A DNA stretch of 64,000 bases from Cetobacterium sp. ZOR0034. Its GTDB lineage: Bacteria > Fusobacteriota > Fusobacteriia > Fusobacteriales > Fusobacteriaceae. Shown here piece after piece: positions 1 to 64,000 of the stretch (within the stretch, counting starts at the first letter, position 1; each line of letters begins with the position of its first letter). The DNA lies in contig NZ_JTLI01000006.1 of assembly GCF_000799075.1 (NCBI RefSeq), positions 1 to 64,000 of the forward strand, read 5' to 3'. The translations under genes and the position numbers were made by a program. The notes beneath the pieces are model-generated. The model had not been told where the DNA came from and made no database searches. It worked only from the letters and a program-made list of their open reading frames with translations.

Positions 1-55
1 GAGCGCACGACTGTTAATCGTGTTGTCGCTGGTTCGAGCCCAGCAAGAAGCGCCA
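1..55 (+). tRNA. tRNA-Asn (GUU), 3' part only
   Basis: The window opens inside a tRNA gene. The anticodon loop reads CT-GTT-AA, giving anticodon GUU (asparagine). The T arm GCTGG-TTCGAGC-CCAGC is perfect, followed by the acceptor strand AAGAAGC, discriminator G and an encoded CCA ending at 55. The 5' acceptor strand and D arm lie before the window. A T-rich run follows directly and could end the transcript. Confidence 0.93.
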
Positions 56-102
56 TTTTTTTATTTTTTGTAAAAACTAGTAAAAGAAAAAGGGGAATTT
101 TA

Positions 103-681
103 ATGAAAAAGAAATTAGTAGCAGGATTATTAGGATTATCATTAGCTTCTTTTGGAGCTGAAAGCTTTGAGCTAGGACTTTTATCACCAACACAGCTGAG
201 AGGACCTCAAACAGATGTAAAAGGAGTAAGATTAGGTTTAATATACACTGAAAACCAAAATGTTGAAGGTGTGGATATAAATATAATTGCAAATAAAAAG
301 CAAAATTTCAAAGGTTTATCATTAGGATCGATTTATGATAGAACAGAAAAAAACTTTGAAGGAGCAAAACTAGGATGGTTCTTCTTACCAATAACATTTA
401 ATAGTGTTGGTGGAAATATGACTGGAGTTCAGTTTGGACTAATAAATATGGTTGAACAAAATACTAAAGGAGTTCAAATAGGTGGAGCTAACTTTACTGA
501 AACAGGAACAGGACTTCAATTTGGATTCTTTAATAAAGCAGGACAAATAAGAGGGTTACAGTTAGGTCTTGTAAATATGGCTGAAAACTTAGAAGGACTT
601 CAAATCGGTCTTGTAAATATGGCTGATAATAGTGAATTATTTGAGGTGTTACCAATTTTAAACTTTAACTTTAGATTTTAA
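103..681 (+). CDS. LA_2272-like surface repeat protein
   Basis: A 192-residue exported protein with a typical signal peptide (MKKK, hydrophobic stretch to about residue 18, cleavage near A-S-F-G-A). The mature part is built of short repeats of the form G-(V/L)-Q-(F/I/L)-G-(L/F)-x-N, clearest at residues 105-185, where GLQLGLVNMAE and GLQIGLVNMAD are near copies. The chain ends in Phe-Arg-Phe, as many outer-membrane beta proteins do. The repeat style matches what is annotated as the LA_2272 surface-repeat family; the function is unknown. The start has an AAGGGG site 7 bases upstream. It may be co-transcribed with the tRNA, or have its own weak promoter. No terminator is evident after it. Confidence 0.7.
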   Translation: MKKKLVAGLLGLSLASFGAESFELGLLSPTQLRGPQTDVKGVRLGLIYTENQNVEGVDINIIANKKQNFKGLSLGSIYDRTEKNFEGAKLGWFFLPITFNSVGGNMTGVQFGLINMVEQNTKGVQIGGANFTETGTGLQFGFFNKAGQIRGLQLGLVNMAENLEGLQIGLVNMADNSELFEVLPILNFNFRF

Positions 682-690
682 TCTTCTAAA

Positions 691-719
691 TTGACAAAGT
701 TAATATTTTGTGATACACT
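691..719 (+). promoter_or_regulatory. rplS promoter
   Basis: TTGACA (691-696), a 17-base spacer and TACACT (714-719). It lies 78 bases before the rplS start, leaving room for the leader described next. The -35 box is a full consensus match; the -10 box matches at four of six positions. Confidence 0.6.
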
Positions 720-736
720 ACTATAGTTATTAAAAC

Positions 737-791
737 GAATATTCCGCTTTAATGGAATATAATATTTAGTATTAAATGAATATTCAGGAGG
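737..791 (+). promoter_or_regulatory. rplS leader with alternative hairpins at the ribosome site
   Basis: ATATTCC (739-745) pairs with GGAATAT (754-760) over an 8-base loop. The same GAATAT (755-760) can instead pair with ATATTC (780-785), which abuts the AGGAGG ribosome site (786-791). The 8-base palindrome GAATATTC occurs at 737-744 and again at 778-785. Leader-mediated autoregulation of L19 is known in some bacteria; whether this leader does so is inference. Confidence 0.4.
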
Positions 792-796
792 CTAAA

Positions 797-1147
797 ATGA
801 AAGAAAAATTAATTCAATTAGTAGAGCAAAGCTACTTAAGAAACGACATCCCAGAATTCAAAGCTGGAGATACTATTGCAGTTTACTACAAAGTAAAAGA
901 GGGTAACAAAGAAAGAGTTCAGTTATTCGAAGGTGTAGTAATCAGAGTAAACGGTGGAGGAGTAGCAAAGACTTTCACTGTTAGAAAAGTAACTGGAGGA
1001 GTAGGAGTAGAGAGAATCATTCCTGTAAACTCACCAATGATCGACAAAATCGATGTTTTAAAGATCGGAAAAGTAAGAAGATCAAAGCTTTACTACTTAA
1101 GAGGACTTTCTGGAAAGAAAGCAAGAATCAAAGAGATCAGAAAGTAA
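797..1147 (+). CDS. rplS: 50S ribosomal protein L19
   Basis: Ribosomal protein L19, sitting at the 30S-50S interface. The protein is 116 residues, the family's usual size, with the typical core F-x-A-G-D-T-I-x-V near residues 20-30, [10 protein letters not shown], and the C-terminal R-S-K-L-Y-Y-L-R. An in-frame ATG at 776 would add seven residues but has no ribosome site; the ATG at 797 follows AGGAGG by 5 bases and gives the standard N terminus ([10 protein letters not shown]). It stands as a single-gene unit with its own promoter, leader and terminator; the usual partners rpsP, rimM and trmD are not next to it. Codon choice (AAC, ATC, GGA) is that of a highly expressed gene. Confidence 0.96.
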
Positions 1148-1154
1148 GATTTCT

Positions 1155-1192
1155 AAAGCTAAGGAAGAACAATTCCTTAGCTTTTTTCTTTT
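1155..1192 (+). terminator. rho-independent terminator of rplS
   Basis: A 12-base stem, AAAGCTAAGGAA (1155-1166) with TTCCTTAGCTTT (1173-1184), and a 6-base loop, running into a T-rich tract. Confidence 0.9.
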
Positions 1193-1235
1193 TTTTGTGT
1201 TAAAATATATATAAATTGACTAGAGGAGTGGGTTT

Positions 1236-2162
1236 ATGAGTAGAGAAAATATAATTTTAAACACGATTTTTTATGTAATTTTATCAGCGTTTTTTATCTA
1301 TATATTTGTTAAAGAGAAAAAAATAGTAGCTATAATAGATAAAAAAAGAACAAAATTTGAAGATAAACTAGTAGAAAAGTTAAACCTATCAGGAAAAACA
1401 TCAGAAAAAATTCTAAGAAAAATAATAAAATTAATTGAAAGTTTAGGAAGTGCACTTATATTAGTGTTAATCATACAAAAATTTTATATAGGAAACTTTT
1501 TAGTACCAACAGGATCAATGATACCTACAATAGTTCCTAAAGATAGACTTTTCGGAAACATGGTGATATATAATTTTAAAGCGCCAGAGAGAGAGGATAT
1601 TATAGTATTTAAAGAACCTATTGAAGATAAAGTACTTTATACAAAAAGACTAATGGGTCTTCCTGGAGAAAAAATTCAAATAAAATATGAAAAATTATTT
1701 GTAAATGGTCAAAAAATATCAGAAAGACAATATTCTCCATTAGGAGAACTAGCTAATAAAGAATGGATTATACCTAAAAAAGGAGATACGATAACAATAG
1801 TCCCAGGTCAAGACTATAATTCTGCTTTTGAAAGAGATAATATAGATGTGGCTAAAGTTCAAAGTTTATTAAAAGAAAATGGAGCATATGTATCACAACT
1901 ATTACCAGACGTTGAATTTTTAGTAAATGGAGTTCCAACAGGAATGATTTTAGATTTTATTCATGAAGAAGATATTTTAAATGAACTTTTGAAGGGAAAT
2001 ACAGTTACAAGAATTTTAGATGAGGATTATTATTTAGCTTTAGGTGACAATACAAATGGAAGTTATGATTCTAGAATGTGGGGATTTGTAAAAGATAGTA
2101 GAATAAAAGGAAAAGCCTTAGTAAGATTTTGGCCTTTAAATAGAATAGGAATTTTAAAATAA
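1236..2162 (+). CDS. lepB: signal peptidase I
   Basis: Membrane-bound type I signal peptidase that cleaves signal peptides from exported proteins. It is 308 residues long, with a hydrophobic segment at about 5-25 and a second at about 72-84 just before the catalytic domain. The Ser/Lys dyad is visible: Ser94 in P-T-G-S-M and Lys137 in Y-T-K-R-L-M-G. The final family box G-D-N-T-N-G-S-Y-D-S-R is near residue 270. Between the Lys box and this box lies an insert of about 90 residues (P-G-Q-D-Y-N region), making it longer than the minimal Gram-positive enzymes. GAGGAG lies 8 bases before the ATG. It heads the long + strand run that continues through the ATP synthase genes. Confidence 0.93.
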   Translation: MSRENIILNTIFYVILSAFFIYIFVKEKKIVAIIDKKRTKFEDKLVEKLNLSGKTSEKILRKIIKLIESLGSALILVLIIQKFYIGNFLVPTGSMIPTIVPKDRLFGNMVIYNFKAPEREDIIVFKEPIEDKVLYTKRLMGLPGEKIQIKYEKLFVNGQKISERQYSPLGELANKEWIIPKKGDTITIVPGQDYNSAFERDNIDVAKVQSLLKENGAYVSQLLPDVEFLVNGVPTGMILDFIHEEDILNELLKGNTVTRILDEDYYLALGDNTNGSYDSRMWGFVKDSRIKGKALVRFWPLNRIGILK

Positions 2163-2164
2163 TT

Positions 2165-2590
2165 ATGATATTAGAAATTAAAAAAGAAAATGAAGGTATT
2201 CTGAATGAAATATTTAGAATTGAAAAAGAGGTTTTTACAGAAAGTTTTTATTCTGTTGATACATTAAAAGATATGAGTCAAAAAGAGGAGTATCTAATCT
2301 TGGTTTATGGTAAAGATGTAAAAGGATACATGATATTGCATGATTCGTATGATTTATATGAGGTTATGAAAGTTGCAACCAAAAAAGAGTTTAGGAAAAT
2401 GGGAATTGCAAAAGAATTAATAAATTATTACTTAGATAGATATAATAAAAACTTATTTTTAGAAGTTAGAGAAAGTAATGAAGTGGCAAGACACTTTTAT
2501 GAAAATATAGGATTTGTAAAAGTTGGAAATAGAAAAAACTATTATCCCAACGGAGAAGCAGCAGTTTTAATGTCGCTAGAAAGAAATTAA
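2165..2590 (+). CDS. rimI: GNAT N-acetyltransferase, RimI-like
   Basis: A 141-residue GNAT-fold acetyltransferase. The acetyl-CoA site is seen as K-x-E-F-R-K-M-G-I-A-K-E-L (near residues 76-88, the R/Q-x-x-G-x-G/A loop), followed by L-F-L-E-V-R-E-S-N and A-R-H-F-Y-E-N-I-G-F, the conserved end of RimI, which acetylates the N-terminal alanine of ribosomal protein S18. It starts 2 bases after lepB, so the two are likely translationally coupled; no strong ribosome site of its own is seen. The GNAT family is certain; the S18 substrate is inferred from similarity to the C-terminal motif. Confidence 0.75.
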   Translation: MILEIKKENEGILNEIFRIEKEVFTESFYSVDTLKDMSQKEEYLILVYGKDVKGYMILHDSYDLYEVMKVATKKEFRKMGIAKELINYYLDRYNKNLFLEVRESNEVARHFYENIGFVKVGNRKNYYPNGEAAVLMSLERN

Positions 2591-2615
2591 TATATATTTA
2601 GGAGGAAAATTAATA

Positions 2616-4049
2616 ATGAACAGAGAAATTTATTCGAACCCTTTAGCAGAGAGATATAGCTCAAAGGAGATGCTAGAAGTATTCTCACCAAAATTTAAAT
2701 TCTCTACATGGAGAAAATTATGGTATGTTTTAGCTGAAACTGAAAAAGAGTTAGGTCTTGATATATCTGACGAGCAATTAGCAGAAATGAAAGCTAATAT
2801 AGAGAATATTGATTACGAGTTAGCAAACGAAATGGAAAAAAAGTTTAGACACGATGTAATGGCTCATGTTCACACGTTTGGAACAGCTGCACCAAAAGCT
2901 ATGCCAATAATACACTTAGGGGCAACAAGTGCGTATGTAGGAGATAATACAGATTTAATCCAAATAAAAGAAGGATTAAATATAGTAAAGAAAAAACTGA
3001 TAAATGTAATGGAAGGTTTAGCTAAATTCTCGAATGAGTATAAAGATTTACCAACATTAGGATTTACTCATTTCCAAGCAGCTCAATTGACAACTGTAGG
3101 AAAAAGAGCAACTCTTTGGTTACAAAGCTTAATCTTAGATTTAGAAGAGTTAGAATTTAGACAAGATACATTAAGATTTAGAGGGGTTAAAGGAACGACA
3201 GGAACTCAAGCATCTTTTGAAGAATTATTTAATGGAGACTTTAAAAAAGTTAAAGAATTAGATGAAAAAGTTGCTGAAAAAATGGGATTCAATAAAAGAT
3301 TCTTAGTGACTGGACAGACTTATGATAGAAAAATTGATTCTGAAATATCAAATCTTTTAAGTAATATAGCTCAATCAGCACATAAATTTACAAATGACTT
3401 AAGATTATTACAACATCTAAAAGAGATTGAAGAGCCGTTTGAAAAGAATCAAATTGGATCATCAGCAATGGCATACAAAAGAAATCCTATGAGAAGTGAA
3501 AGAATATCATCGCTAGCTAAATTTGTAATAGCATTACAACAAAGTACTGCAATGACGGCTTCAACTCAATGGTTCGAAAGAACTTTAGACGATTCAGCTA
3601 ATAAAAGATTAGCTTTACCACAAGCATTCTTAGCAGTTGATGCTATGCTTATCATTTGGAAAAATATATTAGAAGGATTAGTAGTTTATCCAAAGATGAT
3701 AGAAAAACATATTATGGCAGAGTTACCATTCATGGCTACAGAGTATATAATCATGGAAGGAGTTAAAAAAGGTGGAGATAGACAAGAGCTTCATGAATTA
3801 ATAAGAGTTCATTCTATGGAAGCTGGAAAACAAGTTAAAGTTGAAGGACTTGAAAATGATCTGATTGAAAGAATTGTAAACGACTCATCATTTGATATTG
3901 ATAGAGATAAATTGATGGAAATATTAGATCCTAAAAACTTTATAGGTTTTGCATCTGAGCAAGTAATAGACTTCTTAGAAGCTGAAGTTAATCCTATATT
4001 AGAAAAAAATAAAGAGTTATTAGGAATGGATACAGACTTAAAGGTATAA
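2616..4049 (+). CDS. purB: adenylosuccinate lyase
   Basis: Cleaves SAICAR and adenylosuccinate to fumarate plus AICAR or AMP in purine synthesis. It has 477 residues. The fumarase/aspartase superfamily signature G-S-S-A-M-A-Y-K-R-N-P is near residue 284, and the substrate-site elements G-A-T-S-A-Y-V and T-L-G-F-T-H-F-Q (catalytic His) are present. The R-G-V-K-G-T-T-G-T-Q-A-S loop is of the long animal/clostridial type. A strong TAGGAGGA site precedes the ATG. It is the fourth-enzyme-type purine gene standing alone in a mixed operon with signal peptidase and cell-wall sugar genes. Confidence 0.95.
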   Translation: MNREIYSNPLAERYSSKEMLEVFSPKFKFSTWRKLWYVLAETEKELGLDISDEQLAEMKANIENIDYELANEMEKKFRHDVMAHVHTFGTAAPKAMPIIHLGATSAYVGDNTDLIQIKEGLNIVKKKLINVMEGLAKFSNEYKDLPTLGFTHFQAAQLTTVGKRATLWLQSLILDLEELEFRQDTLRFRGVKGTTGTQASFEELFNGDFKKVKELDEKVAEKMGFNKRFLVTGQTYDRKIDSEISNLLSNIAQSAHKFTNDLRLLQHLKEIEEPFEKNQIGSSAMAYKRNPMRSERISSLAKFVIALQQSTAMTASTQWFERTLDDSANKRLALPQAFLAVDAMLIIWKNILEGLVVYPKMIEKHIMAELPFMATEYIIMEGVKKGGDRQELHELIRVHSMEAGKQVKVEGLENDLIERIVNDSSFDIDRDKLMEILDPKNFIGFASEQVIDFLEAEVNPILEKNKELLGMDTDLKV

Positions 4050-4051
4050 TT

Positions 4052-4567
4052 ATGAGAGATAAAAGAAGGAGATATTTAACCGCTTTTGTGTTATTAGCCC
4101 TTTATTTATCACTGATAGAGACATTGATTCCAAAGCCTTTTCCATGGATGAAGTTAGGCTTAGCTAATATAGCTACAATAATAGCATTAGAGAAGTTTGA
4201 TAGAAAAATGGCAATAGAGATATTGCTTTTAAGAATATTTATTCAAGGAATGATGTTAGGGACATTGTTTTCACCTAGCTTTATAATAAGTTTAACGTCA
4301 GGAGGGGCTAGTACCCTCTTGACCATTTTATTATTTAGGTATAGAGAAAATCTATCTCTGATTGCAATATGTATAAGTGGAGCTTTTATTCATAATTTAA
4401 CACAGCTGATAGTTGTTTACTTTTTACTTTTTAGAAATATAAGCATCATGAGTAAATCTATTTTTATATTTATATGGGGTTTTTTATTTATGGGATGTAT
4501 TTCGGGGCTAATAACAGGATATATATGTGAGAGATTACAAATTAGAAGGGAGAGAAGAAAAGGATGA
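4052..4567 (+). CDS. Gx transporter family membrane protein
   Basis: A 171-residue integral membrane protein with about five hydrophobic helices. It belongs to the family originally named heptaprenyl diphosphate synthase component I and now called Gx transporter: the N-terminal L-x-L-I-E-x-L-I-P-x-P-F-P-W-x-K-L-G-L-A-N box (residues 18-38) is characteristic. The substrate is not established; family members are predicted ECF-like or isoprenoid-related transporters. The start lies 2 bases after purB, and the stop overlaps the glmM start in an ATGA, so it is translationally coupled on both sides. Confidence 0.75.
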   Translation: MRDKRRRYLTAFVLLALYLSLIETLIPKPFPWMKLGLANIATIIALEKFDRKMAIEILLLRIFIQGMMLGTLFSPSFIISLTSGGASTLLTILLFRYRENLSLIAICISGAFIHNLTQLIVVYFLLFRNISIMSKSIFIFIWGFLFMGCISGLITGYICERLQIRRERRKG

Positions 4568-5922
4568 GAAAATATTTTGGAACGGATGGAATAAGAGGAG
4601 AAGCTAATAAAGAGCTTACAGTAGAGCTAGCTTTAAAATTAGGGTATGCATTAGGATATACATTGAAAAAACAATATCCAGATAAGAAAAGAATAAGAGT
4701 AATTATGGGATCAGATACAAGAAGATCAGGATATATGTTAAGATCAGCTTTGACAGCGGGTTTAAATTCTATGGGAATCAATATTGATTTTGTGGGAGTA
4801 ATACCAACACCAGGAGTAGCATATTTAACACAAAAGAGTACAGCAAAGGCTGGAATAATGATATCAGCATCGCATAATCCTGCAAGAGATAACGGAATAA
4901 AAATTTTCTGGGAAGATGGATATAAACTTCCAGATGAAGTAGAATTAGAGATAGAAGCACTAATGGATAATGTAGAAGAGATAACAAAAGATCCGATAGC
5001 CGGAGATGATGTAGGAAGGTTTACATATGCTGAGGATGAATATTATTTATATAGAGATCATGTGATTTCAACAGTTTCTGGAGATTTTTCAGGAATGAAG
5101 ATTATCTTAGACGCAGCTAACGGATCAGCATATAGAGTAGCTAAAGAGGTATTTTTAGCTTTAGGAGCAGAGATAGTTATTATAAATGATGCACCGAATG
5201 GAAAAAATATAAATGTTAAATGTGGGTCAACTCATCCAGAAATACTTTCAAAAGTTGTAATGGGATATGAAGCTGACTTAGGGTTAGCCTACGATGGAGA
5301 TGCAGATAGATTAATTGCAGTTGATAAAAATGGAAACATAATAGATGGGGATAAAATTATAGCTGTATTGGCTTTAGGAATGAAAACAAGAGGAGAGCTA
5401 AAAAACAACCAGGTTGTTACAACAGTAATGAGTAACATGGGGTTTGAGAGTTACCTATCAGATAAAGGAATAAACTTAATAAGAGCAAATGTTGGTGACA
5501 GATATGTTCTTGAAAAAATGAAGGAATTAGAAGTTAACATAGGTGGAGAACAATCAGGACATATAATTTTATCTGATTTTGGGACTACGGGAGACGGAGT
5601 TTTAACATCTGTAAAGTTGGTTGAGGCTATAAGAGATTCTGGAAAATCATTGGATGAGCTGGTGAAAGAGATTGTAGATTGGCCACAATTATTAATTAAT
5701 GTAAGAGTTGATAATTCTAAGAAAAATTTATGGAATAAAAATGAAACAATAGTAAAATATATAGAGGAAAAAGAGTTGGAGATGGCTGGACTTGGAAGAG
5801 TTTTAGTAAGAACATCAGGAACAGAGCCTATAGTAAGGGTAATGGTAGAAGGAAAAGAGATGTCAACAGTTGAAAGGGTAGCAAAAGAGATAGCAACTGT
5901 AGTTGAAAAAGAATTAATTTAG
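4564..5922 (+). CDS. glmM: phosphoglucosamine mutase
   Basis: Converts glucosamine-6-phosphate to glucosamine-1-phosphate for UDP-GlcNAc, peptidoglycan and lipid A synthesis. It has 452 residues, the usual size. The N terminus R-K-Y-F-G-T-D-G-I-R-G is diagnostic. The phosphoserine loop is I-S-A-S-H-N-P near residue 103, the metal loop D-G-D-A-D-R near 247, the sugar loop G-G-E-Q-S-G-H near 330, and the phosphate loop R-T-S-G-T-E-P near 417. The ATG overlaps the previous stop (ATGA), with GGGAGAG upstream. Confidence 0.97.
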   Translation: MRKYFGTDGIRGEANKELTVELALKLGYALGYTLKKQYPDKKRIRVIMGSDTRRSGYMLRSALTAGLNSMGINIDFVGVIPTPGVAYLTQKSTAKAGIMISASHNPARDNGIKIFWEDGYKLPDEVELEIEALMDNVEEITKDPIAGDDVGRFTYAEDEYYLYRDHVISTVSGDFSGMKIILDAANGSAYRVAKEVFLALGAEIVIINDAPNGKNINVKCGSTHPEILSKVVMGYEADLGLAYDGDADRLIAVDKNGNIIDGDKIIAVLALGMKTRGELKNNQVVTTVMSNMGFESYLSDKGINLIRANVGDRYVLEKMKELEVNIGGEQSGHIILSDFGTTGDGVLTSVKLVEAIRDSGKSLDELVKEIVDWPQLLINVRVDNSKKNLWNKNETIVKYIEEKELEMAGLGRVLVRTSGTEPIVRVMVEGKEMSTVERVAKEIATVVEKELI

Positions 5923-5930
5923 GAGAGAAA

Positions 5931-6641
5931 ATGTATTATAAGAATTTTTCAAAAGTTTATGATAAATTTATGCAACATTGTGATTATGATCAATGGGCAG
6001 AATTAGTAAAAGAAAAAATAAAGGAATCTGGAGTTGAAGGAAAAAAACTACTTGATTTGGGATGTGGAACTGGAGAAACATTGATTAGATTAAAAAATGA
6101 TTTTGAATGTTCAGGGCTAGATTTATCTGTAGATATGCTAACTATTGCAAATAAAAAATTAAAAAATAAGGGTGTTCCATTATTCGTAGCAGATATGAGA
6201 GAGTTTGATACAGGTGAAAAATACGATATAATAGTGTCTCTTTTTGATACAGTTAATCATTTGACTTCTTTAGACGATTTAGATGATTTAATGAAATCGA
6301 TTTACAATGCACTAAATCCTGGAGGAATCTATATATTCGATGTTATAAATAGAGAGTTTATGGATAAGATGTTTCCAGGAGGAGTTTATTATGATGATAG
6401 AAAAGATATGACAATAATTTGGGAACACTTTAGAGATGAAGAACTTGATATTGTTGAAGCGGTTTATTTTGTAAAAAATAGAGCGGGACATTATGAAAAA
6501 CTAAAAGAATTATATGAAAAAAGAATATTTGAAGAGTTCGAAATTAGAAAAAAAATTGAAAAAAATAATTTAAACTTGTTAAGTATTGGTAAAAATGATA
6601 GAATAGCTGGGGAGAGATTTTTTTACGTGGTAAAAAAATAA
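5931..6641 (+). CDS. class I SAM-dependent methyltransferase
   Basis: A 236-residue methyltransferase of the Methyltransf_25 type. Motif I, L-L-D-L-G-C-G-T-G-E-T, is near residues 40-50; the acidic ribose-binding Asp is in S-G-L-D-L-S; and motif IV is Y-D-I-I-V-S-L-F-D-T-V-N-H. The N-terminal Y-x-x-F-S-K-V-Y-D-K-F-M is typical of a subfamily common in Firmicutes and Fusobacteria whose substrate is unknown. It has an AGGAGAG site 4 bases before the ATG and lies 8 bases after glmM, inside the same run. Confidence 0.8.
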   Translation: MYYKNFSKVYDKFMQHCDYDQWAELVKEKIKESGVEGKKLLDLGCGTGETLIRLKNDFECSGLDLSVDMLTIANKKLKNKGVPLFVADMREFDTGEKYDIIVSLFDTVNHLTSLDDLDDLMKSIYNALNPGGIYIFDVINREFMDKMFPGGVYYDDRKDMTIIWEHFRDEELDIVEAVYFVKNRAGHYEKLKELYEKRIFEEFEIRKKIEKNNLNLLSIGKNDRIAGERFFYVVKK

Positions 6642-6668
6642 TTTTAACTATCTAAGGAGTGAAAAAAC

Positions 6669-6878
6669 ATGATTTTTTTTAATAAAGATTTTATGCATTA
6701 TTTTTCACTATTGGGGTTTTTAGGATTTTTAATAGTAGGGAATATAGGAGCTTTTATATTGATCTACAAACTAATAGAAAAATATTTTTTTAAAAGCACG
6801 CTATTATTTATTTTCTTCATTATAATAGGAGTATTTAGTGCATTTTATAACGCTTATAAGCTAATAATGAAAAAATAG
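6669..6878 (+). CDS. atpZ: AtpZ-like small membrane protein of the ATP synthase operon
   Basis: A 69-residue protein with two hydrophobic helices (about residues 12-36 and 42-58) and a lysine-rich end. Its size, its position directly before the subunit I gene, and the turn region ending F-Y-N-A-Y-K fit the AtpZ/AtpI (AtpQ) family, which in other bacteria accompanies AtpI and is thought to aid c-ring assembly or act as a cation channel. The ATG is preceded by AAGGAG. Sequence conservation in this family is low, so the call rests mainly on topology and context. Confidence 0.6.
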   Translation: MIFFNKDFMHYFSLLGFLGFLIVGNIGAFILIYKLIEKYFFKSTLLFIFFIIIGVFSAFYNAYKLIMKK

Positions 6879-6891
6879 GATTGAGTGATAT

Positions 6892-7266
6892 ATGGACGAG
6901 TTAAAAAGAATAATAAAACGTGGAATTATAGCGTCAGTAGTAATTCTAATATATGGAGTATTATCAAGAAATGAATATGTCTACATTGGCATGTTTGCAG
7001 GAGCAGTTCTATCAGTAATCGGGTTTTATATGATATGTCTTGATGCGAAAGCAAGTTTGGCTTCGAACTCTCCATTTAAAGTTGGAGTGGTAGGATATTT
7101 AAAAAGATATTTTTTATACGGGATATTTTTAGCACTGGCTACAAAGTTTTACGGATTTCCAATGTTAGTTAGTGGAGTTATTGGGTTACTAAATATCAAA
7201 TTGAATATTTTAGCAATAACTTTATTTAACAATATAAAAAAGTTTAAATCTAAGTATTTAAAATAA
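6892..7266 (+). CDS. atpI: ATP synthase subunit I
   Basis: A 124-residue membrane protein with four predicted hydrophobic segments, matching the ATP synthase I family (UncI), a chaperone for c-ring assembly in bacteria including Propionigenium modestum. It begins 13 bases after the AtpZ-like gene and ends 23 bases before atpB, the standard place for atpI. The ribosome site is weak (GAGTGAT), suggesting modest translation or coupling. It is not a core subunit. Confidence 0.78.
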   Translation: MDELKRIIKRGIIASVVILIYGVLSRNEYVYIGMFAGAVLSVIGFYMICLDAKASLASNSPFKVGVVGYLKRYFLYGIFLALATKFYGFPMLVSGVIGLLNIKLNILAITLFNNIKKFKSKYLK

Positions 7267-7289
7267 AATATTGAAAGGAGGCGAAACTA

Positions 7290-8102
7290 ATGAGAATAGG
7301 ACCAATAGAGTTTATTACCCCACCATTGGTAGAAGGACCTGCAATAATGTTTCACATACCATTACCACACTTCTTACATCAAATTCCGTTTGCAATGGAA
7401 TATGCTGATGGAAAGTTTGGACTACCAGTTACAATAACTGTAATAAGTACATGGTTTGTAATATTAGTGTTAACACTTCTATTTAAAATGGGAACGAAAA
7501 AATTAGAGATGATTCCAGGTAGAGCACAAGTTGCAGCCGAGTCAGTTTATGATTTCGTATACGGTATTATTCATCAAATGTTAGGAGGTTGGACATCAAA
7601 GTATTTCTCATTCTTAGGAACACTGTTCTTATTTATTTTAGGATGTAATTTACTTATGTTCGCACCAATTCCTTGGGGAGGTTTTAAAGATGGTGTATTT
7701 ACTTTAGCACCAGCATTTAGAGCTCCTACAGCGGATCTTAACACAACAGTTGGATTAGCATTATTAACTACAGCTACATTCTTAGGAACAAGCATAAAGC
7801 TAAATGGAATATTAGGTTATTTCAAGGGACTACTTGAGCCAATGCCATTTATGTTACCTATTAACTTAGTTGGAGAGTTAGCAAAACCAACAAATATTTC
7901 TATACGTTTGTTTGGAAATATGTTTGCGGGAATGGTTATAATGGGGCTTATTTATAAGGCAGCACCAATGGTAATACCAGCACCGTTACATCTATATTTT
8001 GATATATTTAGTGGAGTAGTACAAAGTTTTGTATTCTTAATGCTAAGTATGGTATATATTCAAGGTTCATTAGGGGATGCAGAGTGTCCCGATGATAAAT
8101 AA
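7290..8102 (+). CDS. atpB: F-type ATP synthase subunit a
   Basis: The membrane stator that forms the ion half-channels against the c ring. It is 270 residues with five to six hydrophobic helices. The essential arginine is in I-S-I-R-L-F-G-N-M-F-A-G (near residue 207), and the P-x-x-L-P-I-N-L-V-G-E-L box precedes it. The C terminus Q-S-F-V-F-L-M-L-S-M-V-Y-I is conserved. A strong AAAGGAGG site precedes the ATG. Ion choice is set by this subunit with c; the c subunit here is of the sodium type. Confidence 0.96.
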   Translation: MRIGPIEFITPPLVEGPAIMFHIPLPHFLHQIPFAMEYADGKFGLPVTITVISTWFVILVLTLLFKMGTKKLEMIPGRAQVAAESVYDFVYGIIHQMLGGWTSKYFSFLGTLFLFILGCNLLMFAPIPWGGFKDGVFTLAPAFRAPTADLNTTVGLALLTTATFLGTSIKLNGILGYFKGLLEPMPFMLPINLVGELAKPTNISIRLFGNMFAGMVIMGLIYKAAPMVIPAPLHLYFDIFSGVVQSFVFLMLSMVYIQGSLGDAECPDDK

Positions 8103-8134
8103 AAACTAACAAGATTAAATTTTAAAATAACTAG

Positions 8135-8416
<282 letters not shown>

Positions 8417-8461
8417 TTTTAAAAAAATACATCAAATACTTTTAGGAAGGAGGTAGAAGAC

Positions 8462-8968
8462 TTGGCACCAACAAATATGCCTGCAGTATCGATAGATATT
8501 AACATGTTTTGGCAAATAATTAACTTCTTCATTTTAGTGTTTATATTTAATAAATACTTTAAAGCTCCATTAATGAAATTAATGGATACAAGAAAAGAGA
8601 AGATTGCAGCTGAGTTCTCAGAAGCTCAAAAGAACAATGAGGAAGCTGTATTGAAAAATAAAGAGGCTCAAAAGATCTTAAAAGATGCTAAAGATGAAGC
8701 TACAAAAATACTTCAATTAGCAGAGAAAAAAGCTGATGAGAGAAAAGATGGAATTTTATCAGAAGCAACAGCTCAAAGAGATAAAATGCTTAAATCAGCA
8801 GAGCTTGAAATTCAAAAGATGAAACATGCAGCTAAGAAAGAGCTAGAGGTTGAAATGAGCCAACTAGCTGTAACATTAGCTGAGAAGATAATCAAAGAGA
8901 ATTTAAACTCTAATTTAGAAGCTGCCCTAGCTGACAAATTTATAGATGAGGTAGGGGGAGTAAAATGA
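8462..8968 (+). CDS. atpF: F-type ATP synthase subunit b
   Basis: The peripheral stalk: one N-terminal membrane helix (about residues 13-32, F-W-Q-I-I-N-F-F-I-L-V-F-I-F) followed by a long charged coiled coil to residue 168. The start codon is TTG at 8462, chosen because AAGGAGGT sits 8 bases upstream and the product then begins with the usual short N terminus; the first ATG in frame would remove part of it. The stop overlaps the atpH start in ATGA. Confidence 0.95.
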   Translation: MAPTNMPAVSIDINMFWQIINFFILVFIFNKYFKAPLMKLMDTRKEKIAAEFSEAQKNNEEAVLKNKEAQKILKDAKDEATKILQLAEKKADERKDGILSEATAQRDKMLKSAELEIQKMKHAAKKELEVEMSQLAVTLAEKIIKENLNSNLEAALADKFIDEVGGVK

Positions 8969-9486
8969 TAGGAAACCAAATTGGTAAAAGATATGCTGAA
9001 GCAATATATGATGTTGCTGTGCAAAAAAATGAGGTTAAATCAGTATATGAAGTTTTAAATTCTGTAATGGAGTTATATAAAACTGATGTTGATTTTAGAA
9101 ATTTCATAACTCATCCTCTAATTAAAGAGAATGAAAAGAAAGAAACTTTAAAGAAAATTTTCTCAGATTCTAATGACGGATTAGAAATTCTTTTCTATAT
9201 TTTAGAAAAAGGAAGAATATCACAAATTAGAGAGATTGTAGCAGAGTATGTTAAGTTAGATTATGCAAAGAATCAAATTCTAGATGTAGAAGCTACATTT
9301 GCTGCTTCATTAACTGAAGAGCAAAAAGAGAAACTTTCTAAAAATCTTGAAAAGAAAACAGGTAAAAAGATAAAGCTAGTAGTTAATGTAGATAAGTCTC
9401 TGATTGGTGGAGGAATTATCAGAATAGGTGACGAAGTAATCGACGGAAGTATCCGTAGACAGCTAGAAACTCTAACACAAAAATAA
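8965..9486 (+). CDS. atpH: F-type ATP synthase subunit delta
   Basis: The OSCP/delta subunit that ties the b stalk to the top of F1. It is 173 residues with N-terminal I-G[11 protein letters not shown] and the C-terminal signature [15 protein letters not shown] near residue 150. The start overlaps the atpF stop (ATGA), with GGGGGAG upstream, so translation is coupled to subunit b. Confidence 0.96.
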
Positions 9487-9517
9487 AACTACTTGTAAAA
9501 TTAGGAGGTGTAATCAG

Positions 9518-11020
9518 TTGAAAATCAGACCAGAAGAAGTAAGCAATATAATAAAAACTGAGATCGAGAATTACAAAAAGAGTCTTGATGTCAAAACTTC
9601 AGGTTCTGTATTAGAAGTAGGAGACGGTATCGCGAGAATCTACGGATTAAGCAGTGCAAAAGCAGGTGAGCTTTTAGAGTTTCCTAACGGAATAACAGGA
9701 ATGGTTCTAAACCTAGAAGAGGATAACGTTGGAGCGGTTATACTAGGGGACTATACAAAGATTAAAGAGGGAGACGAGGTTAAAGCTACAGGTAGAATTG
9801 CCTCTGTACCAGCTGGAGAATCTTTATTAGGAAGAGTAGTTAATGCTCTTGGAGAGCCAATTGATGGAAAAGGTGAATTAAAAGTTGAGAAATACATGGA
9901 GATTGAAAGAAAAGCTTCAGGTATCATCTCAAGAAAGCCAGTATCTGAGCCATTACAAACAGGAATCAAGTCAATCGACGGAATGGTACCTATCGGTAGA
10001 GGACAAAGAGAGCTTATTATCGGAGATAGACAAACTGGTAAAACAGCAGTAGCTATTGATGCGATATTAAATCAAAAGAATACAGGAGTAAAATGTATCT
10101 ACGTTGCAATTGGTCAAAAAAGATCAACTGTTGCACAGATCGTTAAGAGATTAGAAGACGCAGGAGCTATGGAATATACTATAGTTGTTGCTGCAACTGC
10201 TTCTGAATCAGCTCCATTACAATACTTAGCACCATACTCAGGAGTAGCTATGGGAGAGTACTTCATGGATAAAGGTGAAGCTGTATTAATAGTTTATGAT
10301 GATCTTTCTAAGCATGCGGTAGCATACAGAGAAATGTCTCTATTATTAAAAAGACCACCTGGAAGAGAAGCTTACCCAGGAGACGTTTTCTATCTTCACT
10401 CAAGATTACTTGAGAGAGCAGCTAAGTTATCAGATGAATTAGGTGGAGGATCAATCACTGCACTACCAATCATCGAAACTCAAGCAGGAGACGTATCGGC
10501 ATATATTCCAACAAACGTTATCTCGATAACTGATGGACAAATATTCCTAGATGCTCAATTATTCAACTCAGGATTCAGACCAGCTATAAACGCAGGTATA
10601 TCTGTATCAAGAGTTGGAGGATCAGCTCAAATAAAAGCTATGAAACAAGTTGCTGCAAAAGTTAAGTTAGAATTAGCTCAATACACTGAGTTATTAACAT
10701 TCGCACAATTTGGATCAGATTTAGATAAAGCTACAAAAGCTCAATTAGAAAGAGGACATAGAATTATGGAAGTTTTAAAACAACCACAATACAGTCCTTA
10801 TCCAGTTGAAGAGCAAGTTGTATCATTCTATACAGTAATCAATGGATTCTTAGATGAGATTGCTATTGCTGATGTAAGAAGATTTGAAAGAGAATTAATT
10901 ACAGAAATTAGAAATACAACTACTATATTAGATGAAATTTTAGAAAAGAAGAGCTTAAGTAAAGAGCTTGAAGCTAAAATTGCTGATGCTGTTGTAGCAT
11001 TCAAAAAGAACTTTAATTAA
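9518..11020 (+). CDS. atpA: F-type ATP synthase subunit alpha
   Basis: The regulatory nucleotide-binding subunit of F1, 500 residues. The P-loop G-D-R-Q-T-G-K-T-A is near residue 169. The conserved C-terminal box P[12 protein letters not shown] is near residues 362-374, and the V-Y-D-D-L-S-K-H-A Walker B region is near 267. The start codon is TTG at 9518, preceded by TTAGGAGGTG, giving [13 protein letters not shown], the family's usual beginning. Three of the eight structural subunits here use non-ATG starts (atpF, atpA, atpD). Confidence 0.98.
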
Positions 11021-11034
11021 AGAGAGGTGGGAGC

Positions 11035-13309
<2,275 letters not shown>

Positions 13310-13311
13310 TT

Positions 13312-13719
13312 ATGGCAAACTCATTTAAGCTAGAGCTAGTAACTCCATTAAATAAAGTTTTATCTGAAGAGGTAAACTTTGTAATGCTAAGAACTACAGA
13401 AGGGGATATGGGTATATTACCTAATCACTCACCTTTTGTTGCTGGTGTAGCAACTGGAGAAATGAAAGTTAGAAACAATGGGCAAGAGAAGTTTTACTAT
13501 GTATCAGGAGGATTTGTAGAAATCTCTAATAACGTAGTAACTATTTTAGCGGATGAAGCTATGGACGTTAAGGATATAGATTTAGAAGCTGCTAGAAAAG
13601 AAGCTCAAATTGCTAAGGAAAAATTAGAAAAGTCTGCTGAGGATATGGATATTGCAAATGTGCAAAAAGCATTAACTCAAGCGTTAACTAAAGTAAAATT
13701 AGCAGAAAGAATGTTATAA
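13312..13719 (+). CDS. atpC: F-type ATP synthase subunit epsilon
   Basis: The epsilon subunit that couples the shaft to the c ring and can inhibit ATP hydrolysis. It is 135 residues: an N-terminal beta sandwich (G-D-M-G-I-L-P-N-H-S-P at about 32-42) and a C-terminal two-helix region from about residue 90. It begins 2 bases after atpD, with its ribosome site (AGGGAGCTGAG) inside the atpD end, and is followed at once by a terminator, closing the operon. Confidence 0.96.
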   Translation: MANSFKLELVTPLNKVLSEEVNFVMLRTTEGDMGILPNHSPFVAGVATGEMKVRNNGQEKFYYVSGGFVEISNNVVTILADEAMDVKDIDLEAARKEAQIAKEKLEKSAEDMDIANVQKALTQALTKVKLAERML

Positions 13720-13727
13720 CTAAAATT

Positions 13728-13758
13728 AAAAACCGATTAGAAATTCTAATCGGTTTTT
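13728..13758. terminator. shared two-way terminator, atpC / histidine kinase
   Basis: AAAAACCGATTAG (13728-13740) pairs perfectly with CTAATCGGTTTTT (13746-13758) over a 5-base loop. The flanking A and T runs serve both directions. The last codons and the TAG stop of the convergent histidine kinase gene are part of the stem. Confidence 0.92.
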
Positions 13759-15101
13759 CTTATATTTATTTTAAAATTAAAAATATTATTTTCAATAGTC
13801 AGATTAAAATCAATTTCATGTAATTGAAGGATTTTCTTAACTAAAGAAAGACCTAAACCACTTCCATCAATATTTTCATTTAAAGCATTTTCCCCTCTAT
13901 GAAAAGGTTCAAATAAATCATTTATATCAATGTTTTTATTTGATAAGATAGTATTTTCAAAAATGATAGAATTATTAGTAAAGTTTATAAGGACTTCACT
14001 ATTTTCAGGAGAGTACTTCAACATATTTTGAATTAAATTATTCACTGCGATTTTCAAAAGGTTTAAATCTCCAGATATAAATAAATCTGAGATATTTGTA
14101 TTGATATCAATATTTTTTTCGAATTCCAAATAGTCAAATTGTTCTAAAGCATTTTTGATTAAAGTTTTTAAATTTATTTTTTCTTTAATTAATTTATAAT
14201 CAGGTGAGTTTATTTTGGATAAAGTTAATAAGCTTTCTGTTAAAGCTCTCATTTCTAAAGATTTATCAAGCATAGTTTTGTAATATTCTTTCTTTTTATT
14301 ATCAGGAACATTTCCTCTAGAAAGTGCCTGTGAATATAGACAGAGAACTGAAATAGGTGTTTTAAGTTCGTGAGAAGCATTTGAAACAAAAAGTTTTAAA
14401 TTTTCAATAGATATAGATAACTCTTTTGACATCTCATTTAAACTAGAACTTAACTCTTCTAGTTCATCTCCACTATTTAGAGCTATATTTTTAGGATACT
14501 CTAATTTGGCTATTTTTTCAGCACTATTTTTTAAATATGTAATATTTCTATTAATTTTTTTAGAGAAAATAGAAACCAATATACTACTCATAATAAGTGA
14601 AAATAAAGATGTGAATATGTTGAAGATAAAGATATCATGAATATGTTCAGCCATAACAGCCATTGAGCTTCGAATACTTAGAAGATAGCGGTTTTCTAAA
14701 CGCTCATAGTATCGAATAAACATTACACCAGAAGTTCCATCAACCTCTCTAATTTTAAAAGTAGATTCATTAGTTTTCAAAGAGTTATAAATTTTTTTAT
14801 TACCACTCATATGTGAACGGTTATTTTGTGGAATAATATTTAAATCAATTTTAACTCCGAAACTATCTTCCGCAAAATAGATGTAATTTTCTAATTTGTC
14901 TTTATCATTAATAACATTAACTAAACTATTTCTAATTTCAACGATGTTTTGTTTTTTTCTGTAGATATAAAATTTATCTAAGAAAAGAGAATTAAATATA
15001 AAACTGGTTATAATTGTTAAAAAAACTACCCCTATAGTCAATAGGAATAGTTTTTTAAAGAAGTTTAGTTTTATTGGAAAATTAATCTGTTTTAAAGACA
15101 T
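13746..15101 (-). CDS. sensor histidine kinase
   Basis: Membrane sensor kinase of about 451 residues. The first membrane helix is about 15-37, the outside domain about 38-150, the second helix about 155-180, followed by a HAMP-like linker. The phospho-acceptor His244 is in S-N-A-S-H-E-L-K-T-P, and the G box is G-S-G-L-G-L-S-L-V-K-K. The nucleotide-binding half looks short and its N box (N-N-L-I-Q-N-M-L-K-Y-S) is slightly divergent but intact. A GTG at 15110 would add three residues, but AAGGGG is spaced properly only for the ATG at 15101. It overlaps the end of the response regulator by 20 bases, so the pair is coupled. The signal sensed is not evident. Confidence 0.88.
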   Translation of the reverse strand: MSLKQINFPIKLNFFKKLFLLTIGVVFLTIITSFIFNSLFLDKFYIYRKKQNIVEIRNSLVNVINDKDKLENYIYFAEDSFGVKIDLNIIPQNNRSHMSGNKKIYNSLKTNESTFKIREVDGTSGVMFIRYYERLENRYLLSIRSSMAVMAEHIHDIFIFNIFTSLFSLIMSSILVSIFSKKINRNITYLKNSAEKIAKLEYPKNIALNSGDELEELSSSLNEMSKELSISIENLKLFVSNASHELKTPISVLCLYSQALSRGNVPDNKKKEYYKTMLDKSLEMRALTESLLTLSKINSPDYKLIKEKINLKTLIKNALEQFDYLEFEKNIDINTNISDLFISGDLNLLKIAVNNLIQNMLKYSPENSEVLINFTNNSIIFENTILSNKNIDINDLFEPFHRGENALNENIDGSGLGLSLVKKILQLHEIDFNLTIENNIFNFKINIRKTD

Positions 15102-15738
15102 AACCGACACCCCTTACACTTTTAATATAGAAATCATAGTCTCCAAGTTTTTTTCTTAACCTTTTAATTATAGTATCTACAGCTCTTTCATCACCAAAGA
15201 ATTCAAATCCCCAAACTTCATTTAGAAGTGTTTCACGGGAGAAGATAATATTTTGATTTCTGAAGAAAAACTCAAGTAGTTGAGCTTCTCTTCTTGGAAG
15301 AGTATTTGTTTCTTCAGGTGTTGTGAGTACAAATGTATTGTAATCAAATGTTATATCTCCAATTTTAAAAAATGTATCATTATTTAATTTAAAGATTTTT
15401 TTTAGTTTGATAATAAGGAGCTTAGGAGTAAAGGGCTTGGTGATATAATCATCAGCCCCTAACTCAAGTCCTTTTATCTCATCAAATTCATTATCTCTAG
15501 CAGTTACCATAATAATAGGAGTTTGAGATAGAGATTTAATCTGCTTACAAATTTCCCATCCATTAAGGCCAGGAAGATTTATATCGAGTAAAATCAAATC
15601 AGGCTTTTCTTCATAAAATGAATCGATAGCCAAATCACCTCTATTAACAATTACAGTTCTGAATCCCTCTGCTTCTAAAGCATCAGAAATTATATTAGCT
15701 AGAGATTTTTCATCTTCAACAATAAGAACTTTCTTCAT
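15082..15738 (-). CDS. OmpR-family response regulator
   Basis: A 218-residue two-domain regulator. Receiver domain: E-D-E near residues 8-10, phospho-acceptor Asp52 (L-L-D-I-N-L-P-G), Thr in M-V-T-A-R-D and Lys in I-T-K-P-F. The C-terminal winged-helix DNA-binding domain ends D-T-I-I-K-R-L-R-K-K-L-G-D and V-R-G-V-G-Y-V-F, typical of the OmpR/PhoB class. It is the partner of the overlapping kinase gene. It starts 11 bases after der, so it belongs to an operon with GTPase and pyrophosphatase genes rather than with its likely targets. Confidence 0.92.
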   Translation of the reverse strand: MKKVLIVEDEKSLANIISDALEAEGFRTVIVNRGDLAIDSFYEEKPDLILLDINLPGLNGWEICKQIKSLSQTPIIMVTARDNEFDEIKGLELGADDYITKPFTPKLLIIKLKKIFKLNNDTFFKIGDITFDYNTFVLTTPEETNTLPRREAQLLEFFFRNQNIIFSRETLLNEVWGFEFFGDERAVDTIIKRLRKKLGDYDFYIKSVRGVGYVFKTD

Positions 15739-15749
15739 AGTGTTATACC

Positions 15750-17069
15750 TTATCCGTTTTTCTTTTCAAAAATAACATCTATTGGAGTTCCTTCAAATCC
15801 GAAAGATTCTCTCAGTTTATTTTCAATATATCTACCGTAAGAGAAGTGAACAAGCTCTGGATAGTTACAGAATAGAACAAATCTAGGTGGTGCAGTAGAG
15901 ATTTGAGTAGCATAGTTAATCTTAACAACTCTTCCTTTTCTTGTAGGAGGATTATTCATTATAATAGCATCACTGATAACAGTGTTTAATAATCCAGTAG
16001 AGATTCTCTTATTGTACTCAGCGAATACAGCTTCAGAGTGCTCTAATATTTTAGTAGTTCTTTGTCCAGTTAAAGCTGAAATGAACTCTACAGGTGCATA
16101 AGATAGGAATGGTAATTCTGCAAGAAGCTCCTCTCTCATTTTTTTCATAGTGTCACCTTTTTTATTTTCGATAGTATCCCACTTATTCATAACAATGATA
16201 ATAGGCTTTTTCTCTTCATAAGCAATCCCAGCGATTCTCTTATCTTGTTCTGTTAATCCTTCGCTTCCATCAAGCATCCAGATACAAACATCTGCTCTTT
16301 TTATTGTTTTGATCGCTCTTAAAACAGAGTAGTACTCTAAGCTTTCTTCAACTTTTGATTTTCTTCTGATACCAGCAGTATCGATAAGAACATATTTATT
16401 TCCATCAAATTCGATAGCAGTATCTATAGCATCTCTAGTAGTACCAGCGATATCACTAACGATAGTTCTTTCCTCTCCACAAAGTCTATTAACAAGAGAT
16501 GATTTACCAGCATTTGGTCTTCCAATGATAGCTAATTTTAGTCCCTCTTCTTCTTCGAACTCTTCAACATGCTCATCAATTATATTTACAACTAAATCTA
16601 GCATATCTCCTAAGTTAACTTTATGTTCTCCAGAGATAGGGATAAGGTGTTCAAATCCAAGTCCCCAGAAATCATAAATATCATCTTGTTGTGCTTGGAA
16701 GTTATCTATCTTATTTACACATAAAACAACTGGTTTTTTCTTTTTTCTTAATAGGTAAGAGATTTCTTCATCTAAAGGATTTAATCCATTTTTCCCATCA
16801 ACAACGAATAAAATAACGTCAGCTTCGTTCATAGCCACTTCAGCTTGTTGTTTTATTTTAGTCATCATAAAGTCATTATTTCTAGGCTCAAGTCCTCCAG
16901 TATCAACTAGAACGAACTCTTTTCCAGCCCACTCAGTCTCTCTATATAATCTGTCTCTTGTAACTCCTGGTTGGTCATCAACGATAGCAACTCTATCCCC
17001 AACCAATTTATTAAATAGTGTTGATTTTCCAACATTTGGTCTTCCCACGATTGCAACAATTGGTTTCAA
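15750..17069 (-). CDS. der: ribosome-assembly GTPase Der (EngA)
   Basis: Double-GTPase needed for 50S subunit assembly, 439 residues. Two P-loops are visible: G-R-P-N-V-G-K-S-T near residue 8 and G-R-P-N-A-G-K-S-S near 185. The matching switch and specificity motifs are D-T-G-G, N-K-I-D, D-T-A-G and N-K-W-D, followed by the C-terminal KH-like domain. The start is TTG at 17069, preceded by CTAGGAGGT; no earlier ATG fits. It lies 2 bases after ygiQ. Confidence 0.97.
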   Translation of the reverse strand: MKPIVAIVGRPNVGKSTLFNKLVGDRVAIVDDQPGVTRDRLYRETEWAGKEFVLVDTGGLEPRNNDFMMTKIKQQAEVAMNEADVILFVVDGKNGLNPLDEEISYLLRKKKKPVVLCVNKIDNFQAQQDDIYDFWGLGFEHLIPISGEHKVNLGDMLDLVVNIIDEHVEEFEEEEGLKLAIIGRPNAGKSSLVNRLCGEERTIVSDIAGTTRDAIDTAIEFDGNKYVLIDTAGIRRKSKVEESLEYYSVLRAIKTIKRADVCIWMLDGSEGLTEQDKRIAGIAYEEKKPIIIVMNKWDTIENKKGDTMKKMREELLAELPFLSYAPVEFISALTGQRTTKILEHSEAVFAEYNKRISTGLLNTVISDAIIMNNPPTRKGRVVKINYATQISTAPPRFVLFCNYPELVHFSYGRYIENKLRESFGFEGTPIDVIFEKKNG

Positions 17070-17071
17070 TT

Positions 17072-18778
17072 TTAATACCTCCTAGTTTTATTTGTTTGAG
17101 TGATAATATCTTTTTGTTTTTGTTTTTTACCATTATCCTTTTCAACAAATATTTTTTTATCATTGAATGGATTCATCTCAGTATAATACATAAGTGTAGA
17201 ATAAGTTGATGGAGTAGGAGTAAAAATTTGTACCTGCTCTGGACTTATTTTAAGTTCAGAGGATGCGAATCTTTTTAAATCTAACATATCTTTTTCGTTA
17301 CACCCTGGATGAGCAGCTATTAAATAGTAAGTTAAGAATTGTTTTTTATCATGCTTTTTATTTAGCTCGTAGAAACGATTTTTAAACTCTTTTAATATGC
17401 TTTTTCCTTGTTTACCCATTAGAGAAAGAATTTTATCCTCTGTGTGTTCAGGAGCAATTTTCATCTGTCCTGAAATATGGTCTTTAATAATTTCTTCTAG
17501 ATATTTATCACCACATCTATTGTCATCTAAAATCATATCATATCTAATTCCAGATGCAATAAATATTTTTTTTATTTTATCGATAGATTTTAATTTTCTT
17601 AAAAGATCTATCTGTTTTGAATGATCTAATTTTAAAGCAGGACAAGTTTGTGGATAAAGACATCTTTTATGAGCACAAGCACCATGCTTTAATTTTTTAT
17701 TACATTCTAAAGCGTACATATTAGCTGTCGGTCCTCCAACATCAGATATATGACCTTTAAATCCTTTTTTACTAGCTAACTCTTTAACCTCTTTAACTAT
17801 AGAGTCTTCACTTCTAGATATAACAGTTCTTCCTTGGTGAACAGCAATAGCACAGAAGTTACACTCTCCATAGCATCCTCTATGAGTAGTAACAGAATTT
17901 CTAATTGTATCTAAGGCTTTTACATGTCCATCTTTTTTGTAATATGGATGAACATCTCTCTCAAATTCTAAACCGTAGATAGCATCCATCTCTTCAGAGG
18001 TGAAGTTTTCACAAGGTGGGTTTTGAATGTAATATCTATCAGCATTTTTTTGATAGATTCCTTTGGCTGTGATGGGATCACAGTTGTGGTAGAAAAGTTC
18101 AAAAGCTTTTACAAAGTTTTCCTTTTTCTCTAAACACTCTTCATAAGTTGGAAGGGCTAAATAACCCTCTTTAGGTTCTTTAGATATATATCCAAGCCCT
18201 CTTATATTTTTCCAATCCTCTTTATTCTGAATGGCTTTAGCTAGAGCTAGCATAGATTTTTCACCCATTCCATAAGAAAGGATATCAGCTTTAGCATCAA
18301 AAATAATAGGACGTCTCAGTGAGTTACTCCAATAATCGAAATGTACAACTCTTCTAAGACTAGCCTCTATTCCTCCTAGTACAATTGGAACAGAGCTATT
18401 TTTAAAGAAACGACGAATTAGATTTGTATATTGAATCGTAGCCCTATCAGGTCTTCTGTTGTTTTCTCCACCAGGGGTAAAGTCGTCACTTTTTCTTCTT
18501 TTTTTAGTGGCAGTATAGTTAGCAACCATAGAGTCAACACAACCAGCAGAAACTGCCCAATATAAATTGGGCGTTCCTAACCTAGTTATATCTTTATCAG
18601 AATTGATATCTGGTTGTGCAATAACTCCTACCTTAAAACCGTTTTTAACTAACCACTTACCAATAATAGCAGTACCGTTATACGAGGTATCTAGATATGT
18701 ATCTCCAGATATTAAAATAATATCTAAAGAATCCCATCCTAATTTTTTAACCTCTTCCATTGTAGTAGGTAGAAACAT
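17072..18778 (-). CDS. ygiQ: YgiQ-family radical SAM protein
   Basis: A 568-residue radical SAM protein of unknown reaction. The [4Fe-4S]/SAM motif is C-Y-G-E-C-N-F-C (CX3CX2C) near residue 305. The N-terminal part is the UPF0313 region with L-G-G-I-E-A-S-L-R-R, and additional cysteines in C-A-H-K-R-C-L-Y-P-Q-T-C may carry a second metal site. The family box A-P-E-H-T is present. The ATG follows AAGGAGTG located in the end of the pyrophosphatase gene, 6 bases away. The length is near the family norm, although the lysine-rich C-terminal tail is short. Confidence 0.9.
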   Translation of the reverse strand: MFLPTTMEEVKKLGWDSLDIILISGDTYLDTSYNGTAIIGKWLVKNGFKVGVIAQPDINSDKDITRLGTPNLYWAVSAGCVDSMVANYTATKKRRKSDDFTPGGENNRRPDRATIQYTNLIRRFFKNSSVPIVLGGIEASLRRVVHFDYWSNSLRRPIIFDAKADILSYGMGEKSMLALAKAIQNKEDWKNIRGLGYISKEPKEGYLALPTYEECLEKKENFVKAFELFYHNCDPITAKGIYQKNADRYYIQNPPCENFTSEEMDAIYGLEFERDVHPYYKKDGHVKALDTIRNSVTTHRGCYGECNFCAIAVHQGRTVISRSEDSIVKEVKELASKKGFKGHISDVGGPTANMYALECNKKLKHGACAHKRCLYPQTCPALKLDHSKQIDLLRKLKSIDKIKKIFIASGIRYDMILDDNRCGDKYLEEIIKDHISGQMKIAPEHTEDKILSLMGKQGKSILKEFKNRFYELNKKHDKKQFLTYYLIAAHPGCNEKDMLDLKRFASSELKISPEQVQIFTPTPSTYSTLMYYTEMNPFNDKKIFVEKDNGKKQKQKDIITQTNKTRRY

Positions 18779-18784
18779 TTAAAA

Positions 18785-20392
18785 TCACACTCCTTGAGAA
18801 GCAGCCATTAAGAAAGGAACCACTTGTTTCTTTCTAGAAACAACACCATCAACCCATGCAGTATTGTTAACTAAAGTAGTGTGGAATCCTCTTTCAACGA
18901 TAGTAGGCTCTCCAACAACTAGTAACATTGATCCTGCTTTAACGATATCAGTTATAACTAATACAGATAGTTGGTAGTGATGTTTAGAATTAGTATGAGC
19001 CATAGCTTTCTCTAAAGCTTCTTGTTGATCAAGAACACCTTTAACATCAACAGTATTAACTTGAGAGATAGCTAATTTGATACCATTCATAGTGAATTCT
19101 TTTTGGTCCATAGTTAAAATCTCTTCTGGAGTTTTGTCAGAAAGAGAAGTTCCAGCTATTAACATATCCATACCGTAAGCTTCGAAGTTTTCGATTCCAG
19201 AGATAGTAGCTAACTCTTTAACAGCAGCGATATCTTTATCTGTACAAGTAGGTGATTTAAACATAAGCGTATCAGATAAAATAGCACTCATCATTAAACC
19301 AGCAATCTCTTTTGGAGGAACTATTCCAGCTTCTTTATACAGATCAAGAATAATTGTACAAGTACATCCAACAGTTTCTGCATTTATTTTTACAGGTTCA
19401 TTAGTTTCGAAGTTTCCAAATTTATGGTGATCAACCACTTGAACTATTTTTGCATCTCTTAAACCAGCAACAGATTGAGTATCCTCATTGTGGTCAACTA
19501 AAATAACATTTTTTCTAGTGAAGTTGATTAAATTTTTAGTTCTAATTGTTCCGTAAACTTCACCGTTTTTATCGATAACAGGGAAGTTAGTTTGTGATGA
19601 TTCTTTCATAATATCTTTAATATCAGCTAAGTAATCGTCAACAGAGAAAGAGTAGAACTTTTCGTTGTTTAAGATTGATAAAATTGATACTGATTGAGAT
19701 ATTAGAGGAATCGCTTTAAATAGAGATTTGTTTACTCTTAAAATTGGAGTTTTTGAATCTCTTGGAAGGATAACATCATCTTTATCACAGCAAAGAATAA
19801 TCATCTTTACTCCTAAATCGATTAAATCGTCGATAGAATCTAAAAGAGTTGTAGTAATAACGATATCACCAGCAGCGATATTTCTGTATTCACTAACTCC
19901 TTTTAAATTAGCTTCGATTTTCCCAGAAGGATATTTTCCACTGATAACTTCTCCTTCTAAAACTTCTTGTAAGTTTTCGTAAGTTGTATGATAAGCAGCA
20001 AAAAGATCTGAGTAATCGATGTTTAAGTAAGCATTAGCTATATCAGAAACATGAATCATTCCTCTTAAGTGATTTTTGCTATTTACAACAGGTAAACTAG
20101 AGAAGTTTTCCTCAGTCATTATTTCTAAAGCTCTTCTTAAAGAATCTTTGTGATTGATAGTTTTCTTTTCAACACGAGTAAGGTCTGAAATCTGAGCACT
20201 TACTGTTGAAAGTAATTTTGGTGCATCTATATTAAAACTTTTTAAAACAAATTCAGTTTCCTTACTGATGTTTCCTAATCTACAAGCTTGAGCAGATTCT
20301 CCTTTTAATTCTTTTAATCTAGCTAGTGATATAGCCGAACAGATTGAATCTGTATCTGGATTTCTGTGTCCAAAAATTAAAGTTGGTTCCAT
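18785..20392 (-). CDS. manganese-dependent inorganic pyrophosphatase with CBS and DRTGG domains
   Basis: Family II (DHH) pyrophosphatase, 535 residues, splitting PPi to 2 Pi in the cytoplasm. The N-terminal metal site G-H-R-N-P-D-T-D-S is at residues 8-16. An insert of about 250 residues carries a CBS motif, a DRTGG-type domain and a second CBS motif (F-P-V-I-D-K-N-G near 270). The catalytic domain then resumes with V-D-H-N-E, V-V-D-H-H-K-F-G and the DHHA2 end with S-R-K-K-Q. This layout is that of clostridial CBS-PPases, known to be inhibited by AMP/ADP and activated by ATP and diadenosine polyphosphates; that the same holds here is inference. It leads the five-gene - strand operon. Confidence 0.93.
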   Translation of the reverse strand: MEPTLIFGHRNPDTDSICSAISLARLKELKGESAQACRLGNISKETEFVLKSFNIDAPKLLSTVSAQISDLTRVEKKTINHKDSLRRALEIMTEENFSSLPVVNSKNHLRGMIHVSDIANAYLNIDYSDLFAAYHTTYENLQEVLEGEVISGKYPSGKIEANLKGVSEYRNIAAGDIVITTTLLDSIDDLIDLGVKMIILCCDKDDVILPRDSKTPILRVNKSLFKAIPLISQSVSILSILNNEKFYSFSVDDYLADIKDIMKESSQTNFPVIDKNGEVYGTIRTKNLINFTRKNVILVDHNEDTQSVAGLRDAKIVQVVDHHKFGNFETNEPVKINAETVGCTCTIILDLYKEAGIVPPKEIAGLMMSAILSDTLMFKSPTCTDKDIAAVKELATISGIENFEAYGMDMLIAGTSLSDKTPEEILTMDQKEFTMNGIKLAISQVNTVDVKGVLDQQEALEKAMAHTNSKHHYQLSVLVITDIVKAGSMLLVVGEPTIVERGFHTTLVNNTAWVDGVVSRKKQVVPFLMAASQGV

Positions 20393-20584
20393 GTAAAATA
20401 CTCTCCTTTTTCTTAAATAAGTCTATTTATTATTTTATCATTTTTTTGAAAATAGAACAACAAAATCTTTACTTTTCTCATAAAAAAACACAAATAAAAA
20501 ATGAAATTAGGAGAATATGGAAAATATGTCGTATTTATGATAAAATATAGGAAGAGTTTTAGTTAAAATATACGAGGTGAAGAG

Positions 20585-21343
20585 ATGAAATTAGTTGATA
20601 CACATTGCCATTTAGATAATGAAAAATTCGATTTAGATAGATTAGAAGTTATAGAAAGAATAAAAGATAAATTAGAATTTTGTGTAAATATAGGATATGA
20701 TTTAAAAAGTTCAAAAAGAAGTTTAGAATTAGCAAAAGAGTATGATTTTATATATGCAGTTGTAGGTGTCCATCCAATTGATATAGCAGAGTATAATGAC
20801 GAGCTAGAAAAAGAGCTAGAGGTAATAGCAAAAGATTCTAAAGTTGTTGCTATAGGTGAGATTGGATTGGATTATCATTGGATGACAGAACCAAAAGAGG
20901 TTCAGCAAGATAGATTTAGGAAGCAGTTAGAGTTAGCAAAAAGAGTAGGTAAACCTGTTGTTATTCATACAAGAGACGCGATGGAAGATACAGTTAATAT
21001 TTTAAAAGAGTATCCAGAGATAGAGGGGGTTATTCATTGTTATCCTGGGTCTTTAGAAACTGCAAAGGTTTTAGTAGATAGATTTTACTTAGGAATAGGT
21101 GGAACTTTAACTTTTAAAAATGCAAAGAAAACCGTTGAAGTTGTAAGAGATATACCACTAGATAGAATAGTTATAGAGACGGATTGTCCATACTTAACTC
21201 CTGAACCTTTTAGAGGAAAAAGAAATGAACCTATTTATGTAGAGCATGTCGCTCAAAAAATTGCTGAAATAAAAGAGATTTCAGTAGAAGAGGTTACAAA
21301 AACGACAACAGAGAACGCTAAAAAACTTTATAAAATAGGATAG
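20585..21343 (+). CDS. tatD: TatD-family metal-dependent hydrolase
   Basis: A 252-residue TIM-barrel DNase of the TatD family. Metal ligands are visible: D-T-H-C-H-L-D at residues 4-10, Glu in G-E-I-G-L-D-Y-H-W, His in V-V-I-H-T-R-D-A, His in V-I-H-C-Y-P-G and Asp in I-E-T-D-C-P-Y-L. Family members act as 3'-5' exonucleases on damaged DNA or RNA; the exact role here is not shown. It has a GAGGTGAAG site before the ATG and leads a group with acpS and a ferredoxin-like gene. Confidence 0.93.
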   Translation: MKLVDTHCHLDNEKFDLDRLEVIERIKDKLEFCVNIGYDLKSSKRSLELAKEYDFIYAVVGVHPIDIAEYNDELEKELEVIAKDSKVVAIGEIGLDYHWMTEPKEVQQDRFRKQLELAKRVGKPVVIHTRDAMEDTVNILKEYPEIEGVIHCYPGSLETAKVLVDRFYLGIGGTLTFKNAKKTVEVVRDIPLDRIVIETDCPYLTPEPFRGKRNEPIYVEHVAQKIAEIKEISVEEVTKTTTENAKKLYKIG

Positions 21344-21349
21344 GTGGCT

Positions 21350-21715
21350 ATGAAGTTTGTAAGAATAGGAAACGATATCGTAGAAATATCTAGAATAGAG
21401 AGTGCAATAAGTAAAAAGGGTTTTAAAGAACGTGTTTTTACAGAGAAAGAGATAGAGCAGATTGAAGCAAAAGGTGGAAAAAGTGAAAGCTATGCGGGAA
21501 GATTTTCAGCTAAAGAGGCTATCGCAAAAGCTTTGGGAACAGGAGTTAGAGGTTTTAATCTTGTAGATATTGAGATATTGAATAATTCACTGGGAAAGCC
21601 TGAAGTAAAACTTTATGGAAATTTGAAAGAAAAAAATGTAAATGTAGAAATATCTATTTCACATTGTAAAGATTATGCAACTGCTGTTGCAATAATAATG
21701 GAGAGGGAGGAATAA
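21350..21715 (+). CDS. acpS: holo-[acyl-carrier-protein] synthase
   Basis: Transfers 4'-phosphopantetheine from CoA to the serine of acyl carrier protein. It is 121 residues, as usual. The Mg2+/CoA site residues are in I-G-N-D-I-V-E-I-S-R-I-E (Asp near residue 8) and F-S-A-K-E-A-I-A-K-A-L-G (Glu near 57), with the third box I-S-I-S-H-C. A GTG at 21344 would add two residues, but the AGGTGG that includes that codon serves as ribosome site for the ATG at 21350. The stop overlaps the next start (TAATG). Confidence 0.94.
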   Translation: MKFVRIGNDIVEISRIESAISKKGFKERVFTEKEIEQIEAKGGKSESYAGRFSAKEAIAKALGTGVRGFNLVDIEILNNSLGKPEVKLYGNLKEKNVNVEISISHCKDYATAVAIIMEREE

Positions 21716-22134
21716 TGAAAGATTTTTATAAAGAGTTAGATAACTTTATAGAAAGTTTAGATAATAAAAAAGATGACTATAAAATACTTTCTTTTGTTGT
21801 TGATGAACTTGGATATATTCCTGATGAAGTGATTGATTATGTAGCTAAGAAAATAGATGTATTTTCATTTTCTTTAGATAGTACGATAAGGTTTTATCCA
21901 AAACTACAAAAAGCTAGAACGAAATTTTATGTACAGATATGTACAGGAAGAAATTGTAATCAGCCGGGATTAAAAGAGAAAATATCAGAGATTAAAAGTA
22001 AGATTAATTTTGTAATAGATGAAAGACATTGCTTGGGAAGATGTTCAAAGGGAAATGCTTTGAAAGTAAATGAAGAATATTATTCATATAAAAGTTTAGA
22101 TGAGTTAGAAAAGATATTATTAAACTTAAAATAA
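21715..22134 (+). CDS. NuoE-like thioredoxin-fold [2Fe-2S] ferredoxin
   Basis: A 139-residue protein matching the 24-kDa (NuoE/HydA-gamma) family: a helical N-terminal part with L-x-x-V-x-D-E-L-G-Y-I-P-D-E-V, then a thioredoxin-like fold holding a [2Fe-2S] cluster through C-T-G-R-N-C (near residue 80) and C-L-G-R-C (near 113). Such subunits pass electrons between NADH-oxidising flavoproteins and hydrogenase or complex-I-like partners. None of those partners is next to it; the gene sits between acpS and prfB, so it may act as a lone electron carrier. The start overlaps the acpS stop by one base. Confidence 0.82.
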   Translation: MKDFYKELDNFIESLDNKKDDYKILSFVVDELGYIPDEVIDYVAKKIDVFSFSLDSTIRFYPKLQKARTKFYVQICTGRNCNQPGLKEKISEIKSKINFVIDERHCLGRCSKGNALKVNEEYYSYKSLDELEKILLNLK

Positions 22135-22152
22135 GTTTTAGGAGGAATTTTA

Positions 22153-23257
22153 ATGGATATTTTAGAATTAAAAAGAGAATACAATCAGTTTAAAAATCAG
22201 ATTGATGCTATAAGGGGGTCTCTTTGACTTAGATACTAGAAAAGAGAAAATCTCATCTTTAGAGAAAAAAACTTTAGAAGATGGATTTTGGAATGATAAA
22301 TTAACTAGTGGAAAAATTATAAAAGAGATGAACGAGGAAAAAGATATAGTTAAAGAGTTTGAAACTATAGAAAATATGTTTTTTGATGAAGAGATTTTAA
22401 TAGATTTTGTAGATTCAGGAGAGGAAGATTTTGTAGAAGAGTTAGAAGAGAAACACTCTAAGCTTATGCAAACGATAGAAAATTTTGATACAAAGATGTT
22501 ATTAGATGGAGAATATGATGGAAACAACGCTATAGTAACAATTCATTCGGGAGCAGGAGGAACAGAAGCTTGTGACTGGGCAGATATGCTATATAGAATG
22601 TATATGAGATGGTTTAATAACAGAGGATACAAAGTAACTGAAATGGATTATATGGCGGGAGATTCTGTAGGGATTAAATCGATAACTCTTTTAGTTGAAG
22701 GAACAAGAGCTTACGGGTATTTAAAAGGTGAAAAAGGAGTACATAGACTTGTTAGAATATCACCTTTTGATGCGAATAAGAAAAGACATACATCTTTTGC
22801 TTCAGTAGATATAATGCCTGAAGTTGATGAAACGGTTGAGATAACAATAGATCCAGGTGATTTAAGAGTTGACACATATAGAGCATCGGGAGCTGGTGGA
22901 CAGCACGTAAATATGACAGATTCAGCAGTAAGAATTACTCATATACCTACTGGGGTTGTTGTAACTTGTCAAAGAGAGAGATCACAACTAAGTAATAGAG
23001 AAACGGCTATGAAACTTTTAAAATCTAAACTTCTAGAGATCGAGATGAAAAAGAAAGAGGAAGAGTTGAAAAAAATTCAAGGAGAGCAAAGTGATATTGG
23101 TTGGGGAAATCAAATAAGATCATATGTATTCCAGCCTTATACAATGGTTAAAGATCATAGAACAGCTGTGGAGTCAGGAAATATTAGAGCCGTTATGGAT
23201 GGAGATATAGATGACTTCATAAATGGGTATTTAAGATGGTCAAAAAATAAAAACTAG
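22153..23257 (+). CDS. prfB: peptide chain release factor 2, made by programmed +1 frameshift
   Basis: Release factor 2 reads UGA and UAA. The first 24 codons run from the ATG at 22153 (after TTAGGAGG) to an in-frame TGA at 22225-22227; ribosomes must slip +1 at CTT to continue from 22226 to 23257, giving about 367 residues. The catalytic G-G-Q motif is in S-G-A-G-G-Q-H-V-N near two thirds of the chain, and the N-terminal domain has the usual E-D-G-F-W-N-D. The tripeptide anticodon region is in the D-P-G-D-L-R-V-D-T-Y-R-A stretch. The split frame is normal for this gene and is not a defect. Confidence 0.96.
22213..22228 (+). promoter_or_regulatory. prfB programmed +1 frameshift site
   Basis: AGGGGG (internal Shine-Dalgarno-like, 22213-22218), three bases, CTT slippery codon (22222-22224) and TGA followed by C (22225-22228). 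The layout is the same as the E. coli site, AGGGGG-N3-CTT-TGA-C. Low RF2 leaves the UGA unread and favours slippage, so RF2 regulates its own level. Confidence 0.96.
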
Positions 23258-23266
23258 CAAGCTATC

Positions 23267-23295
23267 TTGAAATTATTGAATATATGGATTATAAT
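23267..23295 (+). promoter_or_regulatory. gltX promoter
   Basis: TTGAAA (23267-23272), a 17-base spacer and TATAAT (23290-23295), 33 bases before the gltX start codon. It begins 10 bases after the prfB stop. Confidence 0.75.
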
Positions 23296-23327
23296 ATAGG
23301 GTACAAATTACAAAAAAGGGAGAGATT

Positions 23328-24839
23328 ATGATGGAAAGAAGAGTAAGAACGAGAATCGCACCTTCTCCAACAGGAGATCCACATGTAGGAACAGCTTACA
23401 TTGCGTTATTCAACTTAGCTTTTGCTTATAAAAATGGTGGAGACTTTATACTAAGAATAGAGGATACTGACCAAAACAGATATACAGAAGGGTCAGAGCA
23501 AATGATATTTGATGCTCTAAAGTGGTTAGGATTAGATTACGCTGAAGGTCCTGATGTTGGTGGACCAACTGGACCATACAGACAATCTGAAAGATTCCAC
23601 TTATATGGAGAGTATGCACATAAATTAGTTGAGAAGGGAGAAGCTTACCACTGCTTCTGTACTCAAGAGAGACTAGAAAAATTAAGAGAAAGACAAAAGG
23701 CTATGGGAAAAGCTCCAGGATATGATGGACACTGTAGATCTCTTTCAAAAGAGGAAATAGATGCTAAATTAGCAGCTAAAGAGGAGTTTGTAATCAGACT
23801 TAAAATGCCTTATGAAGGAGAAACAATCATAAAGGATAGATTAAGAGGAGATATCGTTTTTGAAAATAACAAAATCGATGATCAAGTTTTATTAAAAGGA
23901 GATGGATTCCCAACTTACCACTTAGCAAACGTTGTTGATGATTACTTAATGAATATCACTCACGTAATAAGAGCTGAAGAGTGGATTGCATCTACACCTA
24001 AGCATATCCAACTTTATAAAGCATTTGGATGGCAAGAACCTGAGTTCATACACATGCCTTTACTTAGAAACTCAGATAGAACAAAAATATCTAAGAGAAA
24101 GAATCCAGTTTCATTAAACTGGTACAAAGAGGAAGGATACTTAAAAGAGGGTATCGTAAACTTCTTAGGATTAATGGGATACTCATTTGGAGAAAACAAA
24201 GAGATATTTACATTACAAGAGTTCAATGAGAACTTTGATATCGATAAGGTATCTTTAGGAGGTCCTGTATTTGACTTAGTTAAATTAGGATGGGTAAACA
24301 ACCAACATATGAGAATGAAAGACTTAAAAGAGTTAACTGAGTTAGCTGTTCCATTCTTTAGAAATGCTGGATTAATCGGAGAAGAGTTAACAGAGAAAGA
24401 GTTTGAAACACTTTCAAGAATTGTTGATATATTAAGAGAAGGAGCTCAAACAATAAAAGAGATTGTAGCTCAATCAGAAGTATACTTCAAAGATGAGTAC
24501 ACATTACCAGTTGTAACTGAAGAAACAGATAAAAAAGAAGTAAAAGGAATCGAAAGACTTTATACAGTTATTCAAGATGAAGCTGGAAAGAAATCAATTA
24601 ATTTATTTGAAGAGAAGATTGCAGCTGAATCTGAAGAGATATCAATTGATAGAGCAAAAGAGTTATTAAAAGAAACTCTAGATACAATTGGAGAGGGACC
24701 AGGAAAAGTTTACATGCCTTTAAGAGCAGTATTGACTGGACTACCAAAAGGTGCAGACTTATATAACTTAGTTTCTATTATTGGAAGAGACAGAACTTTA
24801 GCAAGAATAGAGAGAATGAAAAAATTATACAATATTTAA
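23328..24839 (+). CDS. gltX: glutamyl-tRNA synthetase
   Basis: Class I aminoacyl-tRNA synthetase that charges tRNA-Glu (and possibly tRNA-Gln, followed by amidation), 503 residues. The HIGH-type box is P-S-P-T-G-D-P-H-V-G-T near residues 12-22, and the KMSKS-type box is T-K-I-S-K-R-K near residue 247. The N-terminal catalytic R-T-R-I-A-P is typical. Two adjacent ATG codons (23328 and 23331) are possible starts; GGGAGA fits either. It stands between its own promoter and terminator, and its codon use suggests high expression. Confidence 0.97.
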   Translation: MMERRVRTRIAPSPTGDPHVGTAYIALFNLAFAYKNGGDFILRIEDTDQNRYTEGSEQMIFDALKWLGLDYAEGPDVGGPTGPYRQSERFHLYGEYAHKLVEKGEAYHCFCTQERLEKLRERQKAMGKAPGYDGHCRSLSKEEIDAKLAAKEEFVIRLKMPYEGETIIKDRLRGDIVFENNKIDDQVLLKGDGFPTYHLANVVDDYLMNITHVIRAEEWIASTPKHIQLYKAFGWQEPEFIHMPLLRNSDRTKISKRKNPVSLNWYKEEGYLKEGIVNFLGLMGYSFGENKEIFTLQEFNENFDIDKVSLGGPVFDLVKLGWVNNQHMRMKDLKELTELAVPFFRNAGLIGEELTEKEFETLSRIVDILREGAQTIKEIVAQSEVYFKDEYTLPVVTEETDKKEVKGIERLYTVIQDEAGKKSINLFEEKIAAESEEISIDRAKELLKETLDTIGEGPGKVYMPLRAVLTGLPKGADLYNLVSIIGRDRTLARIERMKKLYNI

Positions 24840-24850
24840 TTTAATTTTTT

Positions 24851-24880
24851 AGTGGAGTTTCAAGCTCCACTTTTTTTTTA
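24851..24880 (+). terminator. rho-independent terminator of gltX
   Basis: AGTGGAG (24851-24857) pairs with CTCCACT (24865-24871) over a 7-base loop, followed by a run of T. Confidence 0.88.
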
Positions 24881-24947
24881 GAAAAAAAAGAAAAAAAGAA
24901 ATTATGAGTAGTTTATTAAGAAGAACGTTTAGCATCAGAGGAGGACT

Positions 24948-25928
24948 ATGAAGACACATATTTTAATGGGAAAATTATTTTTAGAATCATTTAATATTTT
25001 GAAAGAAATTCAAAAAGAAATTCAAAAAGATCTGAAAAGTTTAGAATTTCAAAAAGAGATTGAGGTAGAGTTTAAAAATTTAAATTTTATGGAATCGTTT
25101 AAAAAAAACTTTTTTACACTGTTGATGTTATCTATTATGATTGATTGTAAAATATCTAAAAAAAATGTAGTTAAATATGGAAAAATTATTTTATATTTAA
25201 GACAGATAGTAACTTCGACAGATAATATAATAGATGATGAGAATAAAGGGATAATTTTTATAGATAGATTAAAAAATAATGTGGTTTCAAATAGTTTAGT
25301 GATGTTGTTTTGTCAAAATTTTTTGAGTAAAACATGCTTAGAAATAGATTTTAAGAGTTCTTTAAGTCAAAAAATTCTTAACAAGATATATTTGATTGCA
25401 GAAAGCGAAAGTTTAAGAGATAGAAAGTAGTATGAAACATATCCAGACGAAGAGTATGTTCTATCTAGAATTCATAATGGAATTGGGGGGGAGCTTCTAA
25501 AGATAAGCCTAGAGGTACCTCTAGAAATTGAAAAGAATAAAAAGTTAGAAGAGTGTGCAAAGGCAATATATGAAATTGGAATGTCTTTACAAGCTTTGGA
25601 TGATTTTTTTGATATTGATGAAGATAAATTAGCTGAAAAAGTAAATTTGTATGAGGCAAAGTTATTGTATTCTGAAGACGTCAAGGAAATTATAGAAGAG
25701 AGATATTTAAAAGAAGTTTCGGAAAAAGCATATGAAGGCTTTCATATTCTAGAAAAAAATGGTTATCCAATGAATAGAAAAGAGGCTAAGAGAATATTAA
25801 AAAAATTATTTGAATTGAGAGGATTGAAAGAGTATTCTAAAATTTTAGATGAGGAGGACGATTCTAAGAATGGATATGAAAAAGATTATGATAGCCAATT
25901 GGCAGAGTATAGAGTATGTGAATATTGA
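24948..25928 (+). pseudogene. class 1 isoprenoid-synthase-like gene interrupted by an in-frame TAG
   Basis: One reading frame of 327 codons from the ATG at 24948 (after GAGGAGG) to the TGA at 25926-25928, broken only by a TAG at 25428-25430 (codon 161). Protein features continue on both sides. An aspartate-rich cluster, D-N-I-I-D-D-E-N-K (residues 92-100), lies before the stop; the second, D-D-F-F-D-I-D (218-224), lies after it, in the order and rough spacing of the two Mg2+-binding aspartate motifs of trans-prenyl-diphosphate synthases. The chain is otherwise divergent, so product and substrate cannot be named. With the stop, only a 160-residue N-terminal half would be made, plus perhaps a fragment from a later ATG (25581). 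It may be a recent nonsense mutation, a sequencing error, or read-through. Its 3' end overlaps the next gene. Confidence 0.7.
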
Positions 25929-27174
25929 GATAGAGAAATTATTGATACTGATAGGTGAATCTAATAGAGGAAAAACAAGTATTCTAAAGGCATTATCAGC
26001 TTTCTTCGGACAGTATGAGATAAAGAAAGAGGACTTTAAAGATAGAACTAGACCGATTGAAATAAGAATTAAATGTTATAAAACTAATAGAGGTTTTTTA
26101 ACTTTAAAATTATTGAAAAGAGAGAACGAAGAGATAGAATATTACATAGTAGATCACGGAATAGAAACAAAAGTTGATTTAGAAATAATAAGAGCAGAGT
26201 ATATATCTCTTAGAGGAGCAGTTATCAGTTCAAAAGATAACGGAGTATATGAAGGACTTTTAAGAATAAGAGATATATTTATGGATACTATGGATAGTCA
26301 AATAATAAAAGATTTAAATAGTAAATTAGAATATTTAGGGGAGAATAAATTATCCCAGAGTTTACAAAGAAAGATTTTATTTAGTTTTCTAAAAAATATT
26401 TTGTATAGTATTGATGAATACGAAACAAAGATAAAGTCAAAACTTTCTGACTTGTTTTTAATATTTGAAGAACCTGAACTTCATTTGAATCCTCAAGAGA
26501 GCAGAGAGATGTATTCGCTACTAATAAAACTTTCTAAAATAGGGGTTCAGATAATTTTAGAAACTCACTCAAGTTATTTTGTGGGATTAAAACAGTATAA
26601 GTCGATTTGCTTAATAAAGAAGATTAGAGGAGAGATTAAAGTTTTTCAATATACGGGGAAACTTTTAAATGGAGATGAAATTAAGAATTTCAATATGAAC
26701 TATTGGATAAATCCAGATAGAGGAGAGATGTTTTTTGCTAAAAAGGTTATATTAGTAGAAGGACAAACAGATAAGATAGCACTTTCTTATTTGGCTAAAA
26801 AAATAGGGGTATATAATTATAGTTATTCTATTATAGAGTGTGGAAGTAAAAGTATCATTCCGCAGTTTATAAAGGTTTTGAATGGCTATAAAATACCGTA
26901 TGTAGCCGTTTATGATAAAGATAATCATAGATGGAGAAATGAAACAGAACTAGATAGTTCGAATCTGAAAAATAAGAAAATAAGAGGAATTGTAAATAGG
27001 TTTATTGGAGATTATATAGAGTTCGAAAATGATATAGAAGAAGAGATTTGCCAAGAGGAGAGAGAACGGAAAAATTATAAGAATAAACCATATTATACAT
27101 TACAAAAAATAAGTGAACTTGATTTTATAATGTCTAAAAAATTAGAAAATAAAATAAGACGCATATATAAATAG
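25870..27174 (+). CDS. OLD-like AAA ATPase with TOPRIM nuclease domain
   Basis: About 434 residues. The ABC-type ATPase part has Walker A G-E-S-N-R-G-K-T-S (residues 29-37), Walker B L-F-L-I-F-E-E-P-E-L-H-L-N-P and the H-loop E-T-H-S-S-Y-F. The C-terminal TOPRIM part has V-I-L-V-E-G-Q-T-D-K (metal Glu) and Y-D-K-D-N-H (DxD). This is the OLD-family plan; related proteins act in phage defence (P2 OLD, Gabija GajA). It is shorter than classic OLD proteins, with a small helical insert between the Walker motifs. Start choice is uncertain: an ATG at 25849 overlaps AGGAGG itself, while the ATG at 25870 sits 12 bases after it, which is long. The gene overlaps the previous frame by about 59 bases. Confidence 0.75.
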   Translation: MDMKKIMIANWQSIEYVNIEIEKLLILIGESNRGKTSILKALSAFFGQYEIKKEDFKDRTRPIEIRIKCYKTNRGFLTLKLLKRENEEIEYYIVDHGIETKVDLEIIRAEYISLRGAVISSKDNGVYEGLLRIRDIFMDTMDSQIIKDLNSKLEYLGENKLSQSLQRKILFSFLKNILYSIDEYETKIKSKLSDLFLIFEEPELHLNPQESREMYSLLIKLSKIGVQIILETHSSYFVGLKQYKSICLIKKIRGEIKVFQYTGKLLNGDEIKNFNMNYWINPDRGEMFFAKKVILVEGQTDKIALSYLAKKIGVYNYSYSIIECGSKSIIPQFIKVLNGYKIPYVAVYDKDNHRWRNETELDSSNLKNKKIRGIVNRFIGDYIEFENDIEEEICQEERERKNYKNKPYYTLQKISELDFIMSKKLENKIRRIYK

Positions 27175-27202
27175 AGATAGAAAATTTAAATTTCTATCTC
27201 TA
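27172..27202. terminator. two-way terminator, OLD-like gene / chromate transporter
   Basis: TAGAGATAGAAA (27172-27183, including the stop codon of the + strand gene) pairs with TTTCTATCTCTA (27191-27202) over a 7-base loop. T-rich on the + side and A-rich on the other; the poly-U tract is weak. Confidence 0.65.
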
Positions 27203-27220
27203 TTTTAATTTATAGATAAA

Positions 27221-27757
27221 TTAGAAAATAAATGCTCCAGCCAGAGCTGTAGTTAAAAGAATTATAATAGGATTTATCTTATTTAAATACTTTGTTCCTA
27301 CAAAAACTATAATAAAAATTAAGATTGCTTTTAGACTTTGAGAATAATCATTTACAAAAAATGTAGGTTTAGCTATTATAATTCCAGCAAATGTTATTAA
27401 GGCTAAAGTTACTGGTTTAACACCTTTAAAAAAGAACTCTTTTTTAGGGTTGTTTTTAATTTTAGAAAAGATGCTTGCGATAATAATAATAACAATAAAA
27501 GAAGGTAAAGCAGACCCGGCAGTTGCAACCAGAGCACCAAGAGTTCCCCCAACTTTATGGCCAACGAAAGTGGCTGTGTTGATTGCTATAGGACCAGGTG
27601 TAACCTGTGATATAGCGATGACATCTAAAAATTCGCTTTCAGTTAACCAGCTATACTTAAATACTACTTCTTGCATAAGTGGAAGCATAGCTAATCCACC
27701 ACCAAAAGAGAACATTCCTATTTTAAAAAATTCGATAAAAAGTATTAAATAAATCAT
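27221..27757 (-). CDS. chromate transporter family protein, second half-size subunit
   Basis: A 178-residue membrane protein of the CHR family (about five helices). It carries the family motif F-S-F-G-G-G-L-A-M-L-P-L (near residue 13) and the G-P-I-A-I-N-T-A-T-F-V-G box. It is a half-size homologue that pairs with the adjacent gene; such pairs are known to work together as a bipartite transporter. The start overlaps the upstream stop in ATGA, so the pair is coupled. Actual transport of chromate is not shown by sequence; many homologues have unknown substrates. Confidence 0.88.
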   Translation of the reverse strand: MIYLILFIEFFKIGMFSFGGGLAMLPLMQEVVFKYSWLTESEFLDVIAISQVTPGPIAINTATFVGHKVGGTLGALVATAGSALPSFIVIIIIASIFSKIKNNPKKEFFFKGVKPVTLALITFAGIIIAKPTFFVNDYSQSLKAILIFIIVFVGTKYLNKINPIIILLTTALAGAFIF

Positions 27758-28284
27758 TTTTCACCTCTAATTGTAAAGAATATAATACATCCAACACCAA
27801 AAAATAGAATTAAAGTAATAGGTGAGATATTAAAGAAAACTAGCCCTATTAATGAAACTATAAAAACAATATAACTAAAGTAATCAATTAAAGTGTTTTT
27901 TGATAGTTTGATAACCGAAGATAAAATAAGTGCAGCAATCCCAGCTCTAAGTCCAATAAAAATCTTCTGCATTGTAGGATTTAAAAAACTTTTAGAGAAG
28001 AATGCAGAGATTATAGTTATAACCAAAAGCGATGGCGCTATTACACCCAAAGTAGCAGCAACAGAACCTAAAATCCCAGCTCTTTTTTTTCCTATAAAAG
28101 TAGCAGCATTTATAGCAATAGGCCCTGGTGTCATTTGTGAAATTGTAATAATTTCAAGTAATTCATCTTTATCAATCCATTTTTTACCATATATCATCTC
28201 TCTTTCAATAAGAGGTATCATAGCGTATCCACCACCGAAAGTAAACATTCCTATTTTAAAGAAAGTAAGAAAAAGTTCTAGCAT
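27754..28284 (-). CDS. chromate transporter family protein, first half-size subunit
   Basis: A 176-residue CHR-family protein, paralogous to the following gene, with F-T-F-G-G-G-Y-A-M-I-P-L near residue 14 and P-G-P-I-A-I-N-A-A-T-F. Around five hydrophobic helices are predicted. AGGAGG lies 7 bases before the ATG. The two halves correspond to the two domains of full-length ChrA. Their opposite membrane orientation is expected from the family but not checked here. Confidence 0.88.
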   Translation of the reverse strand: MLELFLTFFKIGMFTFGGGYAMIPLIEREMIYGKKWIDKDELLEIITISQMTPGPIAINAATFIGKKRAGILGSVAATLGVIAPSLLVITIISAFFSKSFLNPTMQKIFIGLRAGIAALILSSVIKLSKNTLIDYFSYIVFIVSLIGLVFFNISPITLILFFGVGCIIFFTIRGEK

Positions 28285-28307
28285 AAAAATCCTCCTTAAA
28301 TTGAAAT

Positions 28308-28333
28308 AAAAGCAGAGGTAGTCCTCTGCTTTT
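28308..28333 (-). terminator. terminator of the ABC-F gene
   Basis: An 11-base perfect stem, AAAAGCAGAGG (28308-28318) with CCTCTGCTTTT (28323-28333), and a 4-base loop. On the - strand it is followed by a T-rich run, ending transcription from 29967. Confidence 0.85.
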
Positions 28334-28344
28334 ATAAAGTTCTA

Positions 28345-29967
28345 TTATACGTTGTACATCTCTTTAATTTTTGCTTGTAATTCATCATCAGCAATATAAT
28401 CATCATACTCAGTTAACTTATCAATAAGTCCACTTGGAGTGATTTCGATTATTCTGTTAGCAACAGTTTGGATAAACTCATGGTCATGAGCTCCAAATAG
28501 AATCGTTCCTTTGAAGTTAGTTAAAGCTTTGTTTAAAGATGTAATAGACTCAAGGTCTAAATGGTCTGTAGGGTTATCGAAGATTAAAACGTTAGCATTA
28601 GTTAACATCATTCTAGATAACATACATCTTACTTTCTCTCCTCCAGAAAGAACTTTAGCTCTTTTTGTAGCTTCTTCTCCAGAGAATAGCATTCTTCCTA
28701 AGAATCCTCTTACGAATGCATCGTGTTGATCAGGCGAGTATTGTCTTAACCAATCGATAAGATCAAGATCACAGTTTTCGAAGAACTCTGAGTTGTCTTT
28801 AGGCATATAAGCTTGAGTAGTTGTTACTCCCCAAGTATAAGTACCGCTATCAGCTTCCATCTCTCCAGCTAAGATAGAGAATAGAGTTGTTTTAACGATA
28901 TCGTTTTGAGATATGAATACAACTTTATCATTTGTGTTAATTGTAAATGATACGTTATCTAAAATCTTAACTCCATCGATAATCTTAGTAAGATTTTCAA
29001 CTTTAAGAAGGTTGTTTCCAGCCTCTCTTTCAGGTTTAAATTCAACGAATGGATATTTTCTATTAGAGATTTGCATATCTTCAAGTTGTAATTTATCTAA
29101 TTGCTTCTTTCTAGAAGTAGCTTGCTTAGATTTAGATGCGTTGGCACTGAATCTAGCAATGAATTCTTGAAGTTCTTGTCTCTTTTGTTCTAATTTTTTA
29201 TTTTTGTTGTTAATTAATGTTTGCATTAATTGGTTTGATTCGTACCAGAAATCATAGTTTCCAACGTACATTTTAACTTTACCATAATCGATATCAGCTA
29301 TGTGAGTACAAACTTTATTTAAGAAATGTCTATCATGCGATATAACAATAACAGTAGTATCTTCTAGATTCATTAAGAACTCTTCTAACCAAGCAATAGC
29401 TTGAATGTCAAGACCGTTTGTAGGCTCGTCTAATAATAGAACATCAGGGTTTCCGAATAAAGCTTGAGCTAATAAAACTTTTACTTTATCAGGCTCGCTA
29501 AGTTCTCTCATGTATTTATAATGTAAATCAGCAGTAATTCCAAGACCAGTTAAAAGCATTTCAGCTTCAGTTTCAGCTTCCCAACCATTTAATTCAGCGA
29601 ATTCACCTTCTAATTCAGCAGCTCTCATACCATCTTCATCAGAGAACTCACTTTTAGCGTATATCTCGTTTCTCTCTTCAATAATTTTCCAAAGTTTAGT
29701 ATGTCCCATTAAAACAACGTTTATAACTGTATCTTCTTCGTGAGCAAAGTGATCTTGCTTAAGAACAGCCATTCTTTTGTTTTTATCAAAGATTACATCT
29801 CCTTCAGTAGGATCTAAATCTCCTGAAAGTATTTTAACAAATGTTGATTTTCCGGCACCGTTTGCACCAATAAGTCCATAACAGTTTCCAGGAGTAAATT
29901 TAACGCTTACATCCTCGAAAAGTTTTCTACCAGAGAATCTCATACTTAGATTGCTAGTTGCTATCAT
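28345..29967 (-). CDS. ABC-F family ATPase, YbiT-like
   Basis: A soluble tandem ABC protein of 540 residues with no membrane segments, as in ABC-F translation factors. First Walker A: G-A-N-G-A-G-K-S-T near residue 35. First signature and Walker B region: L-L-L-D-E-P-T-N-G-L-D. The second domain has a degenerate Walker A (F-I-S-Q-N-D-I-V-K-T-T near 350), a signature L-S-G-G-E-K-V-R-C and Walker B V-L-I-F-D-N-P-T-D-H-L-D. The altered second P-loop and the N-P-T in place of E-P-T are seen in YbiT. The linker (about 250-300) is rich in K, Q and R. It likely acts on stalled ribosomes. Confidence 0.9.
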   Translation of the reverse strand: MIATSNLSMRFSGRKLFEDVSVKFTPGNCYGLIGANGAGKSTFVKILSGDLDPTEGDVIFDKNKRMAVLKQDHFAHEEDTVINVVLMGHTKLWKIIEERNEIYAKSEFSDEDGMRAAELEGEFAELNGWEAETEAEMLLTGLGITADLHYKYMRELSEPDKVKVLLAQALFGNPDVLLLDEPTNGLDIQAIAWLEEFLMNLEDTTVIVISHDRHFLNKVCTHIADIDYGKVKMYVGNYDFWYESNQLMQTLINNKNKKLEQKRQELQEFIARFSANASKSKQATSRKKQLDKLQLEDMQISNRKYPFVEFKPEREAGNNLLKVENLTKIIDGVKILDNVSFTINTNDKVVFISQNDIVKTTLFSILAGEMEADSGTYTWGVTTTQAYMPKDNSEFFENCDLDLIDWLRQYSPDQHDAFVRGFLGRMLFSGEEATKRAKVLSGGEKVRCMLSRMMLTNANVLIFDNPTDHLDLESITSLNKALTNFKGTILFGAHDHEFIQTVANRIIEITPSGLIDKLTEYDDYIADDELQAKIKEMYNV

Positions 29968-30132
29968 TTTAAAAAATTCCTCCTAAATATTTATAATATA
30001 AATTTTATTTTTAAACACGTATCTTAATTATTATACCATGAATTTTAATAATAACAAACATAATATATTTTCTTTTTTTTTAAATTGTGCTAAAATATTC
30101 TATACAATAAAAGAAGAAAGAGAGGAAGAATA

Positions 30133-31089
30133 GTGAATTTATTTACTCCTTTGAATATAAGAAATAAAAAACTTAAAAATAGAGTAGTTTTACCACCATT
30201 AGTTAGATTTTCTATGGTAGAAAAAGATGGATATGTAACAGAGGGTTTATTAGATTGGTATAAAGATGTTGCAGAGGGTGGAACAGGATTAATTATAGTT
30301 GAAGCTAGTTGTGTTGCAGAAGATGGAAAGTTAAGAGATAACCAAATAGGGATTTGGAGTGATGATTTTATAGAAGGATTATCAAAAGTTGCAGATATCG
30401 GGAAACAATACGATGTTCCAATGTTGATTCAGATTCATCATGCGGGATTTAAAGAGGAAGTTGCAACTGTATCTGAAGAAACTTTAGATAAAATTTTAGA
30501 GCAGTTTGTAGAAGCCTTTAAAAGAGCTAAAAAAGCCGGGTTTGATGGAATAGAGATACATGGTGCACATACATATCTTTTATCTCAACTTAATTCAAGA
30601 CTTTGGAACGTTAGAAATGATAAATATGGTGGAAGTTTTGAAAAAAGAATGTTTTTCACAAAAGAGTTAATAGAAAGAACAAGAGAGCTTTTTGATGAAG
30701 ATTTTATATTGGGTTATAGAATGGGTGGAAATGAACCTACATTAGAAGATGGAATAGAGATAGCTAAATATTTGGAAAAAATTGGAGTGGATGTTATCCA
30801 TGTTTCTTCGGGAGTTCCAGATCCAGAAAAGAAACAACTCGTTAAAGTTGATATACCAGAAGATTTTGAATTTGACTGGGTAGTTTATTTAGGAGTAGAA
30901 ATAAAAAAGCATGTAAATGTACCAGTTATAGGTGTAAGAAATATAAAAACTGAAGAACAAGCAAGTACTTTGATTGAAAGTGGAATGTTAGATTTAGTAG
31001 CAATAGGTAGAGGAATGATTGCAAGACCAAATTGGGTTCAATTTGCTAAAAAAGAGTATTTTAAAAGAACAGGAAAAATGGTGGACTAA
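30133..31089 (+). CDS. NADH:flavin oxidoreductase (old yellow enzyme family)
   Basis: A 318-residue FMN-dependent TIM-barrel oxidoreductase. N terminus L-F-T-P-L-N-I-R-N-K-K-L-K-N-R-V-V-L-P-P; the active-site block is H-H-A-G, then G-F-D-G-I-E-I-H-G-A-H-T-Y-L-L-S-Q-L with S-R-L-W-N-V-R-x-D-x-Y-G-G, and the C-terminal A-I-G-R-G-M-I-A-R-P binds FMN phosphate. It is the single-domain type, without the iron-sulfur/FAD extension of 2,4-dienoyl-CoA reductase. It starts with GTG after AGAGGAAG. The stop overlaps the earP start by one base, making an operon with earP and efp. Confidence 0.92.
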   Translation: MNLFTPLNIRNKKLKNRVVLPPLVRFSMVEKDGYVTEGLLDWYKDVAEGGTGLIIVEASCVAEDGKLRDNQIGIWSDDFIEGLSKVADIGKQYDVPMLIQIHHAGFKEEVATVSEETLDKILEQFVEAFKRAKKAGFDGIEIHGAHTYLLSQLNSRLWNVRNDKYGGSFEKRMFFTKELIERTRELFDEDFILGYRMGGNEPTLEDGIEIAKYLEKIGVDVIHVSSGVPDPEKKQLVKVDIPEDFEFDWVVYLGVEIKKHVNVPVIGVRNIKTEEQASTLIESGMLDLVAIGRGMIARPNWVQFAKKEYFKRTGKMVD

Positions 31090-32255
31090 TGGAGATAAAA
31101 AGTTTAGATATTTTCTGTGAGATAATTGATAACTTTGGTGATATAGGTGTTGTTTATAGAGTTGCGAAAGAGTTCAAAAGTATATATAATGAAAACATAG
31201 AGATTAGAGTTTTTTTAAATCGATTGGATGAGTTTTTACCTTTAAACAAAAGAGCTAGAAATGTTGGTTATCAAAAGATAGATGGAATAGAGTATATAAC
31301 TAATGAATATTTAGCTAAAAATATATGTACATTTTCTCCTGCAAATGTTATAATAGAGGCCTTTGGATGTAATATTTTAGAGGGATATTTGAATAAAGCT
31401 AAAGATGAATCATCTTTACTTATAAATTTAGAATATTTATCTGGAGAAAGTTGGATAGAGGAAGTTCATTTGATGGAGTCGCCTATTGGAGCAAAAAAGT
31501 TGAGAAAATATTTCTTTATGCCTGGCTTTAAAGAGAATACAGGTGGAGTTATAGTGGATAAGTTATTTTTAAATAGAAAGTTAGAGGTACAAAATAATAA
31601 GAGTATCTATATAGAAAAATACTTACCAGATTTAAGTGATAGAGATTATTTTATAGGAACTATATTTAGTTATGAAAAAAACTTTTTACCTCTTTTAAAT
31701 GTCTTATTAAAAAATGGTAAAAATAATTGCCTACTGGTATTAGGACAAAAATCTCAAGATAGTATAAAAATAATTTTAGAAAAATTAGATTTTGTTGAAG
31801 TATCAAAAGACAGTTATGAAATGGGAAATTTAAAAATTAAATTTATGCCTTTTTTAGAGCAGGAAGAGTATGAAGAGTTAATAAACGTTGTTGATTATAA
31901 TTTTGTAAGAGGAGAAGATTCTTTTGTAAGAGCACTTCTTACAGGAAAGCCATTTATGTGGCATATCTATTTACAAGAAGAGATGGCGCACATGGATAAA
32001 ATAGATGGTTTTATAGAAAGATATAAAGAAGTTTTAGAGGAATTTAATTTAGAAATTCCTTTAAATATACAGACAAAGCTATTAAGAGATTATAATTTAA
32101 GAGATAGTAACTCTTTAGAGCTAGGTAGAGAGAATTATGAGGAATTCTTTAAAGAGTTTGAACAGATTTCTCAACTGACTAAAGCTTATTCAGAGTATAT
32201 CGAACTAAAGTGTAATCTTATAGATAAATTAAATAGATTTATTTTAAAATATTAG
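31089..32255 (+). CDS. earP: EF-P arginine rhamnosyltransferase EarP
   Basis: Attaches rhamnose from dTDP-rhamnose to an arginine of elongation factor P. It is 388 residues and GT-B-like. The N-terminal box D14-N-F-G-D18-I-G-V-V-Y-R-x-A matches the EarP signature, with both catalytic aspartates. L-E-Y-L-S-G-E-S-W lies near residue 115, and the nucleotide-sugar loop R274-G-E-D-S-F precedes G-K-P-F-M-W-H-I-Y. The direct neighbour is efp, whose acceptor position is arginine, which makes the call firm. It overlaps the previous stop by one base (TAATG). The dTDP-rhamnose pathway is not in this window. Confidence 0.95.
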   Translation: MEIKSLDIFCEIIDNFGDIGVVYRVAKEFKSIYNENIEIRVFLNRLDEFLPLNKRARNVGYQKIDGIEYITNEYLAKNICTFSPANVIIEAFGCNILEGYLNKAKDESSLLINLEYLSGESWIEEVHLMESPIGAKKLRKYFFMPGFKENTGGVIVDKLFLNRKLEVQNNKSIYIEKYLPDLSDRDYFIGTIFSYEKNFLPLLNVLLKNGKNNCLLVLGQKSQDSIKIILEKLDFVEVSKDSYEMGNLKIKFMPFLEQEEYEELINVVDYNFVRGEDSFVRALLTGKPFMWHIYLQEEMAHMDKIDGFIERYKEVLEEFNLEIPLNIQTKLLRDYNLRDSNSLELGRENYEEFFKEFEQISQLTKAYSEYIELKCNLIDKLNRFILKY

Positions 32256-32266
32256 GAGGTTCAATT

Positions 32267-32830
32267 ATGAAAACTGCTCAAGAACTAAGAGCTGGAAGTA
32301 CAGTAAAGATTGGAAACGATCCTTACGTAATTCTAAAAGCAGAGTACAACAAATCAGGAAGAAACGCTGCTGTGATGAAGTACAAAATGAAAAACTTATT
32401 AAACGGAAACATATCTGACGCTATATACAAAGCTGACGATAAAATGGACGATATCAGACTTGATAAAGTTAAAGCTGTTTACTCATACAACGATGGAGAT
32501 TTCTATGTATTCTCTAACCCAGAAACTTGGGATCAAATCGAATTAAAAGATGAGGATTTAGGAGATGCTTTAAATTACTTAGAAGAAGCAATGGAATTAG
32601 AAGTAGTTTACTATGAGTCAACTCCAGTTGCAGTAGAGTTACCTACTTTCGTTGAAAGACAAGTAACTTATACTGAGCCAGGATTAAGAGGAGATACTTC
32701 AGGAAAAGTAATGAAACCTGCTAAAATAAACACAGGATTCGAAATTCAAGTTCCTTTATTCGTTGAGCAAGATGAGTGGATTAAAATCGATACAAGATCA
32801 AACGAATACGTTGAAAGAATCAAAAGATAG
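32267..32830 (+). CDS. efp: elongation factor P (arginine type)
   Basis: Helps ribosomes through proline stretches. It has 187 residues in three beta-barrel domains. The tip loop of domain I reads S30-G-R32-N-A-A, so the modified residue is Arg32, as in EarP-dependent EF-P, not Lys34 as in the EpmA type. The C-terminal signature with K-I-N-T-G-F-E-I-Q-V-P-L-F-V is normal for the family. It follows earP by 11 bases with a TAGGAGGT site, and a terminator follows. Codon use is strongly biased, indicating high expression, unlike earP. Confidence 0.97.
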   Translation: MKTAQELRAGSTVKIGNDPYVILKAEYNKSGRNAAVMKYKMKNLLNGNISDAIYKADDKMDDIRLDKVKAVYSYNDGDFYVFSNPETWDQIELKDEDLGDALNYLEEAMELEVVYYESTPVAVELPTFVERQVTYTEPGLRGDTSGKVMKPAKINTGFEIQVPLFVEQDEWIKIDTRSNEYVERIKR

Positions 32831-32836
32831 TAAATT

Positions 32837-32868
32837 AAAAAACTGAGGCTAGCCTCAGTTTTTTTTAT
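32837..32868 (+). terminator. rho-independent terminator of efp
   Basis: AAAACTGAGGCT and AGCCTCAGTTTT form a near-perfect hairpin (32837-32862), followed by a T run to about 32868. Confidence 0.9.
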
Positions 32869-32896
32869 TTCATTATTTTTACAAAAAATAAAAAGA

Positions 32897-33017
32897 GTCA
32901 CAAGGGATAACAGGAGTAATCTTATACCCGCATTAAATACCTTAGTGCTGCTTCCTTCCAGATCTGACACGGTTCGATACTAATACGCCATAAGGCTCCT
33001 GTCACCACACTTGTGAC
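32897..33017 (-). ncRNA. ffs: signal recognition particle RNA (4.5S type)
   Basis: Read on the - strand, the RNA holds the conserved Ffh-binding tip: CAGATC, then GGAAGGAAGCAGCAC, preceded by CCGTGT. The long hairpin closes with GACAGGAG near the 5' end pairing CTCCTGTT near the 3' end, and a terminal GTCACAAG / CTTGTGAC helix (33010-33017 with 32897-32904). The length of about 120 bases and the lack of an Alu domain make it the small bacterial form. It is convergent with efp. Confidence 0.93.
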
Positions 33018-33024
33018 ATTTGTA

Positions 33025-33053
33025 ATTATACCATTAAAAAATAAAAAATACAA
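33025..33053 (-). promoter_or_regulatory. promoter of the SRP RNA gene
   Basis: On the - strand, TTGTAT (33048-33053), a 17-base spacer and TATAAT (33025-33030). Transcription would begin about at 33018, exactly where the terminal RNA helix starts. Confidence 0.8.
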
Positions 33054-33062
33054 GTGAAAATA

Positions 33063-34379
33063 TTAAAAAATATTTTTAAAGAAATTTTTCACCTTATTTT
33101 TCTTTTCTTCAAAACTATTTTTATATTGATTTTTTAATTGATTTTCTAAAAAATCATTGAATGTAACTCGATTGTTAATTAAGGTTCTTCTGATTTCCTC
33201 AGGTAATGTAGTTTTTATGTTTATAAAATTTGTATTAGTTGAAAAGTTATTGTAAACTTTCAAATTATACTCTTTTGTTTCAGTTAATCGGATAAATTCA
33301 TTTAAAATATTTTTCTTGAAGTTATCTAAACTATTTGAATTTTGAATAGTACTTTTATTTATTTGTATATGACTGATTTCTGTTGTACCATCGATTTTAA
33401 TAATTTCTCCATTTATATTGATTATCTGCTCACTGTTTATATTTCCATCAGATAAATAAGTGTTAATATTATTAAATGAGGTAGCTTTAAAATTATTTAA
33501 TTTCATATAAATGTTTCCAGAAAGGGTATTACTATTTAAATCTCCATAGATTTTCCCTTCACCATTACCATTAATCTCTGAAAGAGTTATATTGATCGGA
33601 AGCAAAGTGTTTTTAGAAAAATCAGTGTTGAAATTTTTAAAGTTTCCCAAAAACTTTATATTGTTATTAGAGCCTGAAAACGATATATTTTTAATTAGGA
33701 TATTATTTTCATTATTTTTTATTTTTATTTTATAAATAAATTCTTTAGAATTTTTAGAAAAAGAGTTTATTCTATTTTTCAGATGTGAATTTATTTCAGT
33801 TTGAAGAATAATATCGATAAAATCTGCATTTTTTATAAGAAAATTAGTTAAATTATTTGACATATTTTTAGAAAAATTTTCTTTATTTAAAGCTGAATTA
33901 AAAATATTTGAAAGTCCGCCATCATTTTTAATTTGTTTATCAATCTCGTTTAAAAATTGAGATGTTTTTTCATTTTTAATCTCTGATTTAGCAGAAATAT
34001 TGTGTTCAGGAAATTTAGTTGTGATAGTTTCATCTTTTGAATTCGTAGATGAAGAAACTTCAGATTGGTTAATGAAAATAATATCTTTAATATCGATTGA
34101 TTCTATTGTAAAATTTTTTTTATCTTTCAAAAATTCCTTGAAGCTCATCTCTGTGTAAAGATGAGTTATCTGTATTTTATCTTTTTCAAAAATGGTATTC
34201 TCTAATTTAAATGAGTTGCTAAGAATATTTAAATTAGCTTTTTTTATAGTAACATTTTGTTTTAGTGATTTAGAAAGTTCTTTTTCTAAAATCCTTTTAA
34301 AGTAGATATTTTTTCCAATCGAGCCTAAGATAACTGAAGCTATGATTGCTAAAAAAAATATTTTTGTTTTATTTTTCAT
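33063..34379 (-). CDS. AsmA-like envelope protein, function unknown
   Basis: A protein of 438 residues. One N-terminal membrane helix (about residues 5-22) anchors a large outside domain rich in Asn, Ser and Lys. The pattern E-L-S-K-S-L-K-Q-N-V-T-I-K-K-A-N-L-N-I-L right after the helix resembles the start of AsmA/DUF748-type proteins, which span the periplasm and move lipids; later parts are low in recognisable motifs. I set the start at the ATG at 34379, after GGAGG, rather than the TTG four codons upstream. The fabG terminator lies only 19 bases before this start, so it may depend on read-through. Very AT-rich codon use. Confidence 0.5.
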   Translation of the reverse strand: MKNKTKIFFLAIIASVILGSIGKNIYFKRILEKELSKSLKQNVTIKKANLNILSNSFKLENTIFEKDKIQITHLYTEMSFKEFLKDKKNFTIESIDIKDIIFINQSEVSSSTNSKDETITTKFPEHNISAKSEIKNEKTSQFLNEIDKQIKNDGGLSNIFNSALNKENFSKNMSNNLTNFLIKNADFIDIILQTEINSHLKNRINSFSKNSKEFIYKIKIKNNENNILIKNISFSGSNNNIKFLGNFKNFNTDFSKNTLLPINITLSEINGNGEGKIYGDLNSNTLSGNIYMKLNNFKATSFNNINTYLSDGNINSEQIININGEIIKIDGTTEISHIQINKSTIQNSNSLDNFKKNILNEFIRLTETKEYNLKVYNNFSTNTNFINIKTTLPEEIRRTLINNRVTFNDFLENQLKNQYKNSFEEKKNKVKNFFKNIF

Positions 34380-34397
34380 AAAATCCTCCAAAAAAAT

Positions 34398-34425
34398 AAA
34401 GGCAAGAAATATAATTCTTGCCTTT
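34398..34425 (-). terminator. terminator after fabG
   Basis: AAAGGCAAGAA (34398-34408) pairs with TTCTTGCCTTT (34415-34425). On the - strand it is followed by TATTTTTTTG, which runs into the ribosome site of the next gene. Confidence 0.85.
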
Positions 34426-34450
34426 AAAATCTGATTAATTATTTTAAAAA

Positions 34451-35176
34451 TTAAAGTGCTAATCCACCACTAACTTCAATAGTTTGTCCAGTGATATAAG
34501 CTGATTCGTCACTTGCAAGGAATAATACAGCATTAGCGATATCTTCAGGCATTCCTAATTTCCCTAAAGCAGTTCTCTCAAGCATTCCATTGATTACATC
34601 TTCAGGTAGTACATCAGTCATAGGAGTAGCAATGAATCCAGGTGCAACACAGTTAGCTCTGATTTGAGCACCTTTTCTAGCTAATTCTTTAGACCAAGTT
34701 TTAGTCATAGCAATAACTCCACCTTTAGTTGCTGAGTAGTTTGCTTGTCCAATGTTTCCGTATAATCCAACTACAGATGATATAGTTATGATTGAACCTT
34801 TTTTATTTTTAGTCATTAAAGGTGCAATAGCTTGAGTAACATTGAAAACACCTTTTAAGTTAACACTGATAACAGCATCCCAAGCATCTTCGCTCATTCT
34901 AACAAAAGGAGCATCCTTAGTTATTCCAGCATTGTTAACTAGGATATCAACTCTTCCAAATTCCTCTTTTATTTTTTTTACTAATTCTTTAATAGCATCT
35001 CTATCAGTTACATTTAAAATTTCGTGTCTAACGTTTGCTTGCTCGAAAGTTGCTTCTCCCATATCACAAGAGATAACTAATTCAGCACCTTCAGAAGCTA
35101 ATTTTTCAACTATAGTTCTTCCAATTCCTCTAGCTCCACCAGTTACTAAAGCAATTTTTCCTTCTATTCTATTCAT
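34451..35176 (-). CDS. fabG: 3-oxoacyl-[acyl-carrier-protein] reductase
   Basis: NADPH-dependent reductase of fatty acid elongation, 241 residues. Cofactor loop T-G-G-A-R-G-I-G near residue 12; N-N-A-G near 85; catalytic Ser in I-S-S-V-V-G and Y-x-x-x-K in Y-S-A-T-K-G-G near 150; ending V-S-G-G-L-A-L, typical of FabG. GGAGGATC precedes the ATG. Other fab genes are not beside it, so it is a lone copy with its own promoter and terminator; a role outside fatty acid synthesis cannot be excluded. Confidence 0.88.
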   Translation of the reverse strand: MNRIEGKIALVTGGARGIGRTIVEKLASEGAELVISCDMGEATFEQANVRHEILNVTDRDAIKELVKKIKEEFGRVDILVNNAGITKDAPFVRMSEDAWDAVISVNLKGVFNVTQAIAPLMTKNKKGSIITISSVVGLYGNIGQANYSATKGGVIAMTKTWSKELARKGAQIRANCVAPGFIATPMTDVLPEDVINGMLERTALGKLGMPEDIANAVLFLASDESAYITGQTIEVSGGLAL

Positions 35177-35208
35177 AAGATCCTCCTATAAAATACATGT
35201 GTCATTTA

Positions 35209-35237
35209 ATAGTATAATTATTTAAAAAAAATGTCAA
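35209..35237 (-). promoter_or_regulatory. fabG promoter
   Basis: On the - strand, TTGACA (35232-35237), a 17-base spacer and TACTAT (35209-35214), 33 bases before the ATG. The -35 box is full consensus. Confidence 0.7.
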
Positions 35238-35253
35238 TGATTTCCTAAAAAAA

Positions 35254-36843
35254 TTAATGAGATGTTCCCATTTTGAATAGGTCTTCATTTAATTTATCTG
35301 CTTGTTTACTAGGTAGTAGTAAAACAAGAACATCCCCTGCTAAAATTTGAGAACTTCCTTTAGGTATATACTCAACTTCAGCTCTTCTAATAGCAACGAC
35401 TAGAGTATGTTTTGGCCAGTTGATATCTTTTATCAATTTGTTTTCAAAATCTGAATCAGCAGAAACTGGAATACAGATAAGTGTTTTATCTAGATGTTCG
35501 TGACGGTCCTCTTCAAGATCATCGTTTAGCTTTTTCTTAGGCATTCTATCATAAAGAATCTCATATATAGGTTCAAGTTTTAAAATATCAGTTATATAAT
35601 AGGCTACGATAGATATAGTAGCAATAGCTAAGAGATGATCAAAGCTTCCAGTCATTTCTAGAATCAAAATTGTTCCGGTTATGGGTGCTCTAACTACAGC
35701 AACAAAGAAACCAGCCATACCTAAAATCATATAATGGACAATAAAGTCATTTCCAACACCAAAGTTACTAATAAGTATAAGAGCGTATATTTTTCCTAAA
35801 ATAGCCCCTAAAACAAGCATTGGTAAAAAAATTCCACCTTGGAAACCAGTAGCGTATGATATTGTTGTGAAAAAAAGTTTAGCTAATAGAACAAATATTA
35901 AAAATATGATTGTTTGATTTAAATGTGGTAGTTCTTCAACTAAATGATGTCCACCACCTGTTATATCAGGCATAATAAAACATATTATAAATGATAATGT
36001 CATTACAAATGATATTTTAAAAGCTCGAGGTAATTTTACTCCTTTAAAAATATCTTGAGTTTTAATTAATGAAAAAGTAAAAAACTTTCCACAAAACGCA
36101 AGGATAACTCCAAAAATTATAAAAAATAAAAATTGAAGATATGGATTTATATTTGTAGGATATTTAGTATATAAATCAAAAGATGGATTCATATCAAAAA
36201 TTCTTCTAGCCATAAAGTTTGAACAGATACTAGCTAAGAAAGTACAAATGATTAGTTTAGATGAGAAGAAACGATGAAGTTCTTCCATACTAAAAATAAC
36301 TCCTGATAATGGAGCTCCAAAAGCTCCGGCCAATCCAGCACTTGATCCCGCAGTCACTAAGTATTTTTCATCAGTATAATCTCTTTTGAAAATTTTAGTG
36401 ACACCATATCCGATATATGATCCTAATTGTACAGAAGGTCCTTCTCTACCAAGAGATAAACCAGCTCCAATTCCTAATAAACCTCCAAAGAATTTTACAA
36501 GCAGTTCTTTAAACCAAAATAGATAATCTAATTTTCTTAAAATTAGAGCTTTCACTTGAGGAATACCACTTCCTCCAGTTGTAGGAAATTTTCTAGATAT
36601 GTAATCTACGAAAAGTCCTATTGCGATAAAAATACCCCAAATAAAAATAAGTTTTATTGGATTGGTTAACAGTTCTTTATTAAGATATTGACTTCTAAGA
36701 TGTTCTGCAAAAGATAGTCCATATCTATAAACTGAAACAGTTATTCCAGTTGTAATACCGACTAGTATTGAAAGACCATACAATCCCTTATTTCCTTTTT
36801 GGAGAAGTTCAACATGATTTTGAATATTTCTTTTTTCAATCAT
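35254..36843 (-). CDS. clcA: ClC-type chloride/proton exchanger with TrkA-C domain
   Basis: An integral membrane ClC protein of 529 residues. Chloride-site motifs: G-S-G-I-P-Q (near residue 95), G-R-E-G-P-S-V-Q with the gating glutamate (near 140), and G-G-I-F-L-P-M. The internal proton glutamate is present in F-S-M-E-E-L, so it is probably a 2Cl-/H+ exchanger rather than a channel. The last 70 residues form a TrkA-C-like ligand domain (P-K-H-T-L-V-V-A-I-R-R). The frame is open further upstream, but CAAGGAG lies 7 bases before the ATG at 36843, which gives MIEKRNIQ. Confidence 0.92.
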   Translation of the reverse strand: MIEKRNIQNHVELLQKGNKGLYGLSILVGITTGITVSVYRYGLSFAEHLRSQYLNKELLTNPIKLIFIWGIFIAIGLFVDYISRKFPTTGGSGIPQVKALILRKLDYLFWFKELLVKFFGGLLGIGAGLSLGREGPSVQLGSYIGYGVTKIFKRDYTDEKYLVTAGSSAGLAGAFGAPLSGVIFSMEELHRFFSSKLIICTFLASICSNFMARRIFDMNPSFDLYTKYPTNINPYLQFLFFIIFGVILAFCGKFFTFSLIKTQDIFKGVKLPRAFKISFVMTLSFIICFIMPDITGGGHHLVEELPHLNQTIIFLIFVLLAKLFFTTISYATGFQGGIFLPMLVLGAILGKIYALILISNFGVGNDFIVHYMILGMAGFFVAVVRAPITGTILILEMTGSFDHLLAIATISIVAYYITDILKLEPIYEILYDRMPKKKLNDDLEEDRHEHLDKTLICIPVSADSDFENKLIKDINWPKHTLVVAIRRAEVEYIPKGSSQILAGDVLVLLLPSKQADKLNEDLFKMGTSH

Positions 36844-36931
36844 AAAATCTCCTTGAGAATGTGTTATATTACTCGGGAATAGTAACATAAAAGATATAAA
36901 AAGTAAAGTAGAATCAAACAAAAGGGAAAGC

Positions 36932-36960
36932 TTGCGTTATATGAAAGGATAGGGTAGAAT
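36932..36960 (+). promoter_or_regulatory. dapF promoter
   Basis: TTGCGT (36932-36937), a 17-base spacer and TAGAAT (36955-36960), 42 bases before the dapF ATG. Each box matches the consensus at four or five positions. Confidence 0.5.
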
Positions 36961-37002
36961 ATAGTGTAAGAGAATAGTTTAAATTTAATGAGGTGATTGA
37001 TT

Positions 37003-37833
37003 ATGAGATTTAAAAAAATGCAAGGTGCAGGCAATGATTTTATACTATTAGATGGGATAAGAAATACTTATGAAGACTATTCAAAAATAGCTAAAAAGCT
37101 TTGTGATAGACGTTATGGTATTGGTGGCGATGGATTAATGGTAGCAGAGAAGAGTGAAATTGCAGATATAAAAATGGTGTACTATAATTCAGATGGGTCA
37201 AAAGGTGAAATGTGTGGAAATGGAATTAGATGTTTTTCGAAATTTGTATATGAAGAGAAACTTGTAGATACTGATGAGATAAAAATAGAAACGGGTGATG
37301 GAGTAAAAACATCATATTTAAAAATAGAAAAAGATATTGTCAAAGAGGTTACTATTTACATGGGAAAAGCAAGAATGACTCCAAAAGAGATTCCTGTTGA
37401 TTCAAATTCTAAAAATATATTAAGAGAGATAATTAGTGTAGGTGGAGAAGAGTTTGAATACTCAGCAGTGCTGATAGGAGTTCCACATGCAGTTATAATA
37501 AAAGATAATTTAGAGAGAGTTGATGTAAATAAAGTTGGAGAAGAGATGGAAAAACATAAAGTATTTCCAAAGAGAATTAATGTAAACTTCATAGAGATTT
37601 TAGATAAAAAAAGATTAAAAATAAAAACGTGGGAGAGAGGTGCTGGAAGAACACTAGCGTGTGGAACGGGTTCTTGTTCAGGAGCGTATATAGCCAATTT
37701 GTTAGATTTGGTAGATGAAGAGGTTATGGTAGAAACAGAGGGTGGAGTGTTAAAAATTAAGATAGATGGAGAAGATATCTTTATGACAGGAGCAGCAGAG
37801 ACCACATTTAAAGGAGAGATAGAATGGGAATAG
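37003..37833 (+). CDS. dapF: diaminopimelate epimerase
   Basis: Converts LL- to meso-diaminopimelate for lysine and peptidoglycan. It has 276 residues. The two catalytic cysteines are in E-M-C-G-N-G-I-R-C (near residue 71) and A-C-G-T-G-S-C (near 220). The N terminus is F-K-K-M-Q-G-A-G-N-D-F. The frame opens at a TTG at 36997, but GAGGTG is properly placed for the ATG at 37003. The end overlaps the next gene by 10 bases. Confidence 0.96.
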   Translation: MRFKKMQGAGNDFILLDGIRNTYEDYSKIAKKLCDRRYGIGGDGLMVAEKSEIADIKMVYYNSDGSKGEMCGNGIRCFSKFVYEEKLVDTDEIKIETGDGVKTSYLKIEKDIVKEVTIYMGKARMTPKEIPVDSNSKNILREIISVGGEEFEYSAVLIGVPHAVIIKDNLERVDVNKVGEEMEKHKVFPKRINVNFIEILDKKRLKIKTWERGAGRTLACGTGSCSGAYIANLLDLVDEEVMVETEGGVLKIKIDGEDIFMTGAAETTFKGEIEWE

Positions 37834-39122
37834 CAGAAAAAATTGTATTTATAATATTTTTGATTTTAATAAGTGCCTTTTTCTCAATGGCAGAGATATC
37901 ATTAGCAGGAGCTAGAAAAATAAAGTTGCAACTTCTAGTTGATGAGGGAAATTTTAATGCGAAAAAAGTAATAGATTTACAAAGTAATCCGGGGAATTTT
38001 TTTACTACAGTTCAAATAGGGTTAAATATTGTAGCGATATTAGCCGGGATAATAGGAGATGGTATTTTATCACCTATTTTAAATAAATATATTTCAAATC
38101 CAACAGTTGCATTTTTAATATCATTTGCTTTTGTAACAGGTGCATTTGTTGAATTTGCAGATTTGATTCCTAAAAGATTAGCGATGGTTTATCCTGAAAA
38201 GATAGCGGTAACTTTGGTGAATCCAATGAGTTTAACAATAAAATTATTAACACCTATTGTATGGGTTTTTAATGGAGTCGCAAATATGGTATTTAAAATT
38301 TTTGATACACCTATTTCAAGAGATGAATTGATAACTCATGATGATATATTTGCACTAGTAGATGCTGGAGCGGAAGCAGGAGTTGTTCATACAAAAGAAC
38401 ATCACTTGATAGAGAACGTTTTTGAGTTAGAGCAAAGATGGGTGTCATCAGCAATGACAACAAGAGATGAGATAGTTTATTTTACATTAGAAGAGACAGA
38501 AGAAAGTATAAAGCAAAAGATTGCAGAGTATCCTCATTCAAAGTTTTTGGTTTGTGAGAGTGATATCGATTCTATTTATGGTTATGTTGGATCAAAAGAT
38601 ATTCTTCCAAGAATTTTAAAAGGAGAATCAAGTGGCCTTCAAAATATAAAAGAGATTACAAATAGAAATATTTTGATTATACCAAATACTTTAACTTTAT
38701 CTGAAATGTTAGATAGATTTAATGAAGCTAGAGAAGATTTCGCGGTGATTTTAAATGAGTATGCTCATGTTGTTGGAGTGATAACTTTAAATGATGTTGT
38801 ATCTACTTTGATGGGAGATGTTGTATATCCGATGCAAGAGGAGTATATAATAAAAAGAGGCGATGGTTCTTGGTTGATAGATGGTGTTACGGCAATAGAA
38901 GATGTTAAAAAAGTTTTAGAGATAGAATCATTCCCAGAAGAGGATAGTTATGAAACTATAGCAGGATTTATGATGTATATGCTAAAAAGTATCCCTAAAA
39001 AGGGAGCACATATAGAATATAATGGATATAGTTTTGAAGTTGTAGATGTAGATAATTTTAAAATAGATCAGTTGTTAGTAATAAAAGAAGATAAAGAATT
39101 AAAAGAAAGTATTGATGAATAA
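37824..39122 (+). CDS. CorC/HlyC-family membrane protein (DUF21-CBS-CorC)
   Basis: A 432-residue protein with an N-terminal DUF21 membrane domain of four helices (residues 5-140; F-F-S-M-A-E-I-S-L near the start is the family motif), a pair of CBS domains (about 200-330; D-D-I-F-A-L-V-D-A-G-A-E-A-G precedes them) and a C-terminal CorC/HlyC FAD-fold-like domain ending near residue 425. Members are linked to Mg2+ or Co2+ efflux and metal homeostasis (CorC, MpfA); the true substrate here is not shown. It overlaps dapF and ends at a two-way terminator. Confidence 0.9.
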   Translation: MGIAEKIVFIIFLILISAFFSMAEISLAGARKIKLQLLVDEGNFNAKKVIDLQSNPGNFFTTVQIGLNIVAILAGIIGDGILSPILNKYISNPTVAFLISFAFVTGAFVEFADLIPKRLAMVYPEKIAVTLVNPMSLTIKLLTPIVWVFNGVANMVFKIFDTPISRDELITHDDIFALVDAGAEAGVVHTKEHHLIENVFELEQRWVSSAMTTRDEIVYFTLEETEESIKQKIAEYPHSKFLVCESDIDSIYGYVGSKDILPRILKGESSGLQNIKEITNRNILIIPNTLTLSEMLDRFNEAREDFAVILNEYAHVVGVITLNDVVSTLMGDVVYPMQEEYIIKRGDGSWLIDGVTAIEDVKKVLEIESFPEEDSYETIAGFMMYMLKSIPKKGAHIEYNGYSFEVVDVDNFKIDQLLVIKEDKELKESIDE

Positions 39123-39123
39123 T

Positions 39124-39160
39124 AAAAAAAGTGACCTTAAATTTTAAGGCCACTTTTTTT
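39124..39160. terminator. two-way terminator, CorC-like / malic enzyme
   Basis: AAAAAAAGTG-A-CCTTAA pairs with TTAAGG-C-CACTTTTTTT, with one A/C mismatch and a 3- to 4-base loop. Works for both converging genes. Confidence 0.85.
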
Positions 39161-39161
39161 A

Positions 39162-40337
39162 TTATCTAGTTATATTTTGTTCTTTAGCTATTCTTTTAAC
39201 CTCATCAGCTACAACTGTAGCAACTCTAGGATCAAAAGCATTAGGAATAACATATTCAGAAGTTAGTTCCTCTTCAGAAACAAGCTTAGCAATTCCAACA
39301 GCAGCAGCAATCTTCATCTCTTCTGTTATTTTTTTAGCTTTAGCATCTAAAGCTCCTCTGAAGATTCCAGGGAAAGCTAAAACGTTATTAACTTGATTAG
39401 GATAATCAGATCTTCCTGTACCAACTATTCTAGCACCTCCAGCAATTGCATCTTCGGGCATGATTTCAGGATTTGGATTAGCCATAGCAAAAACTATAGA
39501 ATCTTTGTTCATAGTTTTAACCATCTCAATTGAAAGAATATTAGCCGCAGAAACTCCAATAAATACATCTCTACCCTCAACTGCTTCCTTTAAACTTCCT
39601 TTGATGTTATTAGGATTTGTAATATCAGCAATTTCTGATTTTAAGAAGTTGTATTGAGCTTTATTATCTCTAGTTATTATACCATCAATATCATTAACAA
39701 CGATATCTTTGGCACCCATTTTGATAAGAAGCTTGATAATAGAACTTCCAGCAGCTCCAGCACCACTAACAACAAATTTAGCAGTTTCAAATGATTTGTT
39801 AACTAACTTGAAAGAGTTGATAAGAGCAGCAACAACAACAATTGCAGTTCCATGTTGATCATCGTGGAAAACAGGGATATTTAGTTCCTCTTTAAGTCTA
39901 GTTTCAATCTCTACACATCTAGGAGCAGAGATATCTTCAAGATTTATTCCACCAAATCCAGGAGCTATAAGTTTAACTGCCTTTATAATCTCCTCTGTAT
40001 CTTGAGTATCTAAACATATTGGGAAAGCATCTACTCCAGCGAATTGTTTAAAGAGAATAGCTTTTCCCTCCATAACAGGAAGCGCAGCCTCAGGACCGAT
40101 ATTTCCTAAACCTAAAACAGCAGAACCATCAGTTACAACAGCAACCATATTTCCTTTTGATGTGTATTTATAAACATTCTCTACATCTTCTTTAATTGCC
40201 ATACAAGGTGCTGCAACTCCTGGAGAATAAGCAAGACTTAACTCCTCTTTATTTGTGACAGCCACCTTTGAAATCACTTCGATTTTTCCTAAGTGAGCTT
40301 CATGTAATTCTAAAGATTTTTCAAAAACTGTAGACAT
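39162..40337 (-). CDS. NAD(P)-dependent malic enzyme
   Basis: Oxidative decarboxylation of malate to pyruvate and CO2, 391 residues, the short bacterial form. The malate site is in S-P-G-V-A-A-P-C near residue 36, the catalytic Lys/Asp region in V-T-D-G-S-A-V-L-G-L-G-N-I-G and V-F-H-D-D-Q-H-G-T-A-I, and the Rossmann loop is V-S-G-A-G-A-A-G. I cannot decide NAD against NADP by eye. It is the last gene of a - strand unit after the two fumarase subunits, so the three would turn fumarate into pyruvate. Confidence 0.94.
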   Translation of the reverse strand: MSTVFEKSLELHEAHLGKIEVISKVAVTNKEELSLAYSPGVAAPCMAIKEDVENVYKYTSKGNMVAVVTDGSAVLGLGNIGPEAALPVMEGKAILFKQFAGVDAFPICLDTQDTEEIIKAVKLIAPGFGGINLEDISAPRCVEIETRLKEELNIPVFHDDQHGTAIVVVAALINSFKLVNKSFETAKFVVSGAGAAGSSIIKLLIKMGAKDIVVNDIDGIITRDNKAQYNFLKSEIADITNPNNIKGSLKEAVEGRDVFIGVSAANILSIEMVKTMNKDSIVFAMANPNPEIMPEDAIAGGARIVGTGRSDYPNQVNNVLAFPGIFRGALDAKAKKITEEMKIAAAVGIAKLVSEEELTSEYVIPNAFDPRVATVVADEVKRIAKEQNITR

Positions 40338-40372
40338 AAAAATTACCCCTTTAATTAAATTTATTTTATTAT

Positions 40373-40915
40373 TTATTTTGAGCTATTTCTAGCAATTTCG
40401 TATAAATCATTTCCTTCCGTATCGTTTATAACAATAGCGGGGAAATCAACAACCTCAAGTTTTCTAATAGCTTCGGCACCTAAATCTTCATAAGCGATAA
40501 TTTCACTGCTTTTAACAGATTTAGCTATAAGAGCAGCAGCACCACCAACTGCAGCAAAATAGATAGCACTATTTTTAACAATGGAATCTCTAACTTTTTG
40601 GTCTCTAGCACCTTTTCCAATCATTCCTTTAAGACCTTGGTCTAAAATTTCAGGAGAGTAAGAATCCATTCTATAACTAGTAGTAGGTCCACAGCTTCCA
40701 ATTGGTTGACCAGGTTTTGCTGGAGTAGGACCAGCATAATATATTATTTGACCTTTCACATCGAAAGGTAACTCTTTACCTTCTTCTAGAAGTTTAACTA
40801 GTCTAGCATGTGCAGCATCTCTAGCAGTATATATAGTTCCTGTAATAGAAACGGCATCACCAGATTTTAATTTTTTAATATCTTCATCTCTTAGTGGAGT
40901 AGTTAGTTTAATCAT
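40373..40915 (-). CDS. class I fumarate hydratase, beta subunit
   Basis: A 180-residue C-terminal subunit of an iron-sulfur hydro-lyase (Fumerase_C family). Conserved G-P-T-P (near residue 68), G-S-C-G-P-T-T-S-Y-R-M-D (near 83) and the G-K-G domain end with A-V-G-G-A-A-A-L. The E. coli counterparts are the C-terminal half of FumA/B and TtdB (tartrate dehydratase), so tartrate is an alternative substrate. The start overlaps the alpha stop in ATGA, so the two subunits are coupled. Confidence 0.9.
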   Translation of the reverse strand: MIKLTTPLRDEDIKKLKSGDAVSITGTIYTARDAAHARLVKLLEEGKELPFDVKGQIIYYAGPTPAKPGQPIGSCGPTTSYRMDSYSPEILDQGLKGMIGKGARDQKVRDSIVKNSAIYFAAVGGAAALIAKSVKSSEIIAYEDLGAEAIRKLEVVDFPAIVINDTEGNDLYEIARNSSK

Positions 40916-41754
40916 AATGTAACCTCCTTGTGTCTAGCGGCATGACAGTTCAAATTAACAGCAACAGGTAAAGAAGCGAAGTGGCAAGCTTGAGTTTCAA
41001 CTTTGACAGCTAATGCTGTAGTTTTTCCACCAAGACCTTGAGGGCCAACATTTGTATTGTTAATTAATTCTAAAAGTTCTGCTTCTAAAGCGCCAGCAAT
41101 TGGATCAGGATTAATATCGTCAATCTCTCTTAAAAGTGCTTCTTTAGCTAGTTCAGCACATCTTTCAAAGTTTCCACCGATTCCAACACCAACAATGATA
41201 GGGGGACAAGGATTTCCACCAGCATTTTTGATACTATCTACTACGAATTTTTTAATACCTTCAACTCCATCAGCTGGCTTGAACATTTTTAAGGTACTCA
41301 TATTTTCAGAGCCTCCACCTTTAGGGGCAACTACTATTTTAACTTTATCTGAACCAGGGATAAGCTTAGTGTGAATAACTGCAGGAGTATTATCCTGAGT
41401 ATTTATTCTGTCAAGAGGATGTTTTATAACAGATTTTCTTAAATATCCATCTTTATATCCTTTAGCAACTCCAGCGTTTACAGCAGAGTAGATATCCCCA
41501 TTAATTTTTACTTCTGTTCCAATTTCTAAAAATACAACAACGAGACCAGTATCCTGACACATAGGAACATTATCTTTAGCAGCAATCTCATCATTCTCGA
41601 TGATTTGGCTTAAAATCACCTTACCTAATTCACTTGTTTCTGTAGTTTGACATTCTTTAATCTTGTTTAGAACGTCATTTCCAATGAAGTAGTTGGCTTC
41701 AATACAAAGTCTAGCCACCTCATTAGTAACTAAATCTAAATCTAGTACCTTCAT
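40912..41754 (-). CDS. class I fumarate hydratase, alpha subunit
   Basis: A 280-residue N-terminal subunit of the [4Fe-4S] hydro-lyase. Candidate cluster cysteines: M-C-Q-D-T-G (near residue 65), and [14 protein letters not shown] (near 185) and C-H-F-A-S-L-P-V (near 262). The position before the beta subunit and malic enzyme favours fumarase over tartrate dehydratase. AAGGAGG precedes the ATG. The oxygen-sensitive class I enzyme fits an anaerobe. Confidence 0.92.
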
Positions 41755-41801
41755 TTTTTCCTCCTTAATTTCTGTGTATGCTTTTTGTCTATAAAATTAA
41801 A

Positions 41802-41848
41802 GAAAGGCACCATCTTTATTAAAAACAACAAAGAGGTACCTTCTTAAA
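41802..41848 (-). terminator. terminator of the PTS IIA gene
   Basis: AAGG-C-ACC-A-TCTTT pairs with AAAGA-GGT-A-CCTT across a 13-base loop, with one mismatch and one bulge. On the - strand a short T run follows. Confidence 0.55.
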
Positions 41849-41852
41849 AAAA

Positions 41853-42350
41853 TTACTTTTTGATTTTAACTCTCATTAAAAGGTCTCCTATTTTAACATC
41901 CCCAGAAGCAACAACTTCTAATGCTTCAACTTGGTCCATGTTAGCGATAATAACAGGAGTTTTAGTTGATTTAGCATTTTCTTTAATATAAGCTAAATCG
42001 TATTTAATAAGTTCATCTTTAACCTCTACAGTTGATCCAGGTTCAGCGACTCTAGTGAATCCTTCTCCGTTTAATTTTACTGTGTCAATACCAAAGTGAA
42101 CAATTAACTCAAGTCCGTTAGAAACTTCAAAACTAACTGCGTGGTTAGTAGCGAAAATATCAATTTCACCAGCTACAGGTGAGCATATAGCTCCCTCAGT
42201 AGGGTCGATTCCACATCCGTCTCCAATCATTTTTTGAGAGAAAGCGTCATCTGGTATTTCGCTTAAAGGAATAACTTTTCCGTTTAATGGTGAGTAAATA
42301 TTGAACCACTCATCCTCTTTTTTCTTTTTAAAGAAATCAAATAATCCCAT
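41853..42350 (-). CDS. crr: PTS glucose-type IIA component
   Basis: A 165-residue single-domain phosphocarrier of the glucose/sucrose PTS family. The phosphorylated histidine is in L-I-V-H-F-G-I-D-T-V near residue 90; the other active-site histidine is in A-T-N-H-A-V near 75. The N-terminal M-G-L-F-D-F-F-K-K resembles the amphipathic start of E. coli Crr. A TTG at 42368 would extend the frame but contains the ribosome site; the ATG at 42350 with AAGGAG is preferred. No IIBC gene is next to it, so it likely serves separate IIBC proteins. Confidence 0.9.
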   Translation of the reverse strand: MGLFDFFKKKKEDEWFNIYSPLNGKVIPLSEIPDDAFSQKMIGDGCGIDPTEGAICSPVAGEIDIFATNHAVSFEVSNGLELIVHFGIDTVKLNGEGFTRVAEPGSTVEVKDELIKYDLAYIKENAKSTKTPVIIANMDQVEALEVVASGDVKIGDLLMRVKIKK

Positions 42351-42611
42351 AGTCAAATCTCCTTTCAAATTAAATGCGAAACATATGTAGTATTATTTCA
42401 CATTTAGTTCATTAAATCAATAATATTTTTAAAGAAAAGCATACAAAGAATAAAAGAAAACTCTATGTACTATAAATAAATTATATCATAAGTATTAAAT
42501 ATTTTCCTAGAAAATTATTTATATTTTTTTGAACAATAAAAAAAACTTATGTGTTGATTAATTACATTAATAGTCGTTTACTTAAAAGAGTGAATGGAAA
42601 TTAAATAAAAC

Positions 42612-42640
42612 TTGACAAATTTAAAATAAAACTTTAATAT
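42612..42640 (+). promoter_or_regulatory. promoter of the purine permease gene
   Basis: TTGACA (42612-42617), a 17-base spacer and TAATAT (42635-42640), placed 18 bases before the riboswitch aptamer. The remaining 42369-42611 holds AT-rich sequence with no gene that I can see; it also contains the promoter region of the divergent PTS gene. Confidence 0.8.
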
Positions 42641-42657
42641 TGAAGTAAAGTTATATT

Positions 42658-42728
42658 TTGAACCATATATACTTCGAATACGGCGAAGAGTTTCTACGAG
42701 CTACCTTAAATAGCTTTCTATGGGTCAA
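42658..42728 (+). promoter_or_regulatory. guanine riboswitch (purine aptamer)
   Basis: P1 is TTGAACCATA (42658-42667) with TATGGGTCAA (42719-42728), one mismatch. P2 is CTTCG/CGAAG with loop AATACGG. P3 is GAGCTA/TAGCTT with loop CCTTAAA. Joining region 2/3 has GTTTCTAC. The base that pairs with the ligand (position 74 of xpt) is C at 42718, so guanine/hypoxanthine rather than adenine is expected. The gene it precedes is a purine permease. Confidence 0.95.
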
Positions 42729-42757
42729 AACTTAGATTTTTTATTTAAGTTTTTTTG

Positions 42758-42780
42758 ACCTGTTTACACAGGTTTTTTTT
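42758..42780 (+). terminator. riboswitch-controlled terminator
   Basis: ACCTGT (42758-42763) with ACAGGT (42768-42773), a 4-base loop and a run of eight T. TTTTGACC (42753-42760) can instead pair with GGTCAAAA (42723-42730), the 3' strand of P1, forming an antiterminator. Ligand binding would lock P1, free the terminator and switch the permease off. Confidence 0.9.
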
Positions 42781-42834
42781 ATTTTCAGAGTAAATAATAA
42801 TAAAAATATTTAAAATAAAATTTAGGAGGGAAAC

Positions 42835-44121
42835 ATGGAAAGATTGTTTCAATTAAAGGAACACGGAACAACAGTAAGACAGGAGATAATAGCAGGGGTT
42901 ACAACATTTTTAACAATGGCGTATATTATATTTGTTAATCCGTCAATCTTATCGATGACTGGAATGGATAAAGGAGCTTTAATAACTGTAACATGTTTAG
43001 CATCAGCAATAGGAACTGCGATAACAGCTTTTTGGGTTAACGCTCCATTAGCAATGGCACCAGGAATGGGATTAAATGCATTCTTTACTTTTACATTGGT
43101 TTTAGGAAACGGAGCGACTTGGGAGCAAGCTCTAGGAGTGGTATTTATATCTGGGGTTATATTCTTAGCATTAACATTCTCAGGATTAAGAGAGAAAATA
43201 ATTGATGCAATACCGGCAGAGTTAAGATTAGCTGTTGGTGCAGGAATAGGGTTGTTTATAGCGTTTTTAGGAATGCAAGGAATGGGACTTATAGTAAGTA
43301 ATCCAGCAACAATTGTAGCCTTAGGAAAATTTAATTTAAATGTAGTTTTAGGATTGATTGGATTTGCAATCATGGGATTATTAGAGATGAAAAAAGTAAA
43401 AGGTGGAATATTAATAGGAATTGTTACAACAACAGTTCTAGGAATAATATTTGGAGCGGTAGAACTACCTTCTCAAATAATTTCAATGCCACCGAGTCCA
43501 GCACCAATAGCTTTAAAGTTAGATGTTTTAGGAGCAATAAAACCGATATTCTTAGGATCGATATTCTCATTCATGTTTGTTGATTTATTTGATTCTTTAG
43601 GAACAATAATGGCTTGTGCTCACGAAGCAGAAATGATAGATGAAAAGGGTAAAATAAAGAATGTAAGCAAAATATTAGAAGCTGATGCGATAGCAACAGT
43701 AATTGGATCACTTTTAGGAACATCAACGACAACAACGTTCGTAGAATCTGCATCTGGAATAGCGGTAGGAGGAAGAACAGGTCTTACAGCACTAACAACA
43801 GCGATATTGTTTGCGGTATCATTATTCTTCTCACCAATCATTGGGGTAGTACCTGCATTTGCAACAGCACCAGCGCTTATATTAGTTGGAGTATATATGT
43901 TTAAAAATCTATTAGATATTGATTTCCATAATATAGAAGTAGCAATTCCATGTTTCTTAATAATAATAATGATGCCGTTGACTTATAGTATTTCAATTGG
44001 AATATCATTTGGATTTATATCTTACATAGTAGTTTCAGTATTTAGTGGAAAAGTTACAAATATAAAACCAATTATGTGGATAATTGGATTCTTCTCAGTT
44101 GTAGAATTAATGTTTAAATAA
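42835..44121 (+). CDS. NCS2-family guanine/hypoxanthine permease (AzgA-like)
   Basis: A 428-residue membrane transporter with 12 or more hydrophobic segments. The AzgA branch is indicated by T-V-R-Q-E-I-I-A-G-V-T-T-F-L-T-M-A-Y-I near residue 13, A-P-G-M-G-L-N-A-F-F near 74, F-L-x-D-L-F-D-S-L-G-T near 248 and T-S-T-T-T-T-F-V-E-S-A-S-G near 297. AGGAGG precedes the ATG. Control by a guanine riboswitch agrees with purine uptake. It stands alone between riboswitch and terminator. Confidence 0.95.
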   Translation: MERLFQLKEHGTTVRQEIIAGVTTFLTMAYIIFVNPSILSMTGMDKGALITVTCLASAIGTAITAFWVNAPLAMAPGMGLNAFFTFTLVLGNGATWEQALGVVFISGVIFLALTFSGLREKIIDAIPAELRLAVGAGIGLFIAFLGMQGMGLIVSNPATIVALGKFNLNVVLGLIGFAIMGLLEMKKVKGGILIGIVTTTVLGIIFGAVELPSQIISMPPSPAPIALKLDVLGAIKPIFLGSIFSFMFVDLFDSLGTIMACAHEAEMIDEKGKIKNVSKILEADAIATVIGSLLGTSTTTTFVESASGIAVGGRTGLTALTTAILFAVSLFFSPIIGVVPAFATAPALILVGVYMFKNLLDIDFHNIEVAIPCFLIIIMMPLTYSISIGISFGFISYIVVSVFSGKVTNIKPIMWIIGFFSVVELMFK

Positions 44122-44125
44122 TAAA

Positions 44126-44159
44126 AAAAGGAGTTTATCTTGAGTGATAAACTCCTTTT
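44126..44159. terminator. two-way terminator, purine permease / brnQ
   Basis: A 14-base perfect stem, AAAAGGAGTTTATC (44126-44139) with GATAAACTCCTTTT (44146-44159), and a 6-base loop, flanked by A and T runs. Confidence 0.9.
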
Positions 44160-44163
44160 CTAT

Positions 44164-45426
44164 TTAAGCTCTATTTTCTAAATTAATATTTTGCTCGTTT
44201 TTAAAAATCATACTTCCAAAGAAAGTTATTAAAGATGGCATAATCCATGGGAATCCAGCTTTAGCTAAAGGAATGAAGTTTAAATCAATTTTAAAAGTTT
44301 CTGCAATACTGATAATAAGCGTTACAGTTACGACAGCTTTGAACGTAAAGTGATTTTTAACTCCTAAAATATTTAATAAAATAAGCACGATAGTTACAGG
44401 ATATAGTATAACTAGAACAGGAACAGATAAACTAATAATGTAGTCCAATCCAGCAACAGAGAGTATTGTAGAGAAAATACACATACCTATAGCTATTTTT
44501 TTATATGAAATTTTAGTTAATTTTGAGAACCAATCACTAGCGAGAGCAACTAATCCAACAGAAGTAGTAAGACATGCAGCAGCAACGCAAATTCCAAAAG
44601 CGATTTTTCCAACATCTCCTAAAGTAAGCTGAGCAAGAGTCAGTGTTGTTTGCGCAGTAGTTAATCCCTTGATACTACTAATCTGTGCACCTAAATATAT
44701 TAAACTTAAATAAATAAAACCTAATCCTATAGCAGCTATAAAACCAGCATTACTTAAAAACATTTTTTGTTCATTTTTATCTTTTATACCTTTTCCTTCA
44801 AGTCCACTGATAATAATCACTCCGAATAAAACAGAAGCGAGAGCATCCATAGTCTGATAACCACTTATAAATCCATAAGAAAGAGGATTAGTTGAAATAG
44901 TGGATTCGACAGGTGTTCCTAGATTGCCAGTAATACCAAGTATAGTTATTAAAAATAGAATAAATAAAATAACTGGAGTAAGAAATTTTCCAAGAATATC
45001 AGTTATGCTAGATTCATTTAAAACTAAGAATAGAGTAATACCAAAAAATATTATTGAAGTGATGATTGCAATAATAGTTGGATTAGCATTTGGAAATAAA
45101 GGAAGAACTCCCATTTCAAATGTTGTAGAGCCAGTTCTTGGAATAGCGAATAGAGGACCAATAACTAATATCAATACAGTAGAATAAACAGTATTAAATT
45201 TAGTTGAAACTTTATTTGCAAACTCTTCAAGACTCCCAACTTTGGTAAAAGCTAAAATTCCTAATAATGGTAAACCAATTCCTGTAAGGAAAAATCCTAA
45301 ACCAGCTTGAAACCAATCTTGACCAACAGCAACTCCAACAGAAGGTGGGAATAGTAAGTTTCCAGCACCGAAAAACATAGAGAATAGGGCGAACCCTAAA
45401 ATTAATATCTCTTTCTTTTTGTTCAT
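44164..45426 (-). CDS. brnQ: branched-chain amino acid carrier BrnQ, copy 1
   Basis: LIV-II family carrier for Leu, Ile and Val with a cation, 420 residues and about 12 helices. Family features: F-S-M-F-F-G-A-G-N-L-L-F-P-P at residues 16-29, G-P-L-F-A-I-P-R-T near 92, and S-G-Y-Q-T-M-D-A-L-A near 212. It is closely similar along its whole length to the second copy at 49764-50996. Start at the ATG at 45426 after GGAGG; an upstream TTG would include the ribosome site. Elsewhere the family is Na+- or H+-coupled. Confidence 0.94.
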   Translation of the reverse strand: MNKKKEILILGFALFSMFFGAGNLLFPPSVGVAVGQDWFQAGLGFFLTGIGLPLLGILAFTKVGSLEEFANKVSTKFNTVYSTVLILVIGPLFAIPRTGSTTFEMGVLPLFPNANPTIIAIITSIIFFGITLFLVLNESSITDILGKFLTPVILFILFLITILGITGNLGTPVESTISTNPLSYGFISGYQTMDALASVLFGVIIISGLEGKGIKDKNEQKMFLSNAGFIAAIGLGFIYLSLIYLGAQISSIKGLTTAQTTLTLAQLTLGDVGKIAFGICVAAACLTTSVGLVALASDWFSKLTKISYKKIAIGMCIFSTILSVAGLDYIISLSVPVLVILYPVTIVLILLNILGVKNHFTFKAVVTVTLIISIAETFKIDLNFIPLAKAGFPWIMPSLITFFGSMIFKNEQNINLENRA

Positions 45427-45738
45427 TATAACCTCCAAAATTTAAGTATTATAGTATTAAAAAAATGTGTGTGTTTAAATAATTAGCAAAATTGTATCAA
45501 AAAAATGAAAAAAAAGCAAGTTTAAATATTTAAAATAAAGCATAAGTGTACTTAAAAAATAGTACATAGAACAGAAAAAACGTCAACTAAAAAGAGAAAC
45601 ATCAATAAAATCAAGCTTTTATAGTTTTAAAATACGAACAAAAAAATAAAAAAATTGTTATCTACTAAATAAAAATAATAAATGCTAGGATTATAGATAA
45701 GAAATATACTTAAAAAATAAGCAGTCAAGGAGGCAAAA
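45427..45738. promoter_or_regulatory. divergent control region with a TGTACT-N8-AGTACA dyad
   Basis: 312 AT-rich bases between brnQ (- strand) and the alanine symporter (+ strand). The only clear element is an inverted repeat, TGTACT (45547-45552) and AGTACA (45561-45566), 8 bases apart, about 120 bases from one start and 170 from the other. On the brnQ side, TATAAT is present about 25 bases before the ribosome site. No gene is seen. The dyad is offered as a candidate operator. Confidence 0.35.
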
Positions 45739-47088
45739 ATGCAATGGATAAAGCAAATAATAGATGTTGTTAATACAATTCTATGGGAAAAAAATATTTT
45801 GGTAGTTATGTTAATAGGGATGGCGTTATATGCGAGTTATAAAACAAAATTCATGCAAGTTAGATTATTTGGTGAAATAGTTAAAACTTTAAAAGGTGAA
45901 AATACAGATGGAGAAGGAATGAGTTCACTAGAAGCTTTTTATTTGGGAACGGCTTGTAGAGTTGGAGCAGGTAATATAGCAGGAGTTGTGGCAGCTATCT
46001 CTATAGGTGGGCCAGGAGCATTATTTTGGATGTGGGTTGTGGCACTATTAGGAGCATCGACATCATTTATAGAATCGATTTTAGCGGTTATTTATCGTGA
46101 AAAATCTGAAGATGGAAGTTATAGAGGTGGAACACCGTGGATAATAAAAAATAGACTTAAAAAGAAGTGGCTAGGAGTGGCTTATGCAATAGCTTCTTTA
46201 CTGTGTTATGTAGGGGTTATCCAAGTTATGTCAAACTCAGTTACAGAATCTATAGTAGGAGCATATAAAATAAAACCGATGATAGTCGGTATAATTTTAT
46301 CGAGCTTAGTGGCGCTGACAATTTTTGGAAAAGGTAAAAAAGATAAGATAGTAGCAGCTTTAAATAAAATAGTCCCAGCAATGGCAGTTACATATTTAGC
46401 AGTGGTATTATACATACTAATTACAAATATAACGGGAATTCCAGCTGTATTCACAAAAATATTCTCTGCTGCTTTTGGAGTGAATCAATTTGCTGGTGGA
46501 GCATTAGGTGGAGTTATAATGCAAGGGGTTAGAAGAGGATTATTTTCAAATGAAGCAGGAAGTGGAAATGGAAATTATGCAGCAGCACTAGCAGATGTCG
46601 ATGAGCCAGTTAAGCAAGGAATGGTTCAATCGTTAAGTGTTTTTGTAGATACGTTAGTAATTTGTAGTGCGACAGCTTTTGTTATATTACTAGCAGATGG
46701 AGTTGCTGTTGAGGGATTAGGAGGAATGGTTTTATTCCAAGAAGCTTTAAAAAGTCATATTGGTTGGATTGGAGCACCATTTACTGTGGTTATTCTATTC
46801 TTCTTCTCGTTTAGTACAATATTAGGAGTTACTTTTTACGGAAGAAATGCGCTTTATTTTATAAGTGAAAATCCGAATGTAAATTTAATGTATCAAGTTG
46901 TTGTGATAGCAATGGTTTATATAGGAGCCGTAGAACAGAATTTCTTTGTGTGGTCTCTAGCAGACTTCGGATTAGGATTGATGACAGTTTTAAATCTAGT
47001 AGCAATATCACCACTAATAGGAGAAGCGGTATCACACTTAGAAAGATATGAAGCGAAAATAAAAGATAAAAGAAAAATAAATATCTAA
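45739..47088 (+). CDS. sodium:alanine symporter family protein
   Basis: An AGCS-family transporter of 449 residues with about 10-11 helices. Signature regions: G-T-A-C-R-V-G-A-G-N-I-A-G-V near residue 73 (the family's G-x-G-N-I-x-G box), and R-R-G-L-F-S-N-E-A-G-S-G-N near 270. The expected cargo is alanine or glycine with Na+. Glycine and alanine binding are not distinguishable by eye. AAGGAGG precedes the ATG. It is divergent from brnQ copy 1 and followed by abgT. Confidence 0.93.
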   Translation: MQWIKQIIDVVNTILWEKNILVVMLIGMALYASYKTKFMQVRLFGEIVKTLKGENTDGEGMSSLEAFYLGTACRVGAGNIAGVVAAISIGGPGALFWMWVVALLGASTSFIESILAVIYREKSEDGSYRGGTPWIIKNRLKKKWLGVAYAIASLLCYVGVIQVMSNSVTESIVGAYKIKPMIVGIILSSLVALTIFGKGKKDKIVAALNKIVPAMAVTYLAVVLYILITNITGIPAVFTKIFSAAFGVNQFAGGALGGVIMQGVRRGLFSNEAGSGNGNYAAALADVDEPVKQGMVQSLSVFVDTLVICSATAFVILLADGVAVEGLGGMVLFQEALKSHIGWIGAPFTVVILFFFSFSTILGVTFYGRNALYFISENPNVNLMYQVVVIAMVYIGAVEQNFFVWSLADFGLGLMTVLNLVAISPLIGEAVSHLERYEAKIKDKRKINI

Positions 47089-47116
47089 AAAACATTTTAA
47101 CAGAAACACTATTGAG

Positions 47117-47149
47117 TAATTAAAAAAATGAGTATGCATTTTTTAATTA
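47117..47149 (+). repeat. AT-only inverted repeat between alanine symporter and abgT
   Basis: TAATTAAAAAAATG and CATTTTTTAATTA form a possible hairpin with a 6-base loop. With almost no GC pairs it would be a weak terminator at best. Confidence 0.3.
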
Positions 47150-47188
47150 AATAGGTTTATACATAAAAAATTACAAACGGGAGGAAAA

Positions 47189-48712
47189 ATGCAGACTGAG
47201 ATACAAAAAAAGAAAAAAGGCTTAGTGGATAGTTTTTTAAATATAATAGAAAAAGGTGGGAATGCTTTACCTAATCCAGGAACTTTATTTGCAATACTAG
47301 CTTTAGTTGTTATTTTAATATCAGGGATAGGTGGAGCTTTAGGCTGGTCAGTGAGTTTTGTAGGAATAAACGGAAGAAGTTTAAAGACAGAAGAGATGAC
47401 AATTTATACTAATTCTCTAATGACAAAAGAGGGTATAAACTATATATTTAATTCTATGGTAAAAAACTTTACAGATTTTGCTCCGCTAGGAACAGTACTA
47501 GTGGCTATGATAGGTATAGGAATAGCTGAAAGATCGGGCTTAATTGCAACTATTTTAAGAAAGGTAGCATTATCAACACCTAAAAAAATGGTGACTATGA
47601 TGGTTATATTTTTAGGAATAATGTCGAATGTAGCGGCAGATGCAGGTTATGTAGTATTACCACCTTTAGCTGCATTGATATTCTTATCGTTTGGAAGACA
47701 TCCTATAGCGGGTTTAGCAGCTGCGTTTGCAGGAGTTTCAGGAGGGTTTTCAGCTAACTTGTTAATAGGAGCTTTAGATCCACTTTTAGGAGGAATTTCA
47801 ACTGAAGCTGCTAAGATTCTAGATCCAAATTATGTTGTTTCACCATCTGCAAATTGGTATTTTATGATTGCCTCAACATTTGTAATTACTATTTTAGGAA
47901 CTTTAGTAAACTCTAAAATTGTTGAACCGAGATTAGGAAAATATATTGGAGAAGAAAAAATAGAATTAGAACAGATAACTCAAGAGGAGAAAAATGCTTT
48001 AAGAATTGCCGGAATAGCCACAATAGTAGTAATTATAATATTAATTCCAGTATATTTTGCTTTAGGTAAAAATTTCTTATTGAGTGGATTAGTTCCTGCA
48101 ATTGTTTTATTCTTTGCAATTCCAGGATTAGCGTATGGTAAATCTATTGGAACAATAAAAAATGATAATGATGTGATGGGGATGTTGACAAAGTCTATGG
48201 AAGGTATGGCAGGATATATAGTTTTGGTATTCTTTGCAGCTCAGTTTATAGCATATTTTGGATATACAAATTTAGGAACGATACTAGCTGTAAAAGGTGC
48301 AGACTTCTTAGAAACAACAGGAATAGGAGGAATTCCATTAATTATAGGATTTATAATGATTGTAGGATTCTTGAATCTATTTATGGGGTCGGCGTTAGCT
48401 AAATGGGCTATTTTAGCTCCAGTATTTGTACCGATGTTAATGAGAATAGGCTATTCACCTGAATTCACTCAATTAGCATATAGAATAGGAGATTCGACTA
48501 CGAATATAATCTCTCCTTTAATGTCATATTTTGCTATGATAATTGTATTTATGCAAAAATATGATAAGAAATCATCGATTGGAACTTTAATATCTATAAT
48601 GCTACCATACTCTATTGTATTCATGATTGGGTGGTCTATATTCTTAGCGATATGGATGTTAAGTGGATTTCCTATAGGTCCAGAAATAGATATTTTATTA
48701 AAAGGTTTTTAA
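47189..48712 (+). CDS. AbgT-family transporter
   Basis: A 507-residue membrane protein of the AbgT family (p-aminobenzoyl-glutamate uptake in E. coli; sulfonamide efflux in YdaH/MtrF). Family boxes: N-x-L-P-N-P-G-T-L-F near residue 29, A-D-A-G-Y-V-V-L-P-P-L-A-A near 152, and G-S-A-L-A-K-W-A-I-L-A-P-V-F-V-P near 400. It starts after GGGAGG. Its neighbours are amino acid carriers and a WYL-type gene, so an amino acid- or peptide-like cargo is reasonable. Confidence 0.93.
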   Translation: MQTEIQKKKKGLVDSFLNIIEKGGNALPNPGTLFAILALVVILISGIGGALGWSVSFVGINGRSLKTEEMTIYTNSLMTKEGINYIFNSMVKNFTDFAPLGTVLVAMIGIGIAERSGLIATILRKVALSTPKKMVTMMVIFLGIMSNVAADAGYVVLPPLAALIFLSFGRHPIAGLAAAFAGVSGGFSANLLIGALDPLLGGISTEAAKILDPNYVVSPSANWYFMIASTFVITILGTLVNSKIVEPRLGKYIGEEKIELEQITQEEKNALRIAGIATIVVIIILIPVYFALGKNFLLSGLVPAIVLFFAIPGLAYGKSIGTIKNDNDVMGMLTKSMEGMAGYIVLVFFAAQFIAYFGYTNLGTILAVKGADFLETTGIGGIPLIIGFIMIVGFLNLFMGSALAKWAILAPVFVPMLMRIGYSPEFTQLAYRIGDSTTNIISPLMSYFAMIIVFMQKYDKKSSIGTLISIMLPYSIVFMIGWSIFLAIWMLSGFPIGPEIDILLKGF

Positions 48713-48785
48713 TGTGACAGGATATTCTCATAGATTTTTTTTAAAAATTAATATATAATAATACAAAGAAAAATATGGGAGATAG

Positions 48786-49631
48786 ATGATGAAGAAGATT
48801 AGGGTTACAGTTTCGGAAGATATTTGGAGACTTTTAAAAAAAGATTCAGAAGAGTTCGGGATAAACAACAATAAACTTTGTAATTTTATTTTAGATAAAT
48901 TTAAATATTCTAAAAAGTTTGATCTTGATAGATTTATTGAACCTCAAGGAAGACCTTTGAAAAAAGTTATACAATTTGATTTGAATGTTTCAAACAAAGG
49001 GATATATTATGATATATTGAAAGCAAATGATGTAGATGTTGAAGCTGAATTTTTTAGAGAATTATTTGAAGTTTATTCATCTCAATTTAAATATCAGAGA
49101 GAAATTTTTATATTTCAAGAAACCTATAAAGCTGTTTTAGAAGCAATAAAAAATAAGGTTAAAATGAGAATCTTATACATGGAAGAGAGTTTTACAATAT
49201 CACCATATTTTATAAAAAGAGAGGATCAAGGAGACGAAAACTTTATATTTGCATATGATGATGAAAATAAAATATATAGAAGTATAAAATTAAAGGATGC
49301 TATTATTTTAGGAACTTTAAATGAAAAGATTCAAGTTAGAGATAAAAAGTATATTGAAAATATGAGAAAAAACTTTGATCCATTTTTAGGTGAGAGGTTA
49401 ATAATAAAAGCAAGATTTACTCCACGAGGTGAGAGTATGCTAAAAAGTTTTACAAACTATAAACCGAAGTTGATAAAAAAAGAAGAGGATATATATTTCT
49501 TTGAAATGACTTTGGAAAATGCGAAATTTTATTTTGCATCTTTTTTGAAAGAAGTACGAATAATAGAACCTCAAAAATTAAAGGATGAATTGAAGAAATC
49601 TTTTTTAGAAGCATATAAGATATATGAATAA
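48786..49631 (+). CDS. putative regulator: two ribbon-helix-helix-like segments plus WYL domain
   Basis: A 281-residue soluble protein. Residues 3-40 (K-I-R-V-T-V-S-E-D-I-W, then two helices) look like a ribbon-helix-helix DNA-binding unit, and residues 60-100 (K-V-I-Q-F-D-L-N-V-S, then two helices) look like a second one. From about 115 to 205 a WYL-type beta domain follows (V-K-M-R-I-L-Y, then S-P-Y-F-I-K-R, and the I-K-L-K-D-A-I end), and the C terminus resembles the WYL C-terminal extension. WYL proteins usually carry an HTH; the RHH pair is a less common build. Two neighbouring ATGs (48786, 48789) can serve as start. Likely controls nearby transporters, by position only. Confidence 0.65.
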   Translation: MMKKIRVTVSEDIWRLLKKDSEEFGINNNKLCNFILDKFKYSKKFDLDRFIEPQGRPLKKVIQFDLNVSNKGIYYDILKANDVDVEAEFFRELFEVYSSQFKYQREIFIFQETYKAVLEAIKNKVKMRILYMEESFTISPYFIKREDQGDENFIFAYDDENKIYRSIKLKDAIILGTLNEKIQVRDKKYIENMRKNFDPFLGERLIIKARFTPRGESMLKSFTNYKPKLIKKEEDIYFFEMTLENAKFYFASFLKEVRIIEPQKLKDELKKSFLEAYKIYE

Positions 49632-49646
49632 GAATTGTATAAACAC

Positions 49647-49675
49647 TTGAAATAACGAAAAAAAAGTGTTATTAT
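49647..49675 (+). promoter_or_regulatory. promoter of brnQ copy 2
   Basis: TTGAAA (49647-49652), a 17-base spacer and TATTAT (49670-49675). It starts 15 bases after the WYL gene's stop and lies upstream of the hairpin described next. Confidence 0.65.
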
Positions 49676-49705
49676 TAACAAAAATTAAAAATAATTATTA
49701 AAATA

Positions 49706-49738
49706 AAAAGCAATCTTAATATTCAAGATTGCTTTTTT
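49706..49738 (+). terminator. terminator-like hairpin inside the brnQ copy 2 leader
   Basis: A 12-base perfect stem, AAAAGCAATCTT (49706-49717) with AAGATTGCTTTT (49725-49736), a 7-base loop and a T run. It lies between the promoter at 49647-49675 and the brnQ start at 49764, so it is either an attenuator for brnQ or the end of the upstream transcript. Confidence 0.7.
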
Positions 49739-49763
49739 AATAAATTTTATATGGGGAGGACGT

Positions 49764-50996
49764 ATGAATAAGAGAAAAGAGATTGTTGTTTTAGGGTTGG
49801 CATTATTTTCAATGTTTTTTGGAGCAGGAAATTTATTATTTCCCCCTTCGTTAGGGGTTGCAGTTGGGCAAAGTTGGATTTCAGCTGGAATAGGTTTTTT
49901 TGTAACTGGAGTAGGATTGCCACTATTGGGAATATTAGCCTTTACAAAAGGTGGAACATTGGATGAGTTTGCAAGCAAAGTATCACAAAAATTTAACAAG
50001 GCTTATTTAACAACACTTATTTTAGTTATAGGGCCATTATTTGCAATCCCTAGAACCGGATCGACAACATTTGAAATGGGAGTTCTACCATTAATAGGGG
50101 GAGCAAATCCTAAATTGATGGCGATAGCGTGTTCAGTACTGTTTTTTACGATTACATTATTTTTAGTAATGAATGAATCTAAGGTAACAGATATTCTAGG
50201 AAAATTTTTAACACCAATTATTTTAGTTATATTAGTTCTTATAACTATATTTGGTATTTTGAATCCAATTGGAGAAGCAATTCCAACAACTGTAAAAGGA
50301 AGTCAATTTGCATATGGATTTATAAATGGTTATCAAACAATGGATGCTTTAGCTTCAGTTTTATTTGGAGTTGTAATAATTAAAGGTTTAGAAACGAAAG
50401 GAATAAAAGATTCTAAAGAACAAAAATCGTTCTTAACGGGAGCAGGAGTAATAGCAGCAATAGGACTAGGAGTAATATATTTTAGTTTGATATACTTGGG
50501 GTCTCAAATTAGTTTTATGAAAAATTTATCAACAGCTCAAATAGCTTTGACTATAGCAGAATTAACACTTGGTAGTTCGGGTAAATTGGCATTTGGAATA
50601 TGCGTTGCGGCAGCATGTTTGACAACATCTGTTGGATTGACAGCTTTAGTTAGTGATTGGTTCTCAAAGTTAATGGGAATTTCTTATAAAAATGTTGCGA
50701 TTATAACTTGTGTATTTTCAGCAGTTTTAGCAGTAGCGGGATTAGATTATATAATTAACTTAGCTATTCCTGTATTAGTAATATTATATCCATTGACAAT
50801 TGTTTTAATTGTTTTAAACGTTTTTGGTGTTGAAAATAAAAATTGTTATATTTTTACAGCTTTAGTTACTTTGATAGTTAGTACACTAGAGGTATTAAAG
50901 ATAGATTTATCAATTATTCCACTTGCAGATTTAGGTTTTCCTTGGATAGTACCGGGAATAGTAGCCTTTGTTTTGGCAAAAATAACAAAAAAATAA
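49764..50996 (+). CDS. brnQ: branched-chain amino acid carrier BrnQ, copy 2
   Basis: LIV-II family carrier, 410 residues and about 12 helices, with F-F-G-A-G-N-L-L-F-P-P near residue 18, G-P-L-F-A-I-P-R-T near 92 and N-G-Y-Q-T-M-D-A-L-A near 202. It is closely similar to the copy at 44164-45426, in the opposite orientation; the main differences are in the C-terminal 40 residues. GGGGAGG precedes the ATG. Expression seems to be subject to the hairpin just upstream. Confidence 0.94.
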   Translation: MNKRKEIVVLGLALFSMFFGAGNLLFPPSLGVAVGQSWISAGIGFFVTGVGLPLLGILAFTKGGTLDEFASKVSQKFNKAYLTTLILVIGPLFAIPRTGSTTFEMGVLPLIGGANPKLMAIACSVLFFTITLFLVMNESKVTDILGKFLTPIILVILVLITIFGILNPIGEAIPTTVKGSQFAYGFINGYQTMDALASVLFGVVIIKGLETKGIKDSKEQKSFLTGAGVIAAIGLGVIYFSLIYLGSQISFMKNLSTAQIALTIAELTLGSSGKLAFGICVAAACLTTSVGLTALVSDWFSKLMGISYKNVAIITCVFSAVLAVAGLDYIINLAIPVLVILYPLTIVLIVLNVFGVENKNCYIFTALVTLIVSTLEVLKIDLSIIPLADLGFPWIVPGIVAFVLAKITKK

Positions 50997-51035
50997 TAAA
51001 AAAGTTGTTTGTATATACTTAATATATTAAAAATG

Positions 51036-51065
51036 AACTCAATCAAATTTGATTGAGTTTTTTTT
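51036..51065 (+). terminator. rho-independent terminator of brnQ copy 2
   Basis: AACTCAATCAAA and TTTGATTGAGTT make a perfect palindrome (51036-51059), followed by T to 51065. Confidence 0.85.
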
Positions 51066-51075
51066 AAATATTCAC

Positions 51076-51104
51076 TTGAAAAAAAAGGGGAAAGGGTGTA
51101 TAAT
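51076..51104 (+). promoter_or_regulatory. promoter of the formate/nitrite transporter gene
   Basis: TTGAAA (51076-51081), a 17-base spacer and TATAAT (51099-51104), 35 bases before the GTG start. Confidence 0.75.
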
Positions 51105-51139
51105 TCGAAACTGTACGAAAAGAAATCAGGAGGAAAAAA

Positions 51140-51901
51140 GTGAAGGTTTATTTAACAAACAAAGAAACAACAGAACAAGTTCTTCTTTTAGGAGAAAACA
51201 AAGGGCATTACACATTTACAAAAACAGTTTTACTAGGATTTATGGGAGGTGTATATATAGCTCTTTCAGCATTAGGAAATTTAATTGCTAACTTTACTGT
51301 AGGTGGAGGGGCAGGGAAGTTTATTGGTGCTGCAGTTTTCCCAACAGGATTGATGTTAGTTGTTTTGGTTGGGGGATCACTATTTACTGGAGATTGTTTA
51401 GGATTATTAGCATTTACAAAGGGTAAAGTAGAAAAGACAACATATGTGAGAAATTTAAGTGCAGTTTGGATAGGGAACTTTTTAGGATCAATATTTATAG
51501 CTTATGTGTCTTATTTAGCAGGAAATTATTCATCTCCTGAATTTGCGAAATATGTAGTTGGAGTTGCAGAACATAAAGTGCATTTAACTTTCGTAGAAGC
51601 TTTAGCTAGCGGGTTTTTATGTAATGTTTTAGTTGCTATAGCGGTATGGTTTGCATTAGCAGCAAAAGATTTAGCAGGAAAAATTTTAGCAATTTGGTTC
51701 CCAATTATGTTGTTCATTTTAGGAGGGTTCCAGCACGTTGTTGCAAATATGTATTATATAAGTATGGGAAAGATTTTAATGTCATCAGTTTATTCTCCAA
51801 CTGAGATGGGAATTCATTTCTTGGCGGTAACAATAGGAAACTTCTTATCAGGAGCTTTATTCTTACCTTTAATCTATAAAAAGTTATATATGAACGATTA
51901 A
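51140..51901 (+). CDS. formate/nitrite transporter family protein
   Basis: An FNT channel of 253 residues with six hydrophobic helices, forming a pentamer in the family. The central histidine is in G-G-F-Q-H-V-V-A-N-M-Y-Y, near residue 195, and the internal repeat start G-G-V-Y-I-A-L-S is near 38. The start is GTG at 51140 after CAGGAGG. Formate export is the likely job in a fermenting anaerobe; nitrite or hydrosulfide cannot be excluded. It is a single-gene unit. Confidence 0.9.
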   Translation: MKVYLTNKETTEQVLLLGENKGHYTFTKTVLLGFMGGVYIALSALGNLIANFTVGGGAGKFIGAAVFPTGLMLVVLVGGSLFTGDCLGLLAFTKGKVEKTTYVRNLSAVWIGNFLGSIFIAYVSYLAGNYSSPEFAKYVVGVAEHKVHLTFVEALASGFLCNVLVAIAVWFALAAKDLAGKILAIWFPIMLFILGGFQHVVANMYYISMGKILMSSVYSPTEMGIHFLAVTIGNFLSGALFLPLIYKKLYMND

Positions 51902-51905
51902 TAAA

Positions 51906-51944
51906 AAAAGAGGAGTCGCTTAATTCTAAGCGTACTCCTCTTTT
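51906..51944. terminator. two-way terminator, FNT channel / SDR gene
   Basis: AAAAGAGGAGT-CGCTTA (51906-51922) pairs with TAAGCG-T-ACTCCTCTTTT (51927-51944), one bulged T, and a 4-base loop; A/T runs on both sides. Confidence 0.92.
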
Positions 51945-51950
51945 AAATTA

Positions 51951-52724
51951 CTATTTGTTTCTATGAACAGTTCTTCCATCAGCTTGATGGTTTGGTGTCA
52001 TTGCAATTTCTGTTAACTGAACATTTTCAGGTAAACCAGTGGCATAGATAACAACATCTGCTACGTCATCTGGAGTTAAAGCATCAATACCCTTATAAGT
52101 ATTTTTCGCTTTTTCACTATCACCTTTAAATCTTACTTTGCTAAATTCAGTTTCAACTAAGCCAGGTTTGATATTTGTAACTCTGATATTAGTGTCAACA
52201 AGGTCGATTCTAAGACCGTCAGAGAATGTTTTTACAGCAGCTTTCGTTGCACAGTAGATAGCCCCACCAGCATAAGCGCAATCTCCAGCGATAGATCCGA
52301 TGTTAACGATATGTCCACTATCATTTTTTAACATTAAAGGAACAATAGTACTAGTTACATAAAGCATTCCTTTTATATTAGTATCGATAACAGTGTCGAT
52401 ATCTGTAGGTGATGCAAGATAAACTTTATCTAAACCTAAAGCTAATCCGGCATTATTGATTAAAATATCAATCTTTCTAAAAGATTCTGGAAGAGAGTTT
52501 ACTTGTTCTTCGATATCTGAGCTTTTAGTTACATCCATAACTAAAGTATAAACTCTAATTCCATATTTTCTAATAAGCTCTTCTTTTAATGAATCAAGAA
52601 GGTCAGAGCTTCTCGCTGTTAAAATTAGATTAGCACCTTTTTCAGCATATGCAAGAGCACAACTTCTTCCGATTCCTTTTGTAGCACCTGTAATGAAAAC
52701 CGTTTTACCATATAATTTGTTCAT
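51951..52724 (-). CDS. SDR-family NADP-dependent 3-hydroxy acid dehydrogenase, YdfG-like
   Basis: A 257-residue short-chain dehydrogenase. Cofactor loop T-G-A-T-K-G-I-G-R near residue 12, A-R in the NADP-selecting strand (L-T-A-R-S), N-N-A-G-L-A near 92, catalytic Ser in I-G-S-I-A-G and Y-C-A-T-K near 158. The P-G-L-V-E-T-E-F-S box after it is typical of YdfG (serine/3-hydroxyisobutyrate or malonic semialdehyde reductase). Substrate not certain. It heads nothing; aroK follows upstream on the - strand with a gap of 10 bases. Confidence 0.85.
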   Translation of the reverse strand: MNKLYGKTVFITGATKGIGRSCALAYAEKGANLILTARSSDLLDSLKEELIRKYGIRVYTLVMDVTKSSDIEEQVNSLPESFRKIDILINNAGLALGLDKVYLASPTDIDTVIDTNIKGMLYVTSTIVPLMLKNDSGHIVNIGSIAGDCAYAGGAIYCATKAAVKTFSDGLRIDLVDTNIRVTNIKPGLVETEFSKVRFKGDSEKAKNTYKGIDALTPDDVADVVIYATGLPENVQLTEIAMTPNHQADGRTVHRNK

Positions 52725-52734
52725 AGAAACCCCC

Positions 52735-53253
52735 TTAGCTTAAAATATAAGCATTTTTTATTTTTTCAACACTATCATAAATATTTGTGTTTAAATCTAT
52801 TTTAATTGAAAAATCAGAAGAGATTTTATAAAGTGTTTTTCTTTTTTCGTAAAGCTCTTCAATGGTTTTAAAAATATCTTCAGAGTTATTTAGAAGAGGT
52901 CTAGTCTTACTTCGTTTAACTCTCTCGTAAATTGTATTTATATCACAATCTAAATAAACAACAAAAGATGTTGTCTTTAAGTTTTTGATATTTACATTAT
53001 CAACGATAGCGCCTCCCCCAGTTGAAATAATAATATTATTATCTCTTGACTCCTCTTCGATAATTTTTCTTTCAAGATCTCTAAAGTATTTTTCACCATA
53101 TTCTTCAAATATTTCAGAGATAGTTTTCTTTTCTCTGATAGATATACAACGATCGATATCTATAAACTTCATATCTAGACTTTTAGCAAGAATTCTTCCA
53201 ATTGTAGTTTTTCCGCTACCCATAAAGCCTATGAGAGCAATATTAGCTTTCAT
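52735..53253 (-). CDS. aroK: shikimate kinase
   Basis: Phosphorylates shikimate in aromatic amino acid synthesis. It has 172 residues. P-loop G-F-M-G-S-G-K-T-T near residue 9; shikimate-binding Asp in F-I-D-I-D (near 33); R in Y-F-R-D-L-E; G-G-G in I-S-T-G-G-G-A near 80; adenine-lid R in T-R-P-L-L. The ATG is followed closely after the DUF1904 gene (5 bases). Other aro genes are not in the window. Confidence 0.94.
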
Positions 53254-53258
53254 AAAAC

Positions 53259-53588
53259 TTAGAAATGCTCTCCGTTATCATAATAATCAGAACCTTCAAG
53301 GGGATAGAAGATAACAGTAGTATCATTATCATTAGTTAGTTTTTTACAAAATTTAGTAATAAAGTTAGCAACTAAATCTTTTGTTTCTTGTCCTCTATCA
53401 AACCAAGCAACATCAACAAATATATATCCAGGAACGATAGCTCCATCAAAGATGTACTCAGTTTCAGTATGCTCAATTGTGAACCAAGTTCTGTCACATT
53501 TGATAATATTAGTTAAACCATCGATTAATTCTTTGCTATTTTCGATTAAAATTTTCTTGTCAATACCTCTAAATTTTAAGTGTGGCAT
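53259..53588 (-). CDS. DUF1904 family protein
   Basis: A 109-residue protein of the DUF1904 family, a tautomerase-like small fold: M-P-H-L-K-F-R-G-I at the start and [14 protein letters not shown] near residue 78 are the family marks. Function unknown. The mature proline after Met1 would be the catalytic base if it were a true tautomerase; here Pro2 is present. It sits 1 base after the M16 protease gene and 5 bases before aroK. AAGGAGG precedes the ATG. Confidence 0.8.
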
Positions 53589-53589
53589 T

Positions 53590-56367
53590 TTAGTCCTCCT
53601 TTTCTGGTAGAAGAATAATTTCTACACAGTTATTTATATTAAGTGCTCTATTAGAAAAATTAACAATAGAGTTATAGTTTACAATTTTATTATACCTCAT
53701 AGGAGTATAAAATTCATAGTCTGATATTAAAATTTTTTTCTCAAGGTAGTTGTTCCAAAAATTATTAGTTTTTAATGCTGTTTCAAAAGTGAGTTCATAA
53801 TTTTTTTGAATATCCAAAATCTTATTTTGTGGAAACTCTCCCTTTTGTATGTTTTCAATAACACTTTTAGTTTTAGAAATAACCTCTTCAACTCTTTTAG
53901 TATCTGTACTAAACATTATCTGTAGATAGTTTTCTCCAAAATTTAGCTTCTCCAAGTTTGTTGAAGAAGATATAGAGTAAACTCCACCTATTTTTTCACG
54001 AACATTTTCGATAAGTAAGATATTCAACAAGCTTGATAATCCATTGTATAAACTTCTATTTTCTATATTAAATGTACTTTTATATGGAAATGTTAAAACA
54101 ACAGTTGCTTTTTTATCGATACCCTGAACGATAGTTTTCTTTAGCGATTCTTGGGGATATTTTACATCTAATGGTTTTAAATTAGATAAAATATTTTCTG
54201 TAGGAAGATTTGCAAAATAGTTGTTTAAAATACTGATAACTTGATTTTCGTCAATTGAACCAGTAATAACTAATTTATAATCTTTAAAACTACTAAAAAG
54301 ATCTAAGTAAGTTTTTTCTAGATTCTCTTTTGTTATAAATTCAAGATCATTTATTTCTAGAGGTGTTCTTCTAGGATGATTAGAATTTAAAGTTTCAAGA
54401 TAAGTTTTTCTAAAAGTAGATCTAGGAGAAAAATCACGATTTTTAATCAGTTCTCTATTCGTTTTTAAAGTCGTTTCGATAATATTATCATCAAATTTCG
54501 GTTTATTAATTAAAGTTCTGAAATATTTTAAAGCTTCATTTAAATCCGATTTATTAGATACTATTTTAAATCCTTGAGTATAATCATTTATATAACTATC
54601 AACACTAAAGTTTTTTCCCTTGAAATATATTTCTAAAGAATCGTATCCGATATTTCCAACACCAGAATTTGATAGAATTTCAGGAATGAAAAGTGTATTT
54701 ATGTATTCTGAATAATCTAAGCTAGAGCTTCCTTGAAGTTTGATTAGATTGATGTTTATTTTATCTTTATCAAAACTAGTCTCTTTAAAAAATACTTCAA
54801 TCCCATTAGAAAGTTTTAGTTGTGTGTAGTCTTTATTTTTTTTGATTATTTCAGTTTTTCCAGGTTCATTTTTTATCTCGGGTATTTCAATATTAAAATC
54901 TAATGATTTTATATTAGAAGTATTTTGGATAAGTAGGGTATCAATATATTTTTTTAAATCATTCTCTTTGGGTAGAGTGTCTTTCATGTTTTCTCTAGAT
55001 GTAATTAAGACATCATAATTTAAAGATAGAATATTAAAACTCAAGTTTTTTAAACTCTCAACAGAAATCTCTTTAATAAGTTTTGAAGTTAGATTATACT
55101 CTTCATCAGGACTTAAAAAAGTATTATTGTTTAGTATGTAATCCACAATAGAAGATATGTATGTATCATTCTTAATACTTTCTTTATTATTTGTTAGTGT
55201 TTTTAAATTATTGATTAAATTAATTTTTTCATTCTCTAATTCCTTAGATGAGATTCCATTGATAGAAATATCTTTAAGGTTGTTAATAATAACTGATACA
55301 GTTTCGTTCACACTATCCTCTCTGATTAAACTAGAGACTGCATACAATCCTGTTTTATCATTTAAAGAAAAATTGTAGATTGACGAATAAACAAAAGGAG
55401 AATTTTTATTTTTGGATAAAATAGAAAATCTAGTATTTAAGATTGAGTTAAATAATATTTTTTCAAGACCTTTTTTAAATGTTTCCTCACTATTTACAGG
55501 CTCTATATTTTCTTTCCACATAATATTAAGATTAGTTGTAGTTAATTCGGGATCTGTAAATATTGTAACTGAGTCCTCTTTGGATAATGCTATATCAAAC
55601 TCCTTTTTTTCAGGGGAAGTTTTATTTTTCAATGAAGAGAAGTTGTCTAGTATAAGTTTTTTTACTACAGCAACATCAAAATCTCCTACAGCAACTACAG
55701 CCATATTTTGAGGTTGATACCATTTAGTGTAATAATCTCTTAAAATTTCAGGGGTAGCATCATTAATTGTTTTGGGAAAGCCAATAGGAAATCTTTTTGA
55801 ATACCATGAGTTTCCGTATAAGATTTTTTTCTGTAAATCTCCAACTCTTTGTGAAATACCCTGACGAAGCCTCCATTCTTCGATAATAATCTTTTTTTCG
55901 TTCTCAACATCTTTAGGATCTAATGTTATTTCAGAAGACCATTCTTTTAACACATCAAATCCAATAGATAAATCTTTTTCAGAAGTAGGAACTTGAAGCT
56001 TATAAACCGTTTCAGAAAAACTTGTATAGGCATTTAAATCTCCACCAAAACTAAGACCAAGAGATTGTAAATACTGGATAAGTTCGTTTTTTTGATATTT
56101 AGTAGTTCCATTAAAGGCCATATGTTCTAAGAAATGAGCTAAGCCTTGTTGATTATCATCTTCTAGAAGTGATCCAGCTTTAACAACTAGATTTAAAGAA
56201 GCTCTATTTTCAGGTTTTGTATTTTTAAGAATATAGTATTCTAAACCATTATCTAGTTTTCCAGAGATGAGATTCTCAGAAGGAACTAGTTTGTGAATAG
56301 AATTTGAAAAAGAAAAAATTTGTAAAAATAAAAAAAATAAGATGGTAAATGATATTCGTTTATTCAT
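53590..56367 (-). CDS. periplasmic M16-family zinc protease, PqqL-like
   Basis: A 925-residue exported metallopeptidase with a signal peptide (M-N-K-R, hydrophobic to about 20). Two tandem M16 half-pairs. The inverted zinc motif H-F-L-E-H-M-A-F-N-G-T is near residue 83, and the third ligand Glu is in E-K-K-I-I-I-E-E-W-R about 75 residues later. A second, inactive half follows from about residue 500, including the M16_C-like N-T-N and F-P-Y regions. The build matches bacterial PqqL-type proteases of the periplasm. It leads the transcript with DUF1904 and aroK. Confidence 0.88.
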   Translation of the reverse strand: MNKRISFTILFFLFLQIFSFSNSIHKLVPSENLISGKLDNGLEYYILKNTKPENRASLNLVVKAGSLLEDDNQQGLAHFLEHMAFNGTTKYQKNELIQYLQSLGLSFGGDLNAYTSFSETVYKLQVPTSEKDLSIGFDVLKEWSSEITLDPKDVENEKKIIIEEWRLRQGISQRVGDLQKKILYGNSWYSKRFPIGFPKTINDATPEILRDYYTKWYQPQNMAVVAVGDFDVAVVKKLILDNFSSLKNKTSPEKKEFDIALSKEDSVTIFTDPELTTTNLNIMWKENIEPVNSEETFKKGLEKILFNSILNTRFSILSKNKNSPFVYSSIYNFSLNDKTGLYAVSSLIREDSVNETVSVIINNLKDISINGISSKELENEKINLINNLKTLTNNKESIKNDTYISSIVDYILNNNTFLSPDEEYNLTSKLIKEISVESLKNLSFNILSLNYDVLITSRENMKDTLPKENDLKKYIDTLLIQNTSNIKSLDFNIEIPEIKNEPGKTEIIKKNKDYTQLKLSNGIEVFFKETSFDKDKININLIKLQGSSSLDYSEYINTLFIPEILSNSGVGNIGYDSLEIYFKGKNFSVDSYINDYTQGFKIVSNKSDLNEALKYFRTLINKPKFDDNIIETTLKTNRELIKNRDFSPRSTFRKTYLETLNSNHPRRTPLEINDLEFITKENLEKTYLDLFSSFKDYKLVITGSIDENQVISILNNYFANLPTENILSNLKPLDVKYPQESLKKTIVQGIDKKATVVLTFPYKSTFNIENRSLYNGLSSLLNILLIENVREKIGGVYSISSSTNLEKLNFGENYLQIMFSTDTKRVEEVISKTKSVIENIQKGEFPQNKILDIQKNYELTFETALKTNNFWNNYLEKKILISDYEFYTPMRYNKIVNYNSIVNFSNRALNINNCVEIILLPEKED

Positions 56368-56505
56368 AAAATCCTCCTCGGTAAGTTCGTTATGATATAG
56401 ATAAATAGTAACATTTTATATCTTTTATTAAAAGGATTATTTAGTAGATTTTTTTATATAAAATTGATAAAATATATAAAGTAAATATTATTAGTGGAGG
56501 CTGGC

Positions 56506-58074
56506 GTGAGAATAAAAGACAAAAGGAAATTTTTCAGATTTCTAATATTACTGGTGATTTTTATCTTTACAATCTCTTGTGGAGTAAAAAGATTTGTATT
56601 TAATGACGAACCTAAAAAAGTAGAGATGGTAAGTGATGAAATAAAGGTTGATGTATTATCTTTGAATAAAGATAATACTCCTTTAGAACTTAAAAAAAAA
56701 GAGTTAATCGAGGTTAAAAAAGAAGAGGAGACGAAAGAGGTAATTTTCGAAGAGAAAAAAGAAGAAAAAATAGAAAATCAGCCTAAAAAATTTAATTTTA
56801 TAAAGAATCAATCAATTTTTGTATTTAAAGATGAAAATCAAAAGGAGAGAGTTGATACATTAAGAAAGAGTACGAAAGTTGAAGTTTTAGAAGAGAAAAC
56901 TATAGGAGAGGGCGACTTGAAAAAAAGTGTTCTAAAAATATCTTATAGAAAAGATTTGAAAGATAAGATTGGTTGGATTGGAAAAGTGGAGTTGGCTAAG
57001 ACTCTTAATGAAACTTTGCCGGCTAATTGGAAAAATATAGATTTTAACACAAGTTATCCTATGAATAATTTTGCTAATAATCCAAGAGTAGATGTAAAAG
57101 GGATTTATTTAAACATCTATACTATAGGAAGTACAAAGAAAATGGAGAGATTAATAGAGCTTGCTAAAACAACTGAAATTAATGCCTTTGTAATAGATGT
57201 AAAAGATGATAATGGGGTTTTATCGTTTGAGATGGAAGCACCTAAGAAGTTTGGGGTGCAAGCTACAAAGAATTATCCTATAAAAAATATAGAGTTATTT
57301 ATGAAAAAATTAAAAGAGAATAATATCTATGCTATCGCAAGAATAGTGTCTTTTAAAGATCCTACATATGCTAAATCTAATTCTGATAAAGTGATTATTT
57401 CAAGAGATACAGGTAAACCTTATACAAACAGTGATGGGATAATTTGGGTTTCACCTCATGATAGAAATTTATGGGAATATAATTTGGCTGTTGCAGAGGA
57501 GGCAGCTAAAGCAGGATTTAATGAAATTCAATTTGATTATGTAAGATTCCCTGCATCAAATGGTGGAAAACTAGATGCGAAATTAAACTATAGAAACACT
57601 AAAAATGAATCTAAACCTGAAACAATTCAAAAATATTTAAAGTACGCTAGACAAAGAATCAATGCATTAGGAGTTTATACAAGTGCAGATGTATATGGTC
57701 AGGTTGGAACATTTAGTGATGATATGGGATTAGGTCAACATTGGGAAACAGTAAGTCAAGTTGTAGACTATATATCGCCTATGATGTATCCAAGTCATTA
57801 TGGAAATGGAGCGTATGGAATTCCTGTTCCAGATGCGCAACCATATAAAACTATATATCATTCTGTTAGAGATTCGATAAATAGAAGTGAAAATATTGCT
57901 TCGCCAGCAACTGTGAGACCTTGGATTCAAGCTTTTACAGCTAAATGGGTAAAAGGGTATATTCCTTATAATGAGAAAGAGATAAGAGAACAGATAAAAG
58001 CGATGAATGATTTAGGTGTGACAGAGTATCTATTGTGGAGTCCTAGCAATAATTACAAGATTACAGCGAATTAA
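56506..58074 (+). CDS. lipoprotein with DUF4015 glycoside-hydrolase-like domain
   Basis: A 522-residue lipoprotein. Signal sequence with lipobox F-T-I-S-C near residue 26, then a Lys/Glu-rich linker to about 100, an SH3-like segment (I-G-W-I-G-K-V-E near 160) and a C-terminal TIM-barrel domain of the DUF4015/putative glycosyl hydrolase type: V-K-G-I-Y-L-N, F-V-I-D-V-K-D-D-N-G, A-R-I-V-S-F-K-D, F-D-Y-V-R-F-P and D-Y-I-S-P-M-M-Y-P-S-H-Y. The start is GTG at 56506 after GGAGG; an in-frame GTG at 56494 overlaps that site. It probably works on a cell-envelope polymer; the substrate is unknown. Confidence 0.8.
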   Translation: MRIKDKRKFFRFLILLVIFIFTISCGVKRFVFNDEPKKVEMVSDEIKVDVLSLNKDNTPLELKKKELIEVKKEEETKEVIFEEKKEEKIENQPKKFNFIKNQSIFVFKDENQKERVDTLRKSTKVEVLEEKTIGEGDLKKSVLKISYRKDLKDKIGWIGKVELAKTLNETLPANWKNIDFNTSYPMNNFANNPRVDVKGIYLNIYTIGSTKKMERLIELAKTTEINAFVIDVKDDNGVLSFEMEAPKKFGVQATKNYPIKNIELFMKKLKENNIYAIARIVSFKDPTYAKSNSDKVIISRDTGKPYTNSDGIIWVSPHDRNLWEYNLAVAEEAAKAGFNEIQFDYVRFPASNGGKLDAKLNYRNTKNESKPETIQKYLKYARQRINALGVYTSADVYGQVGTFSDDMGLGQHWETVSQVVDYISPMMYPSHYGNGAYGIPVPDAQPYKTIYHSVRDSINRSENIASPATVRPWIQAFTAKWVKGYIPYNEKEIREQIKAMNDLGVTEYLLWSPSNNYKITAN

Positions 58075-58106
58075 AAATAAATGTTTAAAAAAAGTATAGT
58101 GTATGA

Positions 58107-58112
58107 TATAAT
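58107..58112 (+). promoter_or_regulatory. possible -10 box for truB
   Basis: TATAAT at 58107-58112, with TTTAAA 17 bases upstream (58084-58089) as a weak -35. It lies 30 bases before the TTG start. Confidence 0.4.
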
Positions 58113-58141
58113 GTCATTTGACTAAATTGAAGGAGAAAAAA

Positions 58142-58999
58142 TTGGAAGGAATAATAGTTATAGATAAACCTATCGGTATAACTTCTTTTGATGTCATAAG
58201 GGTTTTGAGAAGGAATTTAAAAGAGAGAAGAATTGGACATACAGGAACTTTAGATCCGTTGGCAACAGGAATTCTAGTGATTTGTGTTGGAAGAGCTACG
58301 AAATTAGCTCAAGATATAGAAGGATATGAAAAGGAATATGTTGCAGATTTAGAACTTGGTTTTAAAACGGACACTTATGATATAGAAGGAAAAACTTTAG
58401 ATAGAGTAGAAAATTTCAATATATCTGATGAAACTTTTAAAGCGACTTTAGAAACATTTAAGGGTGATATAAAACAAATACCACCGATGTATTCAGCAAT
58501 AAAAGTTGATGGAAAAAAACTTTATGAATTAGCTAGAGAGGGAGTAGAAATCGAAAGAAAAGCTAGAGATGTTAGTATAACAAACTTAGAAACAATATCT
58601 TTTGATGGAATCAAAGCTAAAATTAATTGTACAGTTTCAAAAGGGACTTACATAAGAAGTTTAATCTATGATTTAGGAGAAAAGCTAGGTACTTTTGCTA
58701 CAATGACAGGATTAAGAAGAACTAGAGTTGGAAAAGAGGATTTAGATAGATCGTTTACTTTAGAGAAAATAGAGGAAATGGTTGCAGAGAATAATTTTTC
58801 ATTTTTAATTTCTGTAGAGGATTATTTTAAATTCCCAAGAACAGATATTGAAGATGAGAATGATTTAAAACTTTTTGTAAATGGACAAAGATGTAAAAAA
58901 AGAATAAATGAAGGAAAATATAGTGTTTATTCTAAGAATAAATTTATAGGCTTAGGTGAAGTTACAAACGGTTTGTTAAAAGGTTATAAGTATTATTAA
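58142..58999 (+). CDS. truB: tRNA pseudouridine(55) synthase
   Basis: Makes pseudouridine 55 in the T loop of tRNAs. It has 285 residues. The catalytic Asp is in H-T-G-T-L-D-P-L-A-T-G near residue 38, preceded by V-I-D-K-P-x-G-I-T-S; P-P-M-Y-S-A-I-K-V-D-G and T-Y-I-R-S-L-I-Y-D-L-G are also present. The frame opens further upstream, but the TTG at 58142 is preceded by AAGGAG and gives the usual N terminus (M-E-G-I-I-V-I-D-K-P). It is followed by typA after 22 bases. Confidence 0.94.
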   Translation: MEGIIVIDKPIGITSFDVIRVLRRNLKERRIGHTGTLDPLATGILVICVGRATKLAQDIEGYEKEYVADLELGFKTDTYDIEGKTLDRVENFNISDETFKATLETFKGDIKQIPPMYSAIKVDGKKLYELAREGVEIERKARDVSITNLETISFDGIKAKINCTVSKGTYIRSLIYDLGEKLGTFATMTGLRRTRVGKEDLDRSFTLEKIEEMVAENNFSFLISVEDYFKFPRTDIEDENDLKLFVNGQRCKKRINEGKYSVYSKNKFIGLGEVTNGLLKGYKYY

Positions 59000-59021
59000 T
59001 TTTAATAGAGAGGAAGAGATT

Positions 59022-60827
59022 ATGAAAATAAAAAACATTGCGATTATAGCGCACGTTGACCATGGAAAAACAACTCTGGTTGACTGTTTATTAAGACAAT
59101 CAGGAGTTTTCGGAGCTCACGAACTTGAAAAAGTTGCAGAAAGAGTAATGGATTCAAATGATATTGAGAAAGAAAGAGGAATTACAATTTTCTCTAAGAA
59201 TGCTTCAGTAAGATATGGAGATTACAAGATTAACATAGTAGATACTCCAGGACATGCGGACTTCGGAGGAGAAGTTCAAAGAATCATGAAGATGGTTGAC
59301 TGTGTTGTTTTACTAGTAGATGCGTTTGAAGGACCAATGCCACAAACTAAATATGTTTTAAAGAAAGCTTTAGAGCAAGGGCATAGACCAATAGTTGTTG
59401 TTAATAAAGTAGATAGACCAAACGCAAGACCTGAAGAGGTTTTATACATGGTTTATGATTTATTCATAGAATTAAATGCAAATGATTTACAATTAGAGTT
59501 CCCTGTTGTTTACGCTTCAGGAAAAGCTGGATTTGCTAAGAAAGAATTAGAAGATAACAGCGACAACATGCAACCATTATTTGAGACAATTTTAGAGCAC
59601 GTTGAAGATCCAGAGGGAGACAGCGCTAAACCAACTCAGTTCTTAATAACTAATATAGAGTATGATAACTATGTTGGTAAACTTGCTGTTGGAAGACTTT
59701 ATAACGGTACATTAAAAAGAAACCAAGAGGTTATGTTAATAAAAAGAGATGGAAAACAAGTTAGAGGAAAAGTATCTGTAATGTATGGATATGAAGGTCT
59801 AAAAAGAGTAGAGATTCAAGAAGCTTTCTCAGGAGATATCTTCTGTGTAGCAGGATTAGATAATATAGATATCGGAGAAACAATTGCTGATTTCAATGAG
59901 CCAATCGCATTACCAGTAATCGATATAGATGAGCCAACACTTGCTATGACATTTATGGTAAATGATTCTCCATTCGCTGGAAAAGAAGGAAAGTTTGTAA
60001 CTTCTAGAAATATCTGGGATAGATTACAAAAAGAACTTCAAACTAACGTAAGTATGAGAGTAGAAGCTACAGAAAATGCGGATGCATTCGTAGTTAAAGG
60101 AAGAGGAGAACTTCAACTTTCTATACTTTTAGAAAACATGAGAAGAGAAGGATTTGAAATTCAAGTTTCAAAGCCAAGAGTATTATTAAAAGATATCGAC
60201 GGAGAAAAATTCGAACCAATCGAGTTAGCAATGGTTGACGTTGACGATGCATTCGTAGGTGTTGTAATTGAAAAAATGGGAATCAGAAAAGGAGAAATGA
60301 TAACAATGACTCCAGGAACTGATGGATACACAAGATTAGAGTTCAAGGTACCTGCAAGAGGATTAATCGGATTCAGAAACGAATTCTTAACAGATACAAA
60401 AGGAACAGGAATCTTAAACCATTCATTCTATGATTTCGAACTTTACAAAGGGCCAATCCCTACAAGACCTAAGGGAGTTTTAATCTCTTTAGAGCAAGGA
60501 ACTACTGTAGCTTATGCTTTAGGTGGATTACAAGACAGAGGAGTATTATTTACTGAACCAGGAGTTGCTGTTTACGAAGGAATGATCGTAGGAGAGCACA
60601 ATAGAGAAAATGACTTAGTAGTAAACGTATGTAAAGCTAAGAAATTAACTAATATGAGAGCTTCAGGAAGTGACGATGCTATAAAAATGGCAACACCAAG
60701 AAAATATACTCTTGAGCAAGCTTTAGACTATATTGCTGATGATGAGTTAGTAGAAATTACACCAGTAAACATCAGAATAAGAAAAAAGTTCTTAAAAGAA
60801 AGCGATAGAAGAAAAAACTCTAAATAA
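59022..60827 (+). CDS. typA: translational GTPase TypA/BipA
   Basis: Ribosome-binding GTPase linked to 50S assembly and stress growth, 601 residues. P-loop A-H-V-D-H-G-K-T-T near residue 10; D-T-P-G-H near 72; N-K-V-D near 128; the effector R-G-I-T-I-F near 52; followed by EF-G-like domains II, III and V and the BipA C-terminal domain. The AGAGGAAG site precedes the ATG. Codon bias suggests high expression. It lies between truB and an ankyrin lipoprotein. Confidence 0.97.
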   Translation: MKIKNIAIIAHVDHGKTTLVDCLLRQSGVFGAHELEKVAERVMDSNDIEKERGITIFSKNASVRYGDYKINIVDTPGHADFGGEVQRIMKMVDCVVLLVDAFEGPMPQTKYVLKKALEQGHRPIVVVNKVDRPNARPEEVLYMVYDLFIELNANDLQLEFPVVYASGKAGFAKKELEDNSDNMQPLFETILEHVEDPEGDSAKPTQFLITNIEYDNYVGKLAVGRLYNGTLKRNQEVMLIKRDGKQVRGKVSVMYGYEGLKRVEIQEAFSGDIFCVAGLDNIDIGETIADFNEPIALPVIDIDEPTLAMTFMVNDSPFAGKEGKFVTSRNIWDRLQKELQTNVSMRVEATENADAFVVKGRGELQLSILLENMRREGFEIQVSKPRVLLKDIDGEKFEPIELAMVDVDDAFVGVVIEKMGIRKGEMITMTPGTDGYTRLEFKVPARGLIGFRNEFLTDTKGTGILNHSFYDFELYKGPIPTRPKGVLISLEQGTTVAYALGGLQDRGVLFTEPGVAVYEGMIVGEHNRENDLVVNVCKAKKLTNMRASGSDDAIKMATPRKYTLEQALDYIADDELVEITPVNIRIRKKFLKESDRRKNSK

Positions 60828-60852
60828 TACATAAAAAATTAAGAGGTAGTCT

Positions 60853-61653
60853 ATGAAAAAATTATTAGTTTTATTTTTATTACTTCTGACATTAGTGGGA
60901 TGTAGTAGTTTCAATAGAAAAATATATACAGAAGATGAAATAATAGCAGCAGTTGTTGTGGATAATGTATATATATTAAATAGAGCAATAAAGAATGGTT
61001 TTAACATAGATCAACAGTTAAAAAATGGAGATACTCTTTTAAGCTTAGCTTTAAAAGAGGACTCTCTTCAGGTAATATCTTCACTATTAGCTAATGGTGC
61101 TGATTTAAATAAAGATTTACCTGCAAAAAAAAATATCGGAATCAATACGGTAACTTCCCCAAGACCACCAATATTTTATGTTAATAGCATGGATGCTTTA
61201 AAAATGTTTTTAAATGAAAGATCGAATTTAAATGCATTTACAAGTGATGGACAGTTACTTTTAAATTTTTATATAAAAACAAAGCCGGAAGATTTAGTTA
61301 TTGTATTAATAGATAACGATGTTCAATTAAAAATTCTTGATTCGAGTGAATGGTATCCAATTTTTTGGGCTGTGAATATAGAGAATGAAGAGATTTTAAA
61401 AAGAATGTTAACTAAAGATAAAAGCTTATATTTGTTAAAAGATAAAAAAGGAAACTATCCGATATATTATGCTAATTCAGAAGAGGTTATAAGTGTGCTA
61501 TCAGATGCTCAATATAATCTTGATGAAAAAAATATATATGGTGAGAATATATTAGGTGAGGTTTATTTAAAAGTAAAAAGATTAGGTTATAAGAATCTAG
61601 AAAAATTACTTTTAGAGAAAGGTGTAAATCCGAATTACAAATCATATAGATAA
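60853..61653 (+). CDS. ankyrin-repeat lipoprotein
   Basis: A 266-residue protein. A signal peptide ends in a lipobox L-V-G-C at residues 14-17. The rest shows ankyrin-like repeats: D-N-V-Y-I-L-N-R-A-I-K-N-G-F-N-I, then N-G-D-T-L-L-S-L-A-L near residue 57, L-L-A-N-G-A-D-L-N near 80, and G-E-N-I-L-G-E-V-Y near 235. Likely anchored in the outer or inner membrane and involved in protein binding; partner unknown. It has AAGAGGT before the ATG and ends before a terminator. Confidence 0.75.
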   Translation: MKKLLVLFLLLLTLVGCSSFNRKIYTEDEIIAAVVVDNVYILNRAIKNGFNIDQQLKNGDTLLSLALKEDSLQVISSLLANGADLNKDLPAKKNIGINTVTSPRPPIFYVNSMDALKMFLNERSNLNAFTSDGQLLLNFYIKTKPEDLVIVLIDNDVQLKILDSSEWYPIFWAVNIENEEILKRMLTKDKSLYLLKDKKGNYPIYYANSEEVISVLSDAQYNLDEKNIYGENILGEVYLKVKRLGYKNLEKLLLEKGVNPNYKSYR

Positions 61654-61668
61654 AAAAATATTAATTAA

Positions 61669-61702
61669 AACAAGGATAGGATTTCTTAATTCTATCCTTG
61701 TT
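61669..61702 (+). terminator. terminator of the ankyrin lipoprotein gene
   Basis: AACAAGGATAG (61669-61679) pairs with CTATCCTTGTT (61692-61702) over a 12-base loop; a weak T run (TTAATTATTT) follows. Confidence 0.7.
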
Positions 61703-61717
61703 AATTATTTAGTGAAC

Positions 61718-61746
61718 TTGAAAAAATGATAAAAATAATGTATAAT
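61718..61746 (+). promoter_or_regulatory. ktrBA promoter
   Basis: TTGAAA (61718-61723), a 17-base spacer and TATAAT (61741-61746), 31 bases before the ATG of the TrkH/KtrB gene. Confidence 0.78.
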
Positions 61747-61777
61747 TTCAAAAGCATTTTTTCATAGGAGGAAATAG

Positions 61778-63127
61778 ATGATAAGCAAATTTTTAAGCCC
61801 AATAGGTCGACTATCTCTTTCGAGAAAGTTAATACTTGGATTTTTTGCAGCAATTTTATTTGGGTCTATATTACTATATATGCCATTCTCGTTGCAAAAT
61901 GGGCAAAAAATAAGTTTTTTGACAGCGGTGTTCACAATAACTTCGGCAATATGTGTAACAGGATTATCTGTAATAGATATAAGTCAGGTACTGTCATTTG
62001 AAGGACAAATAATTTTACTAGTATTTATTCAGTTAGGTGGACTTGGTGTAATGACATTTTCATCACTCTTTTTCCTATTAATCGGAAAAAAGATGAGTTA
62101 CAAAGATAGAGAACTTATAAAAGAGGAAAGAAATGCTGAAAGTAGTGGTGAAGTAGTAGATTTTATAAAAAAAATAGTAATAATTGTACTATTGATAGAA
62201 GGAATAGGAGCGTTCTTTTTAACATTGGAATTTTTAAAAACTTTTGAATTTTCAAAAGCTTTATATTTTGGAATATTTCATTCGATATCAGCTTTTTGTA
62301 ATGCTGGATTTTCATTGTTTTCAAACAATTTAGAAAATTATGCAGGAAGTGTTCTTATGAATATGACAGTTGCATATTTGATTATTTTAGGTGGAATAGG
62401 ATTCTCTGTAATAAACTCAGTTTTAATTGCAGTGAGACGAGATGTAAAAAGATTTACTTTGACTTCAAAAGTAGCTATTTTAGTTTCGATGTTTTTAACG
62501 TTTGTTGGAATGATTTTATTCTTTTTATTAGAGTATAAAAATCCTACAACTATAGGAAATTTGAGTTGGTTTGATAAAATTTTAGCTTCTTTTTTCCAAA
62601 GTGTTACAACGAGAACTGCGGGGTTTAATACAGTTCCAATGGGAACTTTAAATCCAGCAACGATATTCATGTTTTGCATATTGATGTTCATAGGAGCTTC
62701 CCCTGGATCTACAGGTGGAGGAATAAAAACAACTACAATAGGGGTAATTGTTTTATATGTTTTAGGAGTTATTCAAGGAAAAGAAAATATAAATGTATTC
62801 AATAGAAGAATCAGTTGGGATATATTAAATAGAGCCTTAGCAATATTAGTAATATCAATAATATATGTTTCTATAATAATAATGGCTGTTATGACAATAG
62901 AAACAGGGGTAAGCTTTGACAAAATAGCCTTTGAAGTTGTTTCAGCGTTTGGAACAGCAGGGTTATCTATGGGGATAACAGCTGATTTAAGGGCATTATC
63001 AAAGATATTGATAATAATAACAATGTTTATAGGTAGATTAGGTCCAATGACATTTGCTTTAGCATTGGGAGAAAAGAAAGTTAAACAAAGTTTAAGATAT
63101 CCGAAAGAAAATATTTTAGTTGGTTAA
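61778..63127 (+). CDS. ktrB: potassium uptake protein, TrkH/KtrB family
   Basis: The ion-conducting subunit of a Ktr-type K+ uptake system, 449 residues. Four pore loops carry the filter glycines: S-A-I-C-V-T-G-L-S, N-A-G-F-S-L, T-A-G-F-N-T and T-A-G-L-S-M-G; the membrane gate loop is P-G-S-T-G-G-G-I-K-T-T. Size and lack of extra N-terminal helices favour KtrB over TrkH. In the family, KtrAB uptake is Na+-dependent. It is followed after 13 bases by the RCK partner. AGGAGG precedes the ATG. Confidence 0.93.
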   Translation: MISKFLSPIGRLSLSRKLILGFFAAILFGSILLYMPFSLQNGQKISFLTAVFTITSAICVTGLSVIDISQVLSFEGQIILLVFIQLGGLGVMTFSSLFFLLIGKKMSYKDRELIKEERNAESSGEVVDFIKKIVIIVLLIEGIGAFFLTLEFLKTFEFSKALYFGIFHSISAFCNAGFSLFSNNLENYAGSVLMNMTVAYLIILGGIGFSVINSVLIAVRRDVKRFTLTSKVAILVSMFLTFVGMILFFLLEYKNPTTIGNLSWFDKILASFFQSVTTRTAGFNTVPMGTLNPATIFMFCILMFIGASPGSTGGGIKTTTIGVIVLYVLGVIQGKENINVFNRRISWDILNRALAILVISIIYVSIIIMAVMTIETGVSFDKIAFEVVSAFGTAGLSMGITADLRALSKILIIITMFIGRLGPMTFALALGEKKVKQSLRYPKENILVG

Positions 63128-63140
63128 TAATGGAGGAAAA

Positions 63141-63797
63141 ATGAAGCAATATGTAGTAATTGGTATGGGAAGATTTGGAGCAAGTGTTGCAGAGACTTTA
63201 TATAAATCAAACGAAGAAGTTTTAGCAATAGATGAATCTGAAGATACAATCCAAGAGGCTGTAAACAGTGGGATAGTTGAAAATGCAGTTGTTGCAGATG
63301 CAACAGATGATAAGGAATTGAAAAATATAGGACTAGAAGGATTTGATGTAGCTTTTGTATGTATAGGAGCTATTGAGCCAAGTATAATGGTTACATTGAA
63401 TTTAAAAGAATTAGGTGTAAAAAAAATTATTGTAAAAGCAATATCAAGAAGACATGGAAGAGTTCTAGAAAAAATTGGAGCTAATCAAGTTGTTTATCCA
63501 GAAGAGTATATGGGAAAAAGAACAGCACTAGCTGCAATGGATCCAAATATGATTGAACATTTTAGATTCTCAAAAGATTTCCTATTAGCAGAGATAAAAT
63601 CACCAGAAAGTTTTTGGAATAAAACTTTAATAGAATTAGACATAAGAAAAAGGTATAATGTAAATATAGTAGGAATAAAAAAAGGAAATAGAAACTTTAT
63701 TCCTAATTTATCAGCTGATACAGTTATAGAACAAGGAGATATTTTACTTGTAATAACAGATGCCAAAACAGCTGCAGAACTAAAGAATTTAAAGTAA
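63141..63797 (+). CDS. ktrA: potassium uptake regulatory subunit, KtrA/TrkA family
   Basis: A cytoplasmic RCK protein of 218 residues that gates KtrB. N-terminal Rossmann loop G-M-G-R-F-G-A-S-V (residues 7-15) and E at the end of beta-2 (A-I-D-E-S) for nucleotide binding; C-terminal TrkA-C domain from about residue 140 (R-K-R-Y-N-V-N-I-V-G-I). The reading frame opens at a TTG at 63120, but GGAGG directly before the ATG at 63141 fixes the start and avoids overlap with ktrB. Confidence 0.94.
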   Translation: MKQYVVIGMGRFGASVAETLYKSNEEVLAIDESEDTIQEAVNSGIVENAVVADATDDKELKNIGLEGFDVAFVCIGAIEPSIMVTLNLKELGVKKIIVKAISRRHGRVLEKIGANQVVYPEEYMGKRTALAAMDPNMIEHFRFSKDFLLAEIKSPESFWNKTLIELDIRKRYNVNIVGIKKGNRNFIPNLSADTVIEQGDILLVITDAKTAAELKNLK

Positions 63798-63812
63798 TAG
63801 AGAGGAGTAGAA

Positions 63813-64000
63813 ATGCAAAATTTTGATGTTATAGTTGTAGGAGCAGGGCATGCAGGGTGTGAAGCCGCACTAGCTGCTGCAAGAATGGGTGCCAAAACAG
63901 CAGTGTTCACAATACTGTTAGATAATATAGGATACATGTCTTGTAATCCATCTTTAGGAGGACCGGCTAAATCACATTTAGTGAAAGAGGTTGATGCTCT
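63813..64000 (+). CDS. mnmG: tRNA uridine-5-carboxymethylaminomethyl modification enzyme MnmG, N-terminal part
   Basis: FAD-binding enzyme that with MnmE modifies U34 of tRNAs. Only the first 62 codons are here; the gene runs off the window. The FAD loop [12 protein letters not shown] is at residues 8-19, followed by [19 protein letters not shown] precedes the ATG. Confidence 0.95.

Follow-up and report, generated by a model that had tools for sequence, protein, structure and literature searches.

A lone in-frame TAG in an accessory isoprenoid-synthase-like gene of Cetobacterium sp. ZOR0034 is most likely an ordinary nonsense allele

Amber-recoded systems (pyrrolysine and phage code 15) have an in-frame TAG with coding sequence beyond it, and bacterial nonsense-mutation pseudogenes have one in-frame stop in an accessory gene, a sense codon at that place in relatives, and repeated independent loss. 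Both sets of features are seen at a locus of Cetobacterium sp. ZOR0034 that we have analysed within a 64,000-nucleotide stretch of contig NZ_JTLI01000006.1, the whole of which is referred to here as the window; however, in contrast to such pseudogenes, the window gene has not decayed further as yet. The product is best compared with the trans-isoprenyl diphosphate synthases (PF00348; IspA/FPPS, octaprenyl and polyprenyl synthases), with which it shares a predicted all-helical fold and two aspartate-rich motifs in the expected order, of which the first has an asparagine at its second position. The locus, a possible case of recoding, is most likely a plain nonsense allele, and the gene that bears it is accessory.

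The original prediction described a frame that contains both aspartate-rich motifs and is cut by a lone amber codon, and this description holds: translation of 24948–25928 gives 326 residues, with the TAG at codon 161 as the sole internal stop. The features of the region are as follows.

23328–24839, forward strand: glutamyl-tRNA synthetase gene (gltX), upstream, a neighbour conserved in several Cetobacterium
24937–24944, forward strand: Shine-Dalgarno-like AGAGGAGG 5′ of the ATG, also conserved in both closest relatives (G010 and G011)
24948–25928, forward strand: interrupted isoprenoid-synthase-like gene with an internal TAG and a terminal TGA, assigned by translation, homology and predicted fold
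25221–25241, forward strand: first aspartate-rich motif, D-N-I-I-D-D-E, in which D92, N93, D96 and E98 are invariant among 19 homologues
25428–25430, forward strand: in-frame TAG at codon 161, where both closest relatives have CAG (Gln)
25599–25613, forward strand: second aspartate-rich motif, D-D-F-F-D
25849–27174, forward strand: OLD-like ATPase/TOPRIM gene, downstream, which overlaps the interrupted frame at its 3′ end and may have an internal true start

At the base composition of the window, the chance of a 165-codon open stretch 3′ of the TAG is about 3e-7, and homologues without an interruption match the window frame on both sides of the TAG, with identities of 87% (G010) and 82% (G011). 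Because chance opening is so improbable and homology extends over the entire frame, we take the TAG-cut coding frame to be real, and protein-like sequence does resume past the stop as had been proposed. The claim that ATGs beyond the stop lack good ribosome sites was likewise borne out, as neither of those at 25581 and 25770 has a clear Shine-Dalgarno sequence, whereas the true start is preceded by one. The final 26 or so codons, beginning near 25849, share their sequence with the beginning of the following gene and are present only in the three-genome clade of the window (G000, G010 and G011). Stops were also seen within many homologues in the homology search, and these are mostly the normal C-terminal stop, which the search had read past.

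The nearest named relatives of the window genome are Cetobacterium metagenome assemblies. Both G010 and G011, which are Cetobacterium, have intact syntenic orthologues, with gltX upstream and the OLD-like ATPase gene downstream, and in each the codon at position 161 is CAG; glutamine is found in every further Cetobacterium homologue that spans the site, and leucine, isoleucine, asparagine or glutamine in those of other genera. The TAG is thus not conserved, and among the genomes compared it is private to the window genome. Judging from the codons of these relatives, a single C-to-T change (CAG to TAG) would account for it. We note that the codon preceding the TAG also differs, being AAG in the window genome and GAG or GAA in relatives. 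A very young pseudogene, a strain variant, a base-call error and recoding had been listed at the outset, with a comparison of relatives at codon 161 as a means of telling mutation or error from recoding; its outcome favours mutation or error, and the recoding part of that list is unsupported.

The gene has a match in 33 of the 61 genomes of the family and is missing from the other 28, and a homology search found no match in any of the 24 genomes from other families of the order. It has been broken independently in at least four other genomes: by a TAG at a codon other than 161 in G024, whose relative has TAC; by a 23-bp deletion in G035; by absence of the 3′ part in G062; and by an internal deletion with a change of frame in G080. 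The gene is accessory and dispensable. The loci in G024 and G035 (L014 and L020, respectively), which belong to the same genus, have been damaged separately near the same N-terminal place.

We consider it probable that a C-to-T change turned the glutamine codon 161 of this accessory isoprenoid-synthase-fold gene into TAG, and that the result is an inactive fragment, either as a pseudogene of very recent origin or as a null allele at the level of the strain. Normal RF1-dependent termination would yield a fragment of 160 residues, which is presumably inactive because it does not include the second aspartate-rich motif. Constraint is similar before and after the stop, with dN/dS values of 0.096 and 0.079, respectively, in the comparison with G010 and of 0.148 and 0.100 in that with G011, much as between the intact genes of G010 and G011 themselves (0.154 and 0.062). 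Replacement and silent codon changes are in similar balance, numbering 11 and 31 on the window branch (excluding the stop) and 8 and 32 on the G010 branch. With dN/dS at about 0.1 on both sides, the event is recent, or else the stop is a base-call error, and the original prediction of a frame that is undecayed past the TAG is thereby upheld. Selection of this kind, as estimated from the substitutions, would fit a very young null allele, an error and functional read-through alike.

An error of base calling, consensus or the assembly of a strain mixture, with a sense codon at 25428 in the cell itself, is an unlikely but by no means negligible alternative. The departure is one transition in a gene that is otherwise undecayed and under purifying selection, and the genome is a draft of 121 contigs. 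However, 463 kb of the genome, sampled by regions for TAG use and for frames with lone stops, yielded no second coding frame convincingly cut by a lone stop, so the assembly does not appear to be rich in errors; this absence is moderate evidence only, because the codon-score filter is coarse and missed the window's own TAG. One candidate for a second TAG-cut frame (L089) was judged by eye to be a non-coding shadow frame. Breakage of the gene in other genera, in genomes with few contigs, also argues against error. A nonsense allele, ordinary and recent, is most likely, ahead of a sequence error.

It is far less probable that the TAG is truly read through or recoded, for example as glutamine, at a level sufficient for useful amounts of the full protein. 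Constraint beyond the TAG equals that before it; a residue inserted at position 161 would probably be accepted, since the homologues show that glutamine, leucine, isoleucine and asparagine are tolerated there; and the genome has several copies of tRNA-Gln(TTG), a near-cognate tRNA that is a known weak reader of amber codons. However, no relative conserves the TAG. In contrast to the amber-recoded systems, TAG serves as a terminator here, and neither PylS (at its cut-off) nor a CUA tRNA turned up. The only profile match to PylS is below the cut-off, and 12 of 14 control genomes gave a match of this kind too; a pyrrolysine system was rejected on these grounds. No tRNA with a CUA anticodon is among those found in the draft, whose set is incomplete (33 matches, with several isotypes missing) because contigs break at rRNA and tRNA clusters. 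The RF1 gene is full length and intact on another contig of the genome, TAG is the terminator of 82 of 376 long frames in the 463 kb sampled, and RNA structure 3′ of the TAG is no better than in shuffled sequences (z 0.12). A literature search on Cetobacterium stop codons and amber reassignment in Fusobacteria returned nothing relevant. Recoding is thus without support, and read-through is unlikely.

A frame at 22328–23257 was considered as a truncated RF1 adjoining the gene and was rejected, as it is prfB, encoding RF2, with a programmed +1 frameshift. The whole of prfB lies at 22153–23257 in the window, with the classic programmed frameshift site AGGGGGTCTCTTTGAC just before 22230, and ORF callers would place its start late, at 22328.

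Reinitiation after the TAG, with the halves made as separate proteins that still function together, is scarcely credible: the second half is open and undamaged, but the first ATG beyond the TAG, at 25581, lies within a conserved helix just 5′ of the second aspartate-rich motif and has no ribosome site, and the gene of no relative is split at codon 161.

The identity of the protein was given originally as a trans-prenyl transferase; the isoprenoid-synthase-like part of this is confirmed by the predicted fold, and the activity itself is not established, as the family does not reach the Pfam and NCBIfam cut-offs and the motifs that bind isopentenyl diphosphate (IPP) are apparently absent. For the intact homologue in G011, an AlphaFold2 model with pLDDT 86.9 and pTM 0.85 has prenyl synthases as its best PDB matches, with Z up to 20.0 and identities of about 9–17%; residues 4–297 superimpose on polyprenyl synthase 4jyx with a Z of 20.0 and an rmsd of 3.5 Å over 267 aligned residues at 14% identity. 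The isoprenoid synthase fold is confirmed at the level of this model. Sequence profiles give much weaker relationships: the window protein has no relevant Pfam match, neither it nor its G011 relative matches PF00348 even at an E value of 1, and weak matches to PF00348 occur in five of 19 homologues (best E 6.8e-6). In the PDB set the best profile match is to an FPPS (E 0.009), and hhalign against the genome's own IspA gives a probability of 65% in the C-terminal half only.

In the aspartate-rich blocks, the residues that are invariant include D92, N93, D96, E98, K100 and G101 at the first and D218, D219 and D222 at the second, together with E225 and D226. The second position of the first motif is an asparagine, so that where PF00348 synthases have DD...D...RRG the window family has D-N-x-x-D-x-E followed by KG. 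The GGKRLRP, RRG and KTG motifs bind IPP and allylic diphosphate; all three strings are present in the genome's IspA but in none of the homologues (N-terminal parts compared by eye). As these motifs have no visible counterpart, it is doubtful that the protein elongates chains, and it may instead catalyse some other class I reaction; from sequence, trans-prenyl transferase activity is not established for a family that appears to be without IPP-binding motifs. We tentatively suggest, with rather less than even confidence, that this is an undescribed Fusobacteriaceae branch of the isoprenoid synthase superfamily that is without the usual IPP-binding residues, usually lies beside an exported-looking DUF2147 protein, has been lost repeatedly, and may cyclise or transfer prenyl groups rather than extend them, the TAG being incidental. 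An uncharacterised family with this fold and a recurrent DUF2147 neighbour would be open to biochemical test through an intact Cetobacterium copy.

The OLD-like ATPase gene downstream is conserved in several Cetobacterium; OLD-like ATPase/TOPRIM proteins are often tied to phage defence. Some other Cetobacterium have a DUF2147 gene between it and the synthase-like gene, and in nine of the 13 neighbourhoods read (L068, L069, L102, L103, L105, L107, L108, L109 and L110) a DUF2147 (PF09917) gene, encoding a short, exported-looking protein, lies directly 3′ of the synthase-like gene. A literature search for DUF2147 and polyprenyl synthetase together returned nothing relevant. G000, G010 and G011 have no DUF2147 gene of the neighbour type, only a 35%-identical paralogue elsewhere, and in these genomes the synthase-like reading frame extends into the start of the OLD-like ATPase gene. 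In the window clade the DUF2147 partner may have been lost before the synthase-like gene was, and its loss could have made the latter dispensable. Loss of the partner does not by itself force loss of the gene, because G010 and G011 keep intact copies without the partner.
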